From positions 1 through 45,768 of the forward strand of contig JAJYSV010000034.1 of the NCBI GenBank assembly GCA_021793405.1: DNA of 45,768 nt. The letters are read 5' to 3'. The translations under genes were made by a program, and so were the position numbers. Origin of the DNA: Acidobacteriota bacterium (GTDB lineage Bacteria > Acidobacteriota > Terriglobia > Terriglobales > Acidobacteriaceae). Shown piece by piece: positions 1 through 45,768 of this stretch. Numbering within the stretch: position 1 is the stretch's first letter; each line of letters starts with the position of its first letter. The notes below the pieces were generated by a model that was not told the origin of the DNA, did no database searches, and saw only the letters and a list, made by a program, of their open reading frames with translations.

Positions 1-81
1 AAATTCCTGGGAGTCATCTATCACACCCTCAAAAATAACTGGGTGTTCGAGGACTTCCCCAATTTTGTCTTGGCCTCCTGA
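1..81 (+). CDS. 3' end of a CDS, possibly a transposase C-terminus
   Basis: An open frame from base 1 encodes 26 residues and stops with TGA at 79-81. The peptide contains VIYHTLKNNWVFEDF, which resembles the C-terminal tail of some IS110-type transposases. That resemblance is from memory and the fragment is too short to be sure. The gene continues upstream of the window. The 50 bases after it hold no further gene before the Shine-Dalgarno sequence of the next one. Confidence 0.4.
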   Translation, partial: KFLGVIYHTLKNNWVFEDFPNFVLAS

Positions 82-132
82 AAACAGGCCGCAACTAAAG
101 CATGAGTAGACAACTATTCATGGGAGTGTCAC

Positions 133-360
133 ATGAAGAAGCTGATGCCGCTAGCACTTGTCGGTCTTTGCCTATTGTTGGGACAGGCCGTAGTTCAGGT
201 CGTAGCCTGCCCCTACTGTGGACAGGATGCAAACTTCACTGGTGCCCGCAAATTAACGAGCAACAACACCGGTAGCGTGTGTGAGTATTCGCATCTCTAC
301 ATCGGCACCGATGGCAAGTCTGTCAAACATACCTTTTGGCAGGACTGTGAGGGGAAATAG
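133..360 (+). CDS. Small secreted Cys-rich protein, unknown function
   Basis: This 75-residue protein starts with a clear signal peptide: MKK, then a hydrophobic stretch through about residue 25 ending in VVAC. A CPYCGQ motif sits just after the likely cleavage site, with further Cys near residues 50 and 72. The four Cys could form two disulfides or a small zinc knuckle. The Cys at the signal peptide end could also be a lipobox, but the context is not classical. A GGGAG Shine-Dalgarno lies 7 bases before the ATG. It belongs to the cargo of the integrated element. I do not recognise the family. Confidence 0.6.
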   Translation: MKKLMPLALVGLCLLLGQAVVQVVACPYCGQDANFTGARKLTSNNTGSVCEYSHLYIGTDGKSVKHTFWQDCEGK

Positions 361-399
361 CTAAAAGCCAGATATGAGGGGCGCGTGGAGTAAGTCAAC

Positions 400-822
400 G
401 TGAAGAATGCTTTAGAAAACTTGAAAATCTATTTTTATGCCTGCATGGCGTTCTTGTTTTTTTTCGTGTTGCTTCCGTACTGGTTGTACTCTAGCTTCGC
501 AAATGATCCGTGGGTGCCCTCGGAAATCGACTCCACAGGATTTGTATCACATAAAGTCCAAAGTACCATCACCGCACAGGCGAATTGGATGATTGGCGAA
601 AGCAAAGATTGCATCTCCTACCCGCTCGATGCTGATACTGCCCGCGCTCTTGACAAGCAAGCTGGATACGCATTCCTGAGTGTCGAATGCGACAAAGGTC
701 CAGTCCACAGCATCGCAATCACTTTTTGGGGAGCAGAAATCCAACCTGAAAACAAGGTGGCGTACTGGAATTGCAAGCGAACCACGGATTCGTTTACCTG
801 CGAGCAGACCGGAGCTAACTGA
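400..822 (+). CDS. Membrane-anchored hypothetical protein
   Basis: This 140-residue protein starts with GTG, preceded by GGAG about 9 bases upstream. One hydrophobic helix at residues 12-31 is followed by a soluble, presumably extracytoplasmic domain with Cys near residues 71, 97, 124 and 133. The even number of Cys fits disulfide pairing outside the membrane. It lies 39 bases after the small secreted protein gene and 41 before the next membrane gene, so the three may be cotranscribed. The family is not recognised. Confidence 0.6.
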   Translation: MKNALENLKIYFYACMAFLFFFVLLPYWLYSSFANDPWVPSEIDSTGFVSHKVQSTITAQANWMIGESKDCISYPLDADTARALDKQAGYAFLSVECDKGPVHSIAITFWGAEIQPENKVAYWNCKRTTDSFTCEQTGAN

Positions 823-863
823 CTTTCAGCGGGATTGAGGAGCAGCACGGAAGGGCAAAGACA

Positions 864-1550
864 ATGAATCTCAAGGAAGGAACGCGGCGGCTCGCACTGC
901 TCTTGGGAGTGGTGGGGGCGATTGTCGGCGGGTTCGCATCATACCTGGAATTGCAGACCACCCTGGAGCAACGGGCACACCACAACAGGTTTGAGCAGTT
1001 GGCCGCCTCTGAAGTGGTTCAACAGGAACGGAACTCTTGGACTTTGACTCTTCGCTATGCACCGAAAGAGGCGATTGAAGCCCTCCATAAACTCACTGAG
1101 GATCAACAAAGAGAAGTGCTCCGCAGTTTGACCCACGATGAACGTCTTGATCTGTTGGCAAAATTGCAATGCGCATCATCTGATCTGGGCACCGGCTCAA
1201 CAGCAGCAGTTCAGCAAAATCTATCGCGGGTTGAGAATGTACCCGAGGGATATATTTTAGACGCTCCCGAAAAGCGAAAAGATGATGCGTTTGCTTGTAT
1301 TGCAGAGGCAATTGATCCACCAACATCGACAGTAAATCGGGACGGAATCAAGGTTATCCATTGGAGCAAAGCGCTTCGAGTTGAATCAATCGAAACTGCG
1401 GACGGCCAGACCCTCTATCCGACACCGGCACCAAGCCGATGGCTTTATATATTCGCCGCGATTTTGCCCTTGCTCGGGTTTGCTCTTCCTTGGGGTTTGA
1501 TTCGAGCCGTGGGGTGGGTTGGAGCCGGATTCTTTACGAGCACAAAGTAG
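864..1550 (+). CDS. Two-TM hypothetical protein
   Basis: This 228-residue protein has a hydrophobic helix near residues 10-27 and a second at about 193-213 close to the C-terminus, with a soluble domain between. The soluble part includes a charged helical stretch around residues 70-100 (EDQQREVLRSLTHDERLDLL) that looks like a coiled coil or helical hairpin. A GGAAGG-like ribosome site precedes the ATG. It is the third of three consecutive plus-strand membrane or secreted genes in the element. No enzymatic motif is visible. Confidence 0.6.
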   Translation: MNLKEGTRRLALLLGVVGAIVGGFASYLELQTTLEQRAHHNRFEQLAASEVVQQERNSWTLTLRYAPKEAIEALHKLTEDQQREVLRSLTHDERLDLLAKLQCASSDLGTGSTAAVQQNLSRVENVPEGYILDAPEKRKDDAFACIAEAIDPPTSTVNRDGIKVIHWSKALRVESIETADGQTLYPTPAPSRWLYIFAAILPLLGFALPWGLIRAVGWVGAGFFTSTK

Positions 1551-1719
1551 ACCATGACGGGGAGTTCTGCATATCGCAATCTCTGCCTAGTGAGCCCCTG
1601 CCATTATTGAATGGGAAATCGTTCCGGGCAAGTCCTGACCAACGCCGCGTATCGGATGGGCTCTTCAGGGGTCTATAATCGCGCAGTTCCGAAAAACGCC
1701 TTCGATTATGGAGTGCTCG

Positions 1720-2157
1720 ATGGGCCAACCTGTTCCGTGCTTTGTGTTCTTTTGCAGGGGCAAGGTACGTGATGAGGATTGTCGGATGCCCATAATGCTC
1801 CCTGACGGTGCATTTGAGCGGCAATTTCCAAATCTAGAGGTCCGACCCAACGATGATTGCCCTGTAGCTCTCTTATGCTGGCGCTGCAAGCGCGTTGATA
1901 TTTTCTCTCCTCAACAAAGTTCCCCATACTACGATCCCGGCTGGCAGAAAAAAGAGTGTTTCCTAACCGGAGATACGGAGTTTCTATTGCCGCTACAATG
2001 CGAAGGGGGAAATTGCGAATTTCGAGTGCCACTATTCGTAACGTGGAGTGTCGGAACCACTGTAGCGGAGAAAGAAGACGCCCTAAGAACTTTGCAAGGG
2101 GAGCACTTACGCGCCCCCGATGGACATTCAATATATTGGCCGTGGGGTCGTTCTTAG
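1720..2157 (+). CDS. Cys-rich cytoplasmic hypothetical protein
   Basis: This 145-residue protein has no signal peptide and many Cys residues, including a CWRC pair near residue 54 and CEGGNC near residue 113, suggesting a zinc-binding or small-ligand fold. I chose ATG 1720 over ATG 1708 because GGAG at 1710-1713 is well placed for the former. The gene stands 170 bases after the membrane genes and ends about 60 bases before a strong hairpin terminator. The family is not recognised. Confidence 0.55.
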   Translation: MGQPVPCFVFFCRGKVRDEDCRMPIMLPDGAFERQFPNLEVRPNDDCPVALLCWRCKRVDIFSPQQSSPYYDPGWQKKECFLTGDTEFLLPLQCEGGNCEFRVPLFVTWSVGTTVAEKEDALRTLQGEHLRAPDGHSIYWPWGRS

Positions 2158-2214
2158 ATTGCATAGTTTTCTCTCATGCGGTAATATCCGCTCCAGAGAG
2201 ATCAAAGCTTTTAC

Positions 2215-2242
2215 AAAGGCCCCGATGCCAGTCGGGGCTTTT
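2215..2242. terminator. Bidirectional Rho-independent terminator
   Basis: A perfect 7-bp GC-rich stem GCCCCGA/TCGGGGC (2219-2225 with 2232-2238) closes a 6-base loop. It is flanked by AAAG on the left and TTTT on the right, which extend the stem and give a U-tract on either strand. It lies between the convergent genes ending at 2157 (+) and 2259 (-), so it can end both transcripts. Confidence 0.8.
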
Positions 2243-2258
2243 GGGTCTGTGCAACCAT

Positions 2259-2720
2259 CTAATTCGGGATCAAACCATCAAGCATCTTGTCTGCGACGGC
2301 CTCCGGGGTAAGAGGGCCTACGTCGTCCTGAAAAACAACGGTTGCGGGGTGGTGTACGTGCAGCGAGCATGACCCTGCTTTTTGGTCTCTGTTAATAGCT
2401 CCGCTGTAAGTCCAAGTCAGAGCTTGCTGGGAAGAGGTAGCTTCAAATCTGGCCCGCATTTCGCTGACGGTTCCCTCAAGCTGGAATTTCACATCGAACT
2501 CGCCTTCCTTTGTGTCCATTGCACGGAGAACCATTTGGCCATAGTTCTTGTTAAACTCCAAAACCTTCGTCTTCAAGAACTCTCGGACTTGTATCCATAG
2601 ATTAGGGCCTTGCTCTTTCAGTAGTTGACGCCTCTCAAGCATCACAGCGTCTTGCTGCCGCTTTGTCTCTTGGCTCTTGCGCAGTCTTTCTGCCGCATCT
2701 GCCGCCCAATTCGATGACAT
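2259..2720 (-). CDS. Hypothetical protein, element cargo
   Basis: This 153-residue soluble protein opens with a charged helical region (residues 5-40, rich in Arg, Lys, Gln and Glu) followed by a mixed alpha/beta domain. I chose the ATG at 2720 (MSSNWAADAAERL) because the upstream extension to 2825 looks unlike coding sequence; GGGG lies a few bases upstream of this ATG. It converges on the gene at 1720-2157 across a shared terminator. No known domain or catalytic motif is recognisable. Confidence 0.5.
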   Translation of the reverse strand: MSSNWAADAAERLRKSQETKRQQDAVMLERRQLLKEQGPNLWIQVREFLKTKVLEFNKNYGQMVLRAMDTKEGEFDVKFQLEGTVSEMRARFEATSSQQALTWTYSGAINRDQKAGSCSLHVHHPATVVFQDDVGPLTPEAVADKMLDGLIPN

Positions 2721-3073
2721 ATTCGTGCCCCCGTGTTGAAGGATACTACCGCCCAGTGAAATGTCGAACGCTACGCGAATCCTGAAGACGGGTTGACTTT
2801 GTTGCAGCAACAGAGCACACTCCAATCTAAGTGTGTCTGCCGCCTTTTCATTGAATCATCCTCAGAGTCCAGCCCGGAACAAGAAGGTGATTTAGGTAGT
2901 GCCTTTGCGGGCAGCGTTGGAGCGCCGCCCGCCCTTGGTGTGCGATTGGGTGTGAGTGCTACACCTCGACCCCGGCAAAGGGCCGAATCTCCAGCCCTAT
3001 CCTTTCCGTGCAGCGTTCAAGCTGGCACTTCCATTGACAAACGAATTCCCCAGGCTACTGATTACGCGGCAAT
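2721..3073. other. Gene-poor gap of about 350 bases with one strong hairpin
   Basis: No convincing gene is present. The plus-strand open frame at 2793-3080 has implausible composition. The segment contains a strong stem-loop at 2907-2932: GCGGGC pairs with GCCCGC and GCG with CGC around a TTGGAG loop, with one A-C mismatch. No T-tract follows on either strand, so it does not look like a terminator. Confidence 0.4.
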
Positions 3074-3574
3074 TCATTGATGCCTTCCTTGACTGTGTGA
3101 CGGATTGACTGGTGTACCCGTGGACCATTCGAGAATTTGCCGCACAACCGAGTAAGGGAGCGGGCCTCTTGTATCACCTACTTTGACCCGTGCCATGCGT
3201 CGGACAAAGACGGATGGTGAAAGACGGTCTCTGCGTGCAGGCGGCCCGCCGTTGGCTTTCACCCAAGCGGGAAGGTATAGCGTGCGTCTACCCGCCTTGG
3301 GCTTTTCTCCGGCCCCGCCGTTGAACCACATCGGAATGGTTCCAAGCGAGCTATTTTGGCCCTCTAACAAAACATCGAATAGAAGAATGCAGGTCCACCG
3401 TTTGAAGCCGGGTTCCCAGTACCACTTTGCCCGCTTGCAGTATGCCGGGTAATCTCCCGGCTCGATGCGTGGGTATTCTGCCCATTGGACCGCAGGTTCA
3501 TTCTCCGGCACCAGATGAAGAGCGGGCCGCTCGCTAGGTTGCGGTTTGTTTCGCCTTGCCGCCGCACGGCTCAT
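3074..3574 (-). CDS. Conserved-looking partner protein of the excisionase gene, unknown function
   Basis: This 166-residue protein is encoded directly after the HTH gene, with an ATGA 4-base overlap (3571-3574) implying translational coupling; that overlap decides the start over the longer frame to 3625. The body is basic and rich in aromatic residues (for example YCKRAKWYWEPGFKRWTC), followed by a segment with GRRTLYLPAW. There is no signal peptide or membrane helix. I have an impression of similar proteins next to excisionase-type genes in other acidobacterial islands but cannot name a family. A role in recombination, element stability or DNA binding is an inference from context. Confidence 0.6.
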   Translation of the reverse strand: MSRAAARRNKPQPSERPALHLVPENEPAVQWAEYPRIEPGDYPAYCKRAKWYWEPGFKRWTCILLFDVLLEGQNSSLGTIPMWFNGGAGEKPKAGRRTLYLPAWVKANGGPPARRDRLSPSVFVRRMARVKVGDTRGPLPYSVVRQILEWSTGTPVNPSHSQGRHQ

Positions 3575-3789
3575 GACGCCTTCGAGGACGCGCCTTTGCG
3601 CTGTGCAGGCGGCTCTTGGTTGCACTCGGCTACGAATGCTTGCAGGTCACTTTCGCGGATCATGGTCCGGCTGCCAACCTTCGTCCTGCGCAGACGCCCT
3701 TTCGCTAGCCATGCATGAACGGTCCATTTGCTGATCCCGCCAAGAAACGCGGCTGCGTCTTGCACTGAATACAGCCTTCCTTCGTTCAT
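3571..3789 (-). CDS. Excisionase-like helix-turn-helix protein
   Basis: This 72-residue protein has the layout of the MerR/excisionase HTH_17 family: LYSVQDAAAFLGGISKWTVHAW (helix-turn-helix, residues 6-27), then LRRTKVGSRTMIRESDLQAF, the wing and following helix. Such proteins bind near att sites and bias a tyrosine integrase toward excision, or act as small repressors. ATG 3789 is preceded by AGGGGAG, which fixes the start against the longer frame to 3846. It is divergent from the zinc-finger/integrase operon with a gap of about 78 bases and overlaps the next minus-strand gene by 4 bases. Confidence 0.8.
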   Translation of the reverse strand: MNEGRLYSVQDAAAFLGGISKWTVHAWLAKGRLRRTKVGSRTMIRESDLQAFVAECNQEPPAQRKGASSKAS

Positions 3790-3849
3790 AAGGTCTCCCC
3801 TTCCTTCCAAAGAAATGTGAGCGAATACTCTTGCATCCAAGCCCATACC

Positions 3850-3899
3850 TGTGACACTATGTCAAACATGAGACCTATTCAAGTCACAAAGAGGTCACA
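3850..3899. promoter_or_regulatory. TGTGAC/GTCACA repeats at the divergent start region
   Basis: TGTGAC at 3850-3855 is matched by inverted copies GTCACA at 3883-3888 and 3894-3899. They straddle the start of the zinc-finger gene and lie upstream of the divergent excisionase-like gene. This spacing fits an operator for a regulator of the divergent promoters, such as the HTH protein itself. No binding evidence exists, and the last copy lies inside the coding region. Confidence 0.3.
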
Positions 3900-4662
3900 T
3901 ATTAAAAAAGAAGTAATTCCGCTTCCGTTGGAGATCATTTATCGGCCCGGCGCGAGAGGAATGTACGATTTGAGCGCGTGCGACTGGGACGAAGAAAATG
4001 GGACGGGCCGAATTAAATTCATGCCGGACGGCGGGCCTGTGGACATGGGAATCGCAGACCCTTGGAAGATGAGGTCAGAATTCCTTTCGCCCGATGCGAA
4101 CTGGCGGGGAATGACTTTACGCTGGGGGCGGTTTGGAGTTGGTTCCGAAGACATATTGGAGCCAATCAGGATAAACAAAGAGGCTGCGAGGGCGGTCAGG
4201 TTCCCGAGAATGTTTGCGGAGAAGTTTTTTCTCGACACGGCCCCCTCCCTACTCGACGCTGAATTCTTGAATTGGCAATCGCTTGTTCGCGCGGCGATGA
4301 CAACAAAAATGACAGCGTGGCCGCAACTGAAAAAAGAATTTCCACCAGACAAGATCACGCGGTTGTGCCAGCCGATGCCACTTGGGATTGAGTGGCGGCA
4401 GGGACGGCCAACCGGAGTCATTCCCTGTTCAGGAGTCCTAACGGCTTTGATTGCGACGCTTCAGATGGATGCCTTGATTGGCGCGGAATATCGATTCTGC
4501 GCTTGCAGGGGTTGCCCTAAGAGCTTCAAGGTCAAACGTAGGGATCAGCGGTACTGTGACGAGGATTGTAAGCATCGGCAGGTTGTCAGAGATGGAAGGG
4601 ACAGGCAGCGCAAGGATGTTCCACAACGCACGAAACGGGAATCTGAAAGGAAAAGCAAATGA
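3868..4662 (+). CDS. CGNR-like zinc-finger protein coupled to the integrase
   Basis: This 264-residue protein has an unrecognised N-terminal domain of about 200 residues and a C-terminal zinc-binding module: C211, C213, C216, then C230 and C234, ending CKHRQVVR. The spacing resembles CGNR-type zinc fingers (C-x2-C ... C-x3-C-G-N-R), with CKHR in place of CGNR, and a basic tail follows. It may bind nucleic acid. The stop overlaps the integrase start by 4 bases (ATGA, 4659-4662), so the two are translationally coupled. Start choice is uncertain: ATG 3868 lacks a Shine-Dalgarno, and in-frame ATGs also exist at 3817 and 3859. A role as regulator or accessory DNA-binding partner of the integrase is inferred from this coupling. 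Confidence 0.65.
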   Translation: MRPIQVTKRSHIKKEVIPLPLEIIYRPGARGMYDLSACDWDEENGTGRIKFMPDGGPVDMGIADPWKMRSEFLSPDANWRGMTLRWGRFGVGSEDILEPIRINKEAARAVRFPRMFAEKFFLDTAPSLLDAEFLNWQSLVRAAMTTKMTAWPQLKKEFPPDKITRLCQPMPLGIEWRQGRPTGVIPCSGVLTALIATLQMDALIGAEYRFCACRGCPKSFKVKRRDQRYCDEDCKHRQVVRDGRDRQRKDVPQRTKRESERKSK

Positions 4663-5744
4663 GCATTTTCAAGCGTGGCAATATCTACTGGTACAAATTC
4701 ATGTGGAACGGGGAAATGATCCGCGAATCCACCAGACAGGGGAATGACAAGAAGGTCCGCAACATTGAATCGGCGCACAGGACCTCCCTTGCCAATGGAC
4801 TGGTGGGAATCCGCGAGAAAAAGCCCGCGCCAGCCCTTGCAGATTTTCTCGACAAAGATTTTCTGTCGTTCGTGGAAGCGAAGCACACGGACAAGCCAGC
4901 AACCGCTGAATACTACAGGGACGGTGCAAAGATGGTCTGCAAGTGCGATTTTGCTTCCCTGCCTTTGGACAAAATCAACGACCAGCACGCGCAGCAATTC
5001 GCAGCCAAGTATGCACGGCTTTCCGCTTCGCGCATCAATTGCGGTCTCCGTAGTCTCCGGCGTGCTCTCAATCTGGCATTCGAGTGGGGCAAGCTGGAGC
5101 GGCCCATAAAGATCACCTTGGCGAAGGGTGAGCGGCAGCGGGACCGTGTTTTGACTAGTGTGGAATGGGAGCGGTACATCGCGCATTGCCCGCAACCGTG
5201 GCAAGACGCTGCGCTGCTCGTTCGTGGCACAGGAATGCGCCCTGGCGAAGTGTTTGCACTGCGGTGGGAGAATATCCATCTGAACGGTACAGGCGGCCTT
5301 ATACAGGTCACGGAAGGAAAGACAAAGGCCGCCCGGCGGATGCTCCCGATGGTCCCTGCCGTCTATGCTGCTTTGAAAGCAAAATGGGAAGGGGCTGGCA
5401 AGCCGGAAGAAGGCTGGCTGTTTCCGGCGGGTTCGCGGGAAGGCCACTTGAACAAGGATACGGCGAAGGACCAACACAAGAAGGCAATTGACCGGGCCAA
5501 CGCGAAAGCGAAAGCAGACGGCGCAAAGGAGATTCAATTCTTCCAGCCGTACATTCTGAGGCACACAGCCCTTACCCAACTTGCCAAATCCGGCTGTGAT
5601 GTTTTCACATTGGCGCGAATTGCCGGTCATTCATCGATCACGATCACGCAGCGATATGTCCACCCTCAGGCAGATGCGATTGAACGGGCATTCCTCCAAG
5701 TGGATCAGGCGGCATTGCCGGAACCTTCACCAGCGAACAAGTAG
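4659..5744 (+). CDS. Tyrosine recombinase / integrase
   Basis: This 361-residue phage-type integrase has an N-terminal arm- and core-binding region (1-160) and a C-terminal catalytic domain. Visible catalytic residues are R194 (TGMRPGEV), K221 (EGKTKAARR), R301 (LRHT), H324 (GHSS) and the nucleophile Y333 (TQRYVHP). The usual first His of the HxxR box is Tyr here (PYILRHT, Y298). It is the last gene before the tRNA-Leu remnant at 6011, the normal position for an integrase beside its attachment site. It is translationally coupled to the upstream zinc-finger gene. Confidence 0.93.
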   Translation: MSIFKRGNIYWYKFMWNGEMIRESTRQGNDKKVRNIESAHRTSLANGLVGIREKKPAPALADFLDKDFLSFVEAKHTDKPATAEYYRDGAKMVCKCDFASLPLDKINDQHAQQFAAKYARLSASRINCGLRSLRRALNLAFEWGKLERPIKITLAKGERQRDRVLTSVEWERYIAHCPQPWQDAALLVRGTGMRPGEVFALRWENIHLNGTGGLIQVTEGKTKAARRMLPMVPAVYAALKAKWEGAGKPEEGWLFPAGSREGHLNKDTAKDQHKKAIDRANAKAKADGAKEIQFFQPYILRHTALTQLAKSGCDVFTLARIAGHSSITITQRYVHPQADAIERAFLQVDQAALPEPSPANK

Positions 5745-5872
5745 GAATGGTTTCCCCGACACGTGCCGGAGGCCGACTAATGCACGCACAGTGACCCCGA
5801 TGCTCCCACCGGAAGCCTAGGACCTCGGGCGCTCATATGCCGCTCTCTTTATGTCAATTCTTGGTAGCGGGC

Positions 5873-5934
5873 TGTGCCCAATTTTGTGCCCATGTGCGGG
5901 TTAGATTCGCATGTATGCGTTGGAAGTATGCGAA
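5873..5934. promoter_or_regulatory. Repeats between integrase and att core, possible arm-type sites
   Basis: Two direct copies of TGTGCCCA start at 5873 and 5885, 12 bases apart. They are followed by an inverted repeat TTCGCAT (5906-5912) / ATGCGAA (5928-5934), the first arm of which is also part of the palindrome CGCATGTATGCG (5908-5919). Short direct repeats between the integrase gene and the crossover site are typical of arm-type integrase or excisionase binding sites. Function is inferred from position only. Confidence 0.45.
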
Positions 5935-6010
5935 CGGGGCATCCAATCAAAACAAGCACATACGATTCAAAGCATGTTCCGCTAAATTATTGATTCTACG
6001 TTGGCGGCGA

Positions 6011-6065
6011 ACTTAGGATCTGGCGGGTAAAACCGTGGGGGTTCAAGTCCCCCCCTTTCGCACCA
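6011..6065 (+). other. Attachment site: 3' remnant of tRNA-Leu(UAG)
   Basis: From 6011 the sequence matches the 3' part of a class II tRNA. It has a 7-base anticodon loop CTTAGGA with anticodon TAG (6014-6016), the 3' anticodon stem TCTGG, a long-arm-like CGGGTAAAACCG, the T arm GGGGG-TTCAAGT-CCCCC, the acceptor strand CTTTCGC, and A-CCA ending at 6065. The D arm and 5' acceptor are absent, and the bases before 6011 do not pair with the anticodon stem. The C run at 6049-6055 has seven C where canonical geometry needs six, consistent with a non-functional copy. This is the displaced end left by integration at the anticodon loop. Confidence 0.8.
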
Positions 6066-6374
6066 AATACTTGTATCAACCGCTCCCGCCGCGTGTTCCT
6101 GCCGGGGCCGCAGTCTCTCGCGGCAGACGACGGTTTCCGATCGGTGAGATTGTCCATATACGACGATACGGTTATTCCGTACATGGCTTGACCTCCGGCT
6201 GAATTCTCGATGGGCGAATCACCACTGTTCGTATCTGATTCTTCCGATTTCCAGTATCTGAGTTTTTGATTTCCCTGAAAATCAACGAGAAGAGCGAAGC
6301 AACTGATTGAATGATTGGTTGAGATTCAGACCACTCCCCACGTAGAGGGTTCTTGCGGCCAATGGGGTTAGACA
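6066..6374. other. Non-coding gap after the att site
   Basis: About 310 bases without a convincing gene. The sequence lies on the chromosomal side of the attachment site and leads into a decayed permease fragment. Nothing further was recognised. Confidence 0.4.
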
Positions 6375-6907
6375 TTCTGTTGCCGGAAGACAGAACGAAA
6401 TCCTTCTGCGGTCATTCCCGAGTTACGCGCGGTAATGCGAAACGCAAGTCCGGAGCTTGTGGCCAGCAACTTTACGACGATGGACCAGGTGGTCGAGGAC
6501 TCGTACGGGGAGCCAACGGCTTGCCGCCAGGCTGCTGGAGGTTTTTTGGCTGTGCCGCACTCCTGTTATGTATCTTTGGAATCTACGGGCTGCTGGCCTA
6601 TCAGGTGACCCAGCGGACCAGAGAGTTAGGTCTCCGTATTGCCCTGAGCGCTCAGCGCGGAGATGTGACGTCGCTGGTGCTGCGACAGGCGAGTTGGATG
6701 CTGCTTGCGGGGTCTGGTGTAGGACTGATCCTTGCCTATCTTTCAAGTCTGCTGTTGCGAACGTTTCTTTATGGCGTCCAGCCCCATGATCCGTGGACGA
6801 TGGGAGCAGTGACACTCTTGCTCCTGGTGGGCGGCTTGATAGCGGCGAATGTGCCGGCTCGGCGGGCGGCGAGTGTCGATCCGATGCGGGCACTGCGAGC
6901 CGACTGA
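6375..6907 (+). pseudogene. MacB/ADOP-type FtsX-like permease, frameshifted C-terminal remnant
   Basis: Homology runs through three reading frames. Frame A (from about 6390) reads RNPSAVIPELRAVMRNASP and on to MDQVVEDS. A short piece in another frame reads GSQRLAARLLEVF. A third frame, open to 6907, reads LLCIFGIYGLLAYQVTQRTR and ends VDPMRALRAD. Joined, these give the last periplasmic segment and final membrane helices of an ABC-type macrolide-export-like permease, ending in the family's usual PARRAAxxDPxxALR motif. At least two frameshifts and the loss of the N-terminal part show it is non-functional. It adjoins the integrated element on the chromosomal side. Confidence 0.75.
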
Positions 6908-6951
6908 ACTCGTGGATCATGTGAAGTGAGCGCCTTGACTTGCGGGAAGTT

Positions 6952-7719
6952 TCAGCAACGGCCACTCGCTGCACAATATCGATTCGCCGCAGGGAGATAC
7001 TGGGTCCAATCCGCCGCTATCCCGCGCTGTGCGTCCCCGAGCGGAATGCGGCCAGCCTTCACCATGTCCGCCAGATAGTTCTCCACGTGATCCTTCATCT
7101 TGAAGTAGCGCTGGTCGAGAGCTGCCCGGTTCGGGCCACACTCTGGCCAGATGTTGCCCATTCCATCGGCGCCACCGAGTTCCAGAGGCACCAGATGGTC
7201 CAATTCACAAACTTGGTTATCGCCTGAGTTGGCCCGAGGCTTCCGTATGTTGTACCAGCGATACGCGACATGCTTCTCGGCTTCACTGGTCTGACAGTTG
7301 CGAACGCAACCCGTTCGCCAGTCGGGATCGCGCAAAGTCTCCGCTGTCACCGATGGATCAACGCCGCCCGGTGTGCAGCCCGGATCTGGCATCGGATAAC
7401 TGTTTCTCACGCGGAACGTACAGGTACGATCGACCGGTTCCTGCCATGGTAGGAAGTACTTCGAGCTGCACGTTACGCCGAGTGCGTCACAGGACTCGCT
7501 TGGCATACGAATCCCTTCCGATTCGCGGCCATTCTCACGTCGATGTGGGCGCTCAGTGGAACGATATCGGTGCGATCCTCCCCGGGTAGGGGCGACCGCG
7601 ATCGGTCGGTTCGACCGATTCGGTTGCCTTTGAATAATGACAAATATCACCAGGAGCAGCGTGACGACAACTCCAAAGGCGGAAACACCAGACCTGCGAC
7701 GGCGGCTCATTCCCTCCAC
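6952..7719 (-). CDS. Membrane-anchored or secreted HNH endonuclease-like protein
   Basis: This 255-residue protein has a basic N-terminus followed by a single hydrophobic helix (about residues 15-29), so it should be exported or anchored with the rest outside the cytoplasm. After a Cys-rich middle (a pair near 77/83 and more around 98-147) comes an HNH-like core: CELDHLVPLELGG (about 169-181), NIWPE, then KDHVENYLADMV and IAADWTQYL. This core is seen in small HNH nucleases. The several Cys could form disulfides, fitting an extracytoplasmic nuclease. The start may be GTG 7719 or ATG 7710; GGAGG lies too close to the latter to decide. No immunity gene is obvious beside it. Confidence 0.7.
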   Translation of the reverse strand: MEGMSRRRRSGVSAFGVVVTLLLVIFVIIQRQPNRSNRPIAVAPTRGGSHRYRSTERPHRRENGRESEGIRMPSESCDALGVTCSSKYFLPWQEPVDRTCTFRVRNSYPMPDPGCTPGGVDPSVTAETLRDPDWRTGCVRNCQTSEAEKHVAYRWYNIRKPRANSGDNQVCELDHLVPLELGGADGMGNIWPECGPNRAALDQRYFKMKDHVENYLADMVKAGRIPLGDAQRGIAADWTQYLPAANRYCAASGRC

Positions 7720-7895
7720 GCTAACACGGCGTCCTGCGGATGCATTGCGGCAAAGCGGTGTCGGTCAATGCGAGTCTTCGATTGGTGTAGGTCGCATGCA
7801 GGCATCCAACTTTGGACGGCTGCATGCGCTAAGAAGCACAGCACGAAGAAAACTCCCAGCCTACGGTCAGGCTCAGGCGGGAGCGGTTCTACTTT

Positions 7896-9245
7896 CTACT
7901 TATGGTGGTCTCCACCACCCTGATGGCCTCCGCCATGGGATGCATTGTGGCCGCCGGACGCCCCATTATGGGGAGATTGGTTCGCCCTGGATTGGGCTCC
8001 GCCGCGATTCTGCTGCACGCCCCGATTGTAGGCTCCGCCACGGTTTTGTTGCGCTCCACGATTGTAGTTGCCTCCGCCACGGTTCATTTGCGCTCCACGA
8101 TTTTGCTGAGCTCCGCGGTTGAATGGGGCGCTACGGTTCTGTTGCGCTCCACGATTGAACGAACCGCCCCGATTGTAACCACCCCGACCCGGGTTGTAGG
8201 CGCCGCGGCCGCCCGCGAAACCGCGTGGGCCACCGGGTCGATTGAAACCGCGATTGTAGACGGTGCGGCTATGGGTGTAGTAGCGCCCGCCGTGATACCA
8301 CACACCGCGGTCACGCCAGTTGAAGCCCCAATTGTGCCAGCCCCAGCCCCAGTGCGACCACATGCCGATTCCAATGCCGATGCCAAAGCCGATTCCAAGT
8401 CCCGTGCCGAAATAGACTCCCGCAGGCGGCCCGTAATAATAGCCGGGATAAATACCAATCGGTGCTCCGTACACGCCCCAAGGGTTATAGACGGGTACGT
8501 AAACGACCTCGGGATTGGCGGGCGCGATCACAATATTTCCCCCGTCGTCGGAGACGACTTGCTGCGGCGTGTTTTGTAAGGTGCCCGCGGCCTGGGCGCG
8601 GGAACGCATGGTTTGCACTGCGGACATCACATCGTCCGGCTGGTTGTAGTAGGCGTTGCCGAGATCCGTCGTCCACTGAATATTCCGATCCATCTGCGCA
8701 AGCACCGATGGGAAAGCGATCAGGGCCTTGATGCTGGGGTCCCAGTTTTGTTCGTTGGCGCCGGCCGCCAGTTGTTCCGCTGGAGCATTTCCCTGCGATT
8801 GCACCCAGCGATCGGCCTCCACCACCTCAGTGGGATACGTGGAAGCTGCCAGAATCTGTGCCACCAGCGCATCTGGGTACAGCGCGATGGGAGCAACCAA
8901 TTGCCCCAGCTCCTCCGGGCCAAGTGGCTGACCTTGCGGAGCGCCCTGGTCAGGGGGCGGTCCACCTTGATCCTGTGGTCCACCTTGATCCTGAGCGCCG
9001 CCTTGATCAGGAGGAGGCGGCGGTGGAGGTCCGTTGTACTGCTGCTGTTGAGGAGGGGCCGATTGGGCAAACAACCACGCACCCTGTCCCATAGGAGCGA
9101 TTAGAACAATGAGAGCCAGTGCGAATATTTGCCGGGTAACCTGCGCCGCAATTCCGATGCTGTTCCATCGCGATCGGGTTGGCGGGAGAGTGCCGGTGAC
9201 GCCTTGTAGAAACGAGGCCATCGGAAATGCGGATTGCTTTGTCAT
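7896..9245 (-). CDS. DUF3300 domain secreted protein with Asn/Arg/Gly-rich tail
   Basis: This 449-residue protein has a hydrophobic export segment near residues 38-60. A Pro/Gln/Gly-rich linker (PPPPPPP, DQGG repeats, about 65-105) precedes the DUF3300 domain, recognisable by LVAPIALYPDALVAQILAAS and PANPEVVYVPVYNPWGVYG (about 105-290). A Gly/Trp/Tyr-rich segment follows, then a low-complexity tail with repeated NRGAQQNR units and a His-rich end. DUF3300 has no established function; the protein is probably cell-envelope or extracellular. The ATG at 9245 is supported by a weak purine-rich ribosome site. Confidence 0.85.
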   Translation of the reverse strand: MTKQSAFPMASFLQGVTGTLPPTRSRWNSIGIAAQVTRQIFALALIVLIAPMGQGAWLFAQSAPPQQQQYNGPPPPPPPDQGGAQDQGGPQDQGGPPPDQGAPQGQPLGPEELGQLVAPIALYPDALVAQILAASTYPTEVVEADRWVQSQGNAPAEQLAAGANEQNWDPSIKALIAFPSVLAQMDRNIQWTTDLGNAYYNQPDDVMSAVQTMRSRAQAAGTLQNTPQQVVSDDGGNIVIAPANPEVVYVPVYNPWGVYGAPIGIYPGYYYGPPAGVYFGTGLGIGFGIGIGIGMWSHWGWGWHNWGFNWRDRGVWYHGGRYYTHSRTVYNRGFNRPGGPRGFAGGRGAYNPGRGGYNRGGSFNRGAQQNRSAPFNRGAQQNRGAQMNRGGGNYNRGAQQNRGGAYNRGVQQNRGGAQSRANQSPHNGASGGHNASHGGGHQGGGDHHK

Positions 9246-9573
9246 GGAGTTCTTCCCTTTCTAACTGAAGGACAAACCGAGATGCATTTCAGACGCCACG
9301 CATATCTCACAACTTCTGTCGAACCACATACTATATAGGCCGTTGCATGCATCCCTCGCACGAGCATGCGCAGGAGAATGCTTCTGCTAAGCATGGTAAC
9401 CCCTGTAGGAACCCGATAGTTGCTCTGAGAAATAGCGTCATTTCCCGCGTCGGACTGAACGGACTGCAGTAGGCATGGGTTCGAGCAATCTCGCGCAGTC
9501 TGGTTTTCACGCCTTCTCTACGTACATATTTTCAGAGCGGCACGCACAGTCCAACTCGCGATACCCTTGTTGC
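9246..9573. other. Intergenic gap between divergent genes
   Basis: About 330 bases between the divergent DUF3300 and DUF3467 genes. It should hold promoters for both. An AT-rich CATACTATATAGG segment near 9329 is the best -10-like element, without a clear -35. No RNA gene or conserved structure was recognised. Confidence 0.35.
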
Positions 9574-9894
9574 ATGAGTCAGCCAATGCATTCTTCTCCT
9601 AACATCGAAATTGTCCAATCGCCGGATTACCGGGATGGCTACGCCAACAGTGTGCAGGTGCGGGCCAGCGTGTGGGACTTTATGCTGGTCTTCGGTGCGG
9701 CGCGGCAGGATTCCGCTAATGAAGTGGTCCTGCGAAATTTCCAAGGGGTTTATCTGAGCCCGCAGCAGGCGAAAGCCTTATGGAACCTGCTGGGTCAGAA
9801 CCTGGCGCAATATGAGCAGGCATTTGGCGCGATCACCCTCGAACCAGCCCAGGCGTTTCCAAATTCGGGAATGGGCAACGGCCCAATCCATTAG
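9574..9894 (+). CDS. DUF3467 family protein
   Basis: This 106-residue cytoplasmic protein shows the DUF3467 pattern: YANSVQVRASVWDFMLVFG (about residues 23-41), then VVLRNFQGVYLSPQQAKALW and a C-terminal helix. The family's biochemical role is unknown. I start it at ATG 9574 because the upstream frame extension has no coding character; no strong Shine-Dalgarno is visible. It lies 75 bases upstream of a glycosyltransferase in the same direction. Confidence 0.75.
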   Translation: MSQPMHSSPNIEIVQSPDYRDGYANSVQVRASVWDFMLVFGAARQDSANEVVLRNFQGVYLSPQQAKALWNLLGQNLAQYEQAFGAITLEPAQAFPNSGMGNGPIH

Positions 9895-9969
9895 TGCCGA
9901 CGCTACACTGAATCGGGGCCGCCGTTCTCGGCCGCTGCATGCCCGCCCGGTGGCGGACCTTGTCGTTCA

Positions 9970-11700
9970 ATGAGGAGGGACGATTTGCAAGCCTCGAATC
10001 GGCGTTTGAATCCTGCGTCCGCTCCAGGGCCGCACTCGTTGCTGAATCAGTTCCTGTTTCGCCGGCACCGCGATGAGCCTGCCCCGGCGTGGATGGTCTT
10101 TCCCGTCCTGTATGCTTTCGTTTTTTTGACACATCTGCCATTGCTGCGGCTGCCATATTTTTGGGATGAAGCTGGCTACTATATTCCGGCTGCGTATGAC
10201 TTTTTTCGCACCGGCTCCCTCATTCCATATTCCACGTTGTCCAATGCACATCCGCCTCTGCCGGCAATGTATCTGGCGTTCTGGTGGAAGCTCTCCGGTT
10301 TTACTCCTGTAGTCACGCGGCTGGCGATCTGCCTGGTAGCTGCGTTTGCGTTGACTGCGGTTTTTGTGCTGGTGCGCCGACTGACGAATACCCCCGTGGC
10401 CGTCGCTACGACGCTGCTCACGGCGCTCTATCCAGTCTGGTTCACTCAAAGCACACTGGCGCAGGCGGACATTTATGCGGCCGCTGGAACCATGTGGGCC
10501 CTGGCCTACGGATTGCATGAATTGCCTTCCGCGCGCAATGGCTGGATTGCTGCGCTGTGGTTTTCACTGGCAGCCCTGTCGAAAGAAACCGCCATCTTGA
10601 TGCCGCTGACGCTGGCTGGATGGCATGTATGGGAGATGCGCCGCAAGCCTCAGGTAGCTCGTGGACACGGACGCGCGGCGATGCAGTTTGCCTTGCCTGT
10701 GTTGCCGTTGTGCGCCTGGTATGCCTACCATTTGCATCGGACCGGCTATATCTTCGGCAACCCGCGGTTTGTGCGCTACAACGCGCTCGGCACATTGCAT
10801 CTGTTTCGATTCATGCTGGCACTGGCGCAAAGACTCATGCAAGTCACCATCTATATGAATTTGTTCGTGCCTATCTTATGTATGGTGGCTGCGATGTTTT
10901 TGCCGGCGCTGCGGCGCGCGGATGGAACCAGGCGTCCGCGCGTCTCCTGGAATTTGCAGGCCCAGATCGGGCTGCTCCTGCTGGCGAACGTGCTGTTTTT
11001 TTCTGTTATGGGTGGGGCAGTACTGGCTCGCTATCTGTTGCCGCTCTATCCTCTGATTTTGCTGCTTTGTGTCTCCACCTGGCGTCGGCGCGTCGAGCAG
11101 TGGCCATGGATCGTCGCGCTCAGCGCAGTCGCTTTTTTGGCGGGGCTGTTCGTCAATCCTCCGTACCGTTTTACCCCGGAGGACAACCTGACCTATCGCA
11201 GCCTGATTGTGATGCAGCAACAGGCAATCGCACAGGTGCTGCACCGCGCCCCCGGAGGGACGGTGCTGACCGCATGGCCGGCCACAGATGAGCTGACCAA
11301 GCCGGAACTTGGGTATGTGCGGAAGCCCGTCCATGTGGTGAGGATCGATGATTTTTCTCTAACGCAGATCGGAGCGGCGGCACAGTTGCGCAACTATGAT
11401 GCGGCGTTGGTATTTTCGACGAAGTATCAGCTGACGAACGCACTCACCTGGTCTCATTTCGGCGACGGCGAATGGAACAAGGAATATTTTGACTATCATT
11501 ACGATTTGCCGCCAGCTTTGATTGCCAAATTGCTGCACGGCGACTTGGTCTGGCAGGTCCATAGCCAGGGATTGTGGACAGCGGTACTGCTATTCGATCG
11601 CTCGCAAATGGCCATTCTTTCGAATCGAACCGTTCCGCTTCATGCGTATGCAGCAACGACTCGTCGGATAGTGCCGTTTCAGCCAAGACTTTCCCGCTGA
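9970..11700 (+). CDS. GT39/ArnT-like membrane glycosyltransferase
   Basis: This 576-residue polytopic protein has about ten hydrophobic helices. The family signature is near the N-terminus: PYFWDEAGYY, with the acidic residue expected to act in catalysis, followed by a NAHPPL loop and a conserved SKE motif (LSKETAILMPLTLAGW, about 204-219). Such enzymes transfer sugars from polyprenyl-phosphate donors on the outer face of the inner membrane, to lipid A, proteins or glycans; the acceptor here is unknown. The C-terminal 150 residues are periplasmic. The next gene starts 5 bases after its stop, suggesting an operon. Confidence 0.85.
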   Translation: MRRDDLQASNRRLNPASAPGPHSLLNQFLFRRHRDEPAPAWMVFPVLYAFVFLTHLPLLRLPYFWDEAGYYIPAAYDFFRTGSLIPYSTLSNAHPPLPAMYLAFWWKLSGFTPVVTRLAICLVAAFALTAVFVLVRRLTNTPVAVATTLLTALYPVWFTQSTLAQADIYAAAGTMWALAYGLHELPSARNGWIAALWFSLAALSKETAILMPLTLAGWHVWEMRRKPQVARGHGRAAMQFALPVLPLCAWYAYHLHRTGYIFGNPRFVRYNALGTLHLFRFMLALAQRLMQVTIYMNLFVPILCMVAAMFLPALRRADGTRRPRVSWNLQAQIGLLLLANVLFFSVMGGAVLARYLLPLYPLILLLCVSTWRRRVEQWPWIVALSAVAFLAGLFVNPPYRFTPEDNLTYRSLIVMQQQAIAQVLHRAPGGTVLTAWPATDELTKPELGYVRKPVHVVRIDDFSLTQIGAAAQLRNYDAALVFSTKYQLTNALTWSHFGDGEWNKEYFDYHYDLPPALIAKLLHGDLVWQVHSQGLWTAVLLFDRSQMAILSNRTVPLHAYAATTRRIVPFQPRLSR

Positions 11701-11705
11701 ATCTC

Positions 11706-13538
11706 ATGCCGAACTCTATAATCACGAGTGTCGTGACCGAAACCAGAGGCAGAATCGTTTTTCGCGTTTTGGAGGCCCGCTTGTGCCGGAGGTTCCTTCT
11801 TTCCGCGCTTGCCGTGCTGGTGGTTTTCCCCTCCTTCGCGCAAACGCAGTCGACAGCGGATTCTGGCTGGGATGGACACCTGGTCTGGGTGCTGCCGTTT
11901 GAAAACAATTCCAGTCAGGCTGGGTTGGACTGGCTTGGCGCATCGTTTCCTGACATTCTGGACCAGCGTTTGACTTCCGCCGGTTTCCTGACCATTCGCC
12001 GTGAAGACCGGCGCTATGCGATGCAGCATCTGGGCCTGCCTGCGGATTTTCATCCGACGCAGGCGACCGCCTATCGCATTGCTCAAACTCTGGACGCCGA
12101 TTACGTCGTCTTCGGTAACTACACCGTTGCCAAGGGGCGTATTACTGCGACCGCACGGGTGTTGGAGATGCACGGCCCGAGCATGGCTCCCCCGCTGGAA
12201 GAGCAGGGCAACCTCGACCAGCTGATCAATCTTGAGGATGAGCTGGCCTGGAAGATTGCCCTGCAAGTCAACCCCAGGCTGAACCTAGACGAACAGACAT
12301 TTCTCGCCGCCAGCCGGGATCTGCGCCTGGATGCATTCGAGAACTATATTCGTGGATCGGTTGAACCAGGTGTAGAGGAGCGGATCGGACATCTGAACAA
12401 GGCGGTGCAGATCAGCCCGGGCTACGTCCAGGCATGGTTTGCACTCGGCCACGCGTACTTTGAGAACCAGCAATACGATCAGGCCGAAGCGGCGTTCGCC
12501 AAAGTTCCCAAAGGAGGGCGGCTGTCGCTCGAAGCGATGTTCTACGCCGGGCTCAGTTCGCTCTATATCGGGAACTATGTCAACGCCCAGGCGGATTTCT
12601 CTGCCATCGCTTCCGTTCTGCCCATGCCGGAGGTCTTGAATAACGAGGGAATTGCAGTCAATCGGCGAGGCCAGAATGGTACGGCATTTTTCCAACGTAT
12701 TGTCGAGATGGATCCGCAAAGCCCGGACTACTGGTTCAATCTCGCCGTCTCCGAGCGCCGGCAGAAAAACTATCCGGCTGCGCTGAATGCCGTGGCGCAG
12801 TGCCTCGCGCTGCACCCGCAAGATGAGGAAGCGCAGAATCTGCGCAAGAACCTGACGATCCTGAAGGACGACCCTTCTTCCTTGGCGCCGTCTCAAGCTA
12901 CAGCGGCGGAGAAGAATGGGCCGGCGAAAGAAACCATTTCTGGAAGTGACGATTCCAACCAGACCGATTCGACCCGTGCGGCTTCCAGTCCAGAAGCTTC
13001 AGGAGCCGCGCCGGACGATATCGCCACGTCTGCGCAGGCGAGTTCCGATGCGGCCAGCGCGGATTACGAACCGCTGGAGCGCATTGCGCGCGCCTATGAT
13101 GAAAGCTCTTTGCGGCAGGGTGCTTTTGCCATTGAACAGATGAATGCGCTGAAACTGCGTTCGCTGCCGGCTGCGGAACGCGCCCAGAGACTGTGCCAGC
13201 AGGGCAGGGAATATGTGAACGACGGCCTGCTGCTCGAGGCCGAACGCCAGTTTCAGCTTGCCGTGGCCGCGGACCCGAACAGCGCTGCGGCCTATGCTGG
13301 CCTTTCTGAAGTTCACGAGTATGCAGGCAGCGTGAAAATCGCCCAGCAGGAGGCCAACAAGTCGCTTCAGACTCAACCGAATGCCGCGGCCTATCTGGTG
13401 CTGGCGCGGATTGCACTCAGTCAGCATTCCTTGCTAGACGCGCGGAAGAATGTTGATGACGCTCTGCAACTCGAGCCGAGCAACAGCGCGGCCAAGGGTA
13501 TTTTGCAGGCGATTCAGGCGCAACAGGGTCAACCATGA
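11706..13538 (+). CDS. Exported TPR protein with TolB/FlgO-like N-terminal domain
   Basis: About 610 residues from ATG 11706. A signal peptide (RRFLLSALAVLVVFPSFAQT, about 27-46) precedes an alpha/beta domain: VWVLPFENNSSQAGLDWLG, DILDQRL and DADYVVFGNYTV. This is the pattern of the FlgO/CsgG-like or TolB-N-like fold. TPR repeats follow (about 210-400) with motifs such as AWFALGHAYFENQQYDQAEAA. A Ser/Ala-rich disordered linker (about 400-460) leads to a second TPR block to the C-terminus. It is probably a periplasmic or outer-membrane-associated scaffold. It begins 5 bases after the glycosyltransferase and overlaps the NfeD gene start by 4 bases (ATGA). Confidence 0.8.
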   Translation: MPNSIITSVVTETRGRIVFRVLEARLCRRFLLSALAVLVVFPSFAQTQSTADSGWDGHLVWVLPFENNSSQAGLDWLGASFPDILDQRLTSAGFLTIRREDRRYAMQHLGLPADFHPTQATAYRIAQTLDADYVVFGNYTVAKGRITATARVLEMHGPSMAPPLEEQGNLDQLINLEDELAWKIALQVNPRLNLDEQTFLAASRDLRLDAFENYIRGSVEPGVEERIGHLNKAVQISPGYVQAWFALGHAYFENQQYDQAEAAFAKVPKGGRLSLEAMFYAGLSSLYIGNYVNAQADFSAIASVLPMPEVLNNEGIAVNRRGQNGTAFFQRIVEMDPQSPDYWFNLAVSERRQKNYPAALNAVAQCLALHPQDEEAQNLRKNLTILKDDPSSLAPSQATAAEKNGPAKETISGSDDSNQTDSTRAASSPEASGAAPDDIATSAQASSDAASADYEPLERIARAYDESSLRQGAFAIEQMNALKLRSLPAAERAQRLCQQGREYVNDGLLLEAERQFQLAVAADPNSAAAYAGLSEVHEYAGSVKIAQQEANKSLQTQPNAAAYLVLARIALSQHSLLDARKNVDDALQLEPSNSAAKGILQAIQAQQGQP

Positions 13539-14908
13539 TGCGTGGCGGCGGAGGGAACATGCAAGCGGGGCGAAAGCATCCATCCCGACGCATTTGTATG
13601 ACAAGCTGTGCGCTTGTGATATGCCTCGGGCTGACGATTCTAGCGTGTTGGACTACTCAGTCACGAGCAGCAACGGCGCCGACCCGCCCGGTTGTGATCG
13701 AGCTGCCGCTCCACGATACCATTCAACCCATCAGTGCGGCGTATTTGCGGCGTGGGCTGCGACACGCGTCAGACGTCCACGCGCAGGCAGTCGTGGTCGA
13801 GATGGGCACGCCCGGCGGACTGCTCACCTCCACCCGCGCCATGGTCACCGCCATCGAGCAATCGGCAGTCCCTGTCATTGTGTATGTGGCACCCTCCGGC
13901 AGCCGTGCCGGGTCAGCCGGATTTTTCATTCTGGAATCCGCCGATGTCGCAGCCATGGCTCCGGGAACGGAAGCGGGCGCTTCGCACCCCATCCTGGAAG
14001 GCCAAACCATGGATGCGGTTCTGAAGCAGAAAATTGAAAACGATGCGGCTGCTTTTCTTCGTTCCTACGTCTCACGCAGAGGCCGCAATGTGCAGGCTGC
14101 CGAGGAAGCGGTGCGAAATTCCAAATCCTATACCGATCAGGAAGCACTCAACATGCATTTGATCGACGTGATTTCGCCGAACGTGGCTACACTGCTCGAT
14201 CACCTGAACGGTACGACCATCACACGCTTCAGCGGCGCAAAGCAGGTGCTCGACACGCGCGATGCCGATGTGGAGACCATGCCGCCGAGTACGCGAGAGC
14301 GTATCCTGAGTGCATTGACGGACCCTAACCTCGCTGTGATTTTGCTCATCCTGGGGGGGCTGCTGATCTACCTGGAGTTCAACGCGCCGGGCACCATCGT
14401 CCCAGGCGCGCTGGGAACTCTGCTGGTGCTGATCTCACTATTCGCTTTGAATCTATTGCCGCTGGAATATACAGCGGTTGGATTTCTAGTCGGCGCGCTT
14501 GTCCTGTTTGTGTTGGATATAAAATTTGCAACCCACGGCATCCTTGGACTGGCTGCCATCGGCTGCCTGGTTTTCGGGTTGCTCACGCTGGTCAATGGGC
14601 CGATTCCAGAGATGCGGGTGCACCTGGGGACAGCCCTGGGTGCGGGCATTGGCTTTGGCATGATTACTATCTTTCTCACCACCATTGCTGTTCGTGCCCG
14701 TCGCGCCAAAGTGCAGACCGGCGGTGAAGCTCTTCTGGGAGCTCTGGCGGTGGCGCAAACAGCACTGGATCCGAACGGACAGGTGTTGGTACGCGGAGAA
14801 CTCTGGCAGGCGCATTCCCACGATGCGGTCGCCGCCGGAGAAACAGTCCGCATCCGTGACCGCACGGGACTTCTACTGGAAGTCGAACGTGACGTGCGGG
14901 ATTCCTAA
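13535..14908 (+). CDS. NfeD-family membrane serine protease (ClpP-class)
   Basis: This 457-residue protein has a signal or anchor helix at 22-40. A ClpP/crotonase-like protease domain (50-250) has the probable nucleophile S127 in GSRAGSAG and a Lys general base at K164 or K166 in AVLKQKIEND. Four to five membrane helices (about 265-395) and a C-terminal NfeD OB-fold (about 405-457, ending VRIRDRTGLLLEVE) follow. Long NfeD proteins cleave stomatin-like proteins near their C-terminus in archaeal homologues. A slipin lies 80 bases downstream, the classic gene pair, so that slipin is the likely partner or substrate. Confidence 0.9.
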   Translation: MMRGGGGNMQAGRKHPSRRICMTSCALVICLGLTILACWTTQSRAATAPTRPVVIELPLHDTIQPISAAYLRRGLRHASDVHAQAVVVEMGTPGGLLTSTRAMVTAIEQSAVPVIVYVAPSGSRAGSAGFFILESADVAAMAPGTEAGASHPILEGQTMDAVLKQKIENDAAAFLRSYVSRRGRNVQAAEEAVRNSKSYTDQEALNMHLIDVISPNVATLLDHLNGTTITRFSGAKQVLDTRDADVETMPPSTRERILSALTDPNLAVILLILGGLLIYLEFNAPGTIVPGALGTLLVLISLFALNLLPLEYTAVGFLVGALVLFVLDIKFATHGILGLAAIGCLVFGLLTLVNGPIPEMRVHLGTALGAGIGFGMITIFLTTIAVRARRAKVQTGGEALLGALAVAQTALDPNGQVLVRGELWQAHSHDAVAAGETVRIRDRTGLLLEVERDVRDS

Positions 14909-14921
14909 ATGCGGTTTCGCG

Positions 14922-14950
14922 TTAGCTTGCCTCGCGGTCCGTGCTATACA
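14922..14950 (+). promoter_or_regulatory. Possible internal promoter for the slipin gene
   Basis: TTAGCT (14922-14927) and TATACA (14945-14950) are separated by 17 bases, upstream of the slipin start in the only sizeable gap of this gene run. The -35 match is poor, so this is tentative. Confidence 0.3.
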
Positions 14951-14988
14951 ACCTAAGGCGAGTGTTCCATACGTCTGGAGAGTTGAAC

Positions 14989-15771
14989 ATGCCATCCACA
15001 GCAGTCCTGGTCGTCATCATCATCGTGGCCTTCTATCTATTCAGTTCCATCAAAATTTTGAAGGAGTATGAGCGCGGTGTGATTTTTCGTTTGGGCCGTC
15101 TGCTCAGTTCTCCGAAGGGGCCAGGGATTGTTCTCGTCTTCCGGCCATTCGATCAGATCGTGCGCATTTCCTTGCGGCAGGAGGCAATGGAGGTCCCGGC
15201 GCAGGACATCATCACCCGCGATAACGTCACGCTAAAAGTGAATGCCGTGATCACGCTTCGCGTGATTGATGCCGCGAAGGCCGTGGTGGAGGTGTCGAAC
15301 TACGTGTATCAGACTTCGCAGTTTGCGCAAACAACGCTGCGATCGGTATTGGGCGAGGTTGAACTGGATGAGTTGCTGGCCCATCGCGAGAAATTGAATT
15401 TGAAGATCCAGACCATCATCGACCAGCACACGTCACCTTACGGATTGAAAGTCGTCAGCGTCGAAGTGAAGCAGGTGGACTTGCCGGAATCCATGTTGCG
15501 CGCCATGGCCCGCCAGGCCGAAGCGGAACGCGAAAAGCGCGCAAAGATCATCAACGCGGAAGGCGAGTTCAACGCCGCGCAGCGCCTGGTGGAAGCGGCG
15601 ACGCTGCTGGCGCAGCAGCCGATTACCATGCAGTTGCGCTACCTGCAAACCTTGAGCGAGATTGGCGCGGAGAAAAATACCACCATCGTATTCCCGCTGC
15701 CATTGGAACTGGTCTCGCTCCTGAAGCAAGTTGGCCAAACCATCCAATCGAAATCTGGCGGAGATGTATAA
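14989..15771 (+). CDS. Slipin (SPFH/band 7, stomatin-like protein)
   Basis: About 260 residues from ATG 14989, with GGAG 8 bases upstream. One N-terminal membrane helix (residues 4-20) is followed by the SPFH domain: [32 protein letters not shown] and [13 protein letters not shown] Glu/Ala/Arg-rich coiled coil ([20 protein letters not shown], about 182-201) precedes the C-terminal hydrophobic segment. Such proteins oligomerise at the inner membrane into microdomains. It is paired with the NfeD protease upstream, and the SPOR gene follows after 2 bases. Confidence 0.93.
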
Positions 15772-15773
15772 CG

Positions 15774-16445
15774 ATGACAGCCTTGTGCGATCAAGATCTC
15801 GACGTTCACGATTCAGTGGAAGTGCACTGGAGTACCAGCACGATCCTGGCCATTTTCTTTGCCGCCTCACTGATCTCCGCCGTGTTTTTTGGCTTGGGAT
15901 ATTCATTCGGCGGAGTAGGTGCCTCGAAGCATCCCGTTGCCATCGCCTCGGCGGAAACAACCGGCAACTCGACAGGATCGGCCGCGATGCAAATGCCGTC
16001 GAACCGCCCTGCTGCGTTCAGCGAGTCTGCCGTGGGCGCGGGTGGCGCTGGGAATGTTGGCACACAACCTAGACAGCGCACTCCATCGACTGTATCCGCA
16101 CAAGCCCATTCCGCAGCCGCTGCACGAACGACCCACCCGGCTGGTATGGTCGCTCGTCAACATTCGACACCCGCCCCTTCTGTCGCGCACGCAAAAACAA
16201 TAGCGAGCGGAGCGAGTGGGCCGCGCGTCATGGTGCAGGTGGGTGCGATCGGCAATCGCAAAGACGCGGAAAGGCTGGTGGCTGAACTGCGAAAGAAGGG
16301 CTTCCACGCCGGAATCTATTCGGAGAAACACGACAAGTTCCTACACGTGCAGATCGGCCCCTATAAAGATGTTCAGCAAGCGCAGTCCAAGCGCCATCAG
16401 GTAATGGCGAGCGGTTTCCACGCCATTCTGAAGAGTACATCCTAG
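15774..16445 (+). CDS. SPOR-domain inner-membrane protein
   Basis: This 223-residue protein has a short cytoplasmic N-terminus, one membrane helix (about 24-47), a long Ser/Ala/Pro-rich linker (50-145) and a C-terminal SPOR domain (about 148-220): VMVQVGAIGNRKDAERLVAE, LRKKGFHAGIY and VQIGPYKDVQQAQ. SPOR domains bind peptidoglycan strands lacking stem peptides, usually at the division site. The architecture matches FtsN- or DedD-like proteins, though length and context do not allow a firm name. It starts 2 bases after the slipin stop, so it is almost certainly cotranscribed. Confidence 0.88.
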   Translation: MTALCDQDLDVHDSVEVHWSTSTILAIFFAASLISAVFFGLGYSFGGVGASKHPVAIASAETTGNSTGSAAMQMPSNRPAAFSESAVGAGGAGNVGTQPRQRTPSTVSAQAHSAAAARTTHPAGMVARQHSTPAPSVAHAKTIASGASGPRVMVQVGAIGNRKDAERLVAELRKKGFHAGIYSEKHDKFLHVQIGPYKDVQQAQSKRHQVMASGFHAILKSTS

Positions 16446-16480
16446 CACCCTCGTGGATCCTCAGCCCGCTCAAAGTCCCG

Positions 16481-17191
16481 TCAACCGCGCATCCATTCCG
16501 GCAACCCGGAGGCAATCGATTCCCGCACGGCGAAGATCAATTCCTCCCGCGTCGCGAAATCCGCGGCCCGGATGGCTGGATGAAAATGTACATGGGCGAC
16601 GCCTGGAAAGATCCGCAGACTTCCTTTTCGCATCATGGTTTCTGTGCCATGAATCGATACGGGAACAATGGGTGCGCCGGTTTGCTGCGCTAGATAAAAG
16701 GGACCCTTTTTAAAAGGAAGAAGTTTCCCCGTATGCGAGCGAGTTCCTTCTGGGAAGGCAGTGAGATGCACGCCGGACGCGAGGACCTTCGCGGCGTTGT
16801 CAATACTTTCTTTCGCATCTTCTCGGTTGCCCCGGCGTTCTACCGGAACAAAATCAGCCATTCTCATGGCGATGCCGAGGAAAGGAATTCTCATCAGTGT
16901 TTTTTTTAGGAAAACAGCAGAGCGGCCTGGGATCAGCGGCATCAACATTGGCGGGTCCAGGTTGGACACATGATTCGCCATAAAGATGCATGCTACGCCC
17001 CGCGGAATATTTTCATAACCTTCAACCCGGACGCGAATCCCTCCCATGCGCAGGCCGGACGCGGCGATCCACATGGAAAAGCGATAGAGAAACGTCACGT
17101 CTCCTGTTATCCATGTCCACGGAAAACCCAGTAGCGCGCCGATTGGAACGAGGATTACGTAGTAGAGAAGGATTGTTATTGCGGAAATCAT
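16481..17191 (-). CDS. plsC: 1-acyl-sn-glycerol-3-phosphate acyltransferase (PlsC family)
   Basis: About 236 residues from ATG 17191, chosen because ATGA overlaps the mpl stop and the longer frame is antisense-like. A hydrophobic N-terminus (residues 3-25) anchors it to the membrane. The acyltransferase signature H74-x4-D79 appears in NHVSNLDPP and the second motif in FPEGTRS (about 146-152), with ADFVPVERRG between them. It would acylate lysophosphatidate to phosphatidate in phospholipid synthesis. It is the last gene of the minus-strand run with mpl, ldcA, dapF, purN and purM. Confidence 0.9.
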   Translation of the reverse strand: MISAITILLYYVILVPIGALLGFPWTWITGDVTFLYRFSMWIAASGLRMGGIRVRVEGYENIPRGVACIFMANHVSNLDPPMLMPLIPGRSAVFLKKTLMRIPFLGIAMRMADFVPVERRGNREDAKESIDNAAKVLASGVHLTAFPEGTRSHTGKLLPFKKGPFYLAQQTGAPIVPVSIHGTETMMRKGSLRIFPGVAHVHFHPAIRAADFATREELIFAVRESIASGLPEWMRG

Positions 17192-18657
17192 GCGCGTCCG
17201 GGATCGTTGCGAAGAGACACTGGAAGTTTTTGATAAATTCCATCGAAGCCGCCGTTGGAGAGAATCGCGACGACGTCTCCGGATCGCAGATGGGTCGTTA
17301 GATGGTCGACGATTGCAGTGACATCGGGTAACTGTCGCGCTTGGCATCCACGAACCTGCAGAGCCTGCACGATATGTTCCGGGTGAAGGATTTGCTCTGC
17401 TGGGATATTCATAGCCTGGTAGACGGCGGCAAGAATGACCTGATCCGCCAGGGAAAGACTTTCAGTCAGCTCCTGCTCAAAAACATTGCGGCGCAGCGTG
17501 TTCGAGCGCGGTTCTACGACTGCCCACAGGCGCGATCCCGGATATCGCAGACGCAACGCGCGCAGCGTTTCGCGAATCGCCGTGGGATGATGCGCGAAGT
17601 CATCGATGATCGTGATGCCATCGATTTCGGCAATCACTTCCAGGCGGCGTTTGACGCTGCGAAAGGATTGCAATGCCGTTTGAATGTCCTCGGCGGGAAC
17701 ACCCTGGCCCGCGGCAAGAGCGGCAGCCGCAGTCGCGTTCAGCACATTATGCTCGCCGATCATGGGCATCTCCACCCGCAACCATGGCTGCCCGTTCCGC
17801 TCAATACGCCATCTGCTGGAGTTGCCATGGATGGCAAGATCCGCGATGCGCCAGGTGGAATCCTGCGAAAATCCATAGCGCTCCACCGGACAAAAAGCGC
17901 CCGCTACGCACTCCGTCACATTTTTCGATCCGTCAAAGGCGACGATGCGTCCCCGTCGAGGGACAAGATTGACCAGGCGTTTGAACGCCGTCTTCACGGA
18001 TTCCAGGTCCGCGTAGATATCCGCGTGATCAAATTCAACATGCGTAAGGATCAACGCGTCCGGGAAATAATGCATGAATTTTGGTCCCTTGTCGAAGAAA
18101 GCTGTGTCGTACTCGTCGCCCTCCAGAATAAAAGGCCTTGTCTGGCGCAGCGCAAAGCTGGATCCAAAATTTTCCGCAATCCCACCGATTAAGAACGAGG
18201 GAGCCAGCGCGGCATTCGTCACTGCGGCGGTTTCGTAGATCCATGCCAGCATGCTGGTAGTTGTGGTTTTGCCGTGCGTACCGGCGATCACCAAAGATTC
18301 TCGTTCGACAAGAAATTCTTCGTGAATCACCTGCGCCAGAGAGCGGAAAGGAATGCGCTGGTCCAAGACAAATTCCAGTTCGGGATTGCCACGCGAAATC
18401 GCATTCCCGACGATAACAAGATCAGGACGCGGTTGCAGATTCTCTTCGGAAAACGGCTGTGCAATTGCAATACGGAGTTGCGCCAGCAGATCGGACATGG
18501 GCGGATATGCAGCCTTGTCCGAGCCGGTCACATGCCATCCGCGCAACTGCAACATGCCAGCCAGGGAGGCCATGGCGCTGCCGCAGATCCCGATCAGGTG
18601 GACGTGCCGGGCCGGAGACTCCTCACCATTTCTCGCTCCATGTTGGACTTCGCTCAT
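17188..18657 (-). CDS. mpl: UDP-MurNAc:tripeptide ligase Mpl (murein recycling)
   Basis: About 489 residues. A Mur-ligase N-terminal domain opens with HLIGICGSAMASLAGML, the form typical of Mpl and MurC. The central ATP-binding domain has GTHGKTTTTSM (about 126-136), and IGEHNVLNATAA and DDFAHHPTAI follow. Mpl joins recycled L-Ala-gamma-D-Glu-meso-DAP to UDP-MurNAc. A MurC assignment is less likely because an LD-carboxypeptidase, which makes the recycled tripeptide, is directly upstream. Start: ATG 18657 has AAGGA at good spacing; ATG 18663 would give the 4-base overlap with ldcA but has no spacer. Confidence 0.88.
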   Translation of the reverse strand: MSEVQHGARNGEESPARHVHLIGICGSAMASLAGMLQLRGWHVTGSDKAAYPPMSDLLAQLRIAIAQPFSEENLQPRPDLVIVGNAISRGNPELEFVLDQRIPFRSLAQVIHEEFLVERESLVIAGTHGKTTTTSMLAWIYETAAVTNAALAPSFLIGGIAENFGSSFALRQTRPFILEGDEYDTAFFDKGPKFMHYFPDALILTHVEFDHADIYADLESVKTAFKRLVNLVPRRGRIVAFDGSKNVTECVAGAFCPVERYGFSQDSTWRIADLAIHGNSSRWRIERNGQPWLRVEMPMIGEHNVLNATAAAALAAGQGVPAEDIQTALQSFRSVKRRLEVIAEIDGITIIDDFAHHPTAIRETLRALRLRYPGSRLWAVVEPRSNTLRRNVFEQELTESLSLADQVILAAVYQAMNIPAEQILHPEHIVQALQVRGCQARQLPDVTAIVDHLTTHLRSGDVVAILSNGGFDGIYQKLPVSLRNDPGRA

Positions 18658-18659
18658 CC

Positions 18660-19634
18660 TCATCCTTCGTTGCAGGTGACCGACGGCTGGAATTGCAGGG
18701 TGGGCGTACCGGTCAGATCCAATTCGCAAGAGACGCCAATCGGCAGCGTGATGTTGCGTTCGCGAACGTGCCCGGACCGCAGGCCAATGCCAACCGGCCC
18801 GGGGAAGTCCGCCAATACGCGCAACAAGACTGAATCCAGCAATTCATCGGTAGTGCCCGGCTGTACGCAGTCCAACATCGGGCCAAAGACGATACCGCGC
18901 ACCCGATCGAGCTTGCCCGCCAAACGCAACTGGAACAACATCCGGTCAATCTGATAGGGCTTGACGCCCACATCTTCGAGAAACAGAATTGTGTCTTCTG
19001 TTTGGATTTCATATGGCGTGCCCAGCGACGCGACCAGCATGGAAAGACATCCGCCATAAAACTTTCCTTCTGCGTGGCCGGATTTTAACGTCCGCATATC
19101 CGCTTCGGACCGGAGTTGCCACGGGTGATTCTGCGAGAGCGCCGCCTGCCAGCTGGCCAGGTCAACACCATTTTCCCGTGCAAAATCTCCGGCAGCCATC
19201 GGCCCATGCCACACCACCAAACCTGTCGCGTCGTTCAGCCACGTCAGCAGACTGGTGATATCGCTGCATCCTACAAAGATCTTTGGATTGCGTCGGATAA
19301 GTTCCAAGTCAAGTCCGGTCAGTAACTCGGCCGATCCGTAACCGCCGCGGCTACAAATGATCGCTTGGACAGAAGTGTCCGCAAAGGCGTCATGTAAATC
19401 TTGCAGACGCTGTGCCGCGGTTCCAGCGGAGTATTGTCCATACCGGGCCAGTGCATGAGAAGACAGCTGCGGCTGGAAACCTAACGCCCGCAATGCATCC
19501 ATCCCCATCTGCACTTTGGCCGGATCGAACCAACTGGCTGGCGAAACCAGCCGCAGAGTATTGCCGGTTCCCAGGGCCGCAGGAAGAACGGCAGGCTTCA
19601 AAGTTCCGCCTGGGGTTGTTGAGCGCGCGGTCAT
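18660..19634 (-). CDS. ldcA: LD-carboxypeptidase (peptidase S66, LdcA-like)
   Basis: About 324 residues from ATG 19634, whose ATGA overlaps the dapF stop. The S66 signatures are clear: CSRGGYGSAELL, then GCSDITSLL with the probable nucleophile S124, FLEDVGVKPYQIDRML with the Glu, and GLRSGHVRERNITLPIG with the His. The enzyme removes the terminal D-Ala from recycled murein tetrapeptides in the cytoplasm, giving the tripeptide that the next gene product (Mpl) ligates. No signal peptide is present. Confidence 0.92.
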   Translation of the reverse strand: MTARSTTPGGTLKPAVLPAALGTGNTLRLVSPASWFDPAKVQMGMDALRALGFQPQLSSHALARYGQYSAGTAAQRLQDLHDAFADTSVQAIICSRGGYGSAELLTGLDLELIRRNPKIFVGCSDITSLLTWLNDATGLVVWHGPMAAGDFARENGVDLASWQAALSQNHPWQLRSEADMRTLKSGHAEGKFYGGCLSMLVASLGTPYEIQTEDTILFLEDVGVKPYQIDRMLFQLRLAGKLDRVRGIVFGPMLDCVQPGTTDELLDSVLLRVLADFPGPVGIGLRSGHVRERNITLPIGVSCELDLTGTPTLQFQPSVTCNEG

Positions 19635-20434
19635 ACGAGCAGGCAATTCCCTTGGGCTATGATTTCCGCCGGTCCTGTCAGCAGCAGGTTCGAGCTCTTC
19701 CGCATCCATTCCACCGTTTGTTCGCCACCCTCAGCGACTACTGTGAGCTGTCGCGCAACGCCTCGCATTTCGATACTCGCGGCGGCGGATGCGGAAGAGC
19801 CGGTGCCGGAAGACAGCGTCGGCCCCACGCCGCGCTCATAAATACGGAACTCGATCCTATTTGTATCCATTACACGCACAAATTCAACGTTGGTGCCCTT
19901 GGGGAAGTCCGGGTGGACACAAACTTCCGACCCAATCTGCTGCCACGAACGTCCGAAGCATCCAAAATTGGGCGAGTCAACAAAAACGACGAAATGCGGA
20001 TTCCCAATCGATACATTGACTCCCGCGATGGATGTTCCGTCCTTAAGCATAACCGTTTGCGCCGTGACAGATGGAACCCCCATCTCGGTGGAAATGAGGT
20101 ACTGCGGAGGATTACGCCGCAGAATGCGGCAGCGGCGCACACCTGCATGCGTGCGAATGGAAAATTCGTTGGCATCATCCTCTTGCGCCAGATATGCAGC
20201 CACGCAGCGCGTGCCATTTCCGGAGATTTCCGACTCCGAGCCATCCGCATTGAAGAGCCGAATCGAATACGCGCCGTTGTCGGCGAGCGTCAGATACTCG
20301 ACGCCGTCCGCGCCAACTCCTGTGTTGCGTGCGCAAACGATGCGAGCTATGTCAGCATAGCGGCTTGCATCGAGAGGTTCATCCACGATGAGAAAATCAT
20401 TCCCGCAGGCGTGCGCTTTGACGAACCGGATCAC
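19631..20434 (-). CDS. dapF: Diaminopimelate epimerase family protein with both catalytic Cys replaced by Ser
   Basis: This 267-residue protein aligns along the whole DapF length: KAHACGNDFLIVD at the start, NTGVGADGVEYL, FNADGSESEISGNGTRC, SIGNPHFVVFVD, GTNVEFVRV, and ERGVGPTLSSGTGSS near the end. DapF inverts LL-DAP to meso-DAP with two Cys acting as acid and base, in the family motifs CGNG and CGTG. Here those positions are S71 (SGNG) and S209 (SGTG), while the substrate-binding Asn and Glu/Arg residues are kept. The frame is intact. It overlaps purN (upstream) and ldcA (downstream) by 4 bases each. It could be a Ser-based or altered epimerase, a related isomerase, or inactive. Confidence 0.85.
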   Translation of the reverse strand: MIRFVKAHACGNDFLIVDEPLDASRYADIARIVCARNTGVGADGVEYLTLADNGAYSIRLFNADGSESEISGNGTRCVAAYLAQEDDANEFSIRTHAGVRRCRILRRNPPQYLISTEMGVPSVTAQTVMLKDGTSIAGVNVSIGNPHFVVFVDSPNFGCFGRSWQQIGSEVCVHPDFPKGTNVEFVRVMDTNRIEFRIYERGVGPTLSSGTGSSASAAASIEMRGVARQLTVVAEGGEQTVEWMRKSSNLLLTGPAEIIAQGNCLLV

Positions 20435-21069
20435 TTGATTTCCTCGAGCAGGGATGCGCTGCGCAATGCACGGGCAACATATCGGCGATCTGCAATCGTG
20501 TAATTTCCGCTGAGAACGCGGGCAATGGCTTCCGGGTAGGCAAGGTGTTCCTGTTCCAGAATCCGCGCGGACAACCTCACTTCGTCGTCGCCATCCAACA
20601 CTGGGACTGCGCGCTGCAATACGATGACTCCGTGGTCCAGTTGGTCATCCACGAAATGCACGGTGCAGCCGGTGATGCCGACCCCGTACTGGAGCGCCTG
20701 ACGCTGTGCGTCGAGGCCCGGAAATGCCGGCAAAAGCGACGGGTGAATATTCAAAATGGCATGAGGATAGGCCGCGACAAATTCGGGCGACAGCAGGCGC
20801 ATGTATCCGGCGAGGCAGATCAATTCGACGCCGTGTTGGCGCAGACAAGCGATGATTTCTGCATCCTGCTCGGCGCGCTTCCGTCCGCGGGCTTCAATCA
20901 CCGCGGTCGCCAAGCCACGCGCCCTGGCTGCGGCAAGGCCCGGCGCTTCCGCGCGATTGGAAATGACAATGGAAATTCTTGCGTTGGCGATCTGGCCGCG
21001 ATCAATGGCGTCAGCAATCGCCAGAAAGTTGGAACCACGACCCGAAAGAAGAATGCCAAGACGCGTCAT
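20431..21069 (-). CDS. purN: Phosphoribosylglycinamide formyltransferase PurN
   Basis: This 212-residue enzyme transfers formyl from 10-formyl-THF to GAR in purine synthesis. The family motifs are clear: LGILLSGRGSNFLAI at the N-terminus and ICLAGYMRLL. The catalytic Asn-His pair N106/H108 lies in LNIHPSLLPAFPG, and GCTVHFVDDQLDHG contains the catalytic Asp. Length is normal. It starts 6 bases after the purM stop and its end overlaps dapF by 4 bases. Confidence 0.95.
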   Translation of the reverse strand: MTRLGILLSGRGSNFLAIADAIDRGQIANARISIVISNRAEAPGLAAARARGLATAVIEARGRKRAEQDAEIIACLRQHGVELICLAGYMRLLSPEFVAAYPHAILNIHPSLLPAFPGLDAQRQALQYGVGITGCTVHFVDDQLDHGVIVLQRAVPVLDGDDEVRLSARILEQEHLAYPEAIARVLSGNYTIADRRYVARALRSASLLEEIK

Positions 21070-21075
21070 GGGGAG

Positions 21076-22134
21076 TTAGTTATACAGGACCCGGCGATCG
21101 CCTTTGATAATCTTGCCAATCACTGCGTGAGGCTCGTTCGCGCGGTCTAACAGTGTTTTGACGCGCTTGTATTTTTCAACCGGGACGGCGCAGATCAAAC
21201 CTATTCCCATGTTAAAAGTCCGCAACATTTCCACCAGTTCCACATTGCCCAGCGCTTGCAGGTGGTCAAAAATTGGCAGCACCGGCCAGGAACCCAATTC
21301 GACGCATGCGGAAACATGTTTCGGCAGGATGCGGGGCAGATTTTCGGTGATGCCTCCGCCGGTAATGTGGGCCATTCCCACGACCAGGTCTGCCGCAGTC
21401 AGTTTGCGAATAATGTTGAGATAGCTGCGATGCGTTTTCATCAAGGCCACGCCGGCCTTATCGCGTAGCTCATTGACATATTGGTCCGGGGTGTATTTGG
21501 CCACCTGAAAAAACAGCTTGCGAGCCAGCGAAAAGCCGTTGGTATGCAATCCAGTGGAAGGCAGGCCGATTAGCAAGTCGCCTGCGCGGATGCCGGCCCC
21601 GGTAATGATTTTTTCGCGCTCCGCGACGCCCACGATAAATCCGGCAAGATCGTATTCGCCATCATGATAAAACCCCGGCATCTGCGCGGTTTCTCCCCCA
21701 ATGAGGGCACAGCCATTGGCGCGGCAGGCATCTGCCATGCCGGAAACCACTTTTTCCGCCACGTCGCCGTCCAGTTTGCTTGCCGCCAGGTAATCCATAA
21801 AAAACAGAGGCGAGGCTGCCTGCACAGCAATGTCATTCACGCAATGGTTCACCAGGTCCGCACCGATGGTGTGGTGCATGTTCATCTGGAACGCAATCTT
21901 CAGCTTCGTTCCAACGCCGTCGGCACTGGAAACCAGCACAGGATTTTTGTAGCGCGTCGTATCCAGTTTGAACAGGCCGCCGAATCCGCCAATCTCGCTG
22001 AGCACCTGCTTGTTGAAGGTCCGCTGGGCCAAATACTTTATGCGCTGCTTGGTGCGGTCGCCGCTGGAGATGTCCACGCCTGCATCGGCGTATGTGATGG
22101 CGGGAGTTGGCTTCGATGAAGACTTACTGGGCAC
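21076..22134 (-). CDS. purM: Phosphoribosylformylglycinamidine cyclo-ligase PurM (AIR synthase)
   Basis: This 352-residue enzyme closes the imidazole ring of AIR with ATP. Signatures include YADAGVDISSGDR, SSADGVGTKLKIA, GADLVNHCVNDIAVQ, LIGGETAQMPGFY and GLPSTGLHTNGFS. The start codon is GTG at 22134 with no obvious Shine-Dalgarno. It is the first gene of the minus-strand run purM-purN-dapF-ldcA-mpl-plsC, so the promoter should lie in the 309-base gap to hemL. Confidence 0.96.
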   Translation of the reverse strand: MPSKSSSKPTPAITYADAGVDISSGDRTKQRIKYLAQRTFNKQVLSEIGGFGGLFKLDTTRYKNPVLVSSADGVGTKLKIAFQMNMHHTIGADLVNHCVNDIAVQAASPLFFMDYLAASKLDGDVAEKVVSGMADACRANGCALIGGETAQMPGFYHDGEYDLAGFIVGVAEREKIITGAGIRAGDLLIGLPSTGLHTNGFSLARKLFFQVAKYTPDQYVNELRDKAGVALMKTHRSYLNIIRKLTAADLVVGMAHITGGGITENLPRILPKHVSACVELGSWPVLPIFDHLQALGNVELVEMLRTFNMGIGLICAVPVEKYKRVKTLLDRANEPHAVIGKIIKGDRRVLYN

Positions 22135-22443
22135 AGGCGTCGCGTTCCGGGATGCGGGATATCGGCAGGTTTCGTTCCGAATACGCAGAATCTAGTTGCC
22201 CGAACACAAGTTGGAGGGGGCAGGTAGCAGCGAAACCAAAACATACCGAGAAGCACCAGTGTAGCATCGCGGAGGGATGGTTCCTGCGACTGTTTGCGGC
22301 GAAATCGTGCGTCGGCCTCTGGGCGCGGTCTTCTATATCTGCAGCCTGGCCGCGCACGCGAGACCAGCCAGTAGCTGCCAGCCCTGCGTCGTAGTGCGCT
22401 TGCGGCAATGACACTGGCGAGACCGCTTCTATACTGAATATCG
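22135..22443. other. Divergent intergenic region purM/hemL
   Basis: No gene is supported here. It should hold the purM promoter on the minus strand, which I could not locate. On the plus strand ATGACA (22408-22413) and TATACT (22430-22435), 16 bases apart, form a good promoter for hemL. Predicted transcription would begin at about 22442, leaving almost no leader before ATG 22444. No purine riboswitch-like structure was recognised. Confidence 0.5.
22408..22435 (+). promoter_or_regulatory. hemL promoter, likely giving a leaderless or very short leader
   Basis: The -35 element ATGACA (22408-22413), a 16-base spacer and the -10 element TATACT (22430-22435) match sigma-70 consensus well. The start point would fall about 2 bases before ATG 22444. 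Translation would then be leaderless from 22444, or begin at ATG 22468 with a 26-base leader lacking a Shine-Dalgarno. Confidence 0.5.
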
Positions 22444-23757
22444 ATGACCCGATCCGTGCGCACTATGCAGCGTTCCCGTCAATTCCAACAGCGGGCCGAA
22501 ACCCTTTTGCCAGGCGGCGTCGATTCTCCCGTGCGCGCCTTTCGTGCCGTGGGTGGAGAGCCTCCGTTTATCGTTCGCGCTGAAGGCGCCTATTTGTGGG
22601 ATGCCGACGGCAACCGCTATCTGGATTATTTTGGCTCCTGGGGGCCGATGATTCTGGGGCACGCCGCTCCGCAGGTGGTGCGTGCCATTCAAGATGCAGC
22701 CGCCAGGGGCGTGAGCTTTGGCGCTTCGACGCCAACCGAAGCGGATCTGGCCGAGATGGTCCACCGCGCATTCCCCTCCGTGGAGATGCTGCGGTTTGTC
22801 AGTTCCGGGACCGAGGCCACGATGTCGGCCATCCGGCTGGCGCGCGCGTTTACCGGCCGCAAATTTTTCGTGAAGTTCGAAGGCTGCTACCATGGCCACT
22901 CCGACGCGTTGCTGGTCAGGGCCGGCTCCGGCATCGCAACCCTGGGCATTCCCGGCTCTGCGGGAGTGCCGGAGGAAACGATCCAGCACACGCTGGCGCT
23001 GCCGTACAACAACGTTGCCGCGGTGGAAGAAGCATTCAACCGTTATAAAAATCAAATCGCCTGCGTGATCGTCGAGCCGGTGGTCGGCAACGCGGGCTGT
23101 ATTCCGCCGCAGCCGGGATATCTGGAAGCTCTGCGAGCTATCACGGCTCAGGAAGGCGCGGTCCTCATTTTCGATGAAGTCATGACCGGCTTCCGGCTGG
23201 CGTTGGGCGGGGCGCAGGAACTCTACGGCATCCAGCCGGACATGACGTGTCTCGGCAAGATTCTTGGCGGCGGTTTGCCGTGCGGCGCCTTTGGCGGACG
23301 CGCGGAGATCATGCGGATGCTGGCTCCCTTGGGACCGGTGTATCAGGCAGGAACGCTCAGCGGCAATCCGCTGGCCATGGCGGCGGGAATTGCCACCGTG
23401 GGATATCTGATCGATCACCGCGACGCCGTATATCCCCAATTGGAAAAGACTTCCGCTGCGGTCGCTGACGGCGTGGCCACCATTGCACGCGATGCCGGTG
23501 TTGCTGTAACGACCAACCGTGTCGGCTCCATGTTCACCTGGTTTTTCTCGGACGAGGCCGTGACAGACTACGAGAGCGCGGCGCGCTCCAATACGGATCA
23601 GTTTGCCGCGTTCCATCGCGCCATGATCGAGGCCGGTGTATGGCTGCCACCCTCACAATTTGAGGCGGCATTCCTCGGCATCGCCCATGGAGAAGAAGAA
23701 ATCCGCGCGACGCTGGTCGTTGCGAAGGAAGCGATGATGGCGGCGCGATTGGCCTAG
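22444..23757 (+). CDS. hemL: Glutamate-1-semialdehyde 2,1-aminomutase HemL
   Basis: This 437-residue PLP enzyme converts glutamate-1-semialdehyde to 5-aminolevulinate for tetrapyrroles. Signatures: [20 protein letters not shown] near the N-terminus, [41 protein letters not shown], and [16 protein letters not shown] with the PLP-binding Lys. The start may be ATG 22444 or ATG 22468; the second gives the more usual N-terminus. The presence of hemL implies 5-aminolevulinate synthesis by the C5 route. Confidence 0.96.
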
Positions 23758-24050
23758 CGCGACGAGATTCGCATGGGTTCCATCGACGCCTCATTCCGGC
23801 AAAAGCTCGCTGCGGCGGCTGAAGCGCCTGCACTTTCGCAAAGTAGTTCGCGCAATTTCTGATTCTTGACAAGCAGTTCTGCAACCAATCGCTGCAAACG
23901 GAGATTCTCAGCCTCTACCTCCATCAGTCGGCACTGACTCGAGAACTCATCTTCGTTTTCATTTCGCTGTGCAAATTCCTCAACGCCGTGCAGCGCCCCA
24001 CGCTCAGGTATGTGCGTTCGCCCGATTTTTTCGACACTCGGTTGCGTCAT
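23754..24050 (-). CDS. Small coiled-coil protein, possibly real
   Basis: This 98-residue frame has a heptad-rich helix at about 43-70 ([20 protein letters not shown]), which would form a coiled coil. The rest is Ala/Ser-rich and looks disordered. Its stop overlaps the end of hemL by 4 bases in convergent orientation. There is no clear Shine-Dalgarno at 24050, so a later start at the internal Met near residue 43 is possible. The leucine-zipper-like pattern argues against chance, but composition alone does not prove expression. Confidence 0.45.
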
Positions 24051-24129
24051 GGCTTCCCAGTCCTATCGCACTTGTCCCGCCGAGAGCTGCTAGCGCGGAT
24101 GGATGGTTACCGTATTCGGATCGCAAATG

Positions 24130-24240
24130 GAGTCATTCTGAACCAAGCGCAGCGGAGTGAAGAATCCAGAGAGTATTCGCCTGGTAATGGCCGTGATCAC
24201 TTTCTGGACCCTTCACTTCGCTCAGGACGAAGAACTTTAT
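24130..24240. repeat. Dispersed intergenic repeat with internal inverted arms
   Basis: The left arm (24147-24170, containing AGCGGAGTGAAGAATCCAGA) and right arm (24203-24225, containing TCTGGACCCTTCACTTCGCT) are imperfect inverted copies around a 32-base loop and can form a long hairpin. A near-identical copy of the left arm occurs at 39622-39645 (22 of 24 bases, opposite orientation). A variant of the right arm lies at 40966-40988. This is a REP-like family spread between genes. Confidence 0.65.
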
Positions 24241-24270
24241 TTTTGAATGCAGAATCTGTCAATCCGTTCT

Positions 24271-25086
24271 CTACACCCACGCTTCCGGCGTGACAAACTC
24301 GCAGACTTCGCCGCGCTGCGCGAATTCATTTCTCCAGGTTGTGATCAGGCGGTCGGTTGCGGCAATCGTATGGCTGCGATTCTGTCCCAGGCCAGCCTGC
24401 CCGCCATCGTGCAGTAGCGCGTTTGTCGCAAATCCTCGCCGAATATTTTTGCGAAAACTGCGCAGGATATTCCGCGCGACGGCATCCGGCGTGGTCGGCT
24501 TCCAATCGTAGCCCATTGCATTCCACAGGACGGGCATCAGTCCCAGTTCGCGAGCCGTGCGCAGGACATCCGGCCTTCGTCCGCCGTGCGGTGGGCGAAA
24601 CCAGCGGACAGGCGTGCCCAGCGCATCCTCCAGCGCCGCATTGCAGTCGCGCAACTGCTGCCGGACGATATTCGGCGGTCGAATCAATAGCAGCGGATGC
24701 GTCATGGTGTGGTTGCCGATCAGATGCCCGGCGGCGGCCACGGCACGGGCAATCTCCGGTCGCTGGCGAACAAAGCGGCCAATCATGAAGAAAGTTGCGC
24801 GAACTTCGTGCCTGGCCAGCACTTCCAGCAGGCGAAACGTGTCCGGATCGTTGGGACCGTCATCGTACGTCAGGGCAATTTGCGTGGGTCGTTTCGCAGC
24901 CACCACGCAGTGTCCGAAGATCTGCGACGTGGGCCACATTCCCGCGTACGCGTAGGCTCCTGCGGCGAGTACGCCCGCCGCTACAGCCGCCGCTGCAATT
25001 GCACCGGCGCTGGGAGATGTGCCCAGGTTGGCGGCCAAAAGCGGCGTTTCGTCGGACGCGATGGAGAAGATTCGAGCGGGTGCCAT
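24271..25086 (-). CDS. Polysaccharide deacetylase (NodB homology domain)
   Basis: About 271 residues from ATG 25086; a GTG at 25143 would extend it. An Ala-rich hydrophobic segment (about 28-52) should anchor or export it. The NodB domain follows with all core motifs: ALTYDDGPN (metal-binding Asp pair), GNHTMTHPLL (H-x4-H), RPPHGGRRPD and LLHDGG with the catalytic His. Such enzymes de-N-acetylate or deacetylate peptidoglycan or exopolysaccharide; the substrate is not deducible here. It stands alone on the minus strand, divergent from the truncated kinase. Confidence 0.88.
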   Translation of the reverse strand: MAPARIFSIASDETPLLAANLGTSPSAGAIAAAAVAAGVLAAGAYAYAGMWPTSQIFGHCVVAAKRPTQIALTYDDGPNDPDTFRLLEVLARHEVRATFFMIGRFVRQRPEIARAVAAAGHLIGNHTMTHPLLLIRPPNIVRQQLRDCNAALEDALGTPVRWFRPPHGGRRPDVLRTARELGLMPVLWNAMGYDWKPTTPDAVARNILRSFRKNIRRGFATNALLHDGGQAGLGQNRSHTIAATDRLITTWRNEFAQRGEVCEFVTPEAWV

Positions 25087-25213
25087 CGCGTTTGAGTGTA
25101 ACGGAATCGGCGAGAGGAGGGTACCCACCGAGTATCGCACCACCCCTTGCAGAGGCCATTGCCGCGTGATGGTCTTCGTGTTTCATTCGCTTTTACTACG
25201 AGAGGAATTCGCC

Positions 25214-25768
25214 ATGGCAAAACTATTCGAAAATCCACGCTCGATCGCGATTGAGGGGCCGATTCGCGCCGGCAAATCCACCCTGGCCACGCTGCTGGCC
25301 CAGGAAATCGGCGCCGCCCGCATTGTCGAGCCGCAGCAGAATCCCTTTCTTCCGCAGTTTTATCGCGGCGAGAGAAGCGCCGCTTTTCCGGCACAAATGT
25401 GGTTCCTGATGCCTCTCTCTCCGCAACTCTCGCGCATCAAGGTGTCAACAGAGCCAGATCGACTCAGCGCCTGGGCTCTCTGCAGGAATTTTAGGCGAGC
25501 GCAGGATCGCCTTCTGATGTCTCTCCCTCGTCCCCCCCCGACGGCAACTAAATTTCACCGCATATCCGATTTCGGAGATGCGGAACCGCAGTCGAGCAAT
25601 ATGTCTAAAACAGATCCGGAATCGTGTGGAAGGCGATGCGCGTCGGCGCAGCGGCGCGCGCCAGGTGCATGCTGGCAAAGTAGAGCGTCTCCGTCCCGTA
25701 CTTGTGATTCAATTGGTCCATCGTCGCGGCCAGTTGGTCGCGGCTGGCTTCGCGATCGAGCGTGCTGA
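25214..25768 (+). pseudogene. Deoxynucleoside kinase, truncated after its N-terminal third
   Basis: From ATG 25214 (AGAGGAA just upstream) the first 65 or so residues match deoxynucleoside kinases: SIAIEGPIRAGKSTLATLLA is the P-loop, followed by EPQQNPFLPQFYRGER and AAFPAQMWFL. Homology stops near 25420. The frame stays open to 25768 but reads unrelated sequence, the last 160 bases antisense to the Y-family polymerase gene. The family is normally just over 200 residues with a later Arg-rich lid region that is missing, so the product is probably inactive. A deletion removing the kinase C-terminus is the simplest explanation. Confidence 0.65.
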
Positions 25769-26921
25769 ATAGGCTCAGCGTATGCAGCGCATCCGGCACC
25801 AGGTCGATCAGCGTCACGCTCACCAGAAATGGCTTTTCGTACATCGCACCCACCGGACGCATCGACCACAATTTTCGCAGGCCTTCAATCAGCGTCTGTG
25901 AATCCTGGCATTCCACCAGGCGCAACTGCTCTCCCCACGCACGCTGGGGAATTCCTGACCCGTGTTTTCCGCTCGCAGCATGGTTCGGCACGGTGAATCG
26001 CAAGGAAAGCGCGATGCCCGCGGCCCACAGTTTTTGCGTCCGCAGTCGCATCGCCGCTTTATGCAGCAATTTGTGCGCAATGGCATATGCGCCTTCGGGG
26101 GTGCGAAATTCCGGCGGCAGAACATGCTGGTGCCCGATGGACTTTGCATGTTCCAACTCGGCATCGTGGAAGTCCTTTCCGCGCAGCCAATGCCACAGCC
26201 GTTCGCCCTGCACTCCGCCCCACGCCTGTCCCAGCTGCTCCGGCGTCAGCGCCAGCAGGTCCGCCATGCTTTGCACGCCGTGTGCGTTCAGACGCCGCTC
26301 CATGCGTTTGCCAATCCCAACCATGTCGCGCAATGCGAGTCGCACCAATGCATGCGGCAGCAAATCCTGGGTTAGTGCGATCAGGCCGTCCGGCTTTTCC
26401 ATGTCGGAGGCGATCTTGGCCAGGTAGCGATTTGGCGCCAGACCAATGGAGCATCGCAACGTACTTCCCACGTGCTCTCGAATCGTTGCCTTGATGCGTC
26501 GAGCTAGGTCCATCGCCGCCAGCAGCGGTTGCTCGCGTCCCATCAGCTCGCAGGCCATCTCGTCGATCGAGCGCACGGAAGATACCGGAACGCAGCTTTC
26601 CACTGCTTCCACCACGCGCCGATGATAGTCGACGTACAGTTCATGGCGCGCCTCGACCAGCACTAGGTCCGGACACATGCGCTTGGCCTCGCCCACCTGC
26701 GTTCCCGTCTTCACGCCGTACGCCTTCGCCTCGTAACTGGCTGCAATGCAGCAGGTGGTATCCGCCATCAACGGCACCACCGCCACAGGCCGATTGCGCA
26801 GAGCGGGTTCTTTCTCCTGTTCCACGGAGGCAAAATAGGAATTCAGATCGAGAAAGAGCCAGCGCACGCGCGGCGCCGTGGAACCACGGCGTGGTTCCTC
26901 CGAATTCTGGTCGGAAAGCAT
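25605..26921 (-). CDS. dinB: Y-family DNA polymerase (DinB/Pol IV-like)
   Basis: About 438 residues from ATG 26921. The palm motifs are complete: WLFLDLNSYFASVEQ with the metal Asp D25, and SVRSIDEMACEL with D120/E121. Also seen are the fingers segment SYEAKAYGVKTG, SIGLAPNRYLAKIASDMEKP, and helix-hairpin-helix MVGIGKRMERRLNAHGV. The C-terminal 200 residues diverge from classical Pol IV and lack a recognisable beta-clamp motif. The role would be lesion bypass. No LexA box or imuA partner was recognised nearby; the upstream region has other repeats. Confidence 0.88.
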   Translation of the reverse strand: MLSDQNSEEPRRGSTAPRVRWLFLDLNSYFASVEQEKEPALRNRPVAVVPLMADTTCCIAASYEAKAYGVKTGTQVGEAKRMCPDLVLVEARHELYVDYHRRVVEAVESCVPVSSVRSIDEMACELMGREQPLLAAMDLARRIKATIREHVGSTLRCSIGLAPNRYLAKIASDMEKPDGLIALTQDLLPHALVRLALRDMVGIGKRMERRLNAHGVQSMADLLALTPEQLGQAWGGVQGERLWHWLRGKDFHDAELEHAKSIGHQHVLPPEFRTPEGAYAIAHKLLHKAAMRLRTQKLWAAGIALSLRFTVPNHAASGKHGSGIPQRAWGEQLRLVECQDSQTLIEGLRKLWSMRPVGAMYEKPFLVSVTLIDLVPDALHTLSLFSTLDREASRDQLAATMDQLNHKYGTETLYFASMHLARAAAPTRIAFHTIPDLF

Positions 26922-27082
26922 GAGAAACTTCGCTAATCCTTCGCCTTCATTGTGCGCCTGAAATTGACAGCAGCGCAAACTCCTCCGGCGCAATCTCTTC
27001 CGCGGGGGAAATCCTCCCCATCCTCCGATTTTTCAAACAGATGAAGGCTTTTCCACAAACGATGCCTTAGATTCTTTTTTTG

Positions 27083-27111
27083 TTGGTTAAGTCAACCTAA
27101 TTCCGTACAAT
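27083..27111 (+). promoter_or_regulatory. Promoter with palindromic spacer for the small membrane ORF
   Basis: TTGGTT (27083-27088) and TACAAT (27106-27111) are 17 bases apart. The palindrome GGTTAAGTCAACC (27085-27097) overlaps the -35 and spacer, the usual place for a repressor site. Confidence 0.5.
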
Positions 27112-27146
27112 GGAATCCTACTCGATAGTGGAACCTACTCCGATAC
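27111..27146. repeat. Tandem 18-base imperfect repeat in the leader
   Basis: TGGAATCCTACTCGATAG (27111-27128) is followed directly by TGGAACCTACTCCGATAC (27129-27146), and another TGGA begins at 27147. It lies between the -10 element and the Shine-Dalgarno of the small ORF. Paired sites on nearly two helical turns suggest protein binding, but this is unproven. Confidence 0.55.
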
Positions 27147-27159
27147 TGGAGAAAAATTT

Positions 27160-27330
27160 ATGGCATGGGCCAACTTGGCGGCATTCGGTGGGTGGTGGCA
27201 CGGTCATGAACCGCTGGTACCCCTGATCATTGGCGGCGTTAGCATTGCCATTCTGCTCGGTTGTGCCCTCGCCGGTTGGCTCTGTCCTTCCCAAAAGGAA
27301 GACTGCCTGTTCCATCGCCACGTGATGTAA
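27160..27330 (+). CDS. Small membrane protein, 56 residues
   Basis: ATG 27160 to TAA 27330. GGAG lies 8 bases upstream and a good sigma-70 promoter 50 bases upstream. The product starts MAWANLAAFGGWWHGHEPLV, has one hydrophobic helix (about 20-42, LVPLIIGGVSIAILLGCALA) and ends in a short polar tail with Cys and His. Trp and His near the N-terminus and two Cys near the helix end are notable. No family is recognised. Promoter, ribosome site and helix together support a real gene, though the length is small. Confidence 0.5.
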   Translation: MAWANLAAFGGWWHGHEPLVPLIIGGVSIAILLGCALAGWLCPSQKEDCLFHRHVM

Positions 27331-27511
27331 CCCGAACAATTCCGCACGCGCAGCGGATCAACGCTGCATCCTCCCTGCCCCGCAAAAAACACGGCAACAT
27401 CCCGCTATAAAAAGGGTCAGATGGAGTATTTCGCCCTTGACGCAAGTCAGCGCGAAGAGCTGAAGCATCCCCGGCCACGCATCGCCAGTAGGACTGGACT
27501 GTAGAAATCGG

Positions 27512-27545
27512 CACCCGGCTTCGTATTACACCCGGCTTCGTATTA
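27512..27545. repeat. Perfect 17-base tandem duplication
   Basis: CACCCGGCTTCGTATTA occurs at 27512-27528 and again at 27529-27545 without a spacer. The second copy contains the stop codon of the minus-strand gene at 27543. Confidence 0.85.
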
Positions 27546-28313
27546 TTCGACCAAAGTGAAGGTGTACATCTTTCCGCTAGACGCTAGGTTGCGCGACGTG
27601 AATGCTCCGGGCGGTATGAATCCGTATTCGCCCGGTGCTAATGGGGCAGGCAAAGTGATGTTGTAGGTTAGCGGGGCCACTTTGGTGCTTTTGAACTCAA
27701 CGGCATCGCGAGAGGCTCCTGTTGAGGCGTGGAACACCCCGCCTGTGACGGACCGAAATTCGCGATATTTCGACTTGGCGTGAAGGCGCAGCAGTTGATA
27801 TTCAATCGGGTCATCGCCGTCTCGGGCGACAATCAAGAACTCTAGTGGCGAGGTGATCGAGGTTGGGCTGTGCTCTCCTTGGATGTTCCCGTTGATGTCC
27901 CCCTTGACGATTCCATCGGTCGCCAGAGATTTCAGAAACCCGCCGGTCTTAGTGTTCACCACTTCCGGCTGAAGCTCCGTATAAACGCCCTTCTGCTTGT
28001 AATAGACGCCAATATCGGTTGGATATTCCCCACTTCTTGGTGGGGTCGCGGCGGACGGCGCCGCAGCGGGGCTGCTCTTTGCGATCATGGCGGACATTAT
28101 GGCATCGGAAACGCCTGCCTGTTTCAGCGCGATCAGATCATTGGCGGTAAGTGAAAAATGGGCCGGCTGTGAGTTGATCGTAGAGATCACGATGCTGTCG
28201 CTCATTCCCGCCTTCACCATCTTGACGACGGAATCGTTGGTGTTTGTAAATTGCTGCGCGGAGGCTGTGCCAAGGCAAATGGCAAGAATGACAAAAAGAA
28301 CACGTGTCTTCAT
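27543..28313 (-). CDS. Secreted protein, unknown function
   Basis: This 256-residue protein has a clean signal peptide (MKTRVLFVILAICLGTASA, then QQF). The N-terminal 30-75 region (VVKMVKAGMSDSIVISTINS, then ALKQAGVSDAIMSAMI) repeats a pattern like MVKAGxSDxxI twice, suggesting two small helical repeats of a kind I believe is common in acidobacterial exported proteins. After an Ala/Ser/Pro linker comes a beta-rich C-terminal domain. No catalytic motif is visible. Its stop codon lies in a 17-base tandem duplication. Confidence 0.75.
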   Translation of the reverse strand: MKTRVLFVILAICLGTASAQQFTNTNDSVVKMVKAGMSDSIVISTINSQPAHFSLTANDLIALKQAGVSDAIMSAMIAKSSPAAAPSAATPPRSGEYPTDIGVYYKQKGVYTELQPEVVNTKTGGFLKSLATDGIVKGDINGNIQGEHSPTSITSPLEFLIVARDGDDPIEYQLLRLHAKSKYREFRSVTGGVFHASTGASRDAVEFKSTKVAPLTYNITLPAPLAPGEYGFIPPGAFTSRNLASSGKMYTFTLVE

Positions 28314-28510
28314 TGTTTTCGTTTCCTTAAATAATTCAGGCTAAAATTTGCCCAAGTCTAGCACTCGCGGCGAACAGAAGCCATTGAAAGAAGCCGCGCC
28401 TTCAGAAATGCGCCTCTTCTTCCCAATCTGGACGCTGATATGCGCCATCCACCCTATCCCGCTCGTCCCGCATCTCTCTAAGAAGAGAATCAAGACAGGA
28501 GACACCCCCG

Positions 28511-30067
28511 ATGCATCCCTCATCCGACCGTTCTTCGCGTGTTTCGTTTCCATTTCGAGATCGCAAACTTCCCGCCGGTGCGCGCGTAATGGGTCCAACA
28601 CCTGCCACTGACCAGATTCGCGTTTCTCTCATCGTGAAACGCAAGCAGCCGCTCGATCTCGCCAGCCTGCAAGGGCGACACTTATCGCGCGAAGAATTTT
28701 CCAGCCAGTATGCCGCGGACCCGGCAGCCTTCGATCAACTGCGCGCATTCGCATCCGCATACGGCCTGTCTGTGGATGAACCTGCGTCAAGCCTCGACCG
28801 CCGCACGCTCGTGCTCTCCGGCACAGCGGAGCAGATGCAGCAAGCATTTCAAACCCAAATGCAGCAAGTCGAACATAATGGACAGCGATACCGAATCCAT
28901 ACGCAGGCGATCAGCTTGCCAGCGGAATACGCTGCGCTGGTCGACGCTGTGCTTGGACTCGACACACGGCCGCAGGCGCGGTCGCATCTTCGACGATTGA
29001 AAGATTTGCGTCCAGCAGCCGCAGGCGCACAGAGCTATTTGCCCCGCCAGGTAGCCCAGTTCTACAGCTTTCCTGCGGATGCGGACGGCACTGGTGAGGC
29101 CATCGGCATCATCGAACTCGGCGGCGGCTTCACCACGACTGACATCCAGCAGTATTTTCAACAGCAAAACATCACCCCGCCCACAGTGGTCGCGGTGCCG
29201 GTCGATGGAGGACAAAATTCGCCCACCAACCCTAACGGCGCCGACAGTGAGGTGATGCTCGACATTGAAGTGTCGGCGAGCATTGCGCCCGCGGCGAAAA
29301 TCGCCGTGTACTTTACGCCCAACACGGATCAGGGATTTCTCGATGCTCTGACGACCGCGGTCCACGACAAAACTAACCATCCTTCCGTGATTTCCATTAG
29401 CTGGGGAGGCCCGGAGTCCAGTTGGACCCAGCAGGCAATGACCGCCTTCGACGACTCCTGCCAGTCGGCAGCCGCGCTCGGTGTAACTATTACAGTTGCG
29501 TGTGGCGACAACGGTTCAACAGATGGTGTCAGCGATGGATCCAATCATGTCGATTTTCCCGCGTCCAGCCCTCACGTGCTCGCATGTGGAGGAACCAGGA
29601 TCACCGTCAGCGGAACCGCATTGACGAATGAAGTGGTCTGGAACGATGAAGCGCAAAGCGGTGGCGCCACCGGCGGCGGTGTCAGCGCCGTATTCACCCT
29701 GCCATCCTGGCAACAGAACGCGAATGTCTCAGCGGTGACCAATGGCGGCAGCGGTCGAGGCGTGCCCGACGTTGCCGGTGACGCAGCCCCGGCAACCGGC
29801 TACTCGATTCTGGTGGATGGGCAGAGTGAGGTAGTCGGCGGCACCAGCGCGGTCGCTCCGCTGTGGGCAGGCCTCATCGCATTGCTGAATCAAAAGCTCG
29901 GCAAGCCGGTGGGGTTCCTGAATCCGCAGATTTACCCCTTGCTGGGCAGCGCCGCATTTCGAGACATCACGCAAGGCAACAATGGAGCCTACAAGGCAGC
30001 AGTGGGCTGGGATGCCTGCACCGGACTGGGCTCTCCCGTAGGAAATTCTTTATTGGCGAAGCTGTGA
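28511..30067 (+). CDS. Sedolisin / kumamolisin-type serine-carboxyl peptidase (S53)
   Basis: This 518-residue protein has a pro-domain (about 10-160, with LSREEFSSQYAA) and the S53 catalytic domain. The catalytic set is complete: E247 and D251 in SEVMLDIE, D333 in ACGDNG, and S446 in GGTSAVAP. The C-terminal calcium site follows in FRDITQGNNG and GWDACTGLG. These acid-active endopeptidases are exported and self-process. No standard signal peptide is visible, as in kumamolisin. AGGAG precedes the ATG. It faces the MBL-fold gene in convergent orientation. Confidence 0.93.
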   Translation: MHPSSDRSSRVSFPFRDRKLPAGARVMGPTPATDQIRVSLIVKRKQPLDLASLQGRHLSREEFSSQYAADPAAFDQLRAFASAYGLSVDEPASSLDRRTLVLSGTAEQMQQAFQTQMQQVEHNGQRYRIHTQAISLPAEYAALVDAVLGLDTRPQARSHLRRLKDLRPAAAGAQSYLPRQVAQFYSFPADADGTGEAIGIIELGGGFTTTDIQQYFQQQNITPPTVVAVPVDGGQNSPTNPNGADSEVMLDIEVSASIAPAAKIAVYFTPNTDQGFLDALTTAVHDKTNHPSVISISWGGPESSWTQQAMTAFDDSCQSAAALGVTITVACGDNGSTDGVSDGSNHVDFPASSPHVLACGGTRITVSGTALTNEVVWNDEAQSGGATGGGVSAVFTLPSWQQNANVSAVTNGGSGRGVPDVAGDAAPATGYSILVDGQSEVVGGTSAVAPLWAGLIALLNQKLGKPVGFLNPQIYPLLGSAAFRDITQGNNGAYKAAVGWDACTGLGSPVGNSLLAKL

Positions 30068-30100
30068 GGCTACATTGTCTTCGATATGAAACTGTTTAAG

Positions 30101-31009
30101 TTACAGTAATTCATCGACAGCAACCAATGTCGGCTTGCCCTTGTCATTTATCCGGATGGTTCCCATCGGATGATCGTGATCATGCGTAAACAGCACCAGC
30201 CATTGCTCCGGAATAGCGCGCTGATAGAAACGTTTGCGCTCTTCAATACACGTCAAAGGATATAAATCGTACCCCATCACCCACGTGATATCCAGGTGCG
30301 CGCTGGTCGGCAGCAGGTCAGAGATATACGTAGCCCGCTTGCCCCCCGAATCGATATGGATCGCCATCAACTGCGCCGTATGGCCGGGAAATAATTCGCA
30401 GCTAATTCCCGGAACAATCTCGACCACGCTGCCCGACTGGCACGGTTCAATCAGCGTCATTTGCCCGGACGCAATCAACGGATCGTAATTGTCGCTGATG
30501 TAGCTGATGCGATCGCGCTCCAGTTGCTTGTGGCCATGCTCGACTTCGCCGCGATGCGCGAAGTATCGGGCATTCGGAAATGTCGGCACAATCTCCCCGG
30601 ACTCGCTTTTTATCGTGTTCCAACCACAGTGGTCAAAGTGCAGGTGCGAGTTGATGACGATGTCAATCTCCTCCGGCTGCACGCCCGCTGCGGCCAGGCT
30701 CTTTGGCAACAGTTCGCTGGTTTTGTAAATTTCGCGCAGCTTCGGACTCAGTTTGTTGCCCAGCCCTGTTTCGATTGCAACTGTGTGCCGGCCGGTGCGG
30801 ACGATCACCGTGTTCGCGCCCAGCAGGATCCGGTTCTGTTCGTCCGCGGGCGCGCGCTTTTCCCACATCGGCTTGGGCACCACGCCAAACATCGCGCCTC
30901 CATCCAGAAGATACGTTCCATCCGTGCAGATGGTCAGCTCAAAATCGCCGATCGTGGTGCGTCCGCGCACCAAATCGTAAGTATGTGGGTTTTCCGCTGG
31001 ATGAGCCAT
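30101..31009 (-). CDS. MBL-fold metallo-hydrolase
   Basis: About 302 residues from ATG 31009, which has AGGAG 6 bases upstream; the longer frame runs into the neighbouring gene. The metal-binding motif HLHFDHCGW is complete, followed by a His in FPGHTAQ and an Asp in YISDLLPTSAH. The pattern resembles the lactonase-like/quorum-quenching group of the superfamily, but substrate cannot be read from sequence. It starts 13 bases after the S9 peptidase stop on the same strand and is likely cotranscribed. Confidence 0.88.
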   Translation of the reverse strand: MAHPAENPHTYDLVRGRTTIGDFELTICTDGTYLLDGGAMFGVVPKPMWEKRAPADEQNRILLGANTVIVRTGRHTVAIETGLGNKLSPKLREIYKTSELLPKSLAAAGVQPEEIDIVINSHLHFDHCGWNTIKSESGEIVPTFPNARYFAHRGEVEHGHKQLERDRISYISDNYDPLIASGQMTLIEPCQSGSVVEIVPGISCELFPGHTAQLMAIHIDSGGKRATYISDLLPTSAHLDITWVMGYDLYPLTCIEERKRFYQRAIPEQWLVLFTHDHDHPMGTIRINDKGKPTLVAVDELL

Positions 31010-31022
31010 GAAGGACTCCTGA

Positions 31023-33278
31023 TTAGTTACCGGCTGCCGAGGGCCGCAGGGTAGTTTCAAATTGTTGCAGAATGGCGCCAAACAGATGGGTCCGCGCAGC
31101 TTCTCCTGCAAGCGAATGTGTCTTGCCCGGATATAGCAGCAATCGATAGGAAACATTTGCAGTTACAAAATGCTGAATCATCTGGATCGCATTTTGCATG
31201 TGTGCGTTGTCATCGCCCGTACCTTGCACCATCAGCAGATTTCCATGCAGGCGCGCCGCGCTGTTGACGACGGAATCGTCCTCATACGTCTTCTGATTTT
31301 CATTGGGCAAGCCTAGATAGCGCTCCGTATAGATGGAATCGTACAGCCGCCAGTTGGTGACGGGAGCCACGCTCACTCCCGCCGCGAAGCGGTCGGAGTG
31401 CGTCATCGCATACAGGGTAAAGGTGCCGCCCCAGCTCCAGCCCCACCAGCCCAGTCGTTTTGCATCCACCTGCGGATATGTCTGTAGCACCTGGTCCAGC
31501 ATCGTCAGCTGATCCTGCAATTGCACCGGTCCAAAATTCCGATAGGCAGCTTCCTGAAACATTCGGTCACGGTTGCCCGATCCACGGTTGTCCACGTGGA
31601 GCACTGCGAAACCGTGTTGCACGAACAATTGATCGAACAGAACCCCCTGTTCGCCCACCGAACCCTCCTCGGTAAATTCATCGCGGACGATTTGCGCATG
31701 CGGTCCGCCATAGGCATTTACGATCAGCGGCACGGTCGCTGCCTGATGCATATCCGGCGGCAAAAGCAGCTCACCATACAGCGTAGTGCCATCGACGGCT
31801 TTGCCGGTGAACATGATCGGCGCGACCAGAGTGTAGCCGTCGAGTGGATGCGATTGCCAGAAAGGTATACATGGGCCGGCAATGGTGCAAACGCTGACCG
31901 TGGGCGGGTGCGTCAGGCTCGATGCTGAATCGACATAGTGCGTTGCATCAGGCGAAAGAGTGATGTGATGGACACCGTGAAACGTGTTCACCAGTTTTTT
32001 CCCCGTGCCATCGAAATGCACCTCCCACAGCATTTCCTCGCGCACGTCCGTCTCATTGGATGTGTAGTAGACGATGCCCTGCTTCTCGTCGATGCCGGCA
32101 ACACTCAGCACTTCCCAGTCGCCGTGCGTCAGTTGCCGCACCTGTGTTGCATCAGTCGCCAACGGATCGTTGGCGTTGTACCGATAGAGATAGAGCTGCG
32201 TCTGACCGTCGCGCCAACTGCTCCAGAGGAACTGTCCGTCTTTGAGAAAACGCACATCGTAGGCTTCGTCGAAAAATTTATTGGCCGTCTCCTTCAGCAT
32301 GCTGCGAACGGCCCCAGTCTCCGTGTCCGCGAAAAATAACTCCGTACGCCGTTGATCGCGGCGCAGCACCTCAATCCATACGTGGTGGTCGTCGAGCCAG
32401 CCGAAGCGTGGAACATAATCGTTGTGCTGGCCCAGCGGCACATGAATCCACAGCGTGTCTCCGCCACTCGCTGCCACAACCCCGATGCGCGCGCCTGGGT
32501 TTGGATCTCCAGGTTGCGGATAACGCTGCTGATCGACCGTGCTCTGATCCGGCAGCCAGTCGGTAATGGGATAGGTGGGCACGGTTGCCTCATCCATTTG
32601 CAGATACGCGATGTGTTTCGAGTCTGGAGACCAGAAATAATTGCTGCGCACATCCAACTCCTCTTCATACACCCAATCCACGTCGCCATTCAGCAGGGTC
32701 GCTTCGGAAGTGTTCGTCAGCGCGTTGTCGTGCAGGCCTGCCAGCGTAATCACGTGCAGATTATGGCCGCGGATGAAGGAAATCGAATGGCCATCGGGAG
32801 AAAATTTCGGATCGTCGCCGCTGCCCACGCCGGTATTGGTCACTTGTACGGCAGCGGCCTTTCGCAGATCGTAGAGCCACAGCGTGCCGGTGTTGTCGAA
32901 AATCAGGTGCTGGCCGTCGGGTGACCAGTGATAGCTCGATAGCCCATAGCGATCGCGATGGTCGCGATCGCGCTCATCGTTTTTCACACCGTAGATGGCC
33001 GCCAGCCTGGTTTCCGGTACCAGCACGGAAGCCGCGCCGCTTGCGGCGTTAACCGTGATCACATCGTGCGGCTGGCCATGCTCGAAATCTCCGGACAAAT
33101 ACGTGACACTGGCGCCGTCAGGGTTCCAAAGAAATTCACGAGGAGGTGTACCGGTAGGACCGCCACCCCGCCAAATATCGGCTACTGTCCAGGCCTTACT
33201 ACCGCCGTGCGGCTCGGTTTGCGCCAGCGAGCTCAACGTCGCGAGGAATAAGCCTGCCAACAAAAGCGATCTTCGCAT
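31023..33278 (-). CDS. Exported dipeptidyl-peptidase IV-like S9 peptidase
   Basis: About 751 residues from ATG 33278, giving a good signal peptide (MRRSLLLAGLFLATLSSLAQ). A beta-propeller follows, with the DPP-IV double-Glu motif in DWVYEEELD (about residue 205). The C-terminal alpha/beta hydrolase domain has S615 in GWSWGG, D689 in QGTGDDN and H721 in GKTHSL. Trp replaces the common Tyr in GWSYGG. These enzymes release N-terminal dipeptides, often after Pro, in the periplasm. It precedes the MBL-fold gene by 13 bases. Start alternatives at 33302 and upstream look weaker. Confidence 0.92.
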   Translation of the reverse strand: MRRSLLLAGLFLATLSSLAQTEPHGGSKAWTVADIWRGGGPTGTPPREFLWNPDGASVTYLSGDFEHGQPHDVITVNAASGAASVLVPETRLAAIYGVKNDERDRDHRDRYGLSSYHWSPDGQHLIFDNTGTLWLYDLRKAAAVQVTNTGVGSGDDPKFSPDGHSISFIRGHNLHVITLAGLHDNALTNTSEATLLNGDVDWVYEEELDVRSNYFWSPDSKHIAYLQMDEATVPTYPITDWLPDQSTVDQQRYPQPGDPNPGARIGVVAASGGDTLWIHVPLGQHNDYVPRFGWLDDHHVWIEVLRRDQRRTELFFADTETGAVRSMLKETANKFFDEAYDVRFLKDGQFLWSSWRDGQTQLYLYRYNANDPLATDATQVRQLTHGDWEVLSVAGIDEKQGIVYYTSNETDVREEMLWEVHFDGTGKKLVNTFHGVHHITLSPDATHYVDSASSLTHPPTVSVCTIAGPCIPFWQSHPLDGYTLVAPIMFTGKAVDGTTLYGELLLPPDMHQAATVPLIVNAYGGPHAQIVRDEFTEEGSVGEQGVLFDQLFVQHGFAVLHVDNRGSGNRDRMFQEAAYRNFGPVQLQDQLTMLDQVLQTYPQVDAKRLGWWGWSWGGTFTLYAMTHSDRFAAGVSVAPVTNWRLYDSIYTERYLGLPNENQKTYEDDSVVNSAARLHGNLLMVQGTGDDNAHMQNAIQMIQHFVTANVSYRLLLYPGKTHSLAGEAARTHLFGAILQQFETTLRPSAAGN

Positions 33279-33459
33279 GGGTGACCAAACTCCAGCATTC
33301 ATTGTAATGACCGTGCAACTGCCTAGACGCTGGCGACCTCTGCCTCCAGTCGAAATCTGCGAGCATTGCCATTGTTTTGCCAGTTTCGGCTCCATTGAGT
33401 CGGCCGCGTTTAGCGCCGACGATTGCGTCCGTGCTAGACTGCGCTTTTACACTTCTCGT

Positions 33460-34275
33460 ATGCACGCAGAGCTTGCAAAACTCGTCCATCTGCAGGAACT
33501 CGAACAGCAAGCCCGCGTGTTGACCATCCAAATCTCCCAGTACACCAGCCGTATTGAGGTGCGGGAAGCAGCGCTGTTCGATACTGCGCGCCTCCTGGAG
33601 CAGAATGCCGTGGCGCTGGAAAAAGAAACCGCCGCGCGGCGGCGCATGGAGTCCGACACGGAAGATTTGCGGATAAAAAGCGCCCGCTATCAGGCTCAGT
33701 TGGACGATGTTCAGAGCGATGGCCAGATGAAGGCGCTGCAACATCAGATCGCGTTCTGCAAACACGAAATTGACCGCATTGACGAACTCGAGTTTGCCAG
33801 CCTCATGGAAACCGAAGCGCTTGAAGTGCGGCAGAGATTGCTGCATGAGACCCAGGCCAACCAGCTGCAGGCGCTCGAGGATGAGAAGGTTGCTGCTCAA
33901 CTCGGACGCGCTCGCGACAAGGCGACGCTTGCCGAACTGAATCGTGAACGCGATGCGGTGCGGCAGACCGTGGATCCAGAGTTGCTATCCGAATACGATC
34001 GCATTTCCGCCGCCCGCAAACAGGCCGTTGCCAGCGTGGAACAACAGCGCTGTTCCGCTTGCCAGATGATGCTGCGGCCGCAGCGATGGAATGAAATTCG
34101 CCAGGACTCCGTGCATTTCTGCGAATCCTGCGGACGTTTTCTCTACTACAACCCGGCTGTCGATTTGAGCGATGCCATCCATCTCCCCACGCCATCGAAA
34201 AAACCGGCAGGACTGGCCAAGGGTCCCGCGCCCTCCCAGGCTACCGGCTCCGGTCCTTCCGCGCGAGAGGATTAA
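33460..34275 (+). CDS. Coiled-coil protein with C4 zinc ribbon
   Basis: About 271 residues from ATG 33460. A long coiled coil (about 5-185, rich in Glu, Arg, Gln, Ala, including IDELEFASLMETEALEVRQR) forms an antiparallel hairpin in relatives. The zinc ribbon follows with CSACQMML and FCESCGRFLYY, then a Pro/Ser-rich tail. This layout matches the zf-RING_7/CT398-like family, whose members have been linked to secretion or chaperone-like roles; the exact role is unknown. It lies 12 bases upstream of the deoxyribonucleotidase gene, so the two are probably cotranscribed. Confidence 0.85.
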   Translation: MHAELAKLVHLQELEQQARVLTIQISQYTSRIEVREAALFDTARLLEQNAVALEKETAARRRMESDTEDLRIKSARYQAQLDDVQSDGQMKALQHQIAFCKHEIDRIDELEFASLMETEALEVRQRLLHETQANQLQALEDEKVAAQLGRARDKATLAELNRERDAVRQTVDPELLSEYDRISAARKQAVASVEQQRCSACQMMLRPQRWNEIRQDSVHFCESCGRFLYYNPAVDLSDAIHLPTPSKKPAGLAKGPAPSQATGSGPSARED

Positions 34276-34287
34276 CGCCGGATCCGT

Positions 34288-34815
34288 ATGCAGCGAATCG
34301 CCGTGGATATGGACGAAGTAATCGCGGATACGCTGGAGGAATTGCTGGCCCGCTACAGCCGCGAACAAAACACATCGCTCACCAAGATGGACATTCGCGG
34401 CAAATGGCTCTGGCAAGTGCTTCCCCCGCAGGAGATCGCTCTCATCGATTCCTACCTGGTGAGCGATAGCTTTTTCGAAGACATCCCCGTCATTGCCGGC
34501 AGTCAGGATGTGCTCCTGCGACTGAGCAGGCGGTATGAGGTCTTCATCGCGACCGCCGCCATGGCCTTCCCCAATTCCTTCGGTTCGAAGTATCGCTGGC
34601 TGCGCCGCCACTTTGATTTTCTTTCGCCGCAGAATTTCGTCTTCTGCGGAGATAAAAGCATTTTGCACGCCGATTTTCTGATCGATGATATGCCTCGAAA
34701 CCTGGCCGCGTTCCGCGGAGAAGGCATACTCTTCACCGCGCCTCACAATATCCACACACTAGGCTACCGCCGCGTGAACACATGGGAAGACGTGGATGCC
34801 ATGTTCCTGAGCTGA
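34288..34815 (+). CDS. 5'(3')-deoxyribonucleotidase (HAD superfamily, NT5C-like)
   Basis: This 175-residue protein has HAD motif I AVDMDEVIADT (nucleophile D7, acid/base D9), motif II IATAAM and motif IV DFLIDDMPRNL. The family dephosphorylates deoxyribonucleoside monophosphates, helping balance dNTP pools. Length is typical. It follows the zinc-ribbon protein gene by 12 bases. A deoxynucleoside kinase with the opposite activity is present as a truncated remnant at 25214, so the salvage balance may have changed in this strain. Confidence 0.85.
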   Translation: MQRIAVDMDEVIADTLEELLARYSREQNTSLTKMDIRGKWLWQVLPPQEIALIDSYLVSDSFFEDIPVIAGSQDVLLRLSRRYEVFIATAAMAFPNSFGSKYRWLRRHFDFLSPQNFVFCGDKSILHADFLIDDMPRNLAAFRGEGILFTAPHNIHTLGYRRVNTWEDVDAMFLS

Positions 34816-34846
34816 AGTTTTACTGATTCGCTCGCGCAGTGTTCGA

Positions 34847-35662
34847 TCAGTTGGACAACTCCGCATCGCGAATGCCAGTATGCTTCGCGCGCGTGCGCAC
34901 CATCCGTCGAGAGTCCGGAGAAGGATCTCGTGGCTCCCGCTCCGGTTTTTCTTGCGGTGTGGGTGCGCCGCTACGGAATGCTCCGCCGACGGAGGTTCCC
35001 ATCGGCCGCAGATTCATCGATGGCTGCGCCATCACAACTTGGTGCTGAGTCACAATGATGACCCGTGCCGCTTCCGTTCCGGCGCAGCGGTAACTATGCG
35101 GAGTGCTGGCGTCGAAATACACTGAATCCCCGGAGTTGAGGATATAGCTCTGGCTACCATGGCGAATATCCATCTCCCCGCTCAGTACATACAGAAACTC
35201 GAATCCCGGATGTACATGAGAGCGCACCTCGACGTTTTTTTTCAAGGGAATAAACTCGGCCAGATACGGGTCCAAGGTGCGGTCCGGCACCAAATATCCC
35301 AGGCTTTCAAAAAAATAAGTGGGATCGTTGACACCGCTCTGCGGCAGCCGCACGCGTTCCGACTGGCGGTGCACTCGAAACAGCGTGCGCGGCTCAGGAT
35401 CGAAGAAATAGGAGAGATCCTTGCTGAATACCATGGCGATCCGGGCCAGGTTCCGCAGTGTCGGGACCACTCTGCCAGTCTCAAGCTGCGACAGAAAGCT
35501 CGCGGACAAGCCCGTGTGCTTTCCCATCTCCACCAGTCCCATGGACTTCTTCAGACGAAGACGCTTGATCCTTTCGCCGATCTTCTTTTCCCCAATAAAG
35601 GATTCCGCGGTCTCCGGATCGATTTGGTTCGCGAGGTTAGATGCAACTGGCGCTTCTTTCAT
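34847..35662 (-). CDS. XRE-family regulator with C-terminal cupin
   Basis: This 271-residue protein has a helix-turn-helix domain at about 28-83 (IGERIKRLRLKKSMGLVEMG, then LSASFLSQLETGRVVPTLRN). A cupin_2 sensor domain (about 135-205) contains VRSHVHPGFEFLYVLSGEMD and GDSVYFDASTPHSYRC. The C-terminal tail of about 50 residues is basic and disordered. Such regulators usually control amino acid, polyamine or stress genes on binding a small ligand. AGGAG lies 9 bases before the ATG. It is divergent from the TIGR01777 gene and may control it or itself. Confidence 0.9.
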   Translation of the reverse strand: MKEAPVASNLANQIDPETAESFIGEKKIGERIKRLRLKKSMGLVEMGKHTGLSASFLSQLETGRVVPTLRNLARIAMVFSKDLSYFFDPEPRTLFRVHRQSERVRLPQSGVNDPTYFFESLGYLVPDRTLDPYLAEFIPLKKNVEVRSHVHPGFEFLYVLSGEMDIRHGSQSYILNSGDSVYFDASTPHSYRCAGTEAARVIIVTQHQVVMAQPSMNLRPMGTSVGGAFRSGAPTPQEKPEREPRDPSPDSRRMVRTRAKHTGIRDAELSN

Positions 35663-35880
35663 CTCAACCTTCTCCTAATAGTTTTTAGATGCTTGGTTGC
35701 ATCCGCGCGATCTTTTTTACAGGATTTAAATATGCTTCGATAATATAAAATCATCGTTACCAAAGTAATTCGTGCCGTCATACAACCAGATTCGCCTCTC
35801 CTTTTTTTGCGCATCCAACTGTCCATTGGTTTGAATGTGGTTTGAATATAGTTTGAATGCCCAACACGCTGCCTAACTAA
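35663..35880. other. AT-rich divergent intergenic region
   Basis: About 220 bases, clearly more AT-rich than the flanking genes, with TTTATATTAT on the minus strand near 35740 as a -10-like element for the XRE-cupin gene. No Shine-Dalgarno precedes the plus-strand gene at 35881. Confidence 0.4.
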
Positions 35881-36795
35881 ATGGAAATCTTCCCTCAGAT
35901 CCTCATTTCCGGTGCCTCCGGTATGGTGGGCAGAGCCTTGCGAAGCCACTTCATGGCTCAGGACATTCCTTGTTCGACTTTGGTCCGGCACACCGCTCAG
36001 CTCGGAAGTTCGGCGTACTTCTGGGATCCATATCGATTCGAGTTTCGAGAGGGGATGCGCCAGCTGAGCGGCATTCGCGCCGCCATTCATCTGTCGGGTG
36101 ACAATCTCACAGAAGGCCGATGGACAGACGCCAAGAAGCAGCGAATCCGTCAAAGTCGGGTACAAACAACACAATCTCTGGTTCAATTGTTATCCCACTT
36201 GGAACACCGGCCAGAGGTTCTGCTCTGCGCCTCCGCCGTCGGCTTTTATGGGAACCGCGGAGATGAAATTCTGACAGAAGACTCATCCTGCGGCGACGGA
36301 TTTCTACCTGAAGTTTGCAGGGATTGGGAAGCGGCAGCTCAGGCCGCCGCCGACCTGGGAATCCGTGTCGTCCATCTACGCCTCGGCGTGGTTCTCGCGC
36401 GTGAGGGTGGAGCTTTGGCCAAAATGCTTCCCGTGTTTCGCATGGGATTGGGCGGCAACCTGGGCAGCGGACGCCAGTGGATGAGTTGGATTTCACTTCC
36501 CGCCGCTATCCAAATCGTCGAATTCTGCATGAACCGGCAAGATCTTCGAGGACCCGTCAATGTCGTCGCCAACCCGGTGACCAATGCCGAGTTCACACTC
36601 ACACTGGCGCATCATCTGCACCGGCTGGCCATCGCGCCCGTGCCGGCGTTTGCTTTACGATTGGCATTTGGCGAGATGGCGGACGCAGCCCTGCTGTCGA
36701 GCACCCGCGCCATTCCCGCCAGGCTGCTGCAGGCCGGATTCGTGTTCCAGCATCCCACGCTGCTCGATGCTTTGCAGCAGATCCTGCCGGCATAG
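35881..36795 (+). CDS. TIGR01777-family NAD-dependent epimerase/oxidoreductase
   Basis: This 304-residue protein has the Rossmann motif ILISGASGMVGRAL at the N-terminus, AIHLSGDNLTEGRW, and the family hallmark ASAVGFYGNRGDEILTED carrying the active-site Tyr. The C-terminal DUF1731 domain includes NVVANPVTNAEFT and RAIPARLLQAGF. Relatives such as E. coli YfcH and plant SULA are linked to envelope or division-related functions, but substrates are not established. ATG 35881 directly follows TAA-like sequence with no Shine-Dalgarno, so a leaderless or weakly initiated message is possible. Confidence 0.9.
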   Translation: MEIFPQILISGASGMVGRALRSHFMAQDIPCSTLVRHTAQLGSSAYFWDPYRFEFREGMRQLSGIRAAIHLSGDNLTEGRWTDAKKQRIRQSRVQTTQSLVQLLSHLEHRPEVLLCASAVGFYGNRGDEILTEDSSCGDGFLPEVCRDWEAAAQAAADLGIRVVHLRLGVVLAREGGALAKMLPVFRMGLGGNLGSGRQWMSWISLPAAIQIVEFCMNRQDLRGPVNVVANPVTNAEFTLTLAHHLHRLAIAPVPAFALRLAFGEMADAALLSSTRAIPARLLQAGFVFQHPTLLDALQQILPA

Positions 36796-36999
36796 GCGCG
36801 GATATTCGCAAGGTCCGCCAAACTGGAACAGAGTGCCCTTCGAGCGACGGCGGTCAACTCGCTCCACGGATTTCCAATTGCCGCGCGCGACCGCGTTGCT
36901 CTTGGAGCGCGTCTTTCAAATTCTGGGCAACGCCGCGCCATCCATTGTGGCGCATGGCGCCGGTATAGACCGTCGGAACTCTGCTAGGCTGAAAATCGC

Positions 37000-38250
37000 A
37001 TGAGTTTCTTTTTGAAGCGGGGCGTTCGAATACTTTTATCCGGCAATCCGTTCCGCATCCAGTCCCCGGGGGCTTGTAATCCGCCGCTTCTCCAGCGGGT
37101 GGGATATGTCGCTATCCTCGCGATTGCGTGCGCAGTTTCTTTGCAGATGTCGCTCGTGGGATGCGGCATGGCCGCTGGCCCGCAGCCTCCATCGCTCCAG
37201 TTACCCAAGCCGATCACGGACCTGACGGCGAGTCGCATTGGCAATCAGGTAAGCCTGCAATGGAACTCGCCAGAGGAAAACACCGACCGGCTGAAGCTCA
37301 AGGGAATGGTGCGGTTCCGCATTTGCCGCCAGTTGCAGACCGCTCCCTGCCAGACCATTGCAACCATTTCCGCCGCTCCCGGCAAACCCGCGCAGTTTAC
37401 GGACGCTCTGCCTGTGACATTAACGGAGGGTCCACTCCAACCTCTCCGGTATAGCATCTTCGGCATCAACAAGCATGGCAGAACTGCGGGGCCCTCCAAT
37501 ATCGCGGTGGTTCTGGCTGGCAAAGCACCGCCGCCTGTAGAAAATCTATCGCTGCAAGTAGTCGAGCGCGGCGTGGTATTGCATTGGCAGCCGGTCGCAA
37601 ACCCGCCAGCTGGAACCAGTATCGAGATCGAGAGAACTCTCGTAGCGGCTCCCGCGACCTCCAAGGCCGCCGAGACAAAAAATCCGAGCCCGCTGCCCAG
37701 GACCGTCGAGCCGGTGCGGCAAAAACTGCGGGTCAGTCTACTCCCCGTGCGCGATCAAAAGGCTGCTGGGATCGATCCGGGAATCGCTCTGGATTCCAGC
37801 GTTCTCTTTGGCCGGCACTACAGCTATACAGTCAGCCGGATTGTCCAACTTCAGCAGGAGGCTCACACACTTGAAGTGGCCAGCGTTCCCAGCCCATCCG
37901 TTAATGTGGCGACGCTGGATACATTTCCGCCCAGCGCGCCCTCGCGTCTTGTCGCGGTTCCCGTATCGGCGGCCATCAATGATGGCCGCGCGGAAGTCGA
38001 CCTCTCATGGTCCGCCAATACGGAGCCGGACATGGCGCAATATCGCGTGTACCGCCGCGATGTCACTCTCAACGAGACGATGCGGCGGATTGTGCCCGAA
38101 CACGGCTCTGCGCCCATTATCGCTCCCACCTTTCGCGACCGGCATGTGCAGCCCGGCCATACGTATGCGTATACGGTCACCGCTGTGGATGCAGCGGGAA
38201 ATGAAAGCGCTCGATCACGACAGATTGAAATCACGGTCCCGACGTCCTAG
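37000..38250 (+). CDS. Fibronectin type III repeat lipoprotein
   Basis: This 416-residue protein has an N-terminal hydrophobic segment (about 34-52) ending in LVGCG, a lipobox-like site, so it is probably a lipoprotein. At least two to three FN3-like domains follow: ITDLTASRIGNQVSLQWNSP (about 71-90), NLSLQVVERGVVLHWQPV (about 183), and VDLSWSANTEPDMAQYRVYR (about 333). It likely sits at the cell surface or outer membrane and mediates protein or glycan contacts. The long N-terminal extension before the helix may be spurious. The FAH-family gene follows after 34 bases. Confidence 0.8.
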   Translation: MSFFLKRGVRILLSGNPFRIQSPGACNPPLLQRVGYVAILAIACAVSLQMSLVGCGMAAGPQPPSLQLPKPITDLTASRIGNQVSLQWNSPEENTDRLKLKGMVRFRICRQLQTAPCQTIATISAAPGKPAQFTDALPVTLTEGPLQPLRYSIFGINKHGRTAGPSNIAVVLAGKAPPPVENLSLQVVERGVVLHWQPVANPPAGTSIEIERTLVAAPATSKAAETKNPSPLPRTVEPVRQKLRVSLLPVRDQKAAGIDPGIALDSSVLFGRHYSYTVSRIVQLQQEAHTLEVASVPSPSVNVATLDTFPPSAPSRLVAVPVSAAINDGRAEVDLSWSANTEPDMAQYRVYRRDVTLNETMRRIVPEHGSAPIIAPTFRDRHVQPGHTYAYTVTAVDAAGNESARSRQIEITVPTS

Positions 38251-38284
38251 AAGCTCTGACACGCAACCGCCAAGGAGATGCATT

Positions 38285-39082
38285 GTGCAGTATTGTCGCT
38301 TTCAAACGGAAAAAGGTCCGCAGTACGGCGAACTAAGCTTGCGCGGGAGAGAGTTGTGGATGGAGCGCGTGATTGCCGCCCCGCCGGAAGACTGGCACGC
38401 AGGTCGGTTGATCAAGGAATTTCCTCCTCAGCCGCTTTCATCGCTCACCTTGCTGGCGCCGGTCACGCCCTCGAAGATTGTCTGCATCGGCCGCAATTAC
38501 CGCGAACATGCAGCCGAGCTGGGCAATGAAGCGCCGAAAGAACCGCTGCTCTTCCTCAAGGCGCCCTCGTCTCTGTTGCCGCCAGGCGGCGCGATTCGCA
38601 TCCCTCTCATCTCAAAGCGGGTGGACTATGAGGGCGAACTTGGAGTCGTCATCGCTCGTGCCTGCCACAAGCTGCGTGCCGACGACGATGTTCGCTCCTA
38701 TATCCGCGGCTATGTCATCGTAAATGATGTCACGGCACGCGATCTGCAAAAATCCGACGGGCAATGGTCGCGCGCCAAGGGTTTTGACACCTTCTGTCCA
38801 GTGGGTCCAATTGTTTCCGATGCCGTCGATCCCGACGCCGGGGTCAGCGTGATCACCCGGCTGAATGGCGAGGTGAAGCAACACGGCTCAACCAGGGATT
38901 TCATCTTCGATATCGCCGTTCTTTTGCGGTACATCTCCGCTGCAATGACGTTGAATCCAGGGGATTTGATTCCCACCGGCACGCCTGCGGGCGTTGGACC
39001 CATGCAATCCGGCGATGTGGTGGAAGTCGAGATCGAGGGCCTCGGAGTGCTGCGCAATTCCGTGATTGCCGAAAACGCCTGA
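38285..39082 (+). CDS. Fumarylacetoacetate hydrolase family protein
   Basis: About 265 residues starting at GTG 38285, chosen because AAGGAG (38272-38277) is well spaced and the upstream frame overlaps the FN3 gene. The FAH domain shows KIVCIGRNYREHAAELG, the metal-binding DYEGELGVVI, VNDVTARDLQ, WSRAKGFDTFCPVGP and TPAGVGPMQSGD. Family members include 2-keto-diacid hydrolases and oxaloacetate decarboxylases. The exact substrate is not readable from sequence. It is cytoplasmic. Confidence 0.9.
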   Translation: MQYCRFQTEKGPQYGELSLRGRELWMERVIAAPPEDWHAGRLIKEFPPQPLSSLTLLAPVTPSKIVCIGRNYREHAAELGNEAPKEPLLFLKAPSSLLPPGGAIRIPLISKRVDYEGELGVVIARACHKLRADDDVRSYIRGYVIVNDVTARDLQKSDGQWSRAKGFDTFCPVGPIVSDAVDPDAGVSVITRLNGEVKQHGSTRDFIFDIAVLLRYISAAMTLNPGDLIPTGTPAGVGPMQSGDVVEVEIEGLGVLRNSVIAENA

Positions 39083-39165
39083 AGGATCACGGCATCGTCC
39101 ACACGACTGTCATGCCGCTCTCTCCTCCGTACTGGCATCTGAAGATAGGCAGGGAGGCAGGTAGA

Positions 39166-39525
39166 ATGCGCTTGATCGTACTTATGATTGAAATCGAACA
39201 ACCCGAAGGGCTCTCGGCGCGCAAGCTGGTGCTCGAGACCTCCAAACACAACGTGATCACCGCCTATAGCGGCGCATCCGGCGTCCAGCTCTTTCAGCGC
39301 TTTCCCAACGTCGATGCCGTTGTCGTGCATGTCGATCTTTCCGATCTGTCGTTTGAAACCGTCGTGCGCCAGCTTCGCGAAATTCGGCCCGATGTTCCCA
39401 TCGTCGCTCTGTCGCCCATTCCCGACCTCGCGCTGGAGGGAGTGGACTACGTGATTCCAAGCCACGAACCGCAGGCCATTTTGCAATTGCTGGCGGACAA
39501 TTTCAAGGCATCCACCTCGAATTAG
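39166..39525 (+). CDS. Degenerate receiver-domain protein
   Basis: About 119 residues from ATG 39166, with purine-rich GGCAGGTAG upstream. The alternation LIVLMIEIEQPEGLSARKLV, HNVITAYSGASGVQLF, VDAVVVHVDLSD, VPIVALSP and GVDYVIPSHEPQAIL follows the beta/alpha pattern of response-regulator receivers. The phosphoacceptor Asp position after strand 3 appears to be His (AVVVH), and the acidic pair near the N-terminus is altered (EIEQ). It should not be phosphorylated in the normal way and may act as a pseudo-receiver or protein-binding module. It stands alone with no output domain or kinase nearby. Confidence 0.65.
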   Translation: MRLIVLMIEIEQPEGLSARKLVLETSKHNVITAYSGASGVQLFQRFPNVDAVVVHVDLSDLSFETVVRQLREIRPDVPIVALSPIPDLALEGVDYVIPSHEPQAILQLLADNFKASTSN

Positions 39526-39540
39526 AAGGATGTACGGACG

Positions 39541-39672
39541 GCGTAGTCAAAGAGAGATGAGTCCTTCGGAGCGGAGCGAAAAACCTAGAGGCGAATCGCA
39601 GCGTAACTCGGGCGCATGTTGTCTGGATTCTTCACTTCGCTGTGCGGAGCGTGGCCTCAGCGAAGTCGGTGG
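39541..39672. repeat. Copy of the dispersed intergenic repeat
   Basis: The core at 39622-39645 (TCTGGATTCTTCACTTCGCT and four more bases) matches the reverse complement of 24147-24170 at 22 of 24 positions. Flanks with GAGCGGAGCGAAAAACC and CTCAGCGAAGTCGG look like further degenerate arms. Confidence 0.6.
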
Positions 39673-39845
39673 ACCGCACAGCACACGCAAGAGGGAATCC
39701 GCTTTACACTGGAAGTGAATTGGAAAAGCCGTGGAAATCGGAACCGAGTCAATCCGCAAAATTCCATGCAATCGCCGGTGGCTATGATTCCGCCGGCAAT
39801 TTGCGGCGTCTAATACATTTAGGGCGATCCGTTTTTGGAATTGCG

Positions 39846-39873
39846 GTTTCACTGCGGAAGTTTCACTGCGGAA
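39846..39873. repeat. Perfect 14-base tandem repeat in the tal leader
   Basis: GTTTCACTGCGGAA occurs at 39846-39859 and 39860-39873 with no spacer, 11 bases before the tal Shine-Dalgarno. Confidence 0.85.
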
Positions 39874-39895
39874 AAGGCCCACTCAGGAGGAAACG

Positions 39896-40909
39896 ATGTC
39901 GAAGACCCAGCTTGAGCAACTTCGTGAAATGACCGTGATCGTGTCCGATACAGGCGAGATTCAGGAGATCGAAAAGATCAAGCCTCAGGACGCCACCACC
40001 AACCCTTCGCTGATTACCACTGCGGTGCAACTGCCGCAGTATCAGTCCATCATGGATGAGGTGTTGTTGGCGGCCAAGAAGAAGCTGGGCGGCAACGCCA
40101 GGGACAAAGATGTTGCCAATCTGGCGTTTAAGCGCCTCTCGGTAGAGTTCGGCAAGCGCATTTTGAAAATTATTCCTGGTCGCGTTTCGACGGAAGTCGA
40201 TGCCCGCCTGTCCTATGACACCGAGGGATCGATCCAGCAGGCGCGCGAGATCATCCAGCAGTATGAGCAAGGCGGCATGTCGCGGGAACGCGTGCTCATC
40301 AAGCTGGCCTCCACGTGGGAAGGGATTCGCGCGGCGGAGATCCTAGAAAAAGAAGGCATCCACTGCAATATGACGTTGCTGTTCGGCATCCATCAGGCCA
40401 TCGCCTCCGCAGAGGCGCGCGCCACGCTGATTTCGCCTTTTGTCGGACGCATTCTCGACTGGTACAAGAAAGACACTGGCAAGGAGTATCAAGGGGCTGA
40501 CGATCCCGGCGTGCAGTCGGTTACCAACATCTACAACTACTTCAAAAAATTCGACTACAAAACAGTCGTCATGGGTGCCAGCTTCCGCAACATTGGTGAG
40601 ATTCAGCAACTCGCCGGATGCGATCTGCTCACCATCGCGCCCAAATTGATTGAAGAGCTCGAGGCGACGCAAGCGGACCTGCCGCGCCGACTCGATCCCG
40701 CGAAATCGAAGACGATGCAGATTGAAAAGCTCACCATTGACAAGCCGACCTTCGACAAGATGCATGCGGAAAATCGCATGGCGCATGACAAGTTGAAGGA
40801 AGGCATTGAAGGCTTCAGCGCCGCCCTGGAAAAGTTGGAATCGTTGTTGGCGAAGCGGCTCGCGGAACTCGGCGCCAACCAGCAGCAAACCGTCGGCGCC
40901 GCGCGATAG
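39896..40909 (+). CDS. tal: Transaldolase (TalB type)
   Basis: This 337-residue enzyme transfers a dihydroxyacetone unit between sugar phosphates in the non-oxidative pentose phosphate pathway. Signatures are [29 protein letters not shown], the Schiff-base K136 in [24 protein letters not shown] and [13 protein letters not shown]. Length fits the classical TalB group. AGGAGG 5 bases before the ATG predicts strong translation. The last 25 residues form a charged, probably variable tail. Confidence 0.95.
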
Positions 40910-41269
40910 AATGCCGGGCCCGCCTGGCCGCCTCGTTGCGGCTGGGGCGGGGCCGTGAGTTTGTCGTCCTGAGCGAAGCGAAGGATCTCGCGGTTGCTGC
41001 GAGACGATTTCCCACCACCGCTCGTCGCGCCGTTTACGGCCAGCATGAATCCTCGCTTCCCATCGCACTCATCCATTGCGACTGCTAACGAAATGCATTC
41101 TCGCAGTTGATTTTTCTTTGAATTTTTCCTGAAAATTTGTAAAGTACTCACTAACTTGTTGGAATTGCCATCAGAAAGGAACGTCAACGCGTCACGGCGT
41201 ACGTGCGTGGCCCGTACAACACGAAGTCCCAGAACTTGCATCCGAAACTTTCACGGATAGGAGCTGCCC
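40910..41269. other. Intergenic region after tal
   Basis: About 360 bases without a gene. A long GC-rich hairpin right after tal (about 40917-40954; GCCGC/GCGGC inner stem extended by a bulged CCCGCC/GGGCGGG stem) may end transcription, though only a weak T run follows. The repeat at 40966-40988 follows, then an AT-rich stretch (about 41100-41165), the likeliest promoter site for the next gene. Confidence 0.45.
40966..40988. repeat. Half-copy of the dispersed repeat
   Basis: GTCCTGAGCGAAGCGAAGGA and the three following bases match the reverse complement of the right arm at 24203-24225 with a few mismatches. Confidence 0.55.
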
Positions 41270-41836
41270 ATGTCTGCGAATCCGATGCCTGCCGAGAATC
41301 CACTGCGGAAGTTATTTGAGGAAATTGTGTACGGCTGTTATAGCCAGACCTCCGAACTGAACGATGCCGAAATTTCGAGTTATGTGGCCGGCATCCTGAC
41401 CGACTTTGCGGAAACCGAGCAACTCTACCGCATCCGCGACCGGCGCGGCCGCCCCCTGCGCGAAGTCAGCGACATGCTCGTCGCTTCCGATCCGGTTTAT
41501 GGCGATGCCTATTCGTTCCCTCGCGAACGAGAAGTGCGCAAGCACATTGGCGACTTCAGCCTGTTCTTTGCCGGCATGTTTCCCGAGTCCGCCCAATGGC
41601 TGCGCCGCAATCAGCAGGAAAGTTTGCAGGCGCTGAAACGCGCCGGGAAGGAAAGCTACTACATCGTCTCGCAGTTCAATTTGTTTGAGTTCGAGCAGGA
41701 AGCTCCACTGTTCGCGCGTCTGGCGGAAGCCTTCGACGCCTGCGCCGATGGCTTGGCCGAGGTGCGAAAAGAACTCGATCGCCGCCGCCTGCTGCCGCAC
41801 CGCAATCCTACTCCGCCGCCCAAGCTGCTCATGTAA
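41270..41836 (+). CDS. Hypothetical soluble protein
   Basis: This 188-residue, largely helical protein has no signal peptide or membrane helix. GGATAGGAG precedes the ATG. Noted segments are LRKLFEEIVYGCYSQTSEL near the start, SYVAGILTDFAETEQLYRIR, and a central HIGDFSLFFAGMFPESAQWL; a Pro-rich tail ends the protein. I have an impression it is conserved in Acidobacteria but cannot name a family. It stands alone between tal and a PadR remnant. Confidence 0.75.
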   Translation: MSANPMPAENPLRKLFEEIVYGCYSQTSELNDAEISSYVAGILTDFAETEQLYRIRDRRGRPLREVSDMLVASDPVYGDAYSFPREREVRKHIGDFSLFFAGMFPESAQWLRRNQQESLQALKRAGKESYYIVSQFNLFEFEQEAPLFARLAEAFDACADGLAEVRKELDRRRLLPHRNPTPPPKLLM

Positions 41837-42110
41837 AGCGAGTTGGAAAGAAGGCGGGCTCCTTGTAGTCTTTTTCAAAAAGCTCGCCGAAAAGTTCGCG
41901 GACCTTTTCCTTGGCATCTTTCAGCGCTCGACGTCCGTTCGCGGTAGCGGCGTACATCCGTCGAATGCGACCGTCATTACCATGTTCGGCGGGTGAGCGC
42001 AAAAGAGCCTTCTTCTCCATATCGTGCAGAATCGGATAATCTGGTTTCCTCTGGTAAGAATTCCGTCCGGAAAGAATCTCTCGGTTCCGAGGATTTTCGA
42101 AGCGCAGCAC
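41829..42110 (-). pseudogene. PadR-family regulator, C-terminal fragment
   Basis: The frame encodes YPILHDMEKKALLRSPAE (second half of the winged helix) then RIRRMYAATANGRRALKDAK and a terminal helix KVRELFGELFE, a typical PadR end. The first half of the winged helix, including the recognition region, is absent; upstream sequence to 42155 does not supply it in another frame that I can see. PadR proteins are normally about 100-180 residues with the wing preceded by about 40 residues. The fragment is probably non-functional, although a short product remains possible. It overlaps the end of the preceding hypothetical gene by a few bases. Confidence 0.55.
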
Positions 42111-42155
42111 GCCAAGTCAGAGGTTGCAGCGAAACCGGAGCAGAAGAGGGAAGCA

Positions 42156-42593
42156 ATGAAAAGCCAAATGGATCGATATGAGAAGAGCATTCTGCTGGCC
42201 CGCGTTCTGGTAGGTTGGGCGTTCCTCTCGGAAGGAATCCAGAAGTTTCTATTTCCCGCGGCGCTGGGTGCTGGCAGGTTTGCGAAGATTGGCATACCCG
42301 CGCCGCAGGTCATGGCTCCATTCGTTGGCGCCGTTGAGATTGTGTTCGGCGTCTTGGTTCTCATCGGACTGTTCACGCGGTTGGCGACGCTGCCCTTGCT
42401 GATCGACATCGTGGTCGCGCTGCTCACAACCAAGCTTCCCTTTCTGATCAAGCATGGAATCTGGGCCGCTCTCCATGAGTCTCGAACCGATGTCAGTATG
42501 CTGCTGGGACTGATCTTTCTGTTGATTGTTGGCGCAGGCTCGCTAAGTCTGGACGCGAAGCGGGGTTCCAGGCTTGCTCTCAACTCTCATTAA
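42156..42593 (+). CDS. DoxX-family membrane protein
   Basis: About 145 residues from ATG 42156, preceded by GAGGGAAG. Four membrane helices carry the DoxX pattern: ILLARVLVGWAFLSEGIQKF, then PAPQVMAPFVGAVEIVFGVL and LIGLFTRLATLPLL, and MLLGLIFLLIVGAGSLSLD at the end. DoxX proteins are small inner-membrane proteins connected with redox or thiosulfate metabolism in some cases; the role here is unknown. It heads a run of co-directional envelope genes to 45220. Confidence 0.85.
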   Translation: MKSQMDRYEKSILLARVLVGWAFLSEGIQKFLFPAALGAGRFAKIGIPAPQVMAPFVGAVEIVFGVLVLIGLFTRLATLPLLIDIVVALLTTKLPFLIKHGIWAALHESRTDVSMLLGLIFLLIVGAGSLSLDAKRGSRLALNSH

Positions 42594-42625
42594 GCTGCGC
42601 AAATTTCGCTGTTGGGGTACATAGA

Positions 42626-43198
42626 ATGGAAACTTCCTTTCGCGCGCTGATCACCCAAATCCACGGAATGCTCTTTGGCGTTTTCTTTCTGCTGGCGATC
42701 TTTGGCGTTCTGGTCGAACTCTGCCGGTCCGTCTACGAAACGCGTCCGCCTGAACTCACGCCCGCGGGCCACCGGCTCCAGCGTTTCTATTTCGTCTGCA
42801 CCGCGCTGCTCGGCTGGGCTGCGGTTTTGTCGGGAGCCTATCTCGTCTACCCGTGGTATCGCGCCATTCCGCCGCTTGGCGTCGTCAATCTTGCGCAATT
42901 TCCGCAGGCTCTTTTGAAATCCAGCGCTGCCACCGCCGGTTGGCACAACCTGGGGATGGAATGGAAAGAACACATCGCCTGGTTCGCTCCCATCGCCATC
43001 ACCATGGCCGCCTATGTGTCGATCAAGTACAGCTCGTCGATCCGAGAACATCCGCAGGTTCGCAAGGCCGTTCTGGTTTTTGTCATCGTCGCTCTTTTCG
43101 CAGCCGGCGTGGCAGGTTACTTTGGCGCCGAGATCGACGATCACGCGCCGATTCAAGGCGGCGGTACCGCGATCCATTGGATGGGAGGAAGCCATTGA
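42626..43198 (+). CDS. Four-helix membrane protein, unknown function
   Basis: This 190-residue protein has hydrophobic helices near residues 12-32, 53-73, 115-132 and 145-163. Several His lie in or next to the helices (QIHGML, AGHRLQ, GWHNLGMEWKEHIAWF, DDHAP). His pairs facing each other across helices would suit haem or metal binding, as in b-type cytochrome subunits, but no known motif matches. The stop TGA overlaps the TTG start of the next gene, implying coupled translation. Confidence 0.7.
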   Translation: METSFRALITQIHGMLFGVFFLLAIFGVLVELCRSVYETRPPELTPAGHRLQRFYFVCTALLGWAAVLSGAYLVYPWYRAIPPLGVVNLAQFPQALLKSSAATAGWHNLGMEWKEHIAWFAPIAITMAAYVSIKYSSSIREHPQVRKAVLVFVIVALFAAGVAGYFGAEIDDHAPIQGGGTAIHWMGGSH

Positions 43199-43566
43199 AT
43201 CCGTCGCCGCAGCAACACGAACCCATCGCCTCCGTGCCAGCGAAACCCTCACTTCCCAACGGTCCGGCCGCCGCCGCAATTCTCTCCGCTGGGGTTGGGT
43301 GTTTCGCTCTCAGCGTCGTCGCCGTCGTCGCCGATGCATCCAAACCGGTAGCGAGATTCTGTACCTTCTATCTGCCGACGGGTCCGCTCTCCGGCGTCAC
43401 CTCGACAGCTATTTTTCTGTGGCTCGTAACCTGGTTCATTCTGGCGCGCCGCTGGCATAACCGGACCGTCGCCGTCGCAAAAGTGAATGCCGTGGCATTT
43501 CTGCTTTTATTTCTTGGGGTCTTGCTGACCTTTCCGCTGTTTGCGGACTTGTTGCTTGGGAAATAA
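43195..43566 (+). CDS. Small three-helix membrane protein, TTG start
   Basis: About 123 residues from TTG 43195, chosen because GGGAGGA (43183-43189) is well spaced and TTGA overlaps the previous stop. Three hydrophobic helices lie at about 25-45, 56-76 and 93-117. The motif RRWHNRTVAVAKVN lies between the second and third. No family is recognised. The tight overlap suggests it forms a complex with the preceding membrane protein. Confidence 0.65.
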   Translation: MNPSPQQHEPIASVPAKPSLPNGPAAAAILSAGVGCFALSVVAVVADASKPVARFCTFYLPTGPLSGVTSTAIFLWLVTWFILARRWHNRTVAVAKVNAVAFLLLFLGVLLTFPLFADLLLGK

Positions 43567-43585
43567 ATCGGACTCGGACGAATCC

Positions 43586-44419
43586 ATGAAGCTCCGTCGT
43601 GACCACAGCCAATTCATTTTTTTGGCGCTGTTTTTGCTCGCGACCGCGAAGCTGTGGGCAGGTCCGCCGTTTCAGACCGACGACCCGGAGCCGGTGGAGT
43701 TTCGGCACTACGAGTTTTATCAGTTCGGCATGGTGTCCAGCACGCCGGTCGAAACCGACCCGACCGGGCCGGCATTTGAGTTCAACTGGGGCGCCGTCCC
43801 TAACGTGCAACTCCATGTCATTTTGCCCTGGGGAGCGATCCTCCCTTCCAACAATCCCATCTATCTCCCCGGCGGATTCGGCCCCAGCGCCTACGGCCTG
43901 ACCGATATGGAAACAGGCATCAAGTACCGCTTTGTGAAGGAAACGAAGCGTCGTCCGGAAGTTGGCAGCTTCACCATGCTCGAGCTTCCCACCGGCAGCT
44001 ACTCCCAGGGTCTCGGCGTAGGCCGCGTCTGGTACAAGCTGCCGATCTGGGTGCAAAAAAGCTGGGGACATTGGACCACTTACGGCGGCGCGGGATATCA
44101 GATTGTCCATCAGACCCAGTACCGCAACTTCCCCTTTGCCGGCTGGCTGCTGCAGCGCGACATTGGCAAGCGGTGGACGCTCGGCGGCGAAATTTTCTCC
44201 CACGCCAAGGAAGGCTTCGCCACCCCGCAGACCCAATCCGCCACCATGATCGACCTCGGCGGCTTTTACTACTTCAAAAATCCTGGACTGCAATTGCTAT
44301 TTTGCTATGGGCATTCGGTCGTTGGACAAACGGAGAATTACGCCTACCTCGGCCTCTACCAGACCTGGGGATCAAAACCTGGCCATGGTCTCAACGGTTT
44401 CCTGGGCCGCCATTTCTAG
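43586..44419 (+). CDS. Outer-membrane beta-barrel protein (MetA-pathway/phenol transporter-like)
   Basis: About 277 residues from ATG 43586 with a signal peptide (residues 1-24, ending KLWAG). The mature protein starts PPFQTDDPEPVEFRHYEFYQ and is a chain of amphipathic beta strands ending in Phe, as barrels do. MET(D/E)TGIKYRF-like and ELPTGSYSQGLGVGRVWYKL segments resemble MetA-pathway-of-phenol-degradation and related transporters. It likely forms an outer-membrane channel. It follows the small membrane gene by 19 bases. Confidence 0.75.
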   Translation: MKLRRDHSQFIFLALFLLATAKLWAGPPFQTDDPEPVEFRHYEFYQFGMVSSTPVETDPTGPAFEFNWGAVPNVQLHVILPWGAILPSNNPIYLPGGFGPSAYGLTDMETGIKYRFVKETKRRPEVGSFTMLELPTGSYSQGLGVGRVWYKLPIWVQKSWGHWTTYGGAGYQIVHQTQYRNFPFAGWLLQRDIGKRWTLGGEIFSHAKEGFATPQTQSATMIDLGGFYYFKNPGLQLLFCYGHSVVGQTENYAYLGLYQTWGSKPGHGLNGFLGRHF

Positions 44420-44476
44420 AGTGGTAGGAACCCTGCCTCTGTTAGACAGGCCCTTCGATCTGATACATCTAGTTTC

Positions 44477-45220
44477 ATGCTCATTCCAGGAGTGACTCGT
44501 AGAAAGTTCCTTTCCGCCGCTGCGTTCGGTTCCGCCGTGTTGGGTCTGCTACCGCGCCGTGCGCAAGCGGAAGCACCGAATGTGCCCGAGCCTGAATCCG
44601 ACTGGTTCTATAGTCAGAGCGAATGGAACCCGGCGCCATTCACCGCCCTGCTGCGTGCCAGGCGGACCATCAAGCAACTCTTCGATATGACAGCGCCCGA
44701 CGGAGAGATGCTGACAGATCACATCCACAACGCGCTGACCGGTCTGGAACGCGGCTTCGGCATTCCCAAGGACAAGATCCTTGTGGTCGCCGCACTGCGC
44801 TCGCACGCCACCCTGCTCAATTTCGACGATGATGCGTGGAAAAAATATCAGTTCGGAGTTGGCTATGGGATCAATGATCCCAAGACAGACAAACCGGCGG
44901 AGCGCAACATTTACTACGCTTCCATACTGGCGCCGGATGGCAAGTACGCCTCGGACGACCCCAACGATCCGCGCTCCATCGAGTCGGACTCATCTCTCCA
45001 GGCCATCCAGCGTCGCGGCGTGCAAATGTTGTGCTGCCATATGGCCACCGAAGCCATAGCCCATTATGCGGTGAAGCGCCTGAAGTTGCAGGCCAGCCCG
45101 GAAACCGTCGCGCAGGATTTGCTGGCCCACCTGCTCCCCGGCGTCATCGTTGTTCCCAGCATGGTTTCGGCGATCCCGCTTCTTGAGAAAAAAGGGGATT
45201 TCGCTTATCTGCGGCTTTAG
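44477..45220 (+). CDS. Tat-exported protein of unknown function
   Basis: This 247-residue protein has a twin-arginine signal: TRRKFLSAAAFGSAVLGLLP (residues 7-26) followed by AQAEAP. The mature part is alpha/beta with PFTALLRARRTIKQLFDM, VVAALRSHATLLNF and GVQMLCCHMATEAIAHYAVK. The CC pair and nearby His could bind a cofactor or metal; Tat export fits a protein folded with a cofactor before transport. I do not recognise the family with confidence. Its stop overlaps the stop of a minus-strand DUF1275 gene. Confidence 0.75.
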   Translation: MLIPGVTRRKFLSAAAFGSAVLGLLPRRAQAEAPNVPEPESDWFYSQSEWNPAPFTALLRARRTIKQLFDMTAPDGEMLTDHIHNALTGLERGFGIPKDKILVVAALRSHATLLNFDDDAWKKYQFGVGYGINDPKTDKPAERNIYYASILAPDGKYASDDPNDPRSIESDSSLQAIQRRGVQMLCCHMATEAIAHYAVKRLKLQASPETVAQDLLAHLLPGVIVVPSMVSAIPLLEKKGDFAYLRL

Positions 45221-45680
45221 ATGGTTTGCGCTGGCGGTTGCTGCACCATCACCGCCGCGACCACCACCAGCCCGGCAGGCATCCACAGTGCCTTTTCCCC
45301 AAAATGGAACGCACAGTACGCTCCCAGCAAGGCGCCGACTCCATATGTTACCCATGTCGTAAGAAAAACCGCAGTTCTTGACCGCGCTTCCTCGTGCTCG
45401 CCGGGGATCTCGCGCTTGTCGGGGTCTCCGGAATCGACGATGGCCTCCCCAGATTTTCCAGATCGCCGCTGATGAACGCGGTGCTAAGCTTCACCGGGCC
45501 AATCCTCCGAAATGTACTATTTTGCATTCCCAGGGAGAATGCCAGCACAATCAGCAGCGACACGCGCAGCGTGTCCGGGTGCGGCGTCAGCGCCAGCCAG
45601 CTCAGCACGGCGAACTCAATGGCGAGCGTGATCAGCGCCCTCTGACGGGTGGCCCTCGATAAGGACGAAGGCTTTGTCAA
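45217..45680 (-). pseudogene. DUF1275 (YoaK-like) membrane protein, frameshifted and partial
   Basis: One frame (from TTG 45680) reads IVLAFSLGMQNSTFRRIG then LSTAFISGDLENLG, typical of DUF1275. The match then jumps to another frame at the CCCC run 45447-45450 (GGGG on the coding strand) and continues EAIVDSGDPDKREIP, WVTYGVGALLGAYCAFHFG, ending in TAA at 45217-45219. Adding one G restores the full C-terminal half. The N-terminal half of this family of about 220 residues is not seen within the last 88 bases. It is either a real frameshift or a homopolymer sequencing error. Confidence 0.7.
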
Positions 45681-45768
45681 GGCGCAAATAACCCGGGCGG
45701 TGCGGCTGCATCGCTTGTCTTTCCAGAGGGGTTGAGGACCAGAGTTCTGGTAGATTCACGCTGCATCA

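Follow-up and report, generated by a model that had tools for sequence, protein, structure and literature searches.

A DapF homologue with serine at both catalytic cysteine positions in Acidobacteriota

The window, by which we mean the whole stretch of 45,768 nucleotides analysed from an Acidobacteriota bacterium of the family Acidobacteriaceae, contains a homologue of the diaminopimelate (DAP) epimerase gene dapF in the gene order purM-purN-dapF homologue-ldcA-mpl-plsC-like (Table 1). The purN stop and the GTG start of the dapF homologue overlap by four bases. An earlier sequence-only reading of this DNA had placed the dapF homologue between purN and ldcA-mpl, and the profile matches of the neighbouring genes bear this out.

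Table 1. Genes and codons of the window, with the matches on which their names rest
Feature	Position in window	Strand	Evidence and remarks
SPFH/Band 7 gene	14941-15771	+	Adjoins the SPOR-domain gene; close to the murein genes
SPOR-domain gene	15774-16445	+	Adjoins the SPFH/Band 7 gene; close to the murein genes
plsC-like gene, 1-acylglycerol-3-phosphate acyltransferase	16481..17347	-	TIGR00530, 106.7 bits (cut-off 102.95)
mpl, ligase for the recycled L-Ala-gamma-D-Glu-meso-DAP tripeptide	17188..18729	-	TIGR01081, 415.3 bits (cut-off 388.7)
ldcA-like gene, LD-carboxypeptidase (S66)	18660..19709	-	PF02016, 119 bits, and PF17676, 110.9 bits; PRK11253.1, 144.7 bits, below its cut-off of 378; coordinates are those of the longest ORF, and the real start is possibly more internal
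dapF homologue (Ser/Ser)	19631..20434	-	GTG start, 267 aa, intact; TIGR00652, 209.4 bits (cut-off 114.65); PF01678, 160.7 bits (cut-off 34.7)
Codon of Ser209 (SGTG, in SSGTGSS), place of the second catalytic Cys	19808..19810	-	TCC; alignment to solved DapFs
Codon of Ser71 (SGNG, in SGNGTRC), place of the first catalytic Cys	20222..20224	-	TCC; alignment to solved DapFs
purN	20431..21069	-	TIGR00639, 211 bits (cut-off 150.1)
purM	21076..22134	-	TIGR00878, 382.8 bits (cut-off 236.35)
Polysaccharide deacetylase gene	24271-25143	-	
Y-family DNA polymerase gene	25605-26993	-	Marginal DUF4113 match

The same reading had described an intact frame with serine, encoded by TCC, in both active-site motifs, and the bases, read on the minus strand, confirm each of these points. 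The window protein aligns almost end to end with solved DapFs, and Ser71 and Ser209 lie opposite their catalytic Cys residues. The Cys pair in CGNG/CGTG, which is among the criteria for DapF membership, is absent from the window protein. A congener's protein with 80% identity (L004) has Ser/Ser in the same two columns. Since this protein and all other loci read from the family are Ser/Ser, a sequencing error or chance mutant is very unlikely, and we rejected this explanation; none of the close relatives read has a Cys at these sites, the occurrence that had been named earlier as the sign of a random mutant. A further difference from ordinary DapF is Ser208, often found in place of the Ala before the second site (171/192). 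Three Ser/Ser proteins of one bacterial family (L116, L122 and L282 of f20) have SSGTC for SSGTG, with a Cys three residues past the second Ser.

The homologue was found in 93 of 100 genomes of the own family (own genome included). All 69 family homologues that were read, from 68 of the 92 other genomes, are Ser/Ser, including both copies in the one genome with two (G063), and the same was true for eight more family genomes read later. Three overlapping copies of the window's own locus were kept out of the 69. Across the phylum, a DapF match was present in 193 of 198 genomes, 21 of which belong to the own family. Outside the family, one gene was read from each of 90 genomes of the phylum, a non-random sample of 30 best-scoring genomes and 60 chosen to cover other families; 60 were Ser/Ser, 28 Cys/Cys and 2 Cys/Ser. 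Among the best 80 of at least 580 confirmed named loci, a selection biased toward close relatives, we counted 75 Ser/Ser, 4 Cys/Cys (WOR-1 and Bacillota) and 1 incomplete gene. Named Ser/Ser carriers were labelled Acidobacteria, Acidobacteriaceae, Terriglobia, Bryobacterales, Aminicenantes or similar, with two exceptions, one labelled just 'bacterium' and one an Acidimicrobiia MAG. The locus labelled Acidimicrobiia (L220, VFZH01000105.1) carries an Acidobacteriota-like Ser/Ser dapF, possibly through mis-binning or transfer.

Altogether, 240 rows were aligned, a number that is not a species count because some genomes occur both in the genome set and among the named loci. They comprise 205 Ser/Ser, 32 Cys/Cys, 2 Cys/Ser and no Ser/Cys proteins, and one row cut at its start, with Ser at the second site (L196). 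The loci read from outside the Acidobacteriota were the 4 named ones and 6 from plasmids. This alignment across family and phylum supports the earlier proposal of a coordinated double change and indicates that Ser/Ser is a deep clade trait. The two Cys/Ser proteins, in which only the second site is Ser (L107 from G105 and L114 from G119), branch together beside a Cys/Cys protein and are possibly half-way forms; no LysA, DapD or Ddh match was found in either genome. A plasmid gene annotated as dapF (L319, Sphingomonas morindae plasmid p1) aligns with CGSA at the first site, which gives Cys, and with GSGSCSC at the second, which gives Ser, although the alignment there may be shifted.

The codons, together with the presence of Ser or Cys and no other residue at either site in 239 full-length rows, point to selection for Ser. 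In 191 Ser/Ser genes, Ser at site 71 is encoded by TCN in 166 and by AGC in 25, and at site 209 by TCN in 189 and by AGC in 2. On the FastTree tree, the minimum number of TCN/AGY switches that explains this distribution is 9 at site 71 and 2 at site 209; a few of them may be separate origins from Cys instead. Two base changes separate TCN from AGC, so Ser was kept across the switches.

The evolutionary history was assessed on a careful tree of 74 rows, built without the two catalytic columns. The main Ser/Ser set falls on one branch (support 99/98, in a tree whose bootstrap is unsettled), adjoining ordinary Cys/Cys DapFs of Bacillota, Bacteroidota, Pseudomonadota, Actinomycetota and WOR-1. An earlier careful tree of 85 rows supported the main Ser/Ser set at just 12/95, and in a quick tree this set was interspersed with four Cys/Cys rows. 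Cys/Cys DapFs from other Acidobacteriota form a separate type, mostly with GVPH for GNPH, and within this type the 74-row tree places two Ser/Ser proteins of another family (f3). A single clade of all Ser/Ser rows was rejected (AU p 0.0036), and so was joining the main set and f3 (p 0.015, for a group picked after the tree had been seen). The topology thus suggests a second Ser/Ser origin in f3, with the reservation that counts of changes cannot separate gain from loss. The ordinary Cys/Cys group also includes the f22 and L270 proteins, which are Ser/Ser; a third origin is hinted at by this best tree, but joining these proteins to the main clade was not rejected (AU p 0.31), and we did not retain it.

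Apart from the two sites, the window protein is a DapF by both curated cut-offs (Table 1). It scored 84.2 bits, below the cut-off of 350, against the model for bifunctional DapF/glutamate racemase (window protein listed as P0002), and was unmatched by the HisR model, which matched 1 of 51 Ser/Ser proteins (E 1.2e-4). The proline racemase model PF05544 was also unmatched in a Pfam scan (E up to 1), which returned PF01678 and one chance match. An AlphaFold2 model (pLDDT 96.7, 51 sequences) has the two-domain DapF fold, with Ser71 directly before helix 72-86 and Ser209 directly before helix 210-224. Ligand-bound DapFs head its structure matches (9mro, Z 35.3, rmsd 2.0/256; 3ejx, Z 34.7, rmsd 2.1/259).

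Changing any of eight residues to Ala is reported to nearly abolish the activity of C. glutamicum DapF (PMC5296763). The eight were placed on the window protein by motif rather than by aligning that sequence: six, together with both catalytic positions, are offset by 12, and Asn15 and Asn159 were located via the GND and GNP motifs. The counterparts obtained in this way are Asn12, Asn62, Asn73, Asn145, Asn182, Glu200, Arg201 and Thr211. Among the 205 Ser/Ser proteins, Asn62, Asn182 and Arg201 are present in all, Glu200 in 204 (1 unknown letter), Asn12 in 203 (2 gaps), and Asn73 and Asn145 in 203 each; 173 have Thr at position 211, and 32 have Ser there. Residues that contact both ends of DAP are, by motif, kept in Ser/Ser proteins.

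The own genome is 100% complete and encodes a single PF01678 protein; a second DapF, for which the sequence-only reading had suggested looking, was searched for, and none lay above threshold. Genes lysC (aspartokinase), dapB, dapA and dapD are contiguous, LysA is matched at 483 bits, Mpl is encoded within the window, and MurE has TSDNPR, containing the DNPR motif that we take to mark a MurE of the meso-DAP type. Something in this genome must make meso-DAP. The searches for pathway enzymes covered aspartokinase, DapA, DapB, DapD, DapF, LysA, Ddh, DapL, MurE and Mpl. Ddh was unmatched in the own genome, and DapL was absent at E 1e-100; the best TIGR03540 match was rejected as DapL, being an alanine transaminase by its best model. 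The window dapF homologue is the only family candidate for meso-DAP formation in the own genome.

A panel of 63 genomes, 44 of them Ser/Ser, was examined in the same respect. Among these 44, Ddh was over the cut-off in none and DapL in 1, LysA was over its cut-off in 31 (two with in-frame stops reported), a DapD domain in 27, and LysA together with DapD in 23. A Ddh bypass was rejected, as Ddh has no match in the own genome and was over the cut-off in 1 of the 63 panel genomes, which is Cys/Cys. DapL was over the cut-off in 4 of the 63, including the 1 Ser/Ser genome. The pathway argument is good for about half of the 44 Ser/Ser genomes, because 13 of them are without LysA above the cut-off and 17 without a DapD domain. 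DNPR was present at the MurE locus in 25 of 26 genomes tried, and in 20 of 21 Ser/Ser ones (six-frame scan), lying within the MurE frame in 19. A search of the open-licence literature gave no confirmation of meso-DAP in the Acidobacteria wall.

Gene neighbourhood is less uniform than the sequence-only reading implied when it placed the gene in a murein-recycling operon. Among the 80 named loci, dapF has ldcA as a neighbour in 40 and mpl in 38, so that the ldcA-mpl linkage stands in part, whereas purM and purN adjoin it in none. A recycling-operon setting is not general, because the Ser/Ser genes of Bryobacterales and Aminicenantes have other neighbours and do not lie beside ldcA-mpl. A dap operon around the Ser/Ser gene was not found in the named loci with eight neighbour queries. 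In these loci, lysA and an aminotransferase occurred near dapF solely in Cys/Cys loci of other phyla; in one genome (G265), lysA adjoins a Cys/Cys dapF.

More than one DapF match was found in 15 of the 193 phylum genomes. On renewed search of 11 of these, a Ser/Ser protein and a divergent Cys/Cys relative were found together in 5 (G241 and four of f22) and the Cys/Cys relative alone in five; the matches of G214 were unaligned. As 5 genomes hold both types, replacement is the rule, not absolute. The divergent f22 proteins (L300-L303, L293-L295 and L297) are DapF-like, with FCSNGS or FCSNGT and CCGTG, and score below the family cut-off; such a protein is the only DapF-like one in several f22 genomes and accompanies the Ser/Ser copy in four. 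The second, divergent Cys/Cys DapF-like protein of G241 (L299) has YEACVE for ERG and one in-frame TGA reported in the stretch matched. A wider search of 395 genomes of the phylum found PF01678 in 387. Nine family genomes had additional PF01678 stretches, which were rejected as further DapFs because they are weak (21 to 24 bits; cut-off 34.7), and the true DapFs of those nine genomes are Ser/Ser (G098 already counted). Two of the nine stretches were identified, both as proline racemases (PF05544 above 330 bits). These two proteins have MCGH and SPCGTG, the ordinary Cys/Cys pair, so there is no general loss of Cys pairs in those two genomes.

The sequence-only reading had offered three options, namely a Ser-based epimerase, altered substrate use or a DAP-binding protein. 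Genome context and the retained DAP contacts favour the first, and we consider it probable that the window protein is a functional DAP epimerase in which two serines form the acid-base pair; that the serines are catalytic, and that the protein epimerises at all, are what we infer. Ser71 and Ser209 would act as a two-base pair, each at the N-terminus of an active-site helix, where the helix dipole together with backbone NH groups would stabilise a base of alkoxide character. Glu200, Arg201, Asn12, Asn62, Asn73, Asn145, Asn182 and Thr211 would hold DAP as in ordinary DapF. The absence of an obvious new base is a weakness of this reading: none of the columns distinguishing Ser/Ser from Cys/Cys proteins evidently supplies a compensating base. 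Its strongest precedent is the natural Ser/Cys hydroxyproline epimerase discussed below.

The alternative that survives best is that the protein no longer epimerises, and instead binds DAP or DAP peptides or carries out a one-sided reaction (elimination or exchange), with meso-DAP coming from an unrelated enzyme, for example a PLP-dependent or broad-specificity racemase. Such an enzyme has to be considered because engineered single Cys-to-Ser replacements leave related enzymes almost inactive: PddB mutants of this kind are reported to retain < 0.1% activity, with a like result cited for M. tuberculosis DapF (PMC8225329), and the activity of HisR mutants is greatly reduced (PMC11602996). These mutants are the strongest argument against a Ser/Ser epimerase. 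Proximity to the murein-peptide genes ldcA and mpl in part of the phylum, and the Cys/Cys relative alongside the Ser/Ser copy in the 4 f22 genomes, would also fit a non-epimerase. However, a binding protein should tolerate Ala, Thr or Gly, which are absent from both sites in the full-length rows; the contacts to both DAP ends are kept, the own genome is without another DapF and without a Ddh match, and the Bryobacterales and Aminicenantes genes lie away from ldcA-mpl. We regard this alternative as unlikely.

Much less probable still is an epimerase of the same fold and pocket acting on another substrate, such as another diamino acid or DAP within a muropeptide. DapF relatives have switched substrates, for example HisR (PMC11602996) and PddB (PMC8225329), and the O-ureidoserine racemase 7vdy, which has another substrate, ties with the best structure matches (Z 34.4). 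Yet the DAP contacts are unchanged, 51 of 51 Ser/Ser proteins tried match the DapF equivalog model while other racemase models are weak, and the own DAP pathway would then be without an epimerase.

Likewise very improbable is an epimerase whose base is Cys34, Cys77, bound water or a metal, with the serines serving to position it: Cys34 and Cys77 are common in Ser/Ser proteins (201 and 192 of 205, at least one of them in all 205), but they are not replacements, because Cys/Cys proteins have them too (31 and 32 of 32), neither is invariant, and in the model Cys77 is internal to helix 72-86 and Cys34 is the last residue of helix 23-34, whereas the base would act at helix starts. A moved thiol was rejected for the same reason, as there is no invariant Cys column and the two commonest also occur in Cys/Cys proteins.

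With a Ser/Ser epimerase as the preferred reading, a wider proposition follows, to which we give an even chance: Acidobacteriota would hold a natural, phylum-scale DAP epimerase in which Ser/Ser performs two-base racemisation at an unactivated alpha-carbon, reached at least twice from Cys/Cys ancestors, and which would be immune to shut-off both by a disulfide joining its catalytic residues and by thiol reagents directed at these residues. One conceivable benefit, drawn from analogy, would be freedom from the disulfide reported to inactivate C. glutamicum DapF. Aminicenantes are mostly regarded as anaerobes, and disulfide avoidance is for this reason unlikely to be the sole cause.

DapF is a textbook case of a Cys thiolate that removes a proton of very high pKa from an amino acid, and DapF inhibitors have been pursued as antibacterials. 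The presence of Ser/Ser in most of the bacteria read from the phylum suggests that serines can take on a role for which Cys was considered necessary. Either Ser/Ser proteins do DapF chemistry, or a major phylum relies on an as yet unrecognised enzyme for an essential step in making lysine and murein. Annotation can hide the loss of the Cys pair, as the standard equivalog model matches every Ser/Ser protein tried.

Compared with known DapFs (TIGR00652, PF01678), the window protein shares length, fold, DAP contacts and sequence family, and DAP pathway genes lie elsewhere in its genome; it differs in having Ser for both catalytic Cys. The engineered DapFs C73S and C217S (2q9h and 2q9j, presumably from H. 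influenzae) have the same fold and Ser at one of the two positions, but are man-made single mutants, whereas in the present proteins both serines are natural and fixed over large clades. No paper title on a natural Ser/Ser DapF was found in the open-licence literature. C. glutamicum DapF shares the DAP-contact residues by motif; its catalytic Cys pair is reported to form an inactivating disulfide, which a Ser/Ser enzyme could not (PMC5296763). Natural serines with an assigned function are reported in the proline racemase superfamily, which has a similar fold, in the 4-hydroxyproline epimerase B9JQV3 (Ser93/Cys236) and the trans-3-hydroxyproline dehydratase B9K4G4 (Ser90/Thr256) (PMC4113996). 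These belong to another family with other substrates and have Ser at the first catalytic site only; the paper ties their Ser to an Asn three residues on, whereas in the window protein an Asn (Asn73) lies two residues on. EcL-DER, a cofactor-independent racemase of the Asp/Glu racemase family with Thr/Cys, has also lost one catalytic Cys naturally, but in another family and at one site, and its reaction is described as one-way (PMC8142540). Ser/Ser DapF is a variant of a known family, in which the Cys pair is missing and the other defining features tested are present.
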